Positions 1 to 64,000 of a stretch of 64,000 bases of DNA are shown here, one piece after another. This stretch comes from Owenia fusiformis (lineage: Eukaryota; Annelida; Polychaeta; Sabellida; Oweniidae). The position numbers and the translations under genes are program-made. The DNA is taken from positions 10,111,730-10,175,729 of the forward strand of contig CAIIXF020000007.1 of assembly GCA_903813345.2 (NCBI GenBank), given 5' to 3'. Each line of letters begins with the position of its first letter. Position 1 is the first letter of the stretch. A model generated the notes under the pieces. It saw only the letters and a list, made by a program, of their open reading frames with translations, was not told the DNA's origin and did no database searches.

Positions 1-1046
1 GGTCTTTAATGTTAAATAGCATTTTATCAGGTGTTCTTGGCTGTATTTCTGCATCATTCACATTAATTGCAGGATCTTCTACTGATGTAGGGCTGTTAGA
101 ATGTATAAACATCATTATTAACACAAGTTGATTGAGAGAGGATGCAATTCAATCCCAGCATGCCTTATTTGGCAGATATTGAAATTAAATCCCATGATCC
201 TCATATTCAGCATTCAGAGGAGTGGTTGAATGTTTGTGTTCTCTCAAATTAACACTGTTTTAGATATGCATCTTAATACTTCTGATAAAAGTAATACCAA
301 AAAAGTATTACATGGAATAAAAAACATTTTTGGTATTGCTTTTACAAATGTTTTATTCACTTTTATTATTGAGCTTTTGTAAGTGTAGTGGTAAAGCATG
401 TACTAACATGTATCATGAATGTTTATTGCATTTGCATTATCATATGTTTTATTACGCTTCATTAACCTTACCTTTGCACCAGATTGAAAAGGGAACGAAG
501 CATGGTGGTTTGTTGCAAAGGTCATGTATGCTCTTGTGTGCCTTACGAGAAAATTCACACTTCCTCGGTTGTTTAAGGATGTAGTACCATACCTAACCAC
601 ACCATACCATATCATGTCAGATACTAAATCAAACTAAATTAAACAATACTTAATTCATACCAAACAAACTCATACCATAACAGTACCATACCATATCATG
701 TCATACACTTAATCAAACCATACCCAAAGCAAACCACAGCATATCAAACCATGCCATATCAAATCAAACTATACTCAAATCATACCAAATAAACCCATAC
801 CAAACCATGACATACCAAAGACATTACAACATCATCCAGGAAACCAATCCTTACAAATATTCTTTTTATTATTTTTGAAAGTTTGCATAAGCGTTTGCAT
901 ATCACAATATTCTAAAAACTGCCCTATGATTCAGAGCAGAGAGTTGTGTGAATTTTCTAAAGTGTACAATTTATTTAGTTTGGAATGTACATGGGGTGTG
1001 TGTAACTATGTAGTGTTGCTTTTACTGACATCTATCTTTACTGCAG
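1..1046. other. Non-coding sequence, probably intron upstream of the first visible MAGUK exon
   Basis: I see no convincing exon here. The gene that follows begins mid PDZ domain at 1047, so this stretch is most simply an intron of it, with earlier exons (L27 domains, start of the PDZ) outside the window. The only structure is a low-complexity block at about 583-822. Short open frames here show no protein-like composition. Confidence 0.6.
583..822. repeat. Degenerate pentamer low-complexity repeat (ATACC/AAACC type)
   Basis: A stretch of about 240 bases is built almost entirely from 5-base words such as ATACC, AAACC and ATATC, with little G. It reads as a decayed pentanucleotide microsatellite. 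A second pentamer array with different words lies at 53.15-53.99 kb. Confidence 0.7.
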
Positions 1047-4000
1047 GGTATTACAGTTAAAGTTGATCAGGGGGAAACTGTCATTTCTCGCATATTGACT
1101 GGAGGTCTGGTTGACCAACAAGGTAGATCATCTACTAACATTTTAATGTTCATATCCATCATGTTCTTCCATTTGGTTCATTATTATGATCATGTCATGT
1201 ACAAGGGGAATTCATTCTTAGAGTAATTGAATGTCATTTTTAACTGGTGAGGAGTTTCAAAGTTTAAAGTCAACTACTGCCTGTTTTTGACTAACCAATA
1301 TCATTTATTTAATTAGATTTACAATTGTAAAGCCATAGAGAGTTTTTATATGTTAACTGATTATTTGAACCAATTACATTAAAGATTTCATTAAAATTAT
1401 CAGTAAAATGATTTAATAGTTTGTTATATACTGTAGTAATGGAAAATAGTTAAGTCTACACTTATTATATGATCAAAAAGATGTTGTCATTTCTGTAATC
1501 TTAAAAAGTGAGAATATCAATGTGAAATGTATTCTAATACATAAATGATGTAAGTTTTGGTTGAGTCGTTAACATTTGCCAAAATTTTCTAGGTTTACTA
1601 CACGTTGGTGACATCATCAAGGAAATTAACGGACAGGAAGTGATCTCTCCCGACCAACTTCAGGACCAGATGCAACGTGCTGTCGGGAGCATTACTTTAA
1701 AAATACTTCCAAGTTATGTGGACCATAATATAGTCTCTCAGGTAAGAGGTCATAAAAAACTAAAAATAATTTAAAAAATTTTAGTGGTATTCATTGATAA
1801 CTAGAATTATTATTCCCCTCGAAAAAATCTTTTATACTTTTACTGTAATGTTTGTGTTTTTCTGCCAGGTTTACATGAAGGCCCATTTCAACTATGACCC
1901 CATGAGGGACAATCTGATCCCATGTAGAGAGGCGGGACTTCCTTTTAGAGATGGAGAGATCCTGCAGATACTCAACATGGATGACAATAACTGGTGGCAG
2001 GTGAGTCATTTTATGATTGGTCGAAGCTAGGTCACATGACATGAATACTCAACATGGATGACAATAACTGGTGGCAGGTGAGTCATATGATTGGTCGAAC
2101 CAAAGTCACATGACATGAATAATCAGGTGGTATTCACATCAAACATGAGACAACCCTGGAACCCTCACTTCAAAAAATTGATTATCCCCAATCCTAATAC
2201 AATAAATGGTTGTACTTAGTATACTATGTAGTTAGTGTCTGATGTAGCCATTAGGTGCAAGGCATCTTGAAAATATTTTGATATGGTAGATATCCCTAAA
2301 AAATAAATGATTTAATCATTATTCATAATGCATTGCCCATATAACAAGCTTGCAATTTCACAAATTCTGAGTTATTTAGTTTTTTTATTAAATCAATCAA
2401 AATGGAGGATTTCAATGATGTTTGACTGTATTTAGGCTCGGATGGTAGACTATCCCTCGACAACAGGTCTCGTTCCTTCCCTTAGACTTGAAGAAAGACG
2501 TAAAGCCTTTGTCAAACCTGAAAATGATTTTACAAAAAACTCTTGTGAGTATGGCTGCAACACAGGATGCATGGAAGCTGATTCAATATTCATATTTTCA
2601 TGTTTATGTTGTTTTATTTTAGGTTTTTGCTTGTTGTTTGTTTTGTTTGTTAGGTGAATGTTGTTGTGTTCTTCCCAGAATTTCTTCTCAACCGCTTGCA
2701 AAAGTCTGCCTATTTTGGGGCCATATATATGGACAGTCTTAGAATTGGGATATTTATCCATATAAATTTTTTTTGAATTCAAACATTCTAGGGCATTTGG
2801 ACGAATCCCCAATGTAAAAATTAAATTGAATATCAGATTGAATTAAATGTGTGTAGAAAAGGGATTTATGCTTGAATTCATCAGTTACGCATCCCCTGTA
2901 TCGCAGGGTTACAGAATCATACACAAACCTTCCTTCTTGAAACAACCTTCTTGGAAGAAGGAAGGAACTTTGTATATGATTCTGTAACCCTGCGATACGG
3001 GCGATGTAGTTACACAATATAATTCCTATGATGCATCATTACTATGGAGACATTTATCCAGATAAAGTGCATCATATGAATTCTCTACTTCTGGAATCAC
3101 AAAATAATGTATGAAAGAATGATCTTCCAAATTCTGACTTAGAAATAGATTCTCTATGAGATTTAAGGGAAATTTTTAATTCAAGTTTGCGTGCACCATT
3201 CATTGAAACAACCTTGTGGAGATCACTGTCTTGCATGTTTGTTAGGCTGAAGAACAATGGACTTGGGGGATGGTTTCCCAAGGTCAGTTTGGTGTCCATT
3301 ATCTGGCCTTCTAATGTTGAATATACATTTTATATTGGGTTTCACAATTATAAAAATTATATGTGGGATGATCATGAACATCAATTTGAATTTGACTTCG
3401 CTGTTATTTCATCTCACAAAATTTAACTAATGACAAACTGTATCTTCAACTTTAGAAGGATCTGGATTATAACTACCTATTGTACCATCATCCTCCAACC
3501 ACAGAGCTACAAGATCCAGAATATCGTCTTTCTCTTTGTCACATGATCACTTTCATTCAGGATAATCCAATATGATTATCACAGGGGAAAGAAGTAGGAA
3601 CAAATTCTATAGCCCTGTGTTCGGAGGATGTTGTACTCTGTATAATATTATAATTTTCTGTTGGTGTTGTGTATTGTGTGGTTAGTTCTGGGGTTATCAA
3701 TAGGTGGCATGATATGTTATAGGCACGCAAGATTGACGGAGATGAAAGTTTTACAGGATTGGTACCATCCATTACCATTGAAGAAAAAAGACGAGCCTTT
3801 GTTAAGCCAGAATATGATTACACCACTAGTTCATGTGTGTATTATTAGCAATTTTTAGTTTTTACATTTTTCTGTTAAAATTCAGTTATTTGACCATTAC
3901 AATATTTTTTGAATTATCGTTGATTTTGCTGTTGTTGTAAGTTGCTTTAAATATTTATTTTACTAACATAATTTTCTATATAATATAAAAGGACTTGTCA

Positions 4001-5967
4001 AGTTAGTAAGTAAACTTTTACAAAAAAACTCCAGGTAATTGCTCCAGTTCAATTAAATATCACTTTAAAGATATTTAATCCAGCAGTCAGTCATCATAAT
4101 GGCACTATATGTTAAACACGAAGTTCCAAAATGTTTATGTTAACATTATTATTTAGATCATATGGTATGTGTGCATTAGTTAAGAATAATTCATTCTTTT
4201 CAGATCTTTGTGGAATTGTAAGGAAGAAAAAGAAGAAAACTATGTACAAATCCAAACAAAGTTCAGGTAAAATCTAAAACCCAAAACATTAATAGAATGA
4301 TTCATATTTTTTAAATGCTTGTGCATCAGTACAATATGTTAAAAGGTTTCATCTTGTACAGAATTTCACAAAAACTAATTCAGGGGGTAATGTGTGCTGA
4401 AAAACCAGTAATAAACACTGAATTTTAAGGTACAGAAATTTTTGTTGTCAATATGGTTCATTATTAAATTAGTTTTGCAGTTGACATATTTTGTTTATTC
4501 TTTGTATTTTGTTAATTTTAGAGTTTGATCGCCATGAGATGATGATATATGAAGAAGTGGCCAGAATGCCTCCATTCCAGAGGAAGACTCTAGTCCTGGT
4601 AGGTGCCCAGGGTGTGGGCAGGCGGACACTCAAGAACAAACTCATTGAAAGTGACCCAAACAGATTTGGCACAACTATGCCACGTAAGTTTTATATAGAC
4701 ATTCCTAATTGATTTTAAAGTATAGATTCTTCTGATGAAATAAACATAAAACAAACTGAAAGTTACCTTTGCTATAAAAGAAAGTATTAGTATTTTTCCA
4801 TACTTTGACATATAAAACAATACACATGTTATCAATACCAAGAACCATATTACAAACACCACTTATGAATATCCCATGTATGCATTTCATATTGTCACAA
4901 TACACATGTTATCAATACCAATGACCATATTACAGACACAACACGTGAGATGCGTGAAGATGAGGAGAATGGTAATGGCTACTGGTTTGTTGATGCTGAA
5001 GAGATGAAGGTTGATATAAGTGAGGGCAAATACCTGGAATACGGAGAGTTTGATGGCAACCTATATGGCACAAAACTTGATACAATTAGACAAGTCATCA
5101 GGAGTGGACGAATGTGTATAATTGACTGCAATCCACAGGTAGGATCATATGGAATTCCGTTTTATAGTTACCCACTTGAAATTACATGGATTATATTTAA
5201 AATTTATTGTGAAACTTTTGAAATAACACCTTAGATGTAGGTTTGGTGACATTTAGTTTCATCATTAGCATTAGCATCAGGATGAGCTATCAAATCTTCT
5301 TGGCTTGAATCCAGATATGATAAATGGGTTCATTGATGGTCAACCCCCATGATTTACTATCACAATTCAAGCCAATTGTAATCCTGCATCCAGCATAAAT
5401 CCTCATCAGATACGAAAGCACCATTGATCGATTATATAATAGATATATAATTTGATTTTAATATAAAGATAATTTTTTCATGGATCTTTTGTATTTTTAG
5501 GCTCTGAAGACATTAAAGACAGGGGAGTTCATGCCATATATAGTGTTCGTTGCAGCCCCTAGTGTTGAAGTGATGTCAAACATGCATGAATTAGCCAAGC
5601 AACAGGGTGTCACGACTATAGACAAAACAGTAAGTGAGACGGTCATAGACCAACAAAATAGAAGTTTATTGTAACATCTTTTTTTAAAACACTTTGATTT
5701 TGCCATGCTAGAAAGATGTTTTTCAAACAAAAATGACATTTCTTAAATCTATTTGTGACATTTTCATGTGTTTTGTACTTTTTTCTTCAGGAGCGTGAAT
5801 TTAGAAATACATTAGATGAAAGTGCTCGAGTTGAACGTGCCTACAAACATTACTTTGACACGACGATTATAAATGACAACATGGGAGAGTGTTTCAACAC
5901 TCTACGTAGAGCAATAGAGACTCTAAGTATGGAACCCCAATGGGTACCTGTCAGCTGGGTCTACTAA
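1047..5967 (+). CDS. MPP2/MPP6-like MAGUK scaffold (PDZ-SH3-guanylate kinase), 3' part of gene
   Basis: Membrane-associated guanylate kinase family scaffold that links membrane proteins to the cortical cytoskeleton at cell junctions. Exons by eye: 1047-1122, 1593-1741, 1869-2000, then 2436-2544 or 3723-3834, 4204-4266, 4522-4683, 4936-5138, 5501-5629, 5791-5967; phases agree throughout. This gives about 400 residues: the second half of a PDZ domain ([17 protein letters not shown]), an SH3 domain (NYDP near its start, NNWWQ at its end), a polybasic HOOK segment (KKKKK), and a guanylate kinase-like domain with EEVARMPPF and [14 protein letters not shown]. The C-terminus [10 protein letters not shown] is the hallmark of the MPP2/MPP6 branch. 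The P-loop-like site reads GAQGVGRR rather than the GxxGxGK of active guanylate kinases, so it is probably a protein-binding pseudo-enzyme, as known for the family. The L27 region lies outside the window. Assignment to MPP2 versus MPP6 is not possible, since invertebrates often have one pre-duplication gene. Confidence 0.93.
1968..2119 (+). repeat. 77-base tandem duplication spanning an SH3 exon donor site
   Basis: The end of the SH3 exon, its GTGAGT donor and about 40 bases of intron (1968-2044) are repeated directly afterwards (2045 to about 2119) with only a few differences. The second copy keeps the coding end (NNWWQ) and the donor. Splicing at the second donor would run the frame into TAG soon after the first donor, so the first donor should be the functional one. 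Confidence 0.9.
2436..2544 (+). CDS. MAGUK alternative exon A (end of SH3 / HOOK)
   Basis: 109 bases between a TTTAG acceptor and a GTGAGT donor, entering in phase 0 and leaving in phase 1. It encodes 36 residues with the core [20 protein letters not shown], which is the last SH3 strand and the start of the HOOK region in MPP proteins. Exon B at 3723-3834 encodes a homologous peptide with the same phases. Including both in one transcript would shift the frame, so only one can be used per productive mRNA. Confidence 0.85.
2882..3013. repeat. Inverted repeat / hairpin between alternative exons A and B
   Basis: Arms of about 55-60 bases (2882-2940 and 2953-3013) share TATCGCAGGGTTACAGAATC and its complement and flank a loop of about a dozen bases. 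It could be a small palindromic transposon relic. It lies in the intron between the two competing exons, where a strong RNA stem could matter for exon choice, though that is inference. Confidence 0.8.
3237..3573 (+). other. Possible cryptic exons between MAGUK exons A and B
   Basis: Two short stretches have splice-like borders. One begins after TTGTTAG at about 3246 and reads [12 protein letters not shown] up to a GTCAGT. The other begins after CAACTTTAG at about 3455 and stays open for 39 codons to a TGA at 3572-3574, with a protein-like start ([14 protein letters not shown]). Neither matches an MPP segment that I recognise. They may be chance or an alternative truncated end. Confidence 0.2.
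3723..3834 (+). CDS. MAGUK alternative exon B, duplicate of exon A
   Basis: 112 bases, phase 0 in and phase 1 out, acceptor TTATAG, donor GTGTGT. It encodes 37 residues with the core [20 protein letters not shown], matching exon A closely except in the 5' third (RKIDGDESF against RMVDYPST) and the end (YDYTTSS against NDFTKNS). The extra codon lies in the variable 5' part, which corresponds to the SH3 loop next to the last strand. Both copies keep open frames and splice sites, so neither looks like a dead duplicate. Confidence 0.82.
4817..4941 (+). repeat. Partial tandem duplication of a splice acceptor region, one copy disabled
   Basis: About 45 bases around the acceptor of the exon starting at 4936 occur twice with an 80-base period. 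The downstream copy carries TTACAG|ACAC, the used acceptor. The upstream copy reads TTACAAACAC, so its AG is lost. The shared block starts ACAATACACATGTTATCAAT in both. Confidence 0.85.
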
Positions 5968-5994
5968 CATTCCACTCTTCACACATCTATGCAG

Positions 5995-6225
5995 TAAGAC
6001 TCTGCCCTCTGAGGACTATGCCTCCTATGGACAATGTCTTCTATGGACTCTTCCCTATCTATGGGCTATATGTCCTTTAAGGACTCTGACCTCTATCAAC
6101 TCTGCCCTCTAAGGACTAAGTGGCCTCAATGGGCTCTGCCCTCTAAGCACTCTGCCGTCTAAGGACTTTATCCTTAAAGGACTCTGCCTTGTAGGGACTG
6201 CCATTTAAGGAATCTGCTTTTAACG
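5995..6225 (+). repeat. Degenerate minisatellite in the MAGUK 3' UTR
   Basis: Imperfect units built on ACTCTGCCCTCTAAGGACT and variants (CTATGG, CTTTAAGG) repeat about a dozen times directly after the stop codon at 5965-5967. Unit length is near 17-20 bases and drifts. It is non-coding. Confidence 0.75.
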
Positions 6226-7005
6226 ATCCTTTCCATATACAGATGCTGCCTTGTATGGACATCTATCGATGTTTAAGGCACTTTGAATTTTACATAGAGC
6301 TCCAATTCAGGTAATGCCATGAATTCATATTATGATAATTTATCAAAGTTTAAATTTTCTTCCCCTTATGAATTCAGTGTTATCACTTCCAGAAAAAACA
6401 TCTTCAATTACTTAAGCAGGCAAAGAAATTTAAAGAAATTTGTTCAATTTTCAATACATAATGGATATAAAACTTTATGCTGGAGTACAGGGGTGTGTCC
6501 TAGAGTGTAAGGAACAGTCAGCACTGCTTGTTTTTTTTCATTTCACTGATTATAACCACAGGTCTGTCAGTCAACATTATGTTATCTTCTCAAACTACAG
6601 ACCTGGGTATGCATGCCAACATTAACATTTTCAGGGTTGGCAGGGCATACACTGATACATGTCATATCAAATATTTTGTAGTATTGTAAATATGTGTGCA
6701 AGTATTTCACAAGGATTCATGTAATCATTGTAATTTATATTGATTTAAAAGTTCTATGTTAGGCAGCAATTTATGGAATCTGGGGCCAGTGCAACAAATT
6801 ATTGATGATCTAATTATCAATTTAAAGCATGTAGTTATCATTTCGATTTTAACAAAACATTTTGTGTTATTACTTAAAATTAAGATAATTATTTAATTTG
6901 AAATGTGTTCAATTGTTAGTTCATTATAAGAATGATTATTTGCATATTTGATTATTTGATGCAGTGTCCCCAGAAGTTTCCTATTCAAAGGATTGTACAT
7001 GGTTC

Positions 7006-7011
7006 AATAAA
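7006..7011 (+). terminator. Candidate poly(A) signal of the MAGUK gene
   Basis: AATAAA about 1.04 kb after the stop codon, in AT-rich sequence. It would give a 3' UTR of about 1.05 kb. Other AATAAA-like words exist nearby, so this is a best guess. Confidence 0.35.
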
Positions 7012-7294
7012 TAATTGCATATTATAGCTAGCCATATATGATATGAAATTACAATCTTTCACTTGCCTTAACATGTAAATATATTTTGACATTATATTCA
7101 GGTATATTTTATGTAATTAACAAAAATGGAATGTGTATTTTGGGTAGTGTAAATGTAGAGACCTATGGTGCTTTATTTTAATGGATTGTAACAGTATGTA
7201 TATATGCCCAAAATAGTTGTGTATCTATATATATACATGAGTGAAATATGCCTGTAATACCTCCATATATGGTCGAAATTTCAATGTATTGATA

Positions 7295-7390
7295 AAAGGT
7301 TAAACTATGGTTGAAGTATCCTTCATAAAGGGTTGAACTATGGTTGAAGTACCCTTCACAAAAGGTTGGACTAAGGTAAAAGTATCTAAG
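7295..7390 (+). repeat. Short tandem repeat, about 35-base unit, about 2.5-3 copies
   Basis: Units of the form GGTTGAACTATGGTTGAAGT followed by A(T/C)CCTTCA(T/C)AAA repeat, with the last copy diverged. Nothing suggests coding function. Confidence 0.7.
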
Positions 7391-8040
7391 GGAGTCCAGA
7401 GAAATGGACACCAGTTGAATTTTCTTGAAATGATTTCATAATGAGACTAAAATGCGTATTTTTGTGTAACAAAAATAAGTTATAAAAAATCAATGTTTAA
7501 CTTTAACAACATAACTTTAACCAAGTTGCATCATTGCTGAGTGTGCTTACTTTATTTTTAGTTTGGCTGGTATGAAATTTTAAACTAATGAAAACTGAAT
7601 ATACCAAGTAATAAATTGGTTTAATTTTATTATCTCTAATCAAGACTGTCCATAAAGCATGTCAAAATCAAGGGTGTACCTTTATATGTTATAACGATGC
7701 ATTTATTAGGATTTCTAACATCTTTCACAGAATATGCAGGATATGAATATCATCAAAATATACATTAGTCTGAGGTTAACTCAAAATCCCGAGTATTTTC
7801 TCTCATGAATCAAGATATACAGGGTGTGACACAATAATATCAATGTACCTGGGAATTCAAGTATCTATTTTATAGACCTTGTACTCTCATTGTTATACTG
7901 TACAGTATAAAAACTCACCCTGTCGAATTTATTTTCAGTTAAAAATTTCACGAGGAATATATATTAATTTCATGAAACATATATTTTACAATTTTTAATT
8001 CAGCTTGTAGGAGGTGAAATTTATTTTTTATTTATAGATG

Positions 8041-8655
8041 TACAGGGTGTCAAATAAGTCCCGTCCCCCCCTCTACAGCCAAAACCAAGATATTTGGTAC
8101 CAAGTGTGATATATCATTGGAAAGGTCTTCCAAAGTTACGTTGATTGGCATATATCTGACACATGTCAATCAATCTCACAAATTTTTACATTGTATCAAT
8201 TGAGGTGACCATATGCCTAGAAACATGGCAATTTGGCATATTTGGCAGGATTTTGAGAATCGGGTATAAGAAAGGTCAAGGGACCAAAAGATGACTAAAT
8301 ATGTTTATGGCAATGAATTTAACCAATTTCTGGATAGGTTTAGATGTGTAGAAAATAGAGGGGCAAGGAAAGTGCTGAAAACCATTTTGTAACAAGTGGA
8401 ATGCGAAAAAGATCAACTTTTTGACGTATTTCTGAGGTCATATCCTTGTCATTTTGAAGCAAAAAAGCTACTTAAAGGAGGGCACGTAAACTATAAAAGA
8501 CATCATAAAAATATAGGTAAATTTCATCCAAAATACTTGAGAGTTGGTGAGTTAACATAACTTTGGATGATCTTTCCAATGGTATATCACACTAGGTACC
8601 GTCTGTAAAGGCTTTAGCTGTAGCAGGGGGGACGGGACTTATTTGACACCCTGTA
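8041..8655. mobile_element. Non-autonomous TIR DNA transposon (MITE), Tc1/mariner-like TA target
   Basis: Left end TACAGGGTGTCAAATAAGTC and right end GACTTATTTGACACCCTGTA are exact complements at the tips. The inverted similarity extends about 100 bases inward and includes a GGTAC..GTGATATATCA(T)TGG block near each end. The termini start directly at a TA on each side, the target typical of Tc1/mariner. The interior of about 600 bases has no transposase frame, so mobility would depend on an enzyme elsewhere. Confidence 0.9.
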
Positions 8656-9617
8656 TAGTAGAGTAGTTGCTCGAATATATTCATACTTTTTTACACTGTT
8701 ATCATGTCCATTCATTGAGCTAATAATCATGTTTCAAATCAAACAAATTCATGCATTTATAAATAAGAATAATATAGATTTATAGGAAAATTATTGTAAA
8801 ATAACCAATGCTGTATATAATGTGATAAATCATACAATATATTGTATATACCAGGAAATAATGTGTCTTCGTTGTTTGTTGATGTCTTTGAATTGGATAA
8901 TATATTGAATAATGAAGTAGTCTTGCAAGTATAACAGCCAAGTGTAATTTCTAGAGGTGCAATTTCAGTTATAACTATCTGGAGCATTTATTATGTGAAT
9001 ATTATTTTTAATTTAGTTTTTACACACGTAAATTGTTTTTGATATAAGTTTTATGAATAGACCTTTCCAGTAAATCCTGACCCCTATTTGTGAACCAAGG
9101 AAACTAAGGTATATTGCCTAGATTTATGGTGTCATACTTTACAGCCAGCAATGTTTGTAAACAAAATTGAAAGAAGTTTTTGAAAATTAGCAATATTTTA
9201 ATCCTATTCCTCCACTGAAATTGTAAGAACGACATCATAACCAATAGATGGCATGATTTACCGGATTGGTCTAGTAGAACGTACTTCCAATGACAGTTTA
9301 CATAATGAAAAAGAATACCCATAAAGCAAAGTTTATTTAGATATGTTCAATTATAAAGACCTGGTGATATTATAATACATGAATATCATTTTAATTTTGA
9401 TTATTAAAAAGCTTCCGAGTCCTGTTACATTCCAATGGAAGGCACCTGTCACCATGTCACTTTGAACATATTAATTGAAAATACACACTTGATACTTAAT
9501 CAAAAACAGGTAGATTGTACTATGAGTTAGGAGGTACTATAGACAGAAATACAAGTGCATGAAGAAAGATTCATAAAGATAAGTTCACAGCTAGGAATTG
9601 GGAGAGAAGGCATCACC

Positions 9618-12173
9618 ATGGGGATGATAAACGCAACCACAACACCAAGTTTCTTGACAGGTGAGAATATCTTTTTCAGTGTTTTAGACATAGATCACTT
9701 ATATTTTAGACATATTTCATATTTAATAAAATTTTATCTGAAGATTCTGGAATTGTCTTGACAGGTGAGAAGTTTATTGAATTCTTTAAATAAACATATT
9801 CATGAAATTTTGTCTGACGATAAATGTAAAACAGATTATTTTGTAATGGTTTACTTGATAAATGAGAAAAATAGTTCACTATAACCGCTTCCAATGTCTC
9901 TTAAAAAGATAAAGCAAAACTCAGACTTGCCTCAGGCATAAAAATAATAGATCAGTAAATACTCCTTATTTCATTTTTAACATCACTTTTGAAAAATGCA
10001 CATCGTAGAATTCATATACCACGTGTACAGATGAATGACCTTTGTTAGTTAATATGCATCCAAGACAATAATGGGGACAATGATCCCTAGGGGACGGTGA
10101 TTTCTGTCTCACCTGGGTCCCAATTCAGCGTTGCTTTATTTCAGGTTTTCTTAAGTTCAGACATATATTAGTCCATCTTTAATTATCTGTCTCGTAGCTG
10201 GTGAACAAATCCTAATAAGTGGAAAAATCAACTCATTAATGATACATTAAGATGAAAACAATCAATTAGAGGTTTCATTAACACAAATACAAGGTCCCGT
10301 TTAGCTGTAACTGGGCGTATGTTTGGGTTGAGATTTAGGGCTACTTAATTTTTACCATCATTTTACCGAGTACACAAATAATACCGTATGTCTGTGTTAA
10401 ACTGTCTGCTTGTGATTTGGTATTTATATTTCATTCAAACTTATATGATGAGAGGAACATGGTATAGTTTGATTATTTTATTAATTAGATTTCAATATTC
10501 TAAACTAATTATGCAATTATGATTCGGTCATTGTTTCTTTCACTATTGAAGTTACAACAGATGGTACTGTCATTTTCTGCAATCATAACTCTTGATTAAT
10601 TAATTAGTAAATCAAATTAAATTGGTCCATGTTATGAAATGTGACTTGATTTTCAGATGCAGCGACGTTTGGAGGTTATGCAACAAATTCTACAAAACGC
10701 ACAGAGGAGGTATCGGACCATAATGCAACTAATTCAAACTCACATGCTACGCCCAGTTATTCTATTATGAACAGCACAGATACATCTATAAAATCGAGCA
10801 AAACAATCCAGATTGTGGTAACATCAAAACCACTAGCAATTGCCATACCAACCGATGTTGCTTTAGCAACGGGCACTGCTACGCAGACCTCTACAATTGC
10901 ACCTTCTACGACACCTGATGCATCAACAAGAGTCCCATCACCGACAAATGCTACCATACCAAGTCCTGTAACCAAACCAACAACAAACTCCAACCAAACT
11001 CCGGTTGCTATACCAAAGACAGTTTCCCGATCAACCACAAAACAAACCACCACCAGCAATCCAAAACAGGTTATCATGGCAACAACAATTTTCACATCAC
11101 CCATAGCGCATTCCACCACCACTACAACAACGGCTCGTGTACCTGCAATCCCTAACAGGCCTGAACATTATAATGCTCAGCATCATATGGGGCTCACTGT
11201 TGGCCTTACAGCTGGGTTATTGACAACGTTGTTTCTCGGCTCAATGGCAATCACAGTCTTTCTCCTCTGTCGAAGGAGAAAGAACGTTGATCCAACGTAA
11301 GTAAACGTTTGGCTTTTCTTCATCCAACGTAAGTAAACGTTTGGCTTTTCTTCATCCTAGATTAATTCAAATATCTTGCGATATTAGTTTTAGGGTTAAA
11401 GCACTAGACTGATGATAATGAGTGAGTTAATGCATGAGTTGCACTACATGTTACCAAAATTCAAAGTGAAGGTTACACAATGCAACGCGTGAATAGCATC
11501 GGATTTTTATAGCTTTTCTTTTTTCCCACACTGTAAATTGTTTCAAACCATGAGTTAATTATTCGCAAAAGCATACTGCTGCCTGGTGGCATCTTACAAA
11601 GGACCCAAAGCGTTTGATGCAATAGTGGAAATTTTCTTAACATTTTTTGTCTACAGGTTACCTCGTTGCAGAAGAGGACGTGTACAAAGTGGTACAACCC
11701 ATGTTCCACCAACCGTACGTAGCGTTCGAGGAATGTCAGTCTCTTCTCCATTTGCAATGAACGCGTTCTACACACCTGGCTATACAGCTTATCGTTGGCA
11801 AGGTGACGGTCAGTCTCAAGGTCATGTTGAAGGTCAGGGCCAACCTCACGTTCACTTAACAAATATAGTGCCCCCGGCTTACAATACGTTGTCTCCTAGG
11901 TTACCACCGAGAGCTCCACATGGAAATCTATATTCTTCAGACCCTACCATAGGGGGCACTACTGGAGGGGCCACTGGAGGTACTTACCCTACTCCTAATG
12001 CGAGCACATGTCATAGCCCAGTTCTTCCGAGTCATCCTCCACCGAAATATGAAACTCTAGAACACTATAGCCACACGGAATACACTTATCAGAATACTCA
12101 GAATGATGGGATTTATGAAAGCATTGCATCCAGAGGAGGTAATGCTAGACCATCAGCTTCAGGTGGCATCTGA
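9618..12173 (+). CDS. Single-pass Thr/Ser-rich membrane protein with two cytoplasmic PPxY motifs
   Basis: Three exons (9618-9660, 10657-11296, 11657-12173) join in phase to about 399 residues. The ATG at 9618 has a good context (CACCATGG). Residues 1-190 are rich in Thr, Ser, Pro and Asn with several N-x-S/T sites, like a mucin-type O-glycosylated ectodomain. One hydrophobic segment lies at about 192-219 (GLTVGLTAGLLTTLFLGSMA and on), followed by the stop-transfer cluster RRRK. The tail of about 180 residues has PPAY and PPKY motifs, expected ligands for WW domains such as those of NEDD4-type ubiquitin ligases or YAP, and several Tyr residues near the end. No cleavable signal peptide is visible: either it inserts as a reverse signal-anchor protein or an upstream exon is missed. 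I do not recognise an orthologue, and the function is unknown. Confidence 0.72.
11291..11354 (+). repeat. 32-base perfect tandem duplication on an exon 2 donor site
   Basis: The last coding bases TCCAAC, the donor GTAAGT and 20 further intron bases (11291-11322) are repeated exactly at 11323-11354. Both copies retain a full donor. Use of the second donor would read ACG TAA, an immediate stop after the transmembrane segment, giving a receptor without its PPxY tail. Confidence 0.95.
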
Positions 12174-12670
12174 ACAAATACTCAATCAGGGACTTGGGCA
12201 CTTAATTAATTAGTTTATATGATCATAAGCTTTCTAAAGGCAACATCTAGTAAAAGACTATGATATGATGTCGGATATGTGTATATCACGGGGGTAAAGC
12301 AGACCCGATGATGCAATGAGCTTGCTCGGCGGTATCATGACTGTGTAACGGGTCTTAATGTATAAGTGTGCTCGGCGGTAGGTTCAAACAACGCGGATCC
12401 TCAAAGCATGTGCTCATGGTATATTCGTGTTTTAACACCCGTGTATATGATGATCCTGAAAACAAAGTTCGATACAAAACGGTATAATATACTTTATCAT
12501 CTCCTTATGATCCTATATCTCATTATTGGAGGCCCTAGCTGACGAGGCATAAACACGGTGACTATCAAGGCCCCGTATCGCGAGCAAGTTCCTGCTGACA
12601 TCGCGAGCAATGAGCTCATGTGAGAAGCGGGGCCATAAGAGATATGATGAAATATAGTTATAGTTGGAGA

Positions 12671-13311
12671 CCCGGGGGGTTCACTGTATATAAAACTCGA
12701 CGGGGGTTCTAGGCTGAAGCCTTAAATATCAATATGTTCCCATACCAATCTGTCAAATTTCAATATGTTCCCATACCAACCAAAATAACGCCCAAAGGCC
12801 ATACCAAATGTCCAAATATTGGACCAATGCCATACCAAATGTGCAATTATGGGACCAATGCCATACCAAATGTCAAAATGTAGGACCAATGCCATACCAA
12901 ATGTCCAAATATGGGACCAATGCCATACCTTAATTCAAAGTAAATGAAATATAGGATCAATGTCATACAAATGTGCAAATACAGGACCAATCGCCATACC
13001 TAAAATCAAGGACAAATGCCATACTGTAGTTGGGGTCATAAATGACCAAAATAACGATCCAAAACAACTTCAAATTTGCAACTACTGGACCAATGCCATA
13101 CCACGAATGTTAGGTAACGTATCTACAACGACCATTCTCATACCAGAAGAGCAAAAGTCCGACCATTGCCATACCTCAGAAGTCAGAAATTTCCGAGCAT
13201 TCCCATACCAAATCCTAAAATATGGGTCCATTGCCATACCAAACGTTGAAAAAGGTACCCCACATGCGCCGAGGATCCCCGTCAAGGTTTATATATAGTG
13301 AACCCCCCGGG
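12671..13311 (+). mobile_element. hAT-like non-autonomous element with internal minisatellite (copy 1)
   Basis: Termini CCCGGGGGGTTCACTGTATA and its near-complement TATATAGTGAACCCCCCGGG are flanked by the perfect 8-base direct repeat GTTGGAGA (12663-12670 and 13312-13319), the target length of hAT-type elements. Most of the interior is a tandem repeat with CCATACCAAATGT as core. There is no coding frame of note. A second copy lies in opposite orientation at 47252-47804. This copy is inserted inside the CACGG element and is therefore younger than it. Confidence 0.9.
12725..13250 (+). repeat. Minisatellite core of the hAT-like element
   Basis: About 15 imperfect units near 30 bases long, each with CAATGCCATACCAAATGT or a close variant followed by a TATGGGAC-type word. 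Units in the middle (about 12790-12930) are most uniform, and those toward the right end are diverged and irregular. Confidence 0.88.
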
Positions 13312-13483
13312 GTTGGAGAACGTCATTGCCCTGCAATATTGGAATAGCCATTGCACTATGAAATAAACTTGTACTTGTCTCACGTACTAAAGTTTAAAAT
13401 TTTATTACATCTCTCGATGCCCCGCTTCTAACGTGACCTCATTGCTCGCGATGTCAGTGGGGCCTGGATATTCCCGTGATAAA

Positions 13484-14144
13484 CTACACCTCAGGTTCAT
13501 CTAGGGTCTTGGATCTAGGGTTGTCATGCTTGGACGGCGGGAGGGGGGAGGGGGTTCGTACTTAACAGCTACCCTTTGCATTCGTTTGACTTCACTTCTT
13601 AAAAGAGAGCTTCGTCTTCGTCTGTAGTTTAACTAGACTCTGCACGCAGGGTACTTAACAGCGTACTGGCAGATTGTAATTTTCCAAGCCAGTAAATTCT
13701 AGATAATCATAATAGATACTCTATAACTTTTATATTCTTTATTTCTTAATACAAATATAACATTTTAACAGTGTACGATTACAAAAACATGCATATTGTA
13801 TAAATATAGTCTTTTCTACCTAAAATATAAGAACTTGTTATATAATGGTGTTTTGCTGTTGTTTCAAATATATATTGAAGAATCAAGTTTAAACGGACAT
13901 GGTAATTTATACTGTTCATTATACCAATGATTAGCAATAAAAGATGGCTCTTGCGTAAGATTCATTTTATTCTCTGGTTCCTCAGTACCCTTTTGTAACG
14001 GATCAAAACATAATCCATTCATGAGTCTGTTTCTACAAAAGTAGTACTATGGTGTTCATTCAACTTAATGGCCAAAATTCCATGGGAGCAGAATGGAAAG
14101 AAAGTCTGTTTGAAGAAGTTCTGATAGTCAATAAATTGAAGTCT
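13484..14144. other. Intergenic / 3' UTR of the EF-hand gene
   Basis: There are no coding features. TTTATT at 13966-13971 reads AATAAA on the minus strand, about 175 bases after the EF-hand stop codon, and could be its poly(A) signal. Confidence 0.4.
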
Positions 14145-15671
14145 CTATTTCTTACACAATTTTAGCCTGAATAGTAAGCTAGCGAACTCCCCAATATCAA
14201 TCACATTGTCCTCTCCGGCTGTAGATTTAATAAAAAATTCAATTTCCTTTTCCGCCAGAGGTCGCCCATCGGCCACTTTGATTGAACGGAGACCTTCACG
14301 CGCCTCATCAGCGTCCAACTGCCCAGAGCCATCTTTATCCATTTCCTTGAATTTCTCTACCATTTCGTGTGCACTGAAATAAGTAAAAATATATTTTGAT
14401 TACCTCAGTGTGCATTTCTATTGGTACTACACGCTACAAAATAGTTACCGAAACGGATCCGTGTTGGTAACAACACGTCAGATTCCCGAAGGTACGATTT
14501 TCACGAGTTGTAGGTAGAAGTTCCGTTTACGTAACATGAGTGAGGAAATATATGGACGATTCTGTCAACCAACGAACTATTTCGTGCGAAATCACCTGGA
14601 TTTCCAGTTTTCGACAAAAAAGAAAAATCTTTCCAACCGGAACCGTAGCCATCTTGTTACCGAAACGAATCTGTTTCGGTTACAGCATTATCGAGTGCAG
14701 AACCAGTGAATTCGACATCGGCCTATAAACCAATTGCCGTTTATTGACTGACACATGCCATGCTTCATCTATGATCTCATTAACTTGCACTGTGGTTGGT
14801 AAAACTTTTTTGCCATCCTTAAAACATTCTTCATTCTTGGCACATACGTAATAACTGATATGTAGCTTTATTGGGATCGTTTCGAGTATGCTGATTTTTG
14901 ATCATATGATAAGTACAGTATGGTCATAATCAAAATGTGATATAATACCAAAAACAGAATACCAAATACCGTCTACACGCAAACGATCATAGGAAACAGT
15001 ACTCCGCATATGGATATAAATGTGTATGACAAATTCCAGAGAGTCGCCTCCTTACCTTGCTCCAACTGTTTGATAGAACTGGTGGAACTCCCAAATGCTC
15101 ATTATTCCATTCTTGTCTTTATCAAATGTGTCAAACATAACGTTCGCTTGCTCCTCAGATAATTCAAACTCTTTGTTCAGCATGATGATGGCGTCTGCCT
15201 TTTTCAGACGCCTTACATTGTTCTTGATGTAGCGATCAAATATTTGTTGGACCTCTTTCCTAAATGGATGAACAACATGCGAAAGTCAGTAGGATTACAT
15301 CATTTTGACATACGGCATAACATAATTTTTGAATTCCGTGACAAAACGATTACTGCTGGAATCAGCAACTCACAAAATCTTGTTTTTACCAGAATGCAGT
15401 GCATGTTGCATTAACAAACTTTTTCTCACTCGATATTTTCGAGAATAACATATTTCCCGCATCGGTTGTCATTTTGACAAATGGTGACTCCCAAATACTT
15501 GTCTCTTTTTACATTCGTGTGTGTCAAAAGATGCAATTTCATTGTGGAATGGAACTGTCAGTTTCAATAGTAACTTTAGCAAGTTTATTTAACATTTCTT
15601 GGAAACTGATTAGAGTATCATATGTAAAAGTACAAACTAGTGTCTACTTACGGAACTTTTCTGGCCACCAT
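14145..15671 (-). CDS. Small EF-hand calcium-binding protein
   Basis: Three coding exons on the minus strand, 15671-15652, 15259-15056 and 14373-14145, with phases 2 and 2, give 150 residues starting MVARKVPKEVQQIFDRYIKN. Two canonical calcium loops are visible: DKDKNGIMSIWE at 53-64 and DKDGSGQLDADE at 87-98, each with acidic residues at positions 1 and 3 and Glu at 12. A third region near 120-140 (AGEDNVIDIGEF) looks like a degenerate hand, and residues 25-40 may be a remnant of the first of four. Such proteins are cytosolic calcium sensors or buffers of the calmodulin/troponin C superfamily. There is no myristoylation signal (no Gly2). I cannot name an orthologue. An upstream non-coding exon is likely, because a CAG acceptor lies about 35 bases before the ATG. 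Confidence 0.85.
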
Positions 15672-16685
15672 CTTGACTCCTTAGCTATGTGGTTGCGTTT
15701 ACTGATGTTCTATAAAAGCAGACAAAAATATACAAAATCAGGTATTCATTTATGTGTCGACTCAATATGCCCCTCATGAAAGACATAAATCCAGTGAGGT
15801 ACTAAAATACAAGTTACCTTAACTCAATACATATATGAATAATTTATGATGGAACGCATCCTAACTTGGCAAATGGCCTATCATAATGATGGAACAGAAA
15901 ACACAGGTTCAAAATGAGTACACGTTCAGTTACAACTGACACATTTCATAACAAGGCTTTCAAAGATCTTCGACATGAAACCGTGTGTGTACAAAAAATA
16001 AAATGGTTATTGGTCAAAACAGGTGTACATTTGATTTTCCAAAGTATTATATTTTACAGTAACCGTTTTTGATTTCCCAAGTGCGATTGAAAAATTGGTA
16101 ACTCGTTTCTTTTCTTTTGAACGTAGGACTATCATGGACATCACAGAGGTCCGTGAAAATACCTTTAACTACCCTTAACAACGAAGGCTAGCTCTCTTTT
16201 TAGACTGATCAACTTTCGTCAACATGAATAATAACGATTATTTCTTGTACTTTTTTGCAGACACAATGAAAATAAAATTGAACAACCAATTACAAATCGT
16301 GAGTTCTCCAAAGGGAAGAGGTCAGCCATTGGCTGCGACTTAGCGTCGACGAAAACGATCATCGCTCGATAAAGTTCAATTAAGATCAAATGAAATAAAA
16401 ATAATGATAAAAGATACATAAAAATTCAGAATGGAATAACCTAATATATACCTTTACACCGCATTCAGCTACCCTCGGAAGTTAAGATCCCGTCTCGTCA
16501 GTTCTTATGTTTAATTCAGATCACAGTCCAATTGTTGTTTTTATCTTCAAGTTGTTTGAATTCAAAGCAATTGTAGTGATGAGTTTCTACCAGGTAGTAT
16601 CTGTAAGAGTTTGGGAGTATAAATACTTATCAAGTCCGATTCTCTACGGACCCGAAATCCGTTCCTCCTTATTTGGCAAGCAGCG

Positions 16686-16699
16686 GTTACCTGGGCAAC
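16686..16699. promoter_or_regulatory. X-box (RFX-type) motif upstream of the EF-hand gene
   Basis: GTTACCTGGGCAAC fits the RFX consensus GTNRCC-N(0-3)-RGYAAC exactly, with two spacer bases. It lies about 1 kb upstream of the EF-hand start codon on the minus strand, near where the promoter of a gene with an upstream non-coding exon could be. X-boxes mark ciliary genes in animals. One 14-base match can arise by chance. Confidence 0.45.
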
Positions 16700-16827
16700 C
16701 GCTCTCTGGGAATTCTATCTAGTTGAAGCGAAAGCCGAGGAAACAAACAAAACCGGTCATCGAGCTATAGTTTGTGATAGCACCACAACTTATAAGATAG
16801 TAAAAGACATAAACCACGCTCCGGGTT

Positions 16828-16972
16828 TATTTTTTATTGCACGGCATGACATTTAGCTCTGAGGATGGTCCATTAATTCTAAAGATGGGCAGTCATAATT
16901 CACAAATATTTGGAGTTATTTTTATTCCACGTCATGATATTTAGCTCAATTGATGGTTCATTAAAAATGGTG
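16828..16972 (+). repeat. Two-copy direct repeat, about 55 bases, period about 89
   Basis: A block running TTATTTTTATT(G/C)CACG(G/T)CATGA(C/T)ATTTAGCTC and ending near ATGG(T)CCATTAA is present twice (about 16828-16885 and 16917-16972) with scattered mismatches. It is non-coding. Confidence 0.7.
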
Positions 16973-17320
16973 ACAGTGAAAGATGGTAATTATAAAATAT
17001 ATTTCGAAGATCTTTTTTTGCTTTCAAAAACACTAGAAAATATAGTAACACAACAGGCGGAACATAACCTGTTAATTTCAGGCGGGTCACCCCGTATGGG
17101 CGTTTTGATATTTTCTAATCTTTTGAGCAAATTGATGGTGATGAACAAATTTATAACAAATCTACAGCCTCCGCCCAGGATTGCATTCTAGTAGATGTAA
17201 ATGTTTATTTCCCTCGTAAGCTTAGTGTTCCTTCAGGTTATTCCAATCACTTGTTGAATGCCCCTTTTATAAGACAAACACCTGTGTTTACAAGTTTTAT
17301 AAATATATGTGAATCAATCC

Positions 17321-19880
17321 CACGGGTTGTATCCAAAGCCCCGTTATAATTGAGAGGTCGCGAGCAAGTTCCCGCTGAAATCACGAGCAAAGTCCTTTTT
17401 ATTTAATTCATCTGGAAATATGGACCAAAAAGGTAAGAATACGCATTACTGTTCTTTGATACTTTAGGTATACTTTCAGAACAGGTATATCTTCACAAAC
17501 AATGACATGAAAGATAACTATTTTTACTGGCATGGAAGAAACGGGCGTCAATATGCAGGTTTGCATAATTTACTGTTAACATATTACTTTTATGGTTAAA
17601 ATAGAGACGAGAACTACGATATACATACCTCATTATGAATATTGGACCAACATTGTATGTATTGATAAGTTTGTTTTCAAAAACATCCACTGTGGGGGGT
17701 GAAATACATCATTGAAGGTGTGCCAGTGGCCCCGCTGAAATTATGAGGAAGCCCCGCTGAAAACATGAGGAGGTCCCGCTGAAAACAGGAGCAAATATCA
17801 CGAGTACCCGCTTCGATCACGAGGAAAGCTCATTACTATTACATAAAATATTGAGGTTCTTCAAATAAACGTACACGAAAGACCAAGTTAAGTACTTCTA
17901 ATAATTACTGTATATATACTGTTTCATTCTAGGGCCAGGTTTCCATTCCAACTTCAAGCCACCAGAGATTTCGTCAAACATTTTATAGAGTTGCATCCAT
18001 ATCAAAATGTATAGGAGAAAGGTATCATATCCGGGCAAATATTTTTCGTATGTCCCGCTCAAACGTGGATCCGGGACATATAAATCGTATGTCCTGCATA
18101 AGCCATTTTCCTGGACATATTGTTACGCGGTAAACACGATACAAATATATGTCATATTCCACAATGAATATGGCATATTCACTTGTGGAGTATGACAGAT
18201 TCACCTGCGGTATATGGCATACTCACCTGCGGTGTAAGGCATATTCTGCAAGTGAGTATGACATATTCTGCGAGCATGGAGTATTTACTGAAATCAATGT
18301 ATCACATATTCAATACGGAATATGCCATACTCACCTGCGGAATACGCCATATACCACAGCTGAATATGGCATATACACCCGTATCACAAATACCACGCAA
18401 CCATGAATATATGCCATATTCCGCGTAACACATACGATGTTACGCGGAGTATGGCATACATTTATGGTTGCGTGGTATTTGTGATACGGGTATACAGTAT
18501 ATGCCATACTCACCTGCAGTTTATGGCATATTCCGCAGGTGAGTATGCGATATTCCGCCGTGAATATGCGATACATTGATTTCAGTGAATACCTGATAGT
18601 CACCTGCAGAATATGTCATACTCACTTGCCGAATATGTCATATACCGCAGGTGAAAATGACACAATGATTGCCCGTTTGTTCAATCAATGCAATTGACAA
18701 TTGCGTACTTCCGTATCGTGTTCTCATTGCTTAGTGGGTATGCAACATACTGCAGCTGAATCTGTCATACACCGCAAGTCAATATGCCATATTTATTGCA
18801 GAATATGACACATATTTGCATCATGTTTTCCGCGTAACACGTGCGTTTAACATAACCTACGATTAATTGTTAATGATGAAATTATTTGATTATTATTATT
18901 TCGGACGCATAATCGGATGATGTACTCCTTTGTTACTTACATCTAGCAGTTGATCCATAAATTGCCTTTTCAAACGTGTGCGCCATTGGTGCTGAATCCT
19001 CTAAGGTAGTAATATACTGAACTACAGTATAATGTAACTTCAGTGAATTATAAATATATATTGCATACAAAGAAGAACGAGTTATTTGAAACTTGTCAAA
19101 AGTCGTGGAATGGATTTAAATCTTCTCTTGGTAAATTTCTCGATGGAGTCAGGTCGAAATACATTAAGTGAATTAATGGTTTTATTTGAATCATGCTCGT
19201 AGCCAGCTTTTGGTAAGGGGGGGGGGTTGCTCGAACCGATAATAACAATGACAATGATATTTGATATATATGTGCTCTGTAGAGTATCAATAATTAATAT
19301 ATTTATGACGTTGGCTACAGTCGTGGCAGATTTGCAAAGTCAAATCGGTCTTCACTCCATTTTAGAGAGCCACTTGCTCCTGATTTCAGCGGGACCTCCT
19401 CATGTTTTCAGCGGGGCCTCCTCATGTTTTCAGCGGGATCTTTAGTTTATTGCTCATGGTAGAAGCGGGGCATCAAGGGATATGCTAAAATTGAAATATA
19501 TAATTTTTTGTGAAACTTTAGGAAGTGAAACTCACAATACCTTCATTTCATATTACTATGACCATTTCAACTGAAGGGCAATGACCTTCTTAAGCTATAA
19601 AATATAAAAATTTATAGATAAAGATTCAAGATGATACATTCTCTCTCCAATTATCGAATAACAAAACTCAGAACATCAGCTCGTGATCCTTTTTTTGCAG
19701 AAGTTGCTTTTTAGCATCAATACCATGTAATAATTGAGTAAAATTAAATGAAAACGCTTTTTACAGCATACAATTTAAGTAAACAAAAGATAACCCTTCC
19801 TTTCTTTTAATTGCTCGCGATTTCAGCGGGTATTTGCTCGCGACTTCTAAATCATAGCGGGGCTTTAGATACTACCCGTG
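17321..19880. mobile_element. CACGG-terminus TIR element (copy 2), 2.56 kb, foldback-like
   Basis: Ends CACGGGTTGTATCCAAAGCCCC and the complement of GGGGCTTTAGATACTACCCGTG are flanked by the direct repeat AATCC (17316-17320 and 19881-19885). Subterminal words GCGAGCAAGTTCCCGCTGAA and further CCCGCTGAAAACATGAGGAG units (17730-17830, mirrored at 19380-19440) occur in inverted orientation in the two arms, like foldback elements whose arms contain short repeats. The centre holds a large palindrome (18130-18660). No transposase frame is visible. Confidence 0.85.
18130..18830. repeat. Palindromic array of ATATGCCATA / CTCACCTGCGG words
   Basis: Words such as TATGGCATA, GAGTATGACATATTC and CTCACCTGCGG alternate in both orientations over about 700 bases. 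A longer perfect-looking palindrome is centred near 18436: ACCCGTATCACAAATACCAC with GCAACCAT and CCGCGTAACA in the left arm is mirrored by TGTTACGCGG, ATGGTTGCGTGGTATTTGTG and ATACGGGT in the right arm, for arms of roughly 55-70 bases, with looser symmetry out to about 18245-18620. Short open frames here are by-products of the repeat. Confidence 0.88.
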
Positions 19881-19885
19881 AATCC

Positions 19886-21918
19886 TATGCCGACACTCCC
19901 CACATCGACCTGTTTGATTAGATCATCCTTGGCCCAAGAGTAATTCATACATTACATGAGCTACTGTGGAAGTAGTGAAGGACTGATCTTGAAGGATGTG
20001 ATTAGATTTCTTTGTGGATACTAGTAGTTGGAAGCACATTGATAACTTCGATATTGATGTGTAAAATTGATACCCTTGTTCCCCAAGCATGGTTATTTTT
20101 CAAATTCAAAATTAGTTCAATAAAGTTGTGAATATGATCAATATTTGCCGAGCTTGTACGAGAATCACCTTTGGCCCTCGAATCGGACGCAATACACCTG
20201 TGCAATATATAAACTACTGTACTTTTGTTAATACAACGTTAACAGAAGTTATCTGCTTCTGATCACCGTGGTGATGGTTCATTTGTTTCAAGACTAAAGT
20301 GGCATCTCAACGAACTGAAACAATTATCTCGATCCAATATTTCACTGGGAGGACGTGCTTCATCCTATTTTAATATAGCATATAAAGAGATGGGGTGGGA
20401 GGGGTGCTGATCATCGTCATCTTCGACTTAATTCCCCAACAAGATTGCGAAAATCGTAATCTTTATAGATTAAGCTGCAACATCATAGCATACAGTGATG
20501 CAATGCATATTAATTATAAAGTTAATCATCCAGTCGCCTCGGCTCATCCACTAGATCCCCAATCTTTCCAAAGCGTATAAAGATTACTTGTGCACAATTG
20601 TGAACAATTTCAGGATTCTAATTTCCTATAGTATTGTAATCATGAGATGAAAACGCTACGCTGGCCTGGATATTCGTTTTAAATCAATTTTTAGTTGATA
20701 ACAGTATAAGTTTTATATTACTTTGAAATTGAAAATTGTATTTCCTTCATTGACTCATTGTGCAACATTTTGCTTGTATGATAAAAGTATTTTACGTCAT
20801 CAGTTTGCATTGGGCCTTTAAGACATGTCAGGATAAGAAGCTTAGTGGTTGCGACCTGGTGCAATTGCTACAACCATTTTCTGGCAGGATAATTGGGACA
20901 GGGATGTACCTTTTGTTTATCTTTGGTTATCGTTATTTGTTTTATGATTACCAATTAGCATCACGATCCTGTGTTACCAACCCCCCCCCCCATATTGTGA
21001 CTCAGCCTATGACCCAGGCAAAAATGCTGAAAGAACGGACCAAGTTTATGACAAAACAGTAACTGCTGAAATTATATAAAAAAAAACAGATGCAAACAAA
21101 TCACCAAGTCGTAATTTCTTGCAAGGACTGGGTTGTGCAGCATACTTACGTAAACGTTTTCATGTTTTTACTTTTGCTGAAATAAACAAAAACTAGGGAT
21201 TTTTGTGATGTTATGGGAAATGTAGTCGAGGTACAGTTTCACCACTTAATGAAGCTTTTTAGGAAATTCCATAAACAAATACGATAAAAACCAAAATTAA
21301 CGTTCAAGGATGTTTTCACTGCCAAAATGCACACCGTTGATCGCGTCTATATTGTAAATAGTAGATGACCCGCTAAGAACATCTTCATTAAACTGACAAC
21401 ATGTCTTACTATATTTAACCGTGTAACTTTTGGAGAAAATAAAAAACACATTATTCAGTTTATTCTTGTAAAAGTCACGAATAAATATTTTTTTAAATCT
21501 TAGAGTACCTATATTTGTTAATCAATGGAAAAATTAACCAAACATTCCAGAATTATGAGCAATGGTGAATTTTTGACTTTAGTGCGACTTGCCAAGGACA
21601 CGCTTCAAATAAAAAACTTATTTTAGTGGAACTTAATGCAGATATTGCCCTTGCATTAAATAGATTAAAATTCATTCACTGATTCAATTTACGTGTTGTT
21701 ATCATGATTAAATGGCTCATCAAGAATATGCATATGAAGTCCATGTAGCCACCTTTAATTCTTTAAATTTCGCGGTCAAAATCGGAGTAAATCTTGTGAT
21801 TGAACTTAAATTGAACTTTAATCTATACACTTTGTGCTTGTCCCAGATAATGAACAAGTACACCACATATATTAGTAGATATTTAAGTCGTACCCTGACA
21901 AGCGATACAAAAAGAAAT
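19886..21918. other. Intergenic region upstream of the thiolase gene
   Basis: I see no gene, TIR element or strong repeat. Sequence immediately upstream of 21919 is open in frame with the thiolase back to 21712 and may contain its 5' UTR or an alternative N-terminus (see the thiolase entry). Confidence 0.5.
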
Positions 21919-24900
21919 ATGGATAGAGCTAAAGTTCTCTTTGGCCACCTCGGTACATCTAACAATGTCGGAACGATTGAATCATATTCTTCAGCTGCTA
22001 GTACTGAAGCCGATGATGATATTTTGGTATGTTCGGCACTAAGAACGCCCATAGGAAAGGCAGGGAGAGGATCGTTGAAGGTGAGTTAATAATGAGGCAA
22101 ATAAAATTTGCCTTGGTCTGACGTGTTTAAAACCATTCATTCTCCATTGAAATCATTGAATACAGAGGCTTAGGTTTTATACAATGGCTCAAAAGTTTCA
22201 GTTAAAGTTTCTTTAACACAATACAGACTACTAATACTAACATACGGTTTTTTATATGCCCAGTCTCCAAAATATTTTCAAGACAAAGCTAATAGCTATT
22301 TTGCAGCATTCTGACAGCGATCCATCAATAGCTTCTATTTAAATACGAGTTTTTTATTTTATTTTTTATTTATTTTAGGATACATTCCTTGATGACATGC
22401 TAGGTGCTGTATACAAGGCTGTACTGGACGAAACAAAACTCGATCCCGGGCATATTGGGGACATGTGTGTTGGAAACGTTATGCTACAGGGGTCAGGGGC
22501 TAGTCTTGGTAGAGTAGCTCAATTTTATGTGTAAGTCAGGAATCGTATATTATTACAACAAATAATAAGGGACGCATTTCAGCTGCTAAAACGTAATCAA
22601 ATGTTTTAGATACGATCATATTGTGTATTCATTTTAATGTTTTAATTCTATATAGTAGGGAAACCCTTGAAAATAATTATGATATTAGCACAAAAGCATG
22701 ATTATAGGAGTCTAATTTCAGGGGTATACCAGAGGAGGTTCCTATAATGGCGGTCAACAGACAATGTGCATCTGGTCTACAGGCTGTCATGAGTGTGGCG
22801 GGTGAGTTTCCTTCATTCAAGTAACGTATTATCGAGCTTAAAGTAACACCTGTTATTTTATTCCGCATGCAAATGAAAACGCTTTCTCTTTTTCTTTCTG
22901 TGTATAAAAAAATCGGAAAAACAAAATCAAAATCTTTTGTTCTGCATTCACAAGCGAATACTAAAATTCAACAACACAACAAAACGCAAGGCAAATACAA
23001 TTTAAGCGTTTTTGTATAGAATCTTGATTCTAATTCCAGGTAGCATCAAAACAGGTGTCTGTGAAATAGGACTTGCAGCTGGGTATGTATTACATACTAT
23101 GCAACGTCAAGAAATAATACAAACAGTGTAATTATGGAACAAAATTAAGTTTCAAACATGTGATGTGCTATCCAATGAATAATTATGGCTGTCTTTATGG
23201 TGAGGAGTGTATTTGCTTGTTAAAAAAGAGGAGTGGGTACTGTATGTAATTAAAAGTTATCAAAAGTTAATACTTATATGCCAAAAAGCTATTAAACAAA
23301 GCTGCATGCAAATGTTCCCTTCTTCACGAAGCGATGTAAGTGTCAGTTGAAAAACAAATGATGTTTCCAGCGCTGAGAAACTGACAGGTAGCAGCTTTGG
23401 TGCCCCGAGAGCGGAGAGAATGGGAGATGTCAACCCTAAGATATTCACAAACAACAAAGCACAGGATACGCTCCTTCCTATGGGGTAAGTCGGTGATAGA
23501 CGCAATGTCATTTGTGCGGGTAGAGCATTGCTTCCTATTCTTGAGCCTCGACTCGTTCGAATCCTGAATGAGGAACGTTGTCTTAATCAGGTAATGAGTA
23601 ATGCATTTTTCTCTGTTGGATTACAGCGTTCATCATAATACATATTCTTCCTATACATAATACATATTCTTATCATCATCGGGGATAACATTGTAAATTA
23701 CTTGTCAGTTGGGTTGAAAAATGATATTACCCCAACAGCCAAAAGCAATTACACGTGGACTAACACAAGGTCAGATGTCATTATTAATCTTAGATCGTTA
23801 TTCCATTGATTTGTAGCATTACGTCTGAGAATGTTGCGGAGAGATACGGCATCAGTCGAGAGCTCCAGGATCAAATGGCAGTAGAATCACATGCCAAGTA
23901 AGTGGATACTCAACCGCCTCTGTCTTCTCTGACATCTCCATAGCATACACTCCCTCAATAGGTTTAGAAATCCTAGCTTAGTTATACCACCGATTTTGCA
24001 GATAAACAGAATGAGAGTCTATATGGGAATCAGTTTCCCATTTTCTTCCAACTACGATCTTCATACAATGACCATGAAACACCACACCACATTAACAAAG
24101 ACAGTCCATTATTTTACATTATGTTATTTATTAGGGCCCATAGAGCTCAACAGTATGGTTGGTTTGATGCCGAGATTGTTCCAATAACAACTGTAGTAAA
24201 AGACAAAGATGGAAAAGAAAAGAAGATTACAGTGAGTCATAAACACCATACCACAATATTTAATTCTTCTGTAAAATGCTGTTTAGTCAAAGTCACTAAA
24301 CAGAAATTCAGCAATAATAGTGAATCTTTCTTTTCTCGTGAATTCCTTCCAAAAATTGTCCCTTCTAAATCATTTGACTGATCATAATACACGTTTCTCA
24401 GATGACCAAAGACGACGGAGTGAGACCCAATACTACTCTAGCAGGTCTTGCCAAACTTAAACCAGTCTTCAAAAAGGGCGGAAGCACAACTGCAGGTACG
24501 CAACACCTAAAAAGAGGAAAAAATAACCCGAATGAATAAAGAGAGTTCCAAAAGTTTACATACAGATGGGTTCATCTTTGAATTCTGGGCAATACCCTTC
24601 TTCTTCACATAATTTCAATAATCAGTCGCAGTTTCATAGTGGCTTATCAAGTGGAAAATACAATTCCATCAATGAGTATCAACAATGATATCGACGTTCA
24701 TCACCACCTATAAGCACGTTATGTTCATTTTGATCACTCTTTCTGTAGGTAACGCTAGTCAGGTTAGTGATGGCGCGGCTGCCGTGTTGTTAGCAACCAG
24801 GTCAGCTGCACGGAGACAGAACCTCCCCGTACTTGGTGTTCTTAGATCATACGCTGTTGTTGGAGTACCACCTGATGTCATGGGGATTGGACCAGCGTTC

Positions 24901-26382
24901 GCAATTCCACATGCATTGAACAAAGCAGGTTTGTAGGCCTTTGTATGAAGTTTAAAGTCCCCGTCTAAAGTTTGAAAATATTTTTTTATCATTCATTTAC
25001 TATTTGCCAGGACTTTAAAAGTGATTTTAGAGATTTTTGAACAAAAAACAATTTTGAAAAAAAAGTTGTGAGCATTTCATTTCTCAAATATTCAAATTTC
25101 CCGCCATTTTTAAAAAAAAGTTGAAATTTCTTAATTATCAAATATTTCTTAATGCATTTCAAAACAGATTATCTTTTTAACACCAATGCAAAGATTGAAC
25201 AAAGGACACACTATTTCAATAATAAAATGCCATATTTAATGGGCCACTTCAATGTTTTAGCATATTAAAAATATTTTGAAACATTAGTGATGTCACTAAG
25301 GTAGCAAAAACTTTTTGAAAAAATTGAATTTTTTTTTCGATGTCAATCTTTTCTAAATATGCTAGACTTTCATAAAAAACCAACGTTGATTGTCTAACCA
25401 GGTTAAAAGGAAGAATAAATTATGTTTTAGATTTTACCATTTTCATGCATTGATTGAAAAGTTCATTTCTCGCTTATTTATGAACCGATTTTCTTAATCT
25501 TTTCGGCAAAAAACATGGGAGGATGAATGCTATGCATTGGTATGAATGAAGATATGAGTGACCTCTAAAAGTTGGTTTTAAATAAATTCACAAATTTTGG
25601 AACAAAAACCACTTTTTGAAATTAAAAAAAAGGTTTCACATATCACACTTTGATAACATTGGGTAAGACTACAATTTAAGCCAAAGTGGTTTAAACTTTA
25701 TATGGGGCCTTTAAGTATGACTAGCACCTAGTCCCAGTTCTTGGTTTTATTGAGGAAAAGAATGACCATGATGATGAAAGTTAAAAATCAGAAAATCAGC
25801 GGGGGGGGCGATATATAGGGTCCTAAAATGTGGCCCCAGTAGCCTATAGTTTGTTTTATGCACGTGTATATTCATGTTTTAGTGTGGTTGCTATGATATC
25901 TGTTATTTGTAGTCATGTGTGGTCTTACATGTAGTTTAATACCTTCATCTTTGTAATTCAGGTTTGACTGTCGAGGACGTTGACATATTCGAAATCAATG
26001 AGGCGTTCGCAAGTCAGGCAACTTATTGTATTCATAAGCTTGGCATTCCGAGGGAAAAATTAAACCCTAAAGGTGGCGCTATTGCATTCGGACACCCTCT
26101 TGGTATGACGGGTGCTCGTATGGTGGCGACACTGTTGCACGAATTGAAGAGAAGAGGGAAACGGTAAGAATTTCGCCAATTTGTCAGTTAATCAACTAAA
26201 TACCGTTACTCACCATGGAATCATTCTAAAATGGGCCGTATTTAAACCCAATCTACCAATGGCTTCCGATTATTAAAGTATTCATACAAATCGTCATTTC
26301 CAGGTCATATGGGGTTGTATCAATGTGTATGGGAACAGGTATGGGTGCTGCAGCTGTATTTGAATATCCAGGGCCTATCTAA
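21919..26382 (+). CDS. ACAA1: Peroxisomal 3-ketoacyl-CoA thiolase (ACAA1 type)
   Basis: Catalyses the last step of beta-oxidation, splitting 3-ketoacyl-CoA with CoA into acetyl-CoA and a shortened acyl-CoA. Eleven exons in consistent phase: 21919-22080, 22379-22530, 22722-22801, 23040-23082, 23371-23484, 23817-23897, 24135-24231, 24402-24495, 24749-24928, 25962-26163, 26304-26382; total 427 residues, close to the family's length. Catalytic residues are visible: nucleophile Cys120 in VNRQCASG, His379 in [16 protein letters not shown], Cys410 in CMGTGMG, plus NEAFA. Starting at [11 protein letters not shown], residues 3-11 match the peroxisomal PTS2 pattern R-x-x-x-L-x-x-H-L, with Ala at position 2 where Leu/Val/Ile/Gln is usual. 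There is no PTS1 at the C-terminus (PGPI). An in-frame upstream ATG at 21850 would add 23 residues rich in Arg, Lys, Ser and Thr before this. Confidence 0.95.
24951..25714. mobile_element. Probable TIR element in thiolase intron 9
   Basis: The left end TTTAAAGTCCCCGTCTAAAG resembles the complement of the right end CTTTATATGGGGCCTTTAA. The 0.76 kb interior is AT-rich without coding frames. The element accounts for most of the longest intron of the gene. Target duplication was not resolved. Confidence 0.55.
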
Positions 26383-26570
26383 CACAGCTTATGGTGGATT
26401 GCTAGCCCGGATTGCCAGTATATAGCAAGCCTAGGGAACAGGCCTTACTATAAAATCAGGACTTTCTACAGACTACTACATGCATTCCATAATTGAGACC
26501 TCTCCGAGCATTAATATATTTAACATGCTCAATCTGGCTCAATGTGGGCCGATATAATTGAAGACCAAAG

Positions 26571-26720
26571 GAATGCATAGTGCAATCTGACTATGGAATA
26601 CATAGTGCAATCTGACTATGGAATACATAGTTCAATCTGACTATGGAATACATAGTGCAATCTGACTATGGAATACATAGTGCAATCTGACTATGGAATA
26701 CATAGTGTAATCTGATTTAT
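26571..26720 (+). repeat. 25-base minisatellite, six units, thiolase 3' UTR
   Basis: Six head-to-tail units of GAATACATAGTGCAATCTGA plus CTATG, nearly identical, the first and last slightly changed. It lies about 190 bases after the stop codon and probably within the 3' UTR. Confidence 0.95.
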
Positions 26721-26889
26721 ACAATGGACAGTGTGGAGTGATAACCACATGCCACATAACTTGAATAATGTAAAAATTATTTTATTTTTATAATTCAATT
26801 TGTACAAATCATATTTTATGTAACTTTATGCATACTATGGACAACTTTGAGAAACGAAATGCGTATTATTGTACACATATCCATATATG

Positions 26890-26895
26890 AATAAA
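26890..26895 (+). terminator. Candidate poly(A) signal of the thiolase gene
   Basis: AATAAA about 0.5 kb after the thiolase stop codon in AT-rich sequence. The convergent minus-strand gene ends at 27325. Confidence 0.45.
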
Positions 26896-27324
26896 TTCTT
26901 ATTTATATAATATATATATTTTTATTTTGACATGTACATACATGTATACCACGTACATGTTTATGAAGCAACATTATGGGAGATGCTATTGTAACATTAG
27001 TCACAGTGTTGGATTTGTCCCATCTTAAGTCCAATAGAGTATTACTCTTCTTTTCAAACTCAGCGATGCCCAATCTTGAACAACAGATGAAGTGCGATCT
27101 ATGCACTGAGTTTTTGACCTCTAATTTTAAGACAATTGCTTGTATGGATTGTTCCATCGTATTTTTAGCTCTTGCTTTTTTAAATACCATCTCCATTTTA
27201 AACATTGCTCCAAAAGGTGTTTGGAGGACTGGAGTTCCAATCCAGCACAAAGAAAGGTTTCAAAACAAAATATGGTTGATAAAAGCATCGATGTCAATTG
27301 TGATTTGACTTTATCGTGTCACAA

Positions 27325-29058
27325 TTATTCTTGATATGACCACGACCTTGATATGACAAAGTGAAAAACGTCAAGAATTTCTGGTGGTCGTTTGGCGCGG
27401 AGAGTCGGAATAATTTTAAACCAAATGTTTCCGTCCTCTGCAGAAACATCACGATCATATCTGTACTGAGTTTCCGTACGCTTTATTTCTCGGTCAGATG
27501 CTCTGCATATATATATAATTAATTTCCGCAAAGATATAGCCACTAGGTGTGCGTACACGACCCCAATGCACCATTTGTCTCTCCCTAAAACATCTTTGCT
27601 AGGATTGAAAGGCATGGCTGCGGCGACGTTTATCGGTGGTCCGTAAACACTGGTGAGGTTCTTTATCCCGCAGTTGAACAAGGAAAACATGCGATACAGA
27701 TAATACCTCGTATCTGGTTGATAAGGTAGACGGTCCTGAACGACACGCCAAAGCCCTTTTAGATGATCCAATTTACTTGCATCCGATTCGACGGCTTGGG
27801 TAACCTTTGCAACTTCTTCACGAACGCTATCAATGTTTATCGCAGTTATCTGTCTAGTTGCCGGAATTGAAAACCAGTTTGGTTCGTCAAGAAATGTAGG
27901 ATGGAAGTCTGGTAAATGATCGTTACCATCATACAGCTTAGTTGCACAATCCCGATAGAAATCTTGCAAAAGAAACCACAAGTCAGGTTTTTCATAGTTC
28001 TCTATTTTAGAGAAGTACGACCCCGCACAAATTTGGACCAAGAACTTTAATCCTCCATCTTTCTGAAGAATGTCGAGAAGATAGAGGCGTTCGATTTCTC
28101 CAACGATATCGACAATACAATCCGCGTCTATTTCCCCAGCTTTGGCTTGAGAATTGCATGTGCTGTCATGGTGATATACGATAGTCTTCACCACGTATGA
28201 ACTGCAGATGGAGTAGTCAAATCCCGTGCTTGATTTGAATATGCTGATGATCGCTTTCAATATAGTTAATATCTTCTTGTGACTCTCCTTCATTTTGGAC
28301 AGTCTCTGTTTCTCCTGTTGACTAAACGACATCGCCCATTCTTGAGGTTGTCCTTCGGGACCTTTAGGCACTATGATACATTTGCCATAATCGGGATCAA
28401 CCTTAGGGACACCATCTATTGCTTTGTAATCAGTCTCCAATCCAAATGTAACATCCGTATCTCTGCCTATATTTCTGGTCACAGTCATTGTAGCACAAGG
28501 AGCACTACTCTGCTCATGCAGAAAAATACTAGCCTTCCCGGGTTCTTCCAGCAAATGGTGTCCATCATTCTTAAGCTTTTCCAATGCGTCGCCAACTATT
28601 CTATGAAATAGAAATCGCGCGTCATTAAGAAAGAAGAACTCTTCCGTGATTACCGAAAGGTTATACTTTTTCGAGGCTTCTTGAAAGTAGTTTCTCAGAT
28701 TAACGTCCTTCACAACAATTTGACAGGATTTAGAGCTAAGTCCTTTTATGAATCCTAAGGAAGATGGTGGAATGTCTAAAAGTCCCATAAAATCGAAATC
28801 GCTAATCTGTCCAGTCGTGGTTCCATCATATGTACTTCCCGTAGTAAGTCTTTTGCGAATGGTAAATGGATTATCATCGGAGTCGTTGATCTCTTTGAAA
28901 ATTGCATCGATTAGCTGTTCAGTTTCATGTGTTATATCAGCAAGGTCATCAATTACATCTTTCTCTTTTACGTGATCATATAATTCCCGAAAGAAGCACA
29001 CTAGTTTTTCCTTTTCAATTTCGTTAAAATGTTCGTTAGTTTCAGGAGATCCCGCCAT
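27325..29058 (-). CDS. Mab-21 / cGAS-like nucleotidyltransferase (cGLR candidate), intronless
   Basis: A single 577-residue open frame with no introns, starting at an ATG in good context (AAATGGCGG). The N-terminal 60 residues look helical. The nucleotidyltransferase signature follows: GS at 74-75 in TTGSTYDGT, the metal-binding pair D87 and D89 in SDFDFMG, and a third acidic residue D202 in DTDVTFGLE. Residues about 234-290 carry the Mab-21 family block (SFSQQEKQRL, HKKILTILKAI, SSYVVKTIVYHH). Having all three acidic residues separates it from catalytically dead Mab-21 proteins and groups it with cGAS-like receptors, which make cyclic dinucleotides on sensing nucleic acid and signal through STING (family knowledge). 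The C-terminal 170 residues resemble no domain that I can name. The zinc ribbon of vertebrate cGAS is not evident. Lack of introns among intron-rich neighbours suggests an ancient retrocopy or an expanded family. Ligand and product cannot be read from sequence. Confidence 0.85.
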   Translation of the reverse strand: MAGSPETNEHFNEIEKEKLVCFFRELYDHVKEKDVIDDLADITHETEQLIDAIFKEINDSDDNPFTIRKRLTTGSTYDGTTTGQISDFDFMGLLDIPPSSLGFIKGLSSKSCQIVVKDVNLRNYFQEASKKYNLSVITEEFFFLNDARFLFHRIVGDALEKLKNDGHHLLEEPGKASIFLHEQSSAPCATMTVTRNIGRDTDVTFGLETDYKAIDGVPKVDPDYGKCIIVPKGPEGQPQEWAMSFSQQEKQRLSKMKESHKKILTILKAIISIFKSSTGFDYSICSSYVVKTIVYHHDSTCNSQAKAGEIDADCIVDIVGEIERLYLLDILQKDGGLKFLVQICAGSYFSKIENYEKPDLWFLLQDFYRDCATKLYDGNDHLPDFHPTFLDEPNWFSIPATRQITAINIDSVREEVAKVTQAVESDASKLDHLKGLWRVVQDRLPYQPDTRYYLYRMFSLFNCGIKNLTSVYGPPINVAAAMPFNPSKDVLGRDKWCIGVVYAHLVAISLRKLIIYICRASDREIKRTETQYRYDRDVSAEDGNIWFKIIPTLRAKRPPEILDVFHFVISRSWSYQE

Positions 29059-29329
29059 TTCTAGATCAGCTACGTGTGTTTCAATCCTTCAAGTCGCTCA
29101 AAATAGCGAGATTACGTATCGTTCAATAACCATATGTTTTATTCCAATATATTTAGCGTTTGATTTATGGCCGTGTTAAGATTTTAAGACGAACACTTGT
29201 GGGCAATGTTGTTATCTTACATATAAAAAAATGGATTTATTGACAAGCTGAGTATTGAGTATATTTAAAAAATCTACTCGAGATGATCAGACCGATTTAC
29301 TGAGTTCAAAGTCAAAACTATCAAATATT

Positions 29330-29770
29330 TCTAAGCCCATCAGAAGTAGATTCTTTGTTTTGCGTCCTGGCAAAATCCAAATCATGCAAGGGTAGGCCTA
29401 CAAGGAAAACAAACACAAACTCAAGAAAAACTCAAACTTGTTCGCTGAGAGTTGTATCCATTTCAAGGGCATAAAAAGGGTTGACATACCAATTTGTAGT
29501 AATTACAAACACATATCTCAGCCTTATATATTTTATACAATTTATTTAAACATATAGCTATCATTCAAGGGTAAAAAATAAGAAAGTAAACAATGTATGC
29601 CAAAGTAATCAATAACACCGGGCCGTCAATTTTGACGTACATCAAATTATCCGCCATTTCGTCTGATTGTGATTGCTATTTGGATGTGCTTGTTTTTTCT
29701 GATTTACTCAAAATCGTGCAAGCAAGGCTAGGGGGACGCAAAACAAAGAATCTACTTCTTATGGCCTAAG
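29330..29770. mobile_element. TIR element (MITE) upstream of the cGAS-like gene
   Basis: Left arm AGAAGTAGATTCTTTGTTTT-GCGTCC (29342-29367) and right arm GGACGCAAAACAAAGAATCT-ACTTCT are exact complements, with weaker pairing outward (CTAAG / CTTAG tips). The total is about 440 bases with no transposase frame. It lies about 270 bases upstream of the cGAS-like start codon. Confidence 0.85.
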
Positions 29771-31538
29771 ATTGATATTTATTCATGACAAATATAGCTA
29801 AAAAACAATGACTTCTTATGGTTCGAGGTAGCAGCAAATGCCCAAAGTCATCTTTCAGTTCAAAAAATCAGATCACCGATAATACAGCCGCCTACCAATG
29901 CTTATCCGTTACTTTAATCTTCAAAAAGTTCCGTCGTCACTCGCTTGCATAGGTCATTCGTTATGTTGGGCTCTTTATATACAGATCACTCGTAACTTTA
30001 ATCTTTACTCAGGTCATCCCGGTTACTGCTCCGACTGCTCACTCATTGCTTACTCTAATGTTTCCATAGCTCGGCCCCTATTTTCAGCGTTAACTGCTTA
30101 TGCGTTTCTTTAAATTTCTAAAATTCATCTGTTAAGCAAGGCAGAGTCAGTTCTAGCAAGATGGCACTCACCTAGACTCAGAGTAGCCCTAAACATGTAA
30201 AGCTTACTTTTGACGAAAATTGTTTTATGTCTACTTTCCTTGGCATGTCTATTTTCTAAAAATCCTCAAGTGTACTTTATTTGAGGAAAACTAGAGATTT
30301 TTATAACTTAATCAAGGGCGTTAGACCATATTGGACTGAAGGGCACCCCCCCCCTCTGACGCCCATGATATGTATTTATTTTTCTATAGATATATTTTAA
30401 GCTACCGTTTTATTACTTTCCAAACATTTTCTCCTCACTTTTGCACTTTGAAACAATTTTATCAATTGATAACGTATCATGGATCTTTTTGGAGATATCA
30501 TGGGAATATATTGGTAGGTCAACTGTACAATGTACATGGTCATTGTTCATGATGCTGCTTGGAATTTTGTCACTCCAGATCTGATTCTGCCCCCGGATTC
30601 TGCCTAAGCATCAATGTACAAAATACATCCGTCACTTTTAGCTGAAAGCCTCTGTAGTAAATTGGGCACAATAATCATATCATCAATATAATGAAATACA
30701 TGTAATTCGCCTAAGAAAAGAAAGTCCTAGGCTGTTGCTGTGTCATAAATCCCGGGAAATGGCATTTCGTCCATTGTTATAGGTGGCACCACTCATTACC
30801 ATAGTGACGTAGAGCGGCCATCTTGAAAATTTCTGCATTTCAGAAATCTGGCCCAAGCTTTCAGTAAATTTACCTGATGTTATATCATTTCAAATGAAAC
30901 GTAGTGGTTGAACAAATATAGAGGATTATTCTCCTTTCCATTAATATCGTGTTACTGATAAACAACCAAAAATGAGTGCGCAAACAGGAGTGAGGTAAAT
31001 TTGTTTTTATTTTTTAATTCGACTTTTTCAATCAAATCTCAAAATAAGATTTGTGACTATGAATAGAAATGTCACTTACTTACATTAATTACTATGAAAT
31101 CATAGTTTTAAGCGTATCAGCTTTTTCGTCAATCATACATTTCTTACTGGTGATCATAGGCGAGACCTTATCTGTTGCAAGACTAACGCCTGGCGTAACC
31201 TAGGTGCATTCATTCACCCTCTGGGTCTCTGAGGATCGTGTTTGCCCCAGGGGTGCATAACGTGCAATGTAAATTTATCAAATTTAAGAAATGCTGAAAA
31301 GTCCGGATCTGATGTTTTTGACTTTTCTCCCAAGATCTTACCTCAATCTTGAAAATTCTTTCACCACTGGATAACGGGACCAAAAATCTTCAAAATGAAC
31401 CCATAAATGCCTCGCTTTATTACAGTAATTATGTGTAATCGTTGCAGATAAGACGAAATTGCATTTCTGACCGGTCTTCTTGACATTTTCGCTGACCTAA
31501 TTTCAAGTGTGCATGCGTTGCATAAATCAGTGTGATGA

Positions 31539-31733
31539 TCACGTGACGTGACGTAATTTGATGATCACGTGTTGTAATGTTTTCCAATAACCAGTTGGTA
31601 AAACTGCTATAGTGGATTCTTGATTCAATATGTTTGTTATCACGTCTTGTAACTGTTCTGGCTTCAAATCAAATCCAAACTTTGGTTTTATGTTATGCGA
31701 ATAGAGATCATTGATTTCTTCCATCGAATACAT
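31539..31733 (-). pseudogene. RecQ-like DNA helicase fragment with broken Walker A
   Basis: The 64-residue frame contains KFGFDLKPEQLQDV and a LPTGYWKT segment. RecQ-type helicases have F-G-F-x-x-L-(K/R)-P-x-Q followed by LPTG-x-GK(S/T), so the Walker A Gly is replaced by Trp. Nothing downstream continues the domain. RecQ-like genes are multicopy and transposon-like in many aquatic invertebrates, so this is probably a dead fragment. Confidence 0.6.
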
Positions 31734-32061
31734 GATGGTCGAATGAATGATATAAACTTTGTATAGTTAAATAGATGGCAGCAATATTCAATGGCTACTC
31801 TCGTCAAATCTCGTGAGAATAGAAGCCGTCATAAAGATTTTGTGAACAGTAGCGACAAACGGCGATTTTGCTACAAAATTAGCACAATTCAACCTTCTAC
31901 AACCACAAAGCTATGGTAATTTTTTGTATAAATCATCAATGTATCCATTTTGTTTATATTTCTCTGTAAATGACGCAGAGATTCTAAGCAGAAGATTAAA
32001 ATAAAGTGAACCATCAAAAATAATCAAGAAAAACTTATATTGGCATGAATTTACAAGGATA

Positions 32062-32116
32062 AACACCGCCTCTAATGCAAGTCCTTACGACAATCCAACG
32101 CATTAGAGGCGGTGTT
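32062..32116. repeat. Perfect 17-base hairpin
   Basis: AACACCGCCTCTAATGC (32062-32078) and its exact complement at 32100-32116 enclose a 21-base loop. It borders the minisatellite that follows. No T-run follows the stem, so a terminator role is not supported. Confidence 0.85.
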
Positions 32117-32179
32117 CACCGTCTAGGCGTAACCGTCACCATGTTATTCAGTGTTTTTAAGTAGCGCAAGAATCCTGCC

Positions 32180-32840
32180 ATGACCGTGGTAATGTTATCG
32201 TGAAAGCCTGGTATAACCGCGACGATGCTGTATTTTATTGCAATGCCTGCCATGACCTTGACAATGTAATATAGTTCTGCAAGGCTTGGTATGACCGTGA
32301 CAATGTAATATAGTACTGCAAGGCCTGGCATGACCGTGACAATGTAATATACTGTAGTACTGCAAGGTCTAGAATGACCGTGACAATGTTATATAGTCCC
32401 TTCTGCAAAGCCTGGCATGACAATGTAATATAGTATTGCAAGTTTAGGTATGAGAGTGGTAATGTAGAAATTTACGATTAGGACTGCTATAATCGTGACA
32501 ATGTGTATTGCAAAGCCTGGCATGACCGTGGCAATATAATATAGTACTGCAAGGCCTGGCATGGCCGTGACAATGTAATATAGTATTGCAAGGCTTGGTA
32601 TGACCGCCGTGGCAATGTGATATAGTATTCCACTTTCAGGTATGAGAGTGGCAATGTAGAAATTTATGATTGCTATAAGTGACCGTGACAATGTGTATTT
32701 CAAAACCTGGCATGACCGTGACAATGTATCATGGGATCGCAAAGCCTGGTATGACCGTGACAATGTTCTATAGTATTGCAAGGCCAGGCATGAGGGTGGT
32801 AATGTAGAAATTTAGGCTTAGTCCTACTATGACTGTTATA
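32180..32840 (+). repeat. Minisatellite with about 40-base units (CATGACCGTGACAATGTAAT core)
   Basis: About 14 imperfect units with GGCATGACCGTGACAATGTA followed by ATATAGTA(C/T)TGCAAGGCCT recur, with interspersed shorter variants (AGAGTGG(T/C)AATGTAGAAATT). Long open frames on the minus strand arise from the repeat and are not genes. Confidence 0.92.
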
Positions 32841-33030
32841 ATGTACAGTATTGCAATGACTAGTAAATATGTATGACATTAATGCCAGGAATATCTTTAA
32901 CAATTTTAAGTGATCGTCATTACAATTAAACAGTTTAATACTATGATCATGGTTTTTAACTACCTTAATAATGTCATGGCGACGGTTGTAGGCTAGATCT
33001 GCTGTAACTCATTGAGCTCAATATATAGGC

Positions 33031-33446
33031 TAAGGGGAGGCATCAAAAGTTCGATGTCGGATCGGAAACTAAATAAATCTAGTTTTGACTCTGACCCCCT
33101 CCCCCCAAAACTAAATACCATGAAAATTGATCGCTGACTTCCGGTTTGAGAATTTGAAAAATTATTGCTGAACACGATCTAGTTTTTTTGTTAATACCTA
33201 TCGTAATTTGTGGCTTTGAACAACGATTGATAGAATAGAATCCATTGGAATGATCTTGACGAAGAAAGCAGCAGGTAAAATCTTTTTTTTAAAAAACAAT
33301 TCCAAGGCATTCTGAGTCGAAATTGCCAAAAATTTGAAATGTTGAAATTTGTCGGATAGCAAATTGAAGTGGGTTTGAACCCCCTCCCCCCTAATTACAT
33401 TTATTTAGTTTTCTATCCGACATCGAACTTTTGATGCCTCCCCTAA
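33031..33446. mobile_element. TIR element (MITE), about 416 bases
   Basis: Left TAAGGGGAGGCATCAAAAGT and following TCGATGTCGGAT mirror the right end ATCCGACATCGA-ACTTTTGATGCCTCCCCTAA. A C-rich run (CCCCCTCCCCCC) and an AAATAAAT word occur inside both arms. The target duplication is not clear (TA/AA). Confidence 0.85.
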
Positions 33447-34166
33447 GGGACTTTCTAGATTGAGCTAATATACTACTTTTCCCTTTGCCTATGCTGGTGA
33501 TGTCAGATATACTGTAGGCTAAAGCCGTCATCACATCATCACATAAATAGATTGTAATGATGCCAGGAAATGTAGTTTGTTGATGTGTTTGTCAATGATA
33601 TTGTCTGACGATAAAGTTACTGAAATTTTGAAAAATATTATACGATCATTTTGATGATGAGTTTGTTTGGGAGAAGATGGACTCTACTGTAGTGCAAAGG
33701 AATTTGCTTGAAATAAAAAGACCTGCTGGGTGGTGGTGCAATATATACGGTTCTGACGGGAAAATTGAAAAATTGATAAGTTGTTTATTTCACACATTTT
33801 CTTCAATATTAACATTGATGTCCCAAAGCTCTGGCAAACAGCAACAAAAATATACACCGAAATCATATTTACCAAAACGAGTGTCTCCAAGGCTTCATAC
33901 CAGCGTATGCATGATGTATTCCTTGTCAAGAGTTTAAGCTTTAATTTCGCTAAAATGAAGTTGGGGTAATCTCTACAAGGTTTGTTTATTGTGGTTATAT
34001 TTTAATGGTTGAGTGCTCTGGAGCAAATAATTCATGTGCGCAAAATATTCAAACAATCTAATTGGTTTTAACTTGCAGTGACGCATGCACACTTGTGCCA
34101 TGTTTTTTTTCTAATAATTTCGTTTCGTTCCATTGAGTTTTGTGTTTCAATGTAACTTCCGCTAAA

Positions 34167-34193
34167 ATGGCGGACCGAATGGAGAATTATCAG
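34167..34193 (+). other. Possible alternative first exon or uORF start of CATIP
   Basis: ATGGCGGACCGAATGGAGAA followed by TTATCAG and a GTAATA donor, with a strong start context. Spliced to the acceptor at 34628 its frame (MADRMENYQ...) stops after 23 codons, overlapping the CATIP ATG at 34630. Spliced instead to the AG at 34644 it would join in frame to MSTVSAMSSD of CATIP. Confidence 0.4.
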
Positions 34194-34629
34194 GTAATAG
34201 CACTTCAACATTTTAAAGATCTTTTTACCTAAATTGGAAAAATTTTGCTTTCTTTGCACATATATATCTTTGAGATAAGAGTTTCAAGTGTATTTTGGCA
34301 AATCCATTTTGGAAGGAACACTATTTAGTTGGAAAATCCATCGTTTATTTTTCAATGTTAGAACTATAAACAGTCAGTCGATGACAAGCTACTGAAGCTA
34401 GAGGTCCATATATCTTATAAATAACCAAATCCAAAATGAGTGAGTTGGCTGCTGTAAAACCTGTTGCTGATACTCTAATACTCGGATGAATTTATTGAAG
34501 TAAACTATGAAATGTTTTATCACTACACAGTATAGAAAAGGTTGAAAACCCTTTTATGGTCTTTTGAAGGACTGTTTTACATATCCTGGTGCTCAACCTA
34601 ACATTGCCTAACAAATCCTCTCTTCTAGT

Positions 34630-37600
34630 ATGCACACCAGCCAGATGAGCACTGTATCTGCCATGTCCAGTGATGCCAGTCAGACAGGTCAACCTCAACT
34701 CTTAATGCCACCAGAGCCACCCAAACCAAGCGAGGCTGCAATGAAATTTATAGATAGTATAGGCAAGTCAAGTTTTTAGTCCACATTTGTAGTTGTTTAT
34801 TAGTAAAAAATTCCAATGGTCTGATAAAAACTCTATAAAAATTATCCTTTCTGAAGACAGAGCTATTATTTCTACTGTGCCATCAAAAGGATCAATGAGA
34901 CATTCATGTGAATCAAATACTAAGTAGCAGCTTTATAGTTATAAATTACTACTGGCTTACTGTCCAAGCATATTGAATTATTCTCTGTTATGATTCGTTA
35001 ATCAGAATGATTAGAGACAATATTATTGTAATATGTATAACCCTTGAATTAACATATTGAAGTACATGCATTTATAAGCTATAGTTTATGATTTCAGATG
35101 TTGATGATTTTAAATATCTGCTGTTTTCCGACAATCTCGTGACCACATCTGATACTGGTAAAGAACTTGGTGAATTCAATGTTACTATTGAGATGACAAA
35201 ACGTCTCGGTAATGACTGCTATCATATCCATGCTAACAGTCATGGTGCTATAGACAGTGTACCATGTGGAACTTCTATCACAACTTATGTGTCAAAGAAA
35301 CTAGAAACAATTGAGCAACAGCATCATGAATATGTGAAGGTAGGTTAGCCATAAGGTGTTACGGAATTTCTTATGTTCTGCACTTATATGTTTTCCATCA
35401 ATAATAACTTCATTTAGTGGGGGATGGGTTTGGTGATTGAAATTAGGATCTAATCCGTTTATGGTTTATCTTATCCTTACATTCTCACAATGGACACTGT
35501 CCTAAGTCATGTACTCCTACTCCCATTGCTCATTGAAAATAGCTGAACCTGCACCTGTTATTTTCTGGTACAAAATTAAGTATGAAGGCATGTGTGTATT
35601 TCCTTCCTTTTTTCAGGAAAGTATCATTACATTGTCTACTTTTAGTAAACCTGGAAACAGGTCAATGGTACCTGTAGCTCCTGTGTTGTCTGGAAACTTC
35701 AAAAGAAAATTTGGAAAAATAGAAATCGTGAAATATCAGAATTTCCTGGAGTTCCCATTGAACTCTTACCAGATACTCTAAAAGAAGACAATGTAATGAT
35801 ACTTTCCTGAATAAAGTAAGGAAATTAACACATGCTTTCATACTTTATTTTGTACCAGAAAATAACATGTGCAGGTACAGCAATTTTTCCCAAAACTTTA
35901 TTTTCCAGCTGAACCTTAACTTATATATAAATGTTATGTATCTTTTTTATCATACGTAGTCAGTCTTATTTTTGGTAGATTATTGCATCTTCATATATTA
36001 TTCTTATTTCTGAACTTTTTTTACTGCAAGATTTCAAAAATAAATGCTCAACACAGATTTCTTCATGTCAAAGCCTGAAGTTGATGTGCATATCAGTACA
36101 TAGCAGAATTCAAGTACATGTCGATTTTTATTCTTTTTTATTGTAGCTGGAGAATCATCCCTTAGACAGGAAAACATTCATAGTGCGCCAGGATGATGGT
36201 TATGTTGTAAATAGAGTCATCACACAGGGGGAGGTGAGGGAAACAATTTATATACATGTGTTATATACTTTCAGGCCATTAGTTTATTTATTTTAAACAA
36301 GGAATCTATATTAAGGATTTTCAAAATTTATGCAGCATCTATTTTACAAAAAATCTGTATGACACTATGACAGGCACTTAAGAATTATAGGATATCCTAT
36401 GATTTTGAGGAATATCATTTTTATCTCCGAGGTGATATTGATATGTGCACGAGAGAGCAAAGCGAACGAGTGCATATATCAATATCACGGAGTAGATTAA
36501 AATGATATTCTGAAAAAATCATAGGATGTTCTTATTATTCTTCATTTACAAGGAGTGTACTAAATGCATAATATCATTGCAAAGCCAAATAGAGTCAATT
36601 TGGCGGGAAATCAAGAATCGGAGTATATCGTCACAATATCCTCTGCATATTGGGTTTTCCGGAGTATATCGTCACGATATCCTCCGCCCTGAGTATATCA
36701 ATACGATATCCTCTGGTTATTCATTTTGCCAATAAATATCAAATTTATTTTTTCATGTTATTATACATTTAGTACGCTAAGCGTAAGATAATATATCATA
36801 TACATTTACTCACTTCATTGTGAAGATGATATACAGAATAAACCTCTGTGTACGATATAATATGCTGCAAATTATGTCGTGTGACTTGTCCTAATGAACA
36901 TGTTTTTATTCATCATATTATTCTGAGTTTGTGTGCAGGATTGATATAAGAAAAAACAAGGAACTTTTTGTTATATTGTTTTATGTATATGCACTATTAA
37001 AAGAACAGTAAACTTATCTACATATTTTATGTTTCAGGATGTGCAAAGGACAGCCCAAACTTTTTCTTTAGATGCTATGGCAGGGTTTGTCTCAGAAGGT
37101 AACTATCACATTTTATGTATTCATATTTAAAGTCATACTGCCAACCTTTGGTAAGACATGGACATTTGATTTTAGGTTCTATCTTATTCTCATACTGATA
37201 TGACTGTAGCACACTAGCGATGTTGTGTATTTTTCAGCAGATTTCATACCTTGCAACAATAGCAAGGTTAACACATTTGTTGATTTTTTCTGAAAAACTT
37301 GTATGGTCTCTTCATGTACTTTATTCTGTAAAACCAATGTTTTGTGATATATTTTGTGGTTTAGTTGAATCTGTTTATATTATATGTGTCAATGAAGACT
37401 TTCTTTGTCACATTTAGTAGTTCGAAGCCAAATAAAATAAACATGCGACAACATGCATATGTATATCACAATTAACACATGTTATTAAGTAGTAAACTAT
37501 TCAATCATCTCTACTTTCAGGATCTAATCTTTTACTGCAGAGGCTCTTAATAAAGAAAGGACTACCTCCTAATTTCCAGTTATTGTCATTTGACTCTGAT

Positions 37601-39549
37601 GTGAATCTATGTGCTGCTGTGTATGTAAGTATTCATGTGCTTGTATGTGTGGAGGGAGAATAAAACAATTAAGGAAAGGAGTTTTCATGCAGTATAATTT
37701 CTTGTGGTGAATTGTAAAAAAAACTTCTATGTATTTAAAACAAAACAATGTCATTTTCATCAAAAATGTCTTATCTGAACTGACTGAGATTGAGAATTCA
37801 TTGAATTTAAGTGAATTGTATGGCTACAGGGAACAATGTGATATTAAATCTTCCATTAAAAGAATATTTTTCAGATTCAAAAAATTATATCTTTACCAAT
37901 CGTCTAATTATATTGCACCAAATAAAGTAGAAAATCTGGTATTTGGTGTGGTACATATGTTTAACTTCACATGAACATTGGAATTTTCTTTTCTAGCGCC
38001 CCCTAGAGGAGAGAACGCAGCTTGTAGGTGACCAAGATGTTAGGGTGTCAGGAATTGAACGAACAATCAACTCAGTCAGTGATCTTCCTACAGCTTGGCA
38101 AGCTTACTTTTTGAAAGATGGGTAAGATGTATAAACAACTTTGATTACGAACTGTTCCTGAATAAAACACGAGTGGCATTAATTCTGAACTTTCAACCAA
38201 CTTCCATTTGGATTAATTCTGTCAGATCAAAGTAAATTCTTCAAAATAAATTGTAGAAAAAATGTGTGATTCTCTTTACAACTTTCCATGCAATACTCTA
38301 ATATCAGTAATTCTAATTAAAAGATTGATAATTTGAAAGTCTGCATATTTCAGAGCAAGAGGAAGTAATTCTATGGTGCAAAATCTAACATTTTCTCACC
38401 TCTATTCCAGGCATTTGTCCAATCGTGTACAGGTCGGGTCACCAGTCACAATGAAGCTTGCCTATCTACCTAAAGCAGTAGAAGCAGGTATACATCATCT
38501 GAATAGTTTTGTCATTTAGTGTGTATGGTGTAGTCACAGTTAAGCCAGGTCTTACAAAGTGTATTCATATTTATTTCATTTGTTTATTTGATATATTGCA
38601 CAACCACATTATTCTACTCTTATGTAGTGTAAATTATATAGTGTGTGTACATGTCATCTGAAAATGATGCCAAGTTCAGAGTTTAGTTATATATTACACA
38701 TTAACCATGTTCATGTTAAATTTTAGATGAGTTTGAGGAAAAACCCAAATTCCCAAAGAAGCCACTCAACTGGGAAGAGGATATGCAGCTATATTCCAAG
38801 TTCTTGGACAGAAAGGTATGGACAATTACCACACATTTGAGCTGTTCTTTTGCTCCAGAACTTAAGACACATGTCAATTGTATTCCAGAATACCCATGAA
38901 AGGAGTTTCATGAGAGGACAACAAAGTTGAGGATCATACGGGAAAAGTAAATCATTCAAAAAAAGATATGGATTGGGTCTTTGTTAAAGATTCCTTGGAT
39001 GCAATTCATTTCCATCATTTCTAATTTGGCAGAGTTTCCATATTTAAAATTGCATGTACAGTTTTTCTTCTCATAGAAAATACTGGCATTGGAATACATA
39101 AATTTTGAAACATTGTTATGGTGCTTAAAATGTTGAAATGTCTCCTTAAATATACCGAAATCTTGTGCAGTCAAGACAAGTCATATGACTTGTATAAAGT
39201 ACACATATGGATTCTTGTTTCTTCTGGCCACACTATACAGTGCTACTTTCTGATTTAGGTAATTTTGAACACTTTCTTGTTACTTCAGGAGGAGTTGAAA
39301 GGAGACCATGCTGTATACATGAGGCACCACCCAGAACTCAAGGCTTTATTAGCGGACTTTTTACAATTCCTGTTACTACGGAAACCCGATGATGTCATCT
39401 CATTTGCAGCTGAATATTTCTCTTCATTTTCCGCCAACATACCATCAATGGCTCCATATTTAAAATCAGCTGAACCGACAATGTTCCCAAGGAGCAAAAC
39501 TAATCCCAAGATTCAGGACTTGATACAGAAAAACTCCAAAGGAACATAG
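34630..39549 (+). CDS. CATIP: Ciliogenesis-associated TTC17-interacting protein (CATIP)
   Basis: CATIP works with TTC17 in actin polymerisation during primary ciliogenesis (family knowledge). Nine coding exons: 34630-34762, 35098-35339, 36147-36233, 37038-37098, 37521-37624, 37997-38121, 38411-38487, 38727-38815, 39289-39549, giving about 392 residues, the usual length. Recognisable stretches include KYLLFSDNLVTTSDTGKELG early, then ENHPLDRKTFIVRQDDGYVV, DLPTAWQAYFLKDG, and near the C-terminus ELKALLADFLQFLLLRKPDD followed by VISFAAEYFSSF, which resembles an RIIa/DPY-30-like docking-and-dimerisation helix pair. Exon 1 ends AG|GCAAGT, a GC-AG donor; the only in-phase GT alternative is poor. 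The start at 34630 is the first ATG in frame after the acceptor at 34628, but the ATG at 34167 may also be used (separate entry). Confidence 0.88.
36370..36740. repeat. Palindromic element plus short tandem repeats in a CATIP intron
   Basis: GATATTGATATGTGCACGAG near 36435 is mirrored by GAACGAGTGCATATATCAAT near 36463, and the outer ATAGGATATCCTATGATTTT by AAATCATAGGATGTTCTTAT, giving a near-palindrome of about 170 bases (36375-36545). It is followed by three copies of GAGTATATCGTCACGATATC-like words (36619-36715). It is likely a transposon-derived hairpin. Confidence 0.75.
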
Positions 39550-42371
39550 TGTGCTGGTAGTCAGCCCTACTCACGCTGAATATATGTTAAGTTGGCATCA
39601 GTAAGGAGCAAGGTGATATGCATTGGTCAGCATCAGGATACAGTGTTGGCCGTTACCTTATCTTTCAAAATGGTGACAGGAATTTACAATTGAAAACATT
39701 TTTGTTTCATTTAGTGAACCATCTCACCAAGGGAGTGCTTCTTATCTTAGTCCTTAATCCTTATCGAATCAGTTATGGTAGTGTAAAATGCATATGATAT
39801 CAGAGGTTTTATGCAATTGAGGTCATTTGATGTGGCGGTGATGGCACTTTTCATATATGACTTGAAAGTTAGGATTTAATTTGCCATATTGAAAGATATA
39901 AGGTAACAGCTTTCACTGTATTCTGATTCTGACCAGTGCTATCATTTAATGTGAGAAACATATTTTAAAGTTTAGAGATGAGATGTTACACTTATAGAGG
40001 TCTGAGATTGGTTCCCAATTAAATAAAAGATAATCATTTTAGGATGCCATAAGAAAGGAATACTATCACATGTTCTTTCCATTTACTATAATGTTCATTT
40101 ACATTTTCATAAATTCACTAAGTTTGTAAAAGGTGGTATAAATATATCTTTTTTGGATGTTGTTCAAAATCTGTCAAAATGAATACAAATATTACAATCA
40201 AGAATGCAATGAATTGTTTTTCTCAGTATGGTACCAAAATCATGTTGAGGGTGAGCTAAAACGTCTATTTATTATATCGCTATATCAGGGAGAGAAGTTT
40301 TTACAAATCTGATATCTGACCAAATATGATTGAGGTGTCATTGGGGAGCAGAAGAGCATAATGTCAATGTGGTTAAAGGGTATATTTATTTTTACATTCC
40401 TCTATGTTTGTCCACTGAACTCAATAACGTTAATACATCACATGATTATTTCATATACAATTATCCGTCTCACTGTGCTATCTAGTCTGTGCTTTAATTT
40501 GTTATTAGCTGTATTTATGTGATATTGTATAATTGAATCTGATAATTTACTCTAGGAATATTTGCACACATTTCCATTTTTCTGTTTTGAAACCTTGAAG
40601 GTTCATGCAAATAGGTGTAAATCTGTAAAAATTGTTTTTGAGTCGATATGTTGAGTGATGGATGTTATAATAGGTAACTTTAAATATTTCTGTTAATAAG
40701 ACAATAATCTCTACTCTGTTAGTGGATATTCTCACAGACACCCAAGATGTGTGTTTAGGTAAAAATAGGGTATAAAAATGAAAGTTTCACAGTAAGTGTT
40801 ACAATAAAACAAAAGTTTTAAAGTTTACACCAACATGACCAATCATATCTTTTGCAAAATCATTTCAAAACTAAAGATTGATAGATTAATAGATTCACCG
40901 ATACAACACTGAGATAAACACTGAATCATTTATAACATCCATGGGTGTAAATCTAACAGCTCTTTCTATAGTGCCCATGGGGTTAAAAATAGATGGTCTC
41001 ATGGTGAGAATCTCCAGTACTCCAGTACTATGTTTTTGTATAAAATATTTTACTTCAAGTTACACAGAGGATTGAATGTGTGCCTGGGTTTGTATTATTA
41101 TTGAAAAAACACCCTAAATATGTTGATATTTTGAAACAAATATTGTTTTTTGGAAATTCCAGCAAAATGTGAATTCATTGCCAAAATGTATAAGGCTTCC
41201 CGATTATGTATTTTCTCCATCATTAAAAGGTTTTCATTGCCTAGTGCAATATTATATGACAATGTTATCAAATTAAATAGGTAAGTTTTATACATGTACT
41301 TCTTAGATATTGTGGATATTGAAAAGTTGTGTCAATTTTATGAAAAATCACAGAATTATGCCATATTTAAGTGCTGATTTAATTGTGACATATCAATTTA
41401 ATATTATTTTATGACAAACTATGTACATGAAGTCATGTAGTTTTTATTGCTCTGTGTTGCTCATTTAAATCCTACAGTATTTATATTCACCTTCAAATTA
41501 AGATTTGAAAATAAATTTCCTTATTGATCGCCATGTACAGAGATGTAGGAGCTTACATTTTTGAGAAAGTTCAAATAGATCTAGTTTATGCATTAAACAT
41601 CAATATATTAAAACATGATCTTATTTTCATTCTCAAGATAGATTCTATTGGTTAGAAATCAAAGTATGAAGTCACATGGATTTTTAAAATCTGGTCTTCA
41701 ATTTTTTTTGGGCCTCGATGAGAAAATTTATTTAAAAATTCATTTGAGGAGTGTAGAATATAATATGTCAAATAGCTTACTGTATACAGTAAAGTAGCCA
41801 TACACCAAAAACCAGATGTAAATAGTATAGATATATTATTGTATCTCAATATGTATAAATAAATTGTAAATTATAATACAAAATGAAATTCATGATGTTA
41901 TGTTATTATCCCACCGAATGAAGTATGAGTAGAGATGAAAGCCATCTGTCCATTTGTCTGTCCAGGTGATAACTCAAATAGCAGTTGGAATAAACTTTAG
42001 AGAATATCTTGATATCCGAATGAATCCATGACAAAGAAAGGATGAATTATACAATATAGCTCACAGCATTACTGTATTTTGTAGGAGATTTAGCCAGGAT
42101 GCAAAAACAAGGCATTTAAATATATGAAGCAAGGCTTATGTCAAAGTGGTCATTTATATCATGCTTCAGTCTATATGACATGCTTTTCAAAGTTTTAAGC
42201 TTCAATACAAAATAGCATCATTAATTAGGCTATGGCTTAAATATAGCTGTTGCTCAGAGGGGAGGTTAGTGAGTTTCAATTCGCGATATGTACGCAAACT
42301 TATTTCGATTTCCAACTGTCAGATCAGGTTTAGGTACATTTACATATCACGTTCATATAAATCATCCTCAA
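39550..42371. other. CATIP 3' UTR and intergenic AT-rich region
   Basis: No gene is supported. Several AATAAA words (for example at about 40022, 40804 and 41859) could end CATIP transcripts, and I cannot choose between them. There are no strong repeats. Confidence 0.5.
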
Positions 42372-44325
42372 TCATTTTGATTTGGACGTATTATTTTCAG
42401 ACTGCAATAGTTTCTCATAAGTTTTTAGCTGATGTTGAAATCCTGCATTAGGCCTGATACAAGGCCTTACACCTGCTACTTTACTATGAGCTTCTTGTAA
42501 AGTCATTCTCTCAGTTCTCATTATATACGCGATCACAATAGTAGCTGACCTAGATACCCCTGCATTACAATGTACTAGCACTCTGCCTTTACTCCCTAAT
42601 GCTTCATCTATGAATTTAAAACACTCAGGAAAATGCTTCGATATGTCAGACTCGGGTATGTCAAGTATCTCTATTTTGAGGTATTTGAAGTCATCTGGGA
42701 ACCAGTTCTCTATCATGGATGCTACATTGAGGATATGTGTGATGTCATGCTGCTCTAAGATGTCAACATCAGCCGCTACATCCTGGGAGCCTGCAAATAT
42801 ACTGTACATGTATACAGTGAATCCTCGTATATATCACCTAACAAAATTAGTACAGTGAAACCTGTCTAAGTGGAACACCTGTTGTACCTCTAAAATATTT
42901 TCCACTTGGGGGGTGTTTTACTTATATAGAGGTTCATTTAACATTAAATCTGTTGGTCTTGGGACTCTGAAATATGTTTCAGTTCTAGAGGTGTTCTACT
43001 TTACAGGTTTCACTGTAGTTCTGATTATTGTGGTTTAAAATTAAGCTTGGCAATTCTATCTGTTTTTACATTAATGATTGTTTAGAATAAGCTCAGAAAT
43101 TGAAAATAAAGATTTTTGTTAAGTTTTGATGCTAATAGGACCTCTACTATTTTTCTCAGCCACTTAAATACATGTAGGAGTTGGATTGTGATGGGAATAT
43201 CTGTTATTATTATATACCCAATATGTAACACTAATCCTGATTGGTCAATACCTAGTCACGTGTTCCGAAATAGATTTACTATTTCCCTCGGAAAGTTATA
43301 TTCCCTCAAATGTGATGTCAGCGGGAATATACATTTGAACTATTGCCCGCTGACGTCATGATTGCAACTTCTATTACCCTTGGAAACGTCTGCGCATCAT
43401 CACTGCGCAGACGAAAAACAGAAAAATGGAGGATGAGCACAAACACAAATCAACTCCGTTCACCATGACAGACGTGCGTGAACGATACAGTATAAGCAAC
43501 GTGTATAAAGTTCCCTAAGCTAAATACGTCTGTGTAATTTCAAGTGTTATGATAATCTATTCCGCGTGTTAAACGCGATTGAATTTGTCAAGTGAGAGTC
43601 TCAGAGGCAAAAATTTCTGTTGAGCATCTGATGACGTCACAGCTTATAATGCTAACAATGGACCCGGGGAGGGGGCTTTCTAAGCCTTTTTGGCCTTCTC
43701 AGAGGAAACGGGACAAGAGTCAGTATAGGGTATATAATAAAACAAATAGTGACTGCCTAATTTCGAGCAATAGTGTAAATGATTTCCCCTTGGGAATATC
43801 CTCTACAATGTACTATTCCCTCAGCCTGCGGCTTCGGGAATAGTACATTGTAGAGGATATTCCCAAGGGGAAATAATTTACACTATTGCCCTCAATGGCA
43901 GTCACTATTTGTATACTCATGTATGAACAGAAATGTCCCAGTGTTACATTTAAGCTACATAATTTCATAATTATGACAAATTCATAGATTAAGATTACAA
44001 CTGATGATCTAGAGTAAATCTAATGTACTGCAGAACATTTCTAAAATCATATTATTGTAACCATTTCTTAGATTATAGGGAGGACGACAGTTCAAATGTA
44101 TAAGAACTTACTCAGATATAATCCAGGTAAGACCTCAGCAATTTGCAAGTCAAGTTTAGTGTCCCCAACAAATCCTTGTGCCCCCTGGGATACCATTTCA
44201 GATTTAATTCTGCCATATTTATCTCTAGATTCCTCCAGTGTTCGCCCATCTACTGTTGTCACTGTCGTAACTGTGGATTTTAACTGTTGTGGTTTAAAAC
44301 CTTGGATCTGATTCAGAAAGCTCAT
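42372..44325 (-). CDS. DUSP19: Dual-specificity phosphatase, DUSP19 (SKRP1)-like
   Basis: Two exons on the minus strand, 44325-44112 and 42790-42372, joined in phase 1, give 210 residues, near the length of vertebrate DUSP19. The N-terminus MSFLNQIQGFKPQQL followed by VTTVDGRTLEES matches the DUSP19-specific leader. The phosphatase domain runs from about residue 60 to 205. The active site is HCNAGVSRSA with nucleophile Cys146 and Arg152, and the general acid is Asp115 in ILDIPE, 31 residues before the Cys as is usual. All catalytic residues are intact. DUSP19 acts on or scaffolds JNK-pathway kinases (family knowledge). The start is the first ATG after an upstream in-frame non-ATG stretch. The single intron holds transposon relics. 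Confidence 0.9.
42851..43018. mobile_element. Short TA-flanked MITE with CAGTGAAACCTGT termini
   Basis: The left end TACAGTGAAACCTGTCTAAG and right end ACAGGTTTCACTGTA are inverted, each bordered by TA. It is 168 bases and lies in the DUSP19-like intron. Relatives occur at 49882 and 63518. The TA target and small size point to a Tc1/mariner/pogo-type enzyme. Confidence 0.88.
43735..43915. repeat. Long palindrome (about 75-base arms) in the DUSP19-like intron
   Basis: TTCCCCTTGGGAATATCCTC followed by TACAATGTACTATTCCC is mirrored after a short GC-rich loop (CTCAGCCTGCGGCTTC) by GGGAATAGTACATTGTAGAG and so on. One arm continues into AATTTCGAGCAATAGTGTAA and GACAAGAGTCAGT to its left. A homologous single arm without the palindrome lies at 48079-48215. 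Confidence 0.88.
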
Positions 44326-44629
44326 TTTAAAGCCAAAGATCAAATATCATAACTTTTGCTATATAGTTTGTGTGCATGTTTTGTCTGGTTGAGTATTATA
44401 CTGTTATGAGGATGCGTCTGGGTTGGTATTCAATTCAACACGACAACAGTTTGATTGTGCATGTAAACCGATGGGGTCTTTTTCACAACCTGGAATAACA
44501 ACAGATATCAAAAATTAGAATTTATTTGATGTTTTATTAGAGATGGTGTCAACGGGTGTGGAAAAAAACAGTAAAATGGTGTGGCAAGCCGAAAACAACT
44601 GCAACTGACTGTTTATCTGTTAGTGGGTA

Positions 44630-45972
44630 AACCTAGACTGGACCATATTTTTTTATCTGACAACTCTTGGGCTAGTTCAACAAGTTAAACCTAGTCTGGG
44701 CCTTATTTCTTATCTGACATACTGTATCTTGTGTCCTGCCCTAGTTTAACATCTGTGCCTATTCGGTCCTTAATGCAAAACATTTAATGGTGGCCTATGG
44801 TAGCGCATGGAATTCCATGCACATTTAATTAATAACTGATAGTTAGAATTTGCAACCAATGAAAGCATAGCACGGAAGTTAAACCCAACCACGGCAACAA
44901 GAACATTCAGATTAATAAATGAAAGCCGTGGTATTGGGTTTAACTTGTTGAACTACTCTTGGGCCTGCAACTAGATTAACTTTTGTACATAAAAATGTTA
45001 CTTGGAATCGTTTGATGTTAGGTGTTTCTATATTACTGTTTACTCTACCGAGCTGACAGAAGTCAGGCTTTTGAGCCAGCTGTGTTCAGTAAATTACTGT
45101 CAAGTATCTGTTGCATATTATCAAGGAATATTGGTTTCAACACAGGAAGTTGTATTAAGTCCTTTTTGGGCCCTAACAGAGCCTTTTACCCTTCCCCATT
45201 CTCACAGAACAGTTGTCGTATCCTACCGACCACTTTAGATTGTGGTCGTACGCCCGATTCATTGGTAAGCCTGTCTTTCTACAATGTCGGAAAATGAACT
45301 ACGCATTGCACTATTAAATGACCTACCTCGATACATTCCAGAATATTTTAGAATTCTTTTTATGTTGTTAGATCGCCAATTGTATGGGTTTATCGGCAGA
45401 ACGAAGAGATTTTAGTTTTTACATCGGAAATATGTCAGCAATTTTCAAAATGTCGGAAGGGGAATTCCCCAGGGATTTCCCTTATGACTGGTGCATGCCG
45501 GGAACTGAATGGAGGAATTTGACGGTTGAAATAAGTTAAATATTACACGCAAATATTGCTATCAAAAACGAAAATATCTTCGTTCTGCCGATAAAGCCAT
45601 ACAATTGGCGATCTAACAACATAAAAAGAATTCTAAAACACTCTGGAATGTATCGAGGCAGGTCATTTAATAGTGCAATGCGTAGTTCATTCTCCGACAT
45701 TGTAGAAATACAGGCTTAGCAATGAATCGGGCGTACGACCACAATCTAAAGTGGTTGGTAGGATACGATAAACAGAACAGATGAATTCCTGTGAGATTGG
45801 GGAAGGGCAAAAGGCTCTGTTAGGGCCCAAAAAGGACTAATACGACTTCCTGTGGGTTTCAATCGACCAAAAATTTGCGTTGCGTGAATTCATAACGTGG
45901 AACCAATCCGGCCCCAAGAAACTTCAGATTGACAAATTAAGACGGATTGGGTTTAACTTGTTGAACTAATCT
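44630..45972. mobile_element. Outer copy of an AGTTCAACAAGTTAAACC-type TIR element, interrupted by its own relative
   Basis: The right end GGTTTAACTTGTTGAACT-type (45949-45966) belongs to the same family as the inner copy. The left end is decayed (GTAAACCTAGACTGGACC from about 44628). The interior matches the inner copy on both sides of the insertion (TTATCTGACA... and CTGC..CTAG.TTAAC). A long inverted repeat fills the right part: 45136-45430 mirrors 45565-45880 with high identity and a loop of about 130 bases. No transposase was seen. Confidence 0.72.
44674..44954. mobile_element. Inner copy of the same TIR family, with about 11-base target duplication
   Basis: Termini AGTTCAACAAGTTAAACC and GGTTTAACTTGTTGAACT are perfect complements. 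ACTCTTGGGC is duplicated on both sides (44663-44672 and 44955-44964), extending to 11 bases with one mismatch. Target length of 9-11 bases is typical of Mutator-like elements. It is 281 bases with no coding capacity. Confidence 0.85.
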
Positions 45973-46571
45973 GTTATCGATGTGTTTTCAACTCCGCTGC
46001 CCCGCAGCCCCTGTCGGTCGGCCCCGAGTACCTGCCTACCTGCCTGCCTGCCTAGCGCAATTGAAACTTTTTAAAAGTTTTGAAAGCCCATGATCCAATT
46101 TGATCACAAAATTCCTGTGAATTTGATTTGGGACAACTAACTCTTTTATTTTAACTTTCACTACTATGTCTTACCTACATGTATGTTATTGTAGCATTCC
46201 AATAAAGTGTAATTGGGATACTCTACATGTCATATTGTGAAGAACTTGGAAATTGTCAATTTAACTTTTTTGTTTTTCTAAGAAGAACTGCTATTTGTGA
46301 ATAAATGGCTATAGCGAAGCAATATTTGGCTGTTCTATTTACTAGTTGCACATCATTTATTTATACGTTCAACATATTATTTCTATTGATTAAGCTTCTT
46401 TATACATACGTTTACCTATTGAAAATACATATTTTGATTCAAGTATTTAGAAATTGTAGTTATTTTAGTATAAATAAAAGTTTGAAAGAATAAGATAACT
46501 TATTTTGAAAGTTTTTTTTCGAATGGGCCACACGTCTCCTGAAGTTTGATACAACAGCCAAAGTATACAAC
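45973..46571. other. Upstream region of the kinesin gene
   Basis: A short GC-richer patch with a small CCTG run (about 46038-46052) is followed by AT-rich sequence to the kinesin ATG. There is no clear TATA box. I cannot locate the promoter. Confidence 0.4.
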
Positions 46572-49500
46572 ATGGCAGAAAATATAAAAGTAGCTGTGAG
46601 AGTTCGACCTTTCATATCCTTTTAATGATAATCAGAGGAAAGTATTTTACTATAACATATGTAATACTAACAAGATAACTCTTTGAAAATCATCAAATTC
46701 TGTAGGTAGGATAGTTTTTGATAAATTTCCATGTTTTATTTGAAATGTTCTAAACTATTGTTATTATTTGTTATGGAAATATCAATAGTGAGGTAAATAT
46801 TTTGAATTTAGTCACAGGGAGTCTAACTCTAAGTGACTTCTCTCTTATATCTCTTGTATATTTAAATTGCTGGGTGGATAAAGGCTATTGTCAAAATGTT
46901 AATTAAATTGTTTGGAAAGAATAAACTGAGTTATTGTAAAGACCCGAACAATCAGCATATATAATATAGCGCCCGCCAGCCCCGCGTGAGCCAAAACCTG
47001 CCAGTGAATGTTAATGAAATCTCTGTGGTCCATTGACACATTGAGGCAATTTGATATAATAGGGAGTTATGATGTGATATTTAGCTGTTATGCATTTTAC
47101 AAAGTCAATTTATTGTTCATTCAAAAAATTGAATTGATATTTTTTTACATTATGTAATACTGCATTTTATGATAATTATCAAATAGTATTTTTATGGTTA
47201 GTTTAGTCTAGTTATATTTCAGTTGTGACCAATGTTATTGTTACCCGGGGGCCCGGGGGGTTCACTGTATATCAACCTTGACGGCGATCCTCCGAGCACA
47301 TGGGGTACCTTTTTTTTAGTATGGCAATGGACCCAAATTTTAGGATGTGGTATGAGAATGCCCCCTCATTATGACTTTTGAGGGATGGAAATGGTCAGAT
47401 TTTTCAACTTTCTTGTATGAGAATGGTCATGGAAAATATGTTATCTCACAATTATGGTATGGAATTGGTCTAGTAGTTAGACATATCCTAATATGAGGTT
47501 GTTTTGGTTCGTTTCCTCAAAGATCGCCTTCTTCCTGGGACCTTCTTCAGTTTAAATAAATAGCTTTTTTCCTGGGAAATATTCTACTTTGGACCAGTCA
47601 TGTCATTGGTATGGCATTGGTCCTATATTTTGACATTTGGTATGGCATTGGTTTCATATTTGGGCATTTGGTATGGCTTTTGGGCACTATATCAGTTGGT
47701 ATGGGAACACATCCAAATTTGACATTTTGGTATGGGAATATATTGATATCTGAGGGTTAAGCCTAGGACCCCCTCCAAATTTTGTACACAGTGAACCCCC
47801 CGGGCCCGGGGGTTGGGGGGTACTCCCATATATTGGCTATATGGGGACGTGCCGCTAAAGTGGGTCACTTTTCGCTGAAAAATCCCTAGATTTGTGTCCC
47901 ATTTTGAAGAAAAAAAAACTAGATATGGGTCCCATTTTGATGAAAAAATCCCTAGAACTGGGTCTACTTTTTGAAAAATACTAAAATTGTGTACTGTTTT
48001 TGAAAAAAATCGCCGAAAGTAGGTTTTGTTTTTTGAAAATTACCTTGAAGTGGGTCTATTTTTGAAAGAAAAACCCTAGGATATTCCCAAGGGGAAATTA
48101 TTTACACTATTGCTCGAAATTAGGCAGTCACTATTTGTTGTATTATATAACCCTAAACTGACTCTTGTCCCGTTTCCTTCGCGAAGGCCAAAAGGGCTTA
48201 CAAAGCCCCCTCCCCATATATTTATGCAAATCAAGAAGTAAATATGTCCTATAAATGAAAGATATACAAATTCATTCATAAAAGCTACTGGTACATCTAA
48301 GACTTGATTTCCATACAGTGGAACTTGAGTGCTGGATCAATATGGAAATACCCAGTATATCAAAACTCTGTTTACTGAATACTGTTGTGGTGTACAATGT
48401 GTAACTAATGTAAATGGTACAGTTTACTTATATTAGAGCAATTACATAAGATAATAGACTGTAATAAGTAATTGATAATCAATATAAGAACTTATAACAG
48501 ATCAATTTATATTGAAAATTAGTGATCAATGCAGATAGCTTAATTCTCTTATAATATATGATAATTATTGACCTTAACAATTTTGGTTGTAAAAGTTTTT
48601 GAGATATCCGGTCTATAATTGGTATTGTAACGACCCAAGGTGTTGTGTTGGGGGTTGTGCAGTTTCGTGGGGGTTGATTTAATAATAAAGGTCAAACAAA
48701 ACATTTAGGTTCGAGGTCAACAATAATCAACATTACTATATTGTTTAATTATAAGTCATAAGGTACATGAACATGTTACATAACAATAAGAAATGCATAC
48801 AAGTATAACTCCTGTAGCCTCAATACTAATTAAATCTAAGTACAATACCTGGACTGATAGCTTACAATTATCTCACACAATAATGTCAAAGAAATCATGT
48901 GTTCAAAGTACCTGTAAATAATGCATTGATAACTCACCCCAAAACAACCAAGTGCCTGCGACTTAAGTAAATATCCAAGATGGTGACAAATATATATCCG
49001 ACTAATTGATAAACTGAACTCCTTAATTGATTCCTTAATTGATTCCTAGTCCAAATATCCACAAAGACTGTACGAGAGCTGAAGACCTTTACCCAAGCGA
49101 GCCAGGAGCGAGACTGCTGTCCTGATGGTGAACATTTACTTATATACCCCTGAGACCCCAAGTGCAGCTTGTACAGAGGGACCAAGGCATTGAAGTCATT
49201 GATTGGTTAACTTGAGTACTAAAAGACTAAAGTACATCCCTAAAACTGACCATGACAAATTATGGACCAATGATTGGTTAAGTGACTGAAGCAAATGTTA
49301 GAATGCAGTTGGTACTGAGAATATTCCATAGTAAAAGACTACTTGCACCAAAACTCAAGTGGACTGAAGATGACCAGACTGTAAAGTAATTGGTTGAAAG
49401 ATACAATGGAAGTGTGCCTACTGTCTAAAGACCACCAGCCTCTATGAAACCAAGAACTAAGGCTAGATACTGATACATGATTGGTTGACAAATGACAATT

Positions 49501-52500
49501 AAGTTTGACCATTATATGAAGACCTTCAGCCTTTATGTAAATGCAGAGATAACTGAGAAATTATACATCCTAAGACCCAAATCCGTTACAGTATCTTAGT
49601 CTTGCAAGTACTTATGCTAATTAAGGGAATGTTGTGTATAATGCCTTAAAGACATAGAAAATTGAGAAAAAATGTTTGAGTTCACTTTTTCAATTGTTTT
49701 ATTCACTTTGATATAATGGGCCCCCAATAATTATCCATGGAAATCTCTTCTCAAAATGAGAAACCATGAAAGTCCTATGGGAGTTCTTCGTGTTATTTGC
49801 CTGTAAAACCATTTCTCTTGTGGATTTATTCATTTTCATTATATTCTTTACTCCACGGGGTTTCACTCGCATCTATTATTATACAGTGAAAACTGTAAAG
49901 TGGAACACCTTTAGAAGTGGAACACCTTTTTAGTGGAACACTTTTCAGAGCCTTATAACTAACTGACTTAATGTCAAAGTCAAATTTAGTCAACTCAGAC
50001 AATGCATAATGTATAGAGCAGATAATAGTTAAAACTATTGACCCCTCTTTGACCAATCAAAATCAAGTATTTAAAAGTAGATACATGTACAAACAACTAG
50101 TGTAAATCTAGTTTATTTACTTTATTGTCTAATAAATATATACTTGTATTTTAAATAAAAGTGGTTTAGATTTTCCCTTTTTAAGCTGCCACTTCTCTTT
50201 ATTTTTTAACAATTTCGACAAGTTTATAATCCTTAACCATCCTCACAATGAAAGGGAAAAGACTATGAAGTCAAAGCTGTGTCTGCAAATGGTCGGAAAT
50301 ACAACAACAATCACAGATGAAAAAGGAGGCACAAAAAACTTTACATTTGACTATTCATACTGGTCACATGAGGGTTTTAAGTCGAATGCTGATGGATATC
50401 TGGAGCCAACTGACAGCAAATATGCAGACCAGGTATGTAATGAACTTAGATTTTTACTTATGTTATTTCTTATATGTTATTTCTTTATTTTTTGCTATTC
50501 TTATCACTTGTAGATGACTCGATTGTTATCCCTAGATATGAAACTCATGGTTATTAAGATTTCATTCAAATGAGCAAGCCATGAGTGCTCAATTTTAGTG
50601 TCCTTGATTATATGTTTGATTTATGTATACACATGAAGTAAAGGTTTAATATGGTTTTGTTGTGTCATAACCGTTGCTCTTTGTGTAATTTTATCCATGC
50701 ATAGAAAAGATGGAACATAGAGGGGTTTATAGAATAAGAATAATGCTCTTAGGTATCATATCTAAAGAATATACAAGTATTTTAGAAATACATGTACATG
50801 GTTAATGAAGCACAGAATGGAACTCTGCACTATAATATGATATAGATATGAAATGTCTCTGTGATGTTTGAGATTGGAAGATACATGTAATACACCACAA
50901 AATGCTATACAATATTTTACAAATCCCTTTTAAATAAACTAATAGTCAAATCAATTTTTACATTGCAGAAAAAAGTATTTGCTGACTTAGGCCAAGGTGT
51001 ATTAGACAATGCATGGGGAGGTTATAACTGCTCTCTGTTTGCATACGGACAGACAGGCTCTGGGAAGTCGTATTCTATGGTGGGGTATGGAGCAAACAAG
51101 GGTAAGTAGAGGAGGGGATGGGGGGGGGGGGGGGTGGGGGGATGGGGGGGGTGGATGCATGCTTTGTATGATTATATATATCCCGTACATGGAACTTATC
51201 AATATTCAAAAATTGACTTTGTCGGATTTCATCATGCATGATATTGAGCAACTCAAAATTTAAAAAATATATCCCTTCGAAAGAAACAGAAAATGGAGGT
51301 GCTAAAAAGTCCTAATATTTGGTTATTCATGTACTTTCCGCTGTGACCTTTTAAATAAATGTATTAAGGTTGTGAAAATTGCTGTGTTTATTGTTAATTT
51401 AAAATAACAATGGCAATGTTTTTGCGGTATGATATAAATTTTTCATAGATATCTCTGGCCATGAAATTTGTGTTTTAATTGTAAGAATTAATTGAGGATA
51501 AAACCAATATTAAATCCCAATTAGAAATCATTTATTTATTCTATAACAATTCAATTTCACTAAATATGATCCAATTCAAAAATGTGGGGGTTTTGAAGAT
51601 ATCAATTATGGGTGACCAAAATTAAGCTAAAATAATTGATCGCATGAGTTTTCCCTATGGCAAAATAACATGGGAAATATTGTTTTCCACTTTATCCGAA
51701 ATGAATCATGGGTGGAAAGGGCCGAAAATCAGGACAACATTTCAGAAAAATTAGGCAATGACATGCCTTGATTCAAAATTTTCAATTCAAAATGTTTAAA
51801 AAGGGATGTGGTGATAGGAAAGCACAATCAAGACCCCCTGGACTTTTTTGCATGTTCAGCCTTACCACATGTTCACCTATCTACTTAAGAAGAAAGAAGT
51901 GCCAAATCCGCCGTTTTTTGTGCTAATTTTTTTGTGATTGTGCTGACTGGTCGAATTAATATCTTCGAAATTAATTTTCTGAAACATGAATAAACTGGGG
52001 AAATACATCTCTTATCTGATTGGTCGTTAAATTTGTTTATCAGTATGGTTACGTGACCAAACAAACCTCCGTAAATGGCAGTTCTGAAAATTCTAAAAGA
52101 AATTGTCAACCGGGTTTGAATCTGATTGGTTGCCTGGCTCAAGGCAGGTGCCGAGGTTGATGACGATTGTGTGCTCGTGTCATTTGAAAGGGATCTAATG
52201 GTTTTCCCATGATTGCCACGATCAAACTCAATTGTGTTCAATGCTGACATTTTGTTGTTCTGTTCATTTTCCCAATATATTGGCAATACTATAGTAAGTT
52301 AGTCTCAAGATATATCTCAGGTATCTAAGATATTATATAAGCAATTCTAATGAGACATCACTGATTGTCCTGGGGGAGAAACCTCAAGTGTAATCTACCT
52401 TTAAATGCTTTAGTTTTGGGAAGCCAAGACAAGATTATTTTAACATGCCTTATTGTCAATCCACATGTAGCCTATAATGTTGATTTTGGTTTTACTAACT

Positions 52501-55500
52501 CATTATATTTGGAACACTAATCTATAAATCTATTATTTATGGAAAGCGATAGGGGACCTGCGCATAATTCAAAATCTAACGGAGTTTTAACATGGGAGTG
52601 ATATCACACACCGGGCCCAGTCAGATAGATTTCATCGCGCACTGAATGAATTACAGGGGCCGCGTTGTGCAAAGTTAATTAAAATAAAGTGCGCAGAAAT
52701 TCCGGCATTCAGTGCGCGATGAAAAAATGATTATCTGTGAATAAATAACGAATAAAAATTCGTGGCACCACGAATTTGATTTTTTCGAAAGACTGCGGAG
52801 TGAACCAGCGAAATGACAATTTTGGATAATATTGATGGCTCTAACGAGGAGAACTTTGAGATTTACCGATTCTAGCGCGCAGCACATCCAGGACATGCAC
52901 ACTTTTATCAGATTCTATTCTAATATGGTTTCAAAGATAATGTTCATTAAAAGAGGGCGTATGCATACAGATTACACGTGGCGTTATGTTGAAGTGACCC
53001 TTGCAAAGGGTTCCATTGAAAATATATTATTTTTGGCCATTTCATATCTTTTAAGTGATATTGTATAAAACATTTTCAATGTTTGAAAATTATAATCTTA
53101 TAAATAACATTTTATGTAATAAAACTGTAACTGAAATGGTAAATACGGAATATGATGCAATACAATGCAGTGCAATATGATGTAATACAATGCAGTGCAA
53201 TATGATGCAATACAATGTGGTGCAATATGATGTAATACAATGCGGTGCAATATGATGCAATATAATGCAGAGCAATATGATGCAATACAATGCAGTGCAA
53301 TATGATGTAATACAAAGCACTGTAATATGATGCAAAAAATGCAGTGCAATATGATACAATACAATGTATTGTAATATAATACAATAAAATGCAGTGCAAT
53401 ATAATGCAATACAATGCAAAACAATGTCATGCAGTACAATGTAGTTCATTTCAATACAATGCAGTGCAATACAATGTGGTTCAGTGCAATACAATGCAGT
53501 TCAATACAGTGCAATACAATGTAGTGCAATAAAATACAATACAGTGCAATTCAATACAATGCAATACAATACAGTGCAATACAATACAATGCTGTGCAAT
53601 ACAATACAGTGCAATATAATACAATGCAGTGCACTGCAATGCAGTGGAATACAATATGGTGCAGTGCAATATATTGCAGTGCAATACAAAACAATGCAGT
53701 GTAATACAATGCAGTGCAACACAATGTGGTACAGTGCAATACATTATAATGCAGTGCAATACAATACAATGCAGCGCAATACAATGTAGTACACTGCAGT
53801 ATAATACAATGCAGTGCAATAAAGTACAATGCAGTGCAATATAATATAATACAGTGCAATACAGTACAATATAATGCAATAAAATACAATGCAGTGCAAT
53901 ACAATAAAATGCAGTACAATACAATGATGTGCTATACAATACAATAAAATACAATACAATACAATGCAATGAAATGCAATTCAATGCTATGAATGTACAC
54001 CTTCTACAGTCAAATAAACACAGATAAAATTGATTTTAAATTGTAATAGTATGTTAGGGTATGGAGTTTGAAGTGGGTGGGGGATACAATTACCAGTCTG
54101 CTGATTGATGAATTAATAACTTAGAAAAGATCTTACGTTCTTAAACAATCTCGTCTAAGAATACAGACCCGTATCCTGGATTAACCTGGGGGAGTGGTTT
54201 TACCAAGGGGCGATTTTGCCAAGAGGGGGGGAGCTTTTTGACAGTTTTGGCAAAAAAATCATGCGAAAAGTGCTAAGAATGGTGAAAAACTGCATGATTT
54301 TGAACGAATATTTGGCAAGGGGGAGGGGGGTGAGGCCCCCTGGCTACAGCCCTGGAATACATATAGGAACTTTCCTTCTCCCAGAAGAAATGGTATACAG
54401 GTATTCCATCAATCATTCTGGTATTTTGTAGACGAAGGTCTGTAGTACACACTTTATTGAAAGATGGCAGTGTACACTGTGTACTAATGTAAACCATTTT
54501 GAGGTCAGTCAGTCTTTCGAAAAAAAGTTGAATTCGTTGTGCTACCCTTTCTTGTTGGGTATTTATTAACAGAAAACTATATTTCCATCGCGCCAGCATA
54601 TACTAGCTTTAGCGCGATATTTTGAGTGTGTTAATATTCTGGCTAAATAAATTAAGTGCGTAGAGATCGATCTGACTGGGCCTCATTGTGCGATATCACT
54701 CATAACCATTTTTTAATCGAGCACTGAATGAATTACAGGGGGCGCGTTGTGCAAAGTGAATCAAATAAATAAAGTGCGCAGAAATCTATCTGACTGGGCC
54801 GCGCGGTGTGTGATATCACTCCCATGTTAAAACTCCATTGAATTTTAAATTCTGCGGTATATCCCCTTTCGCTTTCCGTAATTATTAAATGCATTATATA
54901 ATTTTTTTAATTTAAACAAATTATTCACAAAAGTTCTGTGACCTGAATTAGTTCACTAAATGTGAGAATTATATTCACTTTTCACTTAAAATGCTAGGAA
55001 TAAAAACGCCAATTAAAATTAGTCTGCCTTTACAGATGCATCATAAAAATAACTTAATCAGGTTACACAATAATGTGTTGGTGAACTGATTAATTTTTGG
55101 GAACTTTTGGAGCCGATCAATTTTGATTGGTAAAATTGCAAAGTAATCTTTCTTTCTGCCCCAATACAGCCCAAAAAAGGTTTGAGAACAAGGATGTTTG
55201 AAGTGGTATATAGGCAGTTAGGCACACATTCCTTTGTTATGAAGCGTTTTCGTCAGAATATAATATAACAATACTTCTGTGACTTAATGATCAATCAACA
55301 TGTAGCTTATGATGTTGATTTTGGTTTTCCTTATCCATTTTATTTGGAACACGCATTTATAAATGTAAGAGATTTGGCAAAGTTCTTAAAGCACTTTTAT
55401 ATTTAAATATTATAATTTTTATCATTTATTCTATGTAAATGCTATTGTTTTTTAGGTATTGTACCAATAGTTTGTGAGCGCCTTTTCCAAGATATTGACA

Positions 55501-58500
55501 AGCGTATGAAAGAGGGTAACAAAGCAGAGTACCAGGTAGGTCTCTTAGTAACACTATACGCACGCTGTTCTAGGCTTGTTTTCATCAATCTCTGGTCAAC
55601 TTCTTACTCCCTATTTCCCCATTTAATTGTATGTTTCTATGTTTTAAGGGAGGGGGTAATGGTTCCCCTCTTTGTATTTCCTTTTGGGATATTTTGAATT
55701 CTTGAAGAGAGGAGGAGTTACCCACAATTTTGCCGTTAAAGTACTTTATTTGTATCGAAGTATTGAATGAATTATTCCTGTGTTGCTATACATTGTTGAA
55801 ATATATCTTAGAAGTCCTCTTGAGGTGATCAGTTATTTCTCTAAGAGAATCAATGAGTTCTTGAGATTCTCCATGAAACAAGTTATACCAGAAGTAATAC
55901 AGGGCTGAATACTTCCTTGATAGAGATTTTGATTTTGATTGTGGATTTTTTATCAAGACCCTCAACATGCATGTAAGGCGTAAAGGACATATCAGGAGGG
56001 GGGGGGGGCAAAATGTAAAATTTCAGTGCCCTATAAACCATAGACATTTAGCATAAATTACAAAATATTGGCTGATCCAATCACTGTTACTCACATTATG
56101 GATTAAATATGCTTTCTTGGTGGTGAAGGGATTATCAATTGTTAAAGTGGCTCTTATCTCAAACTTGACCTTGAAGTCTGTTTTGTTGACCTTGATTAGG
56201 TAATCACCTTAATATCAACTATAAATTTACTCCTCAGGTTTCAGTTTTACAAGAATGAGTAATTATTCAGTATTCATTACATTCTCATTTTCAAAAACAA
56301 TAATAGAAAAATGTAAAGATTCATATGAAATAAAGATGAAAGAGTAAAATGATATTTGATACCTGAACTATAATGTTCTCTACAATTGTTGGAAGGGAAT
56401 CAATGTAATTGATAAGTGCAAATTGAAAGCAACATAATGCACTTGAGAAATAAATGGTAACCAGTCTTACCTTAATTGCAGAGTAATCTGTTATCATTGG
56501 TTTAAGTGATTGTGTCAGATTAAGGAATGTTATATATAGAGGTCCTTGGATTTGTCATAGTGAGCCCACATTGGCTTTCTTTGGAAACACAATATGTACA
56601 ATGTATAATGTATAGTTGAGCAATGTGTTAAAAGAATGATGCTATTTGGGGTTTGAATATGTCATGGAAAATGTCAGAAATAAAGATTATAGCAATACAG
56701 AATTCTTAATCTTACATCCCTTACATCGACTTCCCCTCTCTTTTTGTTAATAGAGCCTCAGTCACATTTGCTGTTTAGTGGCCGTATGGTGGCCGTAGCT
56801 ACACAAAATCTGTATAAAAAGCAGCATCGTATTTATGTTTTATGCTGTATATTTCTCTTGATTTTGGAAAGCTACAGCTGTGGTATGGTTGCTGTAGATC
56901 AAATGTGACTGAGGCTTAAGATAACATAAGAAGGGTTTTAAATAAAATCATTAAATACAATTTTTTATTTTTTATTTTTTTTTATTTATTAAAATCATAT
57001 AAACATATATACATATAAGTGATAATGACACCCTGGTGGGTGTATGTCTTATCACAAGCTAAAATATTTAAAAATGGCATATTGTTAGTTACATTTATTA
57101 TTGATGTTACAAAATGTCTCAAAGTATAAATTATGTAAGCCAAACTGGGAAACAAATAAAAATAAAAATGATGTACATTATAAAAGATGTAATAAAACAT
57201 TTTAATGATGTAGAATAGCTAAATGGAAAAAGGTGCATCTGTTAAAAATTTGTACAGGGTACTAATCATAGAGACTAATTACATGTCTTTTGAAGGCTCG
57301 CTTAAAAATAAAAATGGTTTTTGAATTTTTGATAACATCTGGAGTTGAATTCCAGATTATTCCCCCTTGAGTTTTAATACTTCGTTTGCCATAGTTGGTT
57401 CTAAATTTGGAAATATGAAGATTGTCAGTCTGTCTTGTATTGTGGTCGTGTACCTGCTGATTTGCTTGAAAATAATTGCAAAATAAGTCATTCGGAAAAT
57501 TGTATGGACGTTTGATGCATTTGTATGTAAAGATAAGAACATTGAGTTTATAAATATCATTTATTTTCAGTATATTTAGTTGTTGAAATAAAGGTGATGA
57601 TGGTGCTTTATTATATTCACTATTAGTAACTAAGCGGGCAAATCTTTTCTGCAGCTTTAATAAGATATCAATATGTGTTTTTCCTGTCCCACCCCAAGCT
57701 GGGATGCAATATTGTAAGTGTGAATAAATAAGTGAGTAATAGATATTCAATAATGATTTGATACTGAGTTTGTGTTTTATTCGAAATAGAGTACCTATGG
57801 TTTTTGAAATTTTTAGTGCAATTTTTCGAATATGTTCTTTCCAATTTAAATTTTGGTCAATTATAACGCCAAGAAAATTTGTTGAAAAAACACGAATAAT
57901 GTAAGAGTCTCTAATTTTGATTGATATATTATCTGGTACCCTATTTTGTGAAGTTGTAAAGACCATAAAGTTGGTTTTATCAATGTTCAATGAGAGTTTG
58001 TTAGCACAGAACCAATCATCTACAGTTTTTAATTCATTATTCACTATATCAATTAAGGAATAAATATTTTTGTCAGAGCAAAGAATATTTGTATCATCAG
58101 CAAAAATTACATATTTGAATAAATTGCTAGTAGAGATTAGGTCATTTATGTAAAGGATGAAAAGTACGGGGCCTAAAATGGATCCCTGAGGGACACCACA
58201 TTGTATTGTTAATATGTATTATTATTATGCACCTCATTAAAATCTGATTGGTTAAGAGCTGCATGCTTCGCCTCACCTAGTATTTTTTCCTCGGATAGGT
58301 ATTTTGGCATATCCACCTCATGGTCATCCAGTATTTGTTTAATATGCACCTAATCTGCTATTTTTTTGCCATATACATAGGTGAAAGTCAGTATGCTGGA
58401 GATATACAATGAACAGTGCAGGGACCTCTTCAACTCCAACAGCTTTAAAGTCAAAGGTGGACTAAAAGTCAGGAATAACCCAAAGAAAGGATTTTTTGGT

Positions 58501-61500
58501 AAATATTTTATGAACTTTTAATAGAAATTTCGAAATATTAAATTGTTAGCATTCAGAAATCAAATCCACTCATAAACATTTCATTCCAATAGTATGTATG
58601 TTGTGTATGAGTGCTAAATACATTCTGTGCTTACAGTCGATGGTTTGTCCACGCTACCAGTAAGCAACTATGCTGATGTGGAACGTAAGATGAATGAAGG
58701 AACAAGAAACAGAACTGTTGCTGCTACTCAGATGAACCAAACAAGCAGGTATGTACAGAATGGGTAACATAATTGAATGGGTACATTAATTAGAATATAA
58801 TAATTCTTCTAGATCAATTGTCTTACTTGACTCATATTTTTCATTTTAGAAGGTTGAAAAATGCCAATTTTCTTCTGAGCTAAAGTAATTGTAATTTCAA
58901 TAAATTGAAGACAATTTGACATCCTGCTCCTGTGAATTTCTTAAAAGGACATTTTTCTTAAGCTTTTGAATGTGAATTTTTGTTTTCTTTTTCAGCCGAG
59001 CTCACACAGTTGTCGCAATAAACTTCACACAGAAATCTCCAAACAAAGAGGGCAAGAGCATGACAAAGACTTCTATAATTAACCTGGTAGATCTGGCTGG
59101 AAGGTAAATAACTTAAGGGAGGCAGAGGGGGTTGACTCATAATTGAATTAGGTCCCAATTTAATAAGCCATATTAATCATTTTACTTGGCCTACCTTAGG
59201 GATGGTCGGTTTATGTGACTGATAATTAGTTGATGTTGGTTTACTTTTTTATTGCTCTTTTTTCAAGGAACTATACTTTCATTGTCTTGTGGGTGAAACA
59301 TATCTTCTTGTGACATTATATAACTATAATAATTATATAAGTACTCTTATTTAATTTCAATTTTGATGCGTTACAAAAAAAACGTTTTTGTACATAGTGA
59401 ACGGGCCAATAAAACAGGAGCGACAGGAGACAGACTAAAAGAGGGCTCTGCAATCAATCAGTCACTTAGTTCCCTTGGTAACGTCATAACTGCTTTGGCT
59501 GAGGCAGCCGAGGGAAACAAAAAAGTTCATGGTAAGTGTTTGTGGTTTTGATTGTTCAAAAAAAAGGTTATGGTAAGTGTGAATTATTTTATGAATTTAT
59601 TGTATTTGTTAGACTTAAGTCATCAAGGATTCAGGTTGATGTTCTATGTCTATGGTTGATTCTGTTTGTCTCACAAAAATACATTTGTAATTGTCATGAG
59701 CAGTATACTATACTATACTAGATACTATAAATAGAAAATGCCTAACAACTCCAAATAGATATAACATGACATAAAAGAATACCTGACCATCTCACAAAAT
59801 ATTGATTTTGTCATAACATTCAACATTATTCAAAACATTCAATATGAAGAGCAATCAAAATTGTTTCCTCTAACAGAATTAAGGTGTATTTTGGATGTAT
59901 AACAACTCTAGATTGACTTATTTTTATTCTCCAGTTCCCTACAGAGACTCGGTGTTGACGAAATTGCTGCAAAATGCACTTGGAGGAAACAGCAAGACTG
60001 TCATGGTAATGATCTGATGATTATTTCAAAACATGTTAGAGACACAAAACTTCTATACTTGAACTTAATGTGTCACAAATAATTGTTATGTCATAGTCTT
60101 CCACTTTTTTGTGGATAGCGATCGGCGTTTGGCTTCTGCAACAAATGGCAGGTGATGACATTTTGCTTGTTAATACCTTGGTTTTACTTTTTCTAATCAA
60201 TGGTAGTTCCAGTAAATAGTGAATTTAACATAACAAACACAGTTTAGAACATGGAAAATTGCAAAAGATAAGTCAAGTGAAAATCAGAAATTGTAATTAA
60301 TAATAGACCTACTGAATTACTGAACTGTTTAATTTTAATTCTAACATTCTTGATAATTTGTTTGTTTCCCTATATTTCTAGATAGCTGCATTGAGTCCTG
60401 CCAATGTAAATTATGAAGAAACTCTCTCAACATTAAGATATGGTAAGTACACATGTTGTTTGTAGATTTTTATGAAAATATCAATGCTTAGATTAAAAAT
60501 ACTCTTTGATCTTCTAATTTTGAAAATATGAGCTTTTCACAAATCTTGCATTAAGTTCTGTTAAATCTTGTTAAAGTGCTGTACAAGATTTTCTCAAAAT
60601 TTTAATATTTTACTTGAAATTAAGGCATTCAAATTTTCAAATATGTAAGTCAATGGGAGGTTACAAATTTGGGACTAAAAAATGTTCACAATGAGAGGTG
60701 TTTGGATTAGAGAGGTGTTCAGATATACATGTTTCATTATGTATTGAGTAATTCATACCCTTTGAGAAATATAGACTCTCTTTCTCATACAGCAAACCGT
60801 GCAAAGGCTATAAAGACTAAAGCTGTTGTCAATGAGAGTCCAACAGACAAACTTATCCGCGAGTTACGTGAGGAGAATGCCAAACTAATGGAAATGCTCA
60901 AGCAGGGTGGTGGAGGTGATGCTGCTGGTGCAAGTAATAAAGAAGGTATTGTCTGCAATGGATCTTTATTTTCAACTTACTGCTTACAAATATAAGTAAA
61001 CTGCATGTTAGATCATAAGATGAAGAATGTACAAATGGCAGTTTCTCAAAAACAAAATTTATCGTAAGACTGATTTTTAAAAATTGTTTTACCTTATTAT
61101 CACCATAAAAGGTAAGTCACTTAAATATCATGAATCATTTAAAATATTTTCTCGCAGTGGCCTCATGACTTCGGAGTTGTTCATTTAACATTTTCTTCAC
61201 CTAAGCATTTTTCTAGATTTCTTGTAGTCCTTATTAAGTGTGATGCCTCCATCCTCTCAATATGGGGAGTGAGGCAGATGCATCATGAAACATTGTCATT
61301 ATTGTTCAAACAAATGCTTTTTAGAAGTGGAAGAGTTGAAGAAGGAGATGGAAGAACAAATGAAGCAGAACCAGAATGAGATGGAAGCAATGAAGAAAAC
61401 TTGGGAAGAGAGGCTAGCTGAAGAAAGTAAAATAAACAAGGTACATTTAGGCTTACATATTTGAGAAGCCATAATATTCAACATCATCGATGGAGAAATT

Positions 61501-63479
61501 ACATGCAACAATATTCAGAACTCTTTAAAGCATGAAAAAACTAAAATATAGACAGGTTTTATTCATGGATGTGAGATTTGATTGAATAGACACTTTTTCA
61601 AAATTTGTGAGGGACTAGATCTCTTAATTTAAACCACTGATCTACTAATTGAATTTTTCTTATTGGTGTCTGACATCACACTATTTCAGTATCTAATAAC
61701 AGACCATTATAAAATGTCCAGTTAATCGCGATAATGTTTCTGTTAAACTAGGACAAAATAGAAGCAGAGAAGAAGAAGCAAGAACAGATGAAGAGCGTCC
61801 CTCATCTCTGGAACCTGAATGCGGATGCATCACTTTGCGGGATGGTGGTGCACTTTTGTCCAGAAGGTACTTGGGGCATCATTGTTTTATTCAGTTCAAT
61901 TTATATAAGTAAACATTGAATCATACAATGTCATAAAAATACATGATTTAAATATATTCTCAGTAGACGAGAACATCTGTTTTTAATAGTCTCGTGGTTA
62001 GCATATATAATTAAGTTTTGCAGTACAATTGATATTTTGATGTATCACATGTTAAAAGGAATCATTCGCTCTAAGATGAAGTCCAAGCTTTTAGGATGTG
62101 ACATCAACTTTATTTTTTGTTTGTAGGTGATTCTAAAATTGGCAACAAGAGTGCAGCAACACAGCCTGATATTCTACTAGCTGGACTGAGGTAAATTATA
62201 ATCTAGTTAGTTCATTTTATATGCATACGTATATGCTTTTAAAGTAGACCATATAAAACAAGTTTTTATGTCACCACCACAAAGGGTGACGTATTGTTAT
62301 TGTCTCCAACATTTTTGTGGATGGCAGTTGGTGTTTGGTGTCTGTAACAAGTGGTAATGGCAGTTGGTGTTTGGTGTCTGTAACGAGTGGTAATGGCAGT
62401 TGGTGTTTGGTGTCTGTAACGAGTGGCAATGGCAGTTGGTGTTTGGTGTCTGTAACAAGTGGTAATGTCAATTGGTGTTTGGTGTCTGTAACGAGTGGCA
62501 ATGGCAGTTGTTGTTTGCTGTCTGTAATGAGTGGTGAAATTTGCATGGTAATGCCTTGTTTATTACATGTAGATCATAGGTTATGTTGTTATTTGAGCAA
62601 TGAATTCATGAATCCATATGCTGAAAGCATTATTGGCCTATTGTCTAAATTTTGACTATTCATTGTTTCATTCTAGAATTAGAACTAAATTTTGTATTTA
62701 AAATATATATTTAGAAACACCTGTGGATCACTCCAGATCTTAAATTCTGAGCATATGGAAATACCCTATATTCAGTATTCATCTGCAATTAAATTCTAAG
62801 ATACAATTATATTCTTGTACAATAAAGATACATTAATAATCCTGTTATCTTGTCATATTGCAGCATCCACAAAGAACATGCTGTTATTAGTAACAAGAAG
62901 GAGAAAGTCACTATTCTACCAGTAGGTGGAGCCAAAGTTGTTCTGAATGGTGATGAAATTCGTGAAGAAAAACAGCTTAATCACCATGACAGGTAAGTGT
63001 ACAATACTAAAGTGAATCATCATCATTGGGTACATGACAACAGGCTAAAATATTAAATGTGGATGTACTCAGTTATTTTTCTTTCTAGAAATTTCTATTT
63101 TATTTCTATAGTGACATTTTTTGGAATGTAAAGATCCTGAAATAAAGAAATGTTGGGGTTTATAGCATCATAAGAATATCATAAGAGTATTGAGGTTTTT
63201 AAATCAGTTGGATTGCTTGGCTCACATTTCGTATTTTAAACGAACAATTTACCCAATTTGCATTAAAATATTCAATATTCCATACTGCTTTCAGGGTAAT
63301 GTTTGGAACATCTCATCTCTACATATTCCACCACCCCAAGACATATGCCACCTGGCTGAAGAATAAAGATGCTAAAGCACAAGAACCCAAACCAACATTT
63401 GAGGAGGCCCAGGCTGAGATTGCTGAGAACTCAGGCTTTATGGGAATTAGTTCTGGGATAAAAAGTAAAAGCAATAAAG
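46572..63479 (+). CDS. Kinesin-3 motor protein, KIF28/KLP-6-like, N-terminal part (gene continues beyond window)
   Basis: Sixteen exons in phase: 46572-46613, 50247-50432, 50969-51101, 55456-55535, 58381-58498, 58637-58748, 58996-59103, 59398-59531, 59935-60005, 60382-60442, 60793-60945, 61325-61440, 61752-61866, 62127-62190, 62864-62992, 63295-63479; about 602 residues. The N-terminus is [20 protein letters not shown]. The motor domain shows the P-loop GQTGSGKS at 103-110, switch I NQTSSRAH, switch II DLAGSE and [20 protein letters not shown] neck ([14 protein letters not shown]) and coiled coil (about residues 405-470) are followed by an FHA domain starting [11 protein letters not shown], the kinesin-3 layout. 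[14 protein letters not shown] and the FHA wording are nearer to KIF28/KLP-6 than KIF1, but I hold that less firmly. Kinesin-3 motors carry cargo toward microtubule plus ends; KLP-6 does so in nematode cilia. Intron 1 is AT-AC. Confidence 0.92.
47252..47804 (-). mobile_element. hAT-like non-autonomous element with internal minisatellite (copy 2)
   Basis: Same termini as the copy at 12671 (CCCGGGGGGTTCACTGTATA), in opposite orientation, flanked by the perfect 8-base direct repeat CCCGGGGG (47244-47251 and 47805-47812). The internal repeat (TTTGGTATGGCATTGGTCCT) is the complement of that in copy 1. It is inserted in the end of another repeat beginning CCCGGGGGTTGGGGGGTACT. Confidence 0.92.
47813..48078 (+). 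repeat. Repeat with degenerate 35-40-base units (CCCTAGA.TTGGGTCC core)
   Basis: Begins TTGGGGGGTACTCCCATATA and continues as tandem variants of AAATCCCTAGA..TGGGTCCCATTTTTGA. The left CCCGGGGG terminus is separated from it by the hAT-like insertion. The right end abuts the fragment at 48079. Confidence 0.7.
48079..48215 (-). repeat. Fragment related to the 43.7 kb palindrome
   Basis: ATATTCCCAAGGGGAAATTA, then ACACTATTGCTCGAAATTAG and GACTCTTGTCCCGTTTCCTT, corresponds in complement to 43660-43805. Only one arm is present. Confidence 0.8.
48626..49590. mobile_element. Solo LTR of an LTR retrotransposon
   Basis: 965 bases begin TGTAACGACCC and end AATCCGTTACA, that is TG...CA with a short terminal inversion (TGTAACG / CGTTACA). 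GTAT flanks both ends directly (48622-48625 and 49591-49594), a 4-base target duplication. The internal part and a second LTR are absent, so it is a product of LTR-LTR recombination. It sits in the U12 intron. Lineage is likely Gypsy, not proven. Confidence 0.8.
49882..49965. mobile_element. Fragment of the CAGTGAAACCTGT-type MITE
   Basis: TACAGTGAAAACTGTAAAGTGGAACACC followed by repeats of GTGGAACACCTTT; the inverted right end is missing. It matches the left part of the element at 42851. Confidence 0.7.
51116..51152 (+). repeat. Poly-G rich tract just after a kinesin donor
   Basis: Runs of 6-13 G separated by single T or A, starting about 15 bases after the GTAAGT donor at 51102. The G tracts could form G-quadruplex DNA or RNA next to the splice site. 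Confidence 0.8.
52541..54877. mobile_element. TIR-bounded composite element carrying a pentamer array
   Basis: The left end GGAAAGCGATAGGGGA, then GGAGTTTTAACATGGGAGTG and ATATCACACACC, is mirrored on the right by CACTCCCATGTTAAAACTCC and TCCCCTTTCGCTTTCC. Additional inner blocks (CACTGAATGAATTACAGG, AAAGTGCGCAGAAAT) occur in direct or inverted orientation at both sides. It encloses the 0.84 kb microsatellite at 53150-53990. The target duplication is unclear. Confidence 0.75.
53150..53990. repeat. Large degenerate pentamer microsatellite (ATACA / ATGCA / GTGCA words)
   Basis: About 840 bases consist of five-base words TACAA, TGCAG, TGCAA and TATAA in a loose 5-base register. Overlapping open frames on both strands (Cys/Ile/Leu/Tyr-rich, or Gln/Asn/Met-rich) are products of this composition and are not genes. 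Confidence 0.95.
56955..58200 (-). pseudogene. 5'-truncated non-LTR retrotransposon (LINE), reverse transcriptase C-terminal part
   Basis: On the minus strand from about 58200 an open frame runs [14 protein letters not shown], then FADDTNIL (the YADD-type catalytic box with Phe), then the palm and thumb regions and [16 protein letters not shown], stopping at 57262. About 300 bases of 3' UTR follow, ending in an A-rich tail seen as T-runs at 56960-56990. No endonuclease or RT N-terminus is present, so it is a typical 5'-truncated insert, antisense to the kinesin gene in its intron. The frame is intact for more than 310 codons, suggesting a fairly recent insertion. Confidence 0.88.
60095..60190 (+). 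repeat. Single-unit relative of the 62.3 kb minisatellite
   Basis: TTTTTGTGGATAGCGATCGG, CGTTTGGCTTCTGCAACAAATGGC and AATACCTTGGTTT match the flanks and one unit of the array at 62305-62560, but without amplification. Confidence 0.65.
62305..62535 (+). repeat. 36-base minisatellite, about six units, kinesin intron
   Basis: Head-to-tail units of GGCAGTTGGTGTTTGGTGTC plus TGTAAC(A/G)AGTGG(T/C)AAT. The sequence is open in two frames because the period is a multiple of three. It lies in an intron and is not coding. Confidence 0.92.
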
Positions 63480-63517
63480 GTGAGTATGACAGTCCATTGG
63501 CAGTTCATTGGGTCATA

Positions 63518-63702
63518 TACAGTAAAACCTGTATATCTGAACACCTCTCTTATCTGAACAACTCAATGTGAACACTTTCTCTTTGTCTTAATTTTATCTC
63601 CCTTTGCCTTTCATATTAAGAAACCTTTAAATGTGAACACCTGTAAATCCAAACACTTTTGGTGGGTCCAAGGGGTGTTCAGATTAGACAGGTTCTACTG
63701 TT
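63518..63702. mobile_element. Variant of the CAGT(G/A)AAACCTGT-type MITE in a kinesin intron
   Basis: The left end TACAGTAAAACCTGTATATC and right end GACAGGTTCTACTGTT are inverted with a few mismatches. Inside, TGAACACC-type words repeat. It lies directly after the last visible kinesin exon. A further fragment (GAGAGGTGTTTGGATTAGAG) is near 60695. Confidence 0.75.
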
Positions 63703-64000
63703 ATTAAACTTAAAGACCCTTGTCATTCAATATACTCAAAAACGATTCTGAGGATCTTAATTGAAATCCATTAACACATGTAATTCTTTGTTTGAATTGC
63801 CATCAGTATGAAACAGGAATCAACAAGTAAAATTAAGCCATAGCTCCAGCCCTTTAATTCCTCTAAACTGAATTATAGTAGGACACATTGAACACATACT
63901 AACCCAAAATTGCACTCAAAACAGAGAAAGTTTTCATTTCAATGGCAAAATGCCCATTATTTCATTCTTAGCCTTATTAAGAGCAAGCCAAGTTTGTCAA

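Follow-up and report, generated by a model that had tools for sequence, protein, structure and literature searches.

Near one end of a 64,000-nt stretch of the Owenia fusiformis genome (contig CAIIXF020000007.1, positions 10,111,730 to 10,175,729 of the forward strand; the whole stretch is called the window here and has a GC content of 35%), a gene for an MPP-type MAGUK carries two similar exons in succession where its SH3 domain passes into the HOOK region. A sequence-only reading of this DNA had taken them for a mutually exclusive pair. Are both exons maintained as alternatives, what would restrict each transcript to one of them, and what would the exchange alter in the protein?

We rebuilt the gene from reading frame and splice borders and recovered most of an MPP-type MAGUK on the forward strand, from 1047 to 5967. 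The 5′ end of the gene, including the L27 end, lies beyond the window, and the model consists of 10 exons from the PDZ domain onward (Table 1). The order PDZ-SH3-HOOK-GK is present with a basic HOOK exon, and the spliced product scores above the Pfam cut-offs for PDZ, SH3_1, SH3_2, and Guanylate_kin with either exon A or exon B. Among the PDZ-only PDB chains in the best 60 of 67 matches, MPP2 comes out on top (6.4e-17), with lower matches to CASK (2.4e-12), MPP1 (3.3e-11), MPP7 (3e-9), and MPP5 (4.9e-7). The PDZ domain is therefore nearest to MPP2 among these chains, and the gene is likely to encode an MPP2/6 (Varicose)-like MAGUK; an MPP2/6 SH3-GK chain does not occur among the same best 60 of 67 matches.

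Table 1. Exons of the rebuilt MAGUK gene and candidate regulatory motifs in the intron that separates A from B (window coordinates)
Feature	Coordinates	Strand	Basis
PDZ (part), presumed constant exon	1047..1122	+	open frame, AG/GT borders, PF00595 match
PDZ end and PDZ-SH3 linker, presumed constant exon	1593..1741	+	frame, borders, Pfam
SH3 to ...NNWWQ, presumed constant exon, phase 0 out, adjoins pair upstream	1869..2000	+	frame, borders, Pfam
Alternative exon A, 36 residues, phase 0 to 1	2436..2544	+	borders, frame, tblastn
TGCATG, RBFOX-type motif, from intron base 24 after A	2568..2573	+	motif match only, post hoc
GU-rich CELF-like stretch, 42-69 nt upstream of B	3654..3681	+	26/28 bases G or T
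GCATG, RBFOX core motif, 11 nt short of exon B	3707..3711	+	motif match only, post hoc
Alternative exon B, 37 residues, phase 0 to 1	3723..3834	+	borders, frame, tblastn
HOOK exon with KKKKK cluster, presumed constant, 63 nt, phase 1 to 1	4204..4266	+	frame, borders
HOOK end and GK start, presumed constant exon	4522..4683	+	frame, borders, Pfam
GK, presumed constant exon	4936..5138	+	frame, borders, Pfam
GK, presumed constant exon	5501..5629	+	frame, borders, Pfam
Last coding exon: GK end, C-terminus, stop codon	5791..5967	+	frame, borders, Pfam

Some features of the gene lie outside the pair. The lysine-rich HOOK exon at 4204-4266 is 63 nt long with phase 1 at either end, so that its omission would preserve the frame. 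Local duplications sit on two further splice regions. A tandem repeat of ∼80 nt (1968-2051/2045-2125, 92% identical) covers the donor of exon 1869-2000 together with the exon's 3′ end and provides a second, equal donor after 2077; splicing from it would lengthen the exon by 77 nt that carry an in-frame stop. The acceptor region of exon 4936-5138 is preceded by a near-copy of 46 nt (91%; 4817-4862 versus 4897-4942), in which AA stands in place of the acceptor AG. Two of the four local duplications in the window fall on splice sites of this gene, a count obtained with cut-offs (35 nt, 88%, within 200 nt) chosen after seeing the case; other tandem-repeat settings give 30 rows.

Exons A and B measure 109 and 112 nt, are bordered by AG and GT, and are both entered in phase 0 and left in phase 1, just as the sequence-only reading had placed and described them. 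With A or B alone, the frame stays open across the GK domain as far as the stop codon at 5967. Including both leads to a stop after CTQD, within exon B, and skipping both leads to a stop after IFVEL, within exon 4204-4266, so that the frame break predicted for either error does occur, and early each time. The homology that had been claimed is equally well borne out: 22 of the 36 aligned residues are identical, the alignment has a BLOSUM62 score of 114 where the best of 5000 shuffles reaches 29, and in tblastn searches of the window the two exons find each other with E values of 3.5e-10 and 4.1e-10. A third copy was not found in the window by tblastn, the next matches of A and B having E values of 4.9 and 1.5. 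Exon B has one more codon in its loop than A. The core said to be common to both is indeed conserved, but it contains three variable residues rather than four and its middle Arg is invariant, giving TGLVPS-xxx-EE(R/K)R(K/R)AFVKPE.

The pair shows features of tandem-duplicated mutually exclusive exons, namely, similar length, splice-site type, phase, and homology. Length, phase, splice sites, and homology are also the criteria set out in the available text of PMC3228551, which the features of A and B match. On the Drosophila X chromosome, that text reports non-exclusive exons with such features in 6 of 1705 genes, though only 26 of 65 predicted internal exons had already been annotated as exclusive.

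The differences between the exons have the pattern of coding sequence under constraint. Nucleotide changes number 11, 10, and 20 at codon positions 1, 2, and 3, and different codons are used for 13 of the 22 identical residues. The NG86 estimates are 0.34 for dN and 2.6 for dS, dS being saturated and the ratio rough. Neither exon contains a stop. We simulated neutral drift from A or from B to equal divergence (41 differences in 108 positions; 4000 runs each), and none of the runs from either start kept 22 identical residues, the maxima being 19 and 20. A stop was gained in 79% of the runs from A and 86% of those from B, and at least 20 third-position changes arose in 0.4% and 0.6%, respectively. 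Given the third-position excess, the absence of stops, and the failure of neutral drift, both exons therefore look maintained as coding sequence. We infer that the pair arose by an old duplication. At E 1e-3 the introns flanking the pair show no mutual similarity; a weak ungapped match of 41 nt (76%) that links the intron following A to the one following B (2739-2779/3875-3915) is not in exon register. The viral and genome contig collections, which are non-animal, yielded no relatives among 6 and 20 pattern matches.

How, then, would one exon be chosen and the other left out? Steric exclusion was rejected, being unlikely because the intervening intron is 1178 nt long, and incompatibility through the minor spliceosome appears unlikely by eye, as the donors GTGAGT and GTGTGT have a major-type GT look and are unlike the minor-type consensus. 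The U1 pairing energy is −5.7 for the donor of A and −1.3 for that of B, with the seven other donors between −5.3 and −11.8, and pyrimidines make up 11 of 20 acceptor positions in A and 8 of 20 in B, the lowest among ten acceptors. On these simple measures, which involve no trained splice model, exon B is poorly defined, with the weakest donor and acceptor values among the modelled exons. Exon A, having the better values, would be the default and exon B the regulated form; regulated recognition of the weakly defined exon B would set the choice, and the wrong products, containing both exons or neither, would break the frame and be exposed to NMD. Exclusivity most likely rests on this combination of frame, NMD, and regulated use of the weak exon B.

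Judged by frame, borders, and homology, A and B are alternative exons, and most likely mutually exclusive ones. The exclusive reading fits the phase lock, the homology, the constraint, and the AG/GT sites, but the phase lock alone is no proof of it, because transcripts combining two or more HOOK exons have been detected for zebrafish CACNB2 despite the frame break (PMC2365960). Taken as a whole, an exclusive choice between A and B through frame, NMD, and regulated recognition, exchanging an SH3 loop and the early HOOK, is the best explanation of the locus, and we regard it as quite probable.

The weak splice sites of exon B, which rank last among the modelled exons in donor pairing and in acceptor pyrimidines, could also be those of a decaying or near-silent duplicate that leaves A effectively constitutive. 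Yet B is free of stops and retains the frame and the core motif, and neutral drift did not reproduce the pattern of differences between A and B. Moreover, the Pfam SH3_2 score is 33.3 bits for the B isoform against 27.8 for the A isoform, and the B isoform is ahead in three of the four distinct solved MAGUKs compared (MPP5, 60.3 versus 56.1; fly Dlg, 55.0 versus 49.9; DLG1, 47.2 versus 42.1), the exception being PSD-95, in all four chains of which the A isoform leads (for example, 33.0 for B versus 34.1 for A in 1kjw). Decay of B seems improbable to us on this evidence.

The frame breaks invite a different reading, in which the pair serves as a valve on expression: frequent double inclusion or double skipping would send transcripts to NMD, and the existence of two protein forms would be incidental. 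Both wrong products stop early, with four or five introns downstream in the gene model, and the exon just upstream has the duplicated donor whose use leads to an in-frame stop. Such a valve, however, would presumably not need two constrained coding exons, one poison exon being enough, and we consider it a decidedly unlikely account of the pair. Competing RNA structures of the docking/selector type, which operate in insect clusters including Dscam (PMC6071210), seem very improbable to us as the basis of exclusivity here. In a comparison of best ungapped complementarity, a weak test with one sequence and one simple score, none of the seven pairings between different introns rose above dinucleotide shuffles (33 to 69 of 100 as good), and the strong hairpin at 2890-3006 pairs with itself. 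Pairing within the middle intron was equalled by 6 of 100 dinucleotide shuffles. The hairpin, which lies in the intron between A and B, has 49-nt arms with 84% complementarity (∼−77 kcal/mol for 2880-3015), a single copy in the window at E 1e-3, and no visible role; it is perhaps a mobile-element relic.

If an exclusive choice is set by regulated recognition of exon B, the intron between the exons contains candidate sites for the regulators (Table 1), together with a third GCATG copy in mid-intron at 3232. GCATG is found within 50 nt on the intron side of two of the four splice sites of A and B and of none of the 15 other sites of the gene. Copies in both outer 35-nt ends occur in 0.12% of 5000 shuffles of the intron, a placement tested after being seen and after twelve motif patterns had been counted, and at least three copies occur in 9.7% (P 0.097), which is not rare. 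The pattern TTTGTT or TGTTTG, with 7 occurrences versus 1.9 expected, is enriched as much as GCATG. The GU level of 3654-3681 is attained at 0.06% of window positions, and the donor of B, GTGTGT, continues the GU pattern; GU-type hexamers lie near 3 of the 15 other splice sites too. Control of A and B by RBFOX and CELF is a post hoc hypothesis, an unproven model suggested by the resemblance to worm unc-32. With lower confidence than for the frame and NMD, binding of an RBFOX-family protein to the UGCAUG that follows A and the GCAUG that precedes B would promote the use of A and repress B, by analogy with two C. elegans precedents, and a CELF-type protein bound to the GU-rich stretch ahead of B would tune the use of B. 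In unc-32, selection between exclusive exons depends on RBFOX proteins acting through UGCAUG and on the CELF protein UNC-75 acting through UUGUUGUGUUGU, and egl-15 exon 5B is repressed by RBFOX at UGCAUG upstream, as described in PMC3585155.

In the protein, the pair begins after ...NNWWQ. Aligned to solved MAGUKs, the first part of the exon corresponds to the SH3 loop before GLVPS, which we take to be the so-called distal loop, and the rest, for some solved MAGUK chains, to the HOOK start. Pfam SH3 matches stop at GLVPS, and both isoforms pass the SH3 cut-offs. In MAGUKs other than the MAGUK-type calcium-channel beta subunits (Cav-beta), too, the HOOK presumably splits off the fifth SH3 strand. 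The HOOK start assigned to the pair in the sequence-only reading stands, but the last SH3 strand has to give way to the SH3 loop after ...WWQA and the GLVPS strand, since in Cav-beta, according to PMC3972191, the HOOK sits between the fifth SH3 strand and the other strands. The loop reads MVDYPST in A and KIDGDESF in B, and the early HOOK segment reads ENDFTKNS in A and EYDYTTSS in B, the EYDY segment being present in form B only. The swap would keep both SH3 and HOOK while altering the loop and the early HOOK segment.

A switch of partner binding or of calmodulin/HOOK regulation, which had been suggested for the pair, now looks weaker, and tuning of packing likelier. The lysine cluster belongs to exon 4204-4266, outside the pair, A and B have the basic EE(R/K)R(K/R)AFVKPE stretch in common, and for these reasons a 4.1 partner switch is less likely. 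In MPP1, the lysine cluster that is the counterpart of the one in exon 4204-4266 binds 4.1 (PMC7662862), and by analogy the KKKKK cluster here probably does the same. The swap would probably tune SH3-HOOK-GK packing and tyrosine phosphorylation rather than turn 4.1 binding on or off, the candidate target of phosphorylation being the EYDY segment. HOOK changes matter in this subfamily, because a HOOK Arg-to-Cys substitution is a strong varicose allele; a HOOK stop is a null allele (PMC2414870). The HOOK of Dlg contributes to repression of the GK domain by a mechanism called poorly understood in PMC4252473. The most elaborate version of our reading, a tissue-controlled RBFOX/CELF-type switch in the MPP2/6 lineage between two differently tuned cores, with a phosphorylatable EYDY in B only, is possible though doubtful.

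The remainder of the window contains several unrelated features. A perfect 32-nt tandem duplication at 11290-11357 includes a possible donor (AACGTAAGT) where a Thr/Ser-rich open frame, which contains a membrane-like segment, ends. On the reverse strand, a reverse-transcriptase frame at 57262-58218 matches only the later part of Pfam RVT_1 and is perhaps a truncated retroelement, and 42372-42833 encodes a dual-specificity phosphatase catalytic domain (Pfam DSPc). A single open frame of 587 residues on the same strand, at 27325-29088, has no Pfam match; its GSTYDGTTTGQISDFDFMG stretch is reminiscent of Mab-21/cGAS-like nucleotidyltransferases.

The view that no exclusive pair had been described at this position may hold for MPP genes but does not hold for SH3-HOOK-GK proteins as a whole, exclusive HOOK exons being known in Cav-beta. 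Among the open-access literature matches listed, there is no mutually exclusive pair in an MPP gene, an absence that is provisional, and four core peptide strings of the pair had no match in a full-text literature search. The main text of the human survey PMC5740500 does not mention MPP2 or MPP6, a weak silence given that CACNB is unnamed there too, and that of the human survey PMC9741552 does not mention MPP genes. The available portions of PMC1978500, PMC4764564, and PMC5703972 contain nothing on alternative exons of MPP genes, and the portion of PMC2414870 at hand describes no alternative pair at the SH3/HOOK position of varicose. With natural matched modules that differ only in an SH3 loop and the early HOOK, the function of this segment at junctions or synapses could be studied cleanly.

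Several known systems share part of this arrangement. Drosophila varicose is the fly member of the MPP2/MPP6 subgroup, but the two isoforms described for it differ by their L27 domains (PMC2414870). Splicing also modifies the HOOK of the canonical MAGUKs CASK, where exon 23L lies at its start (PMC8208546), and Dlg, where the I3 insert binds Dishevelled and 4.1 (PMC4252473); the former is an alternative donor and the latter a spliced insert, and neither is described there as an exchange of duplicated exons. The exclusive exons 7a and 7b of unc-32 resemble the present pair in the kind of motif nearby, RBFOX and CELF proteins binding UGCAUG in intron 7b and UUGUUGUGUUGU in 7a, respectively (PMC3585155), but they belong to a V-ATPase subunit and are backed by genetics and binding assays, whereas here there are motifs only, at other positions. 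The closest parallel is Cav-beta (CACNB), an SH3-HOOK-GK protein with mutually exclusive HOOK exons 7a/7b/7c in which skipping of the HOOK exon breaks the frame (PMC3972191), as does joint inclusion of HOOK exons 8 and 9 in the zebrafish gene CACNB2 (PMC2365960). Exon 7 of Cav-beta, however, lies within the HOOK, gives forms of different length (7a long, 7b short), and belongs to another gene family, whereas the exons described here are homologous and almost equal in length, take in an SH3 loop and strand as well, and belong to an MPP-type MAGUK. Exclusive HOOK exons are thus already known from Cav-beta, and what is provisionally new is such a pair in an MPP-type gene, which, if true, would extend control by HOOK exon swapping from Cav-beta to the MPP scaffolds.
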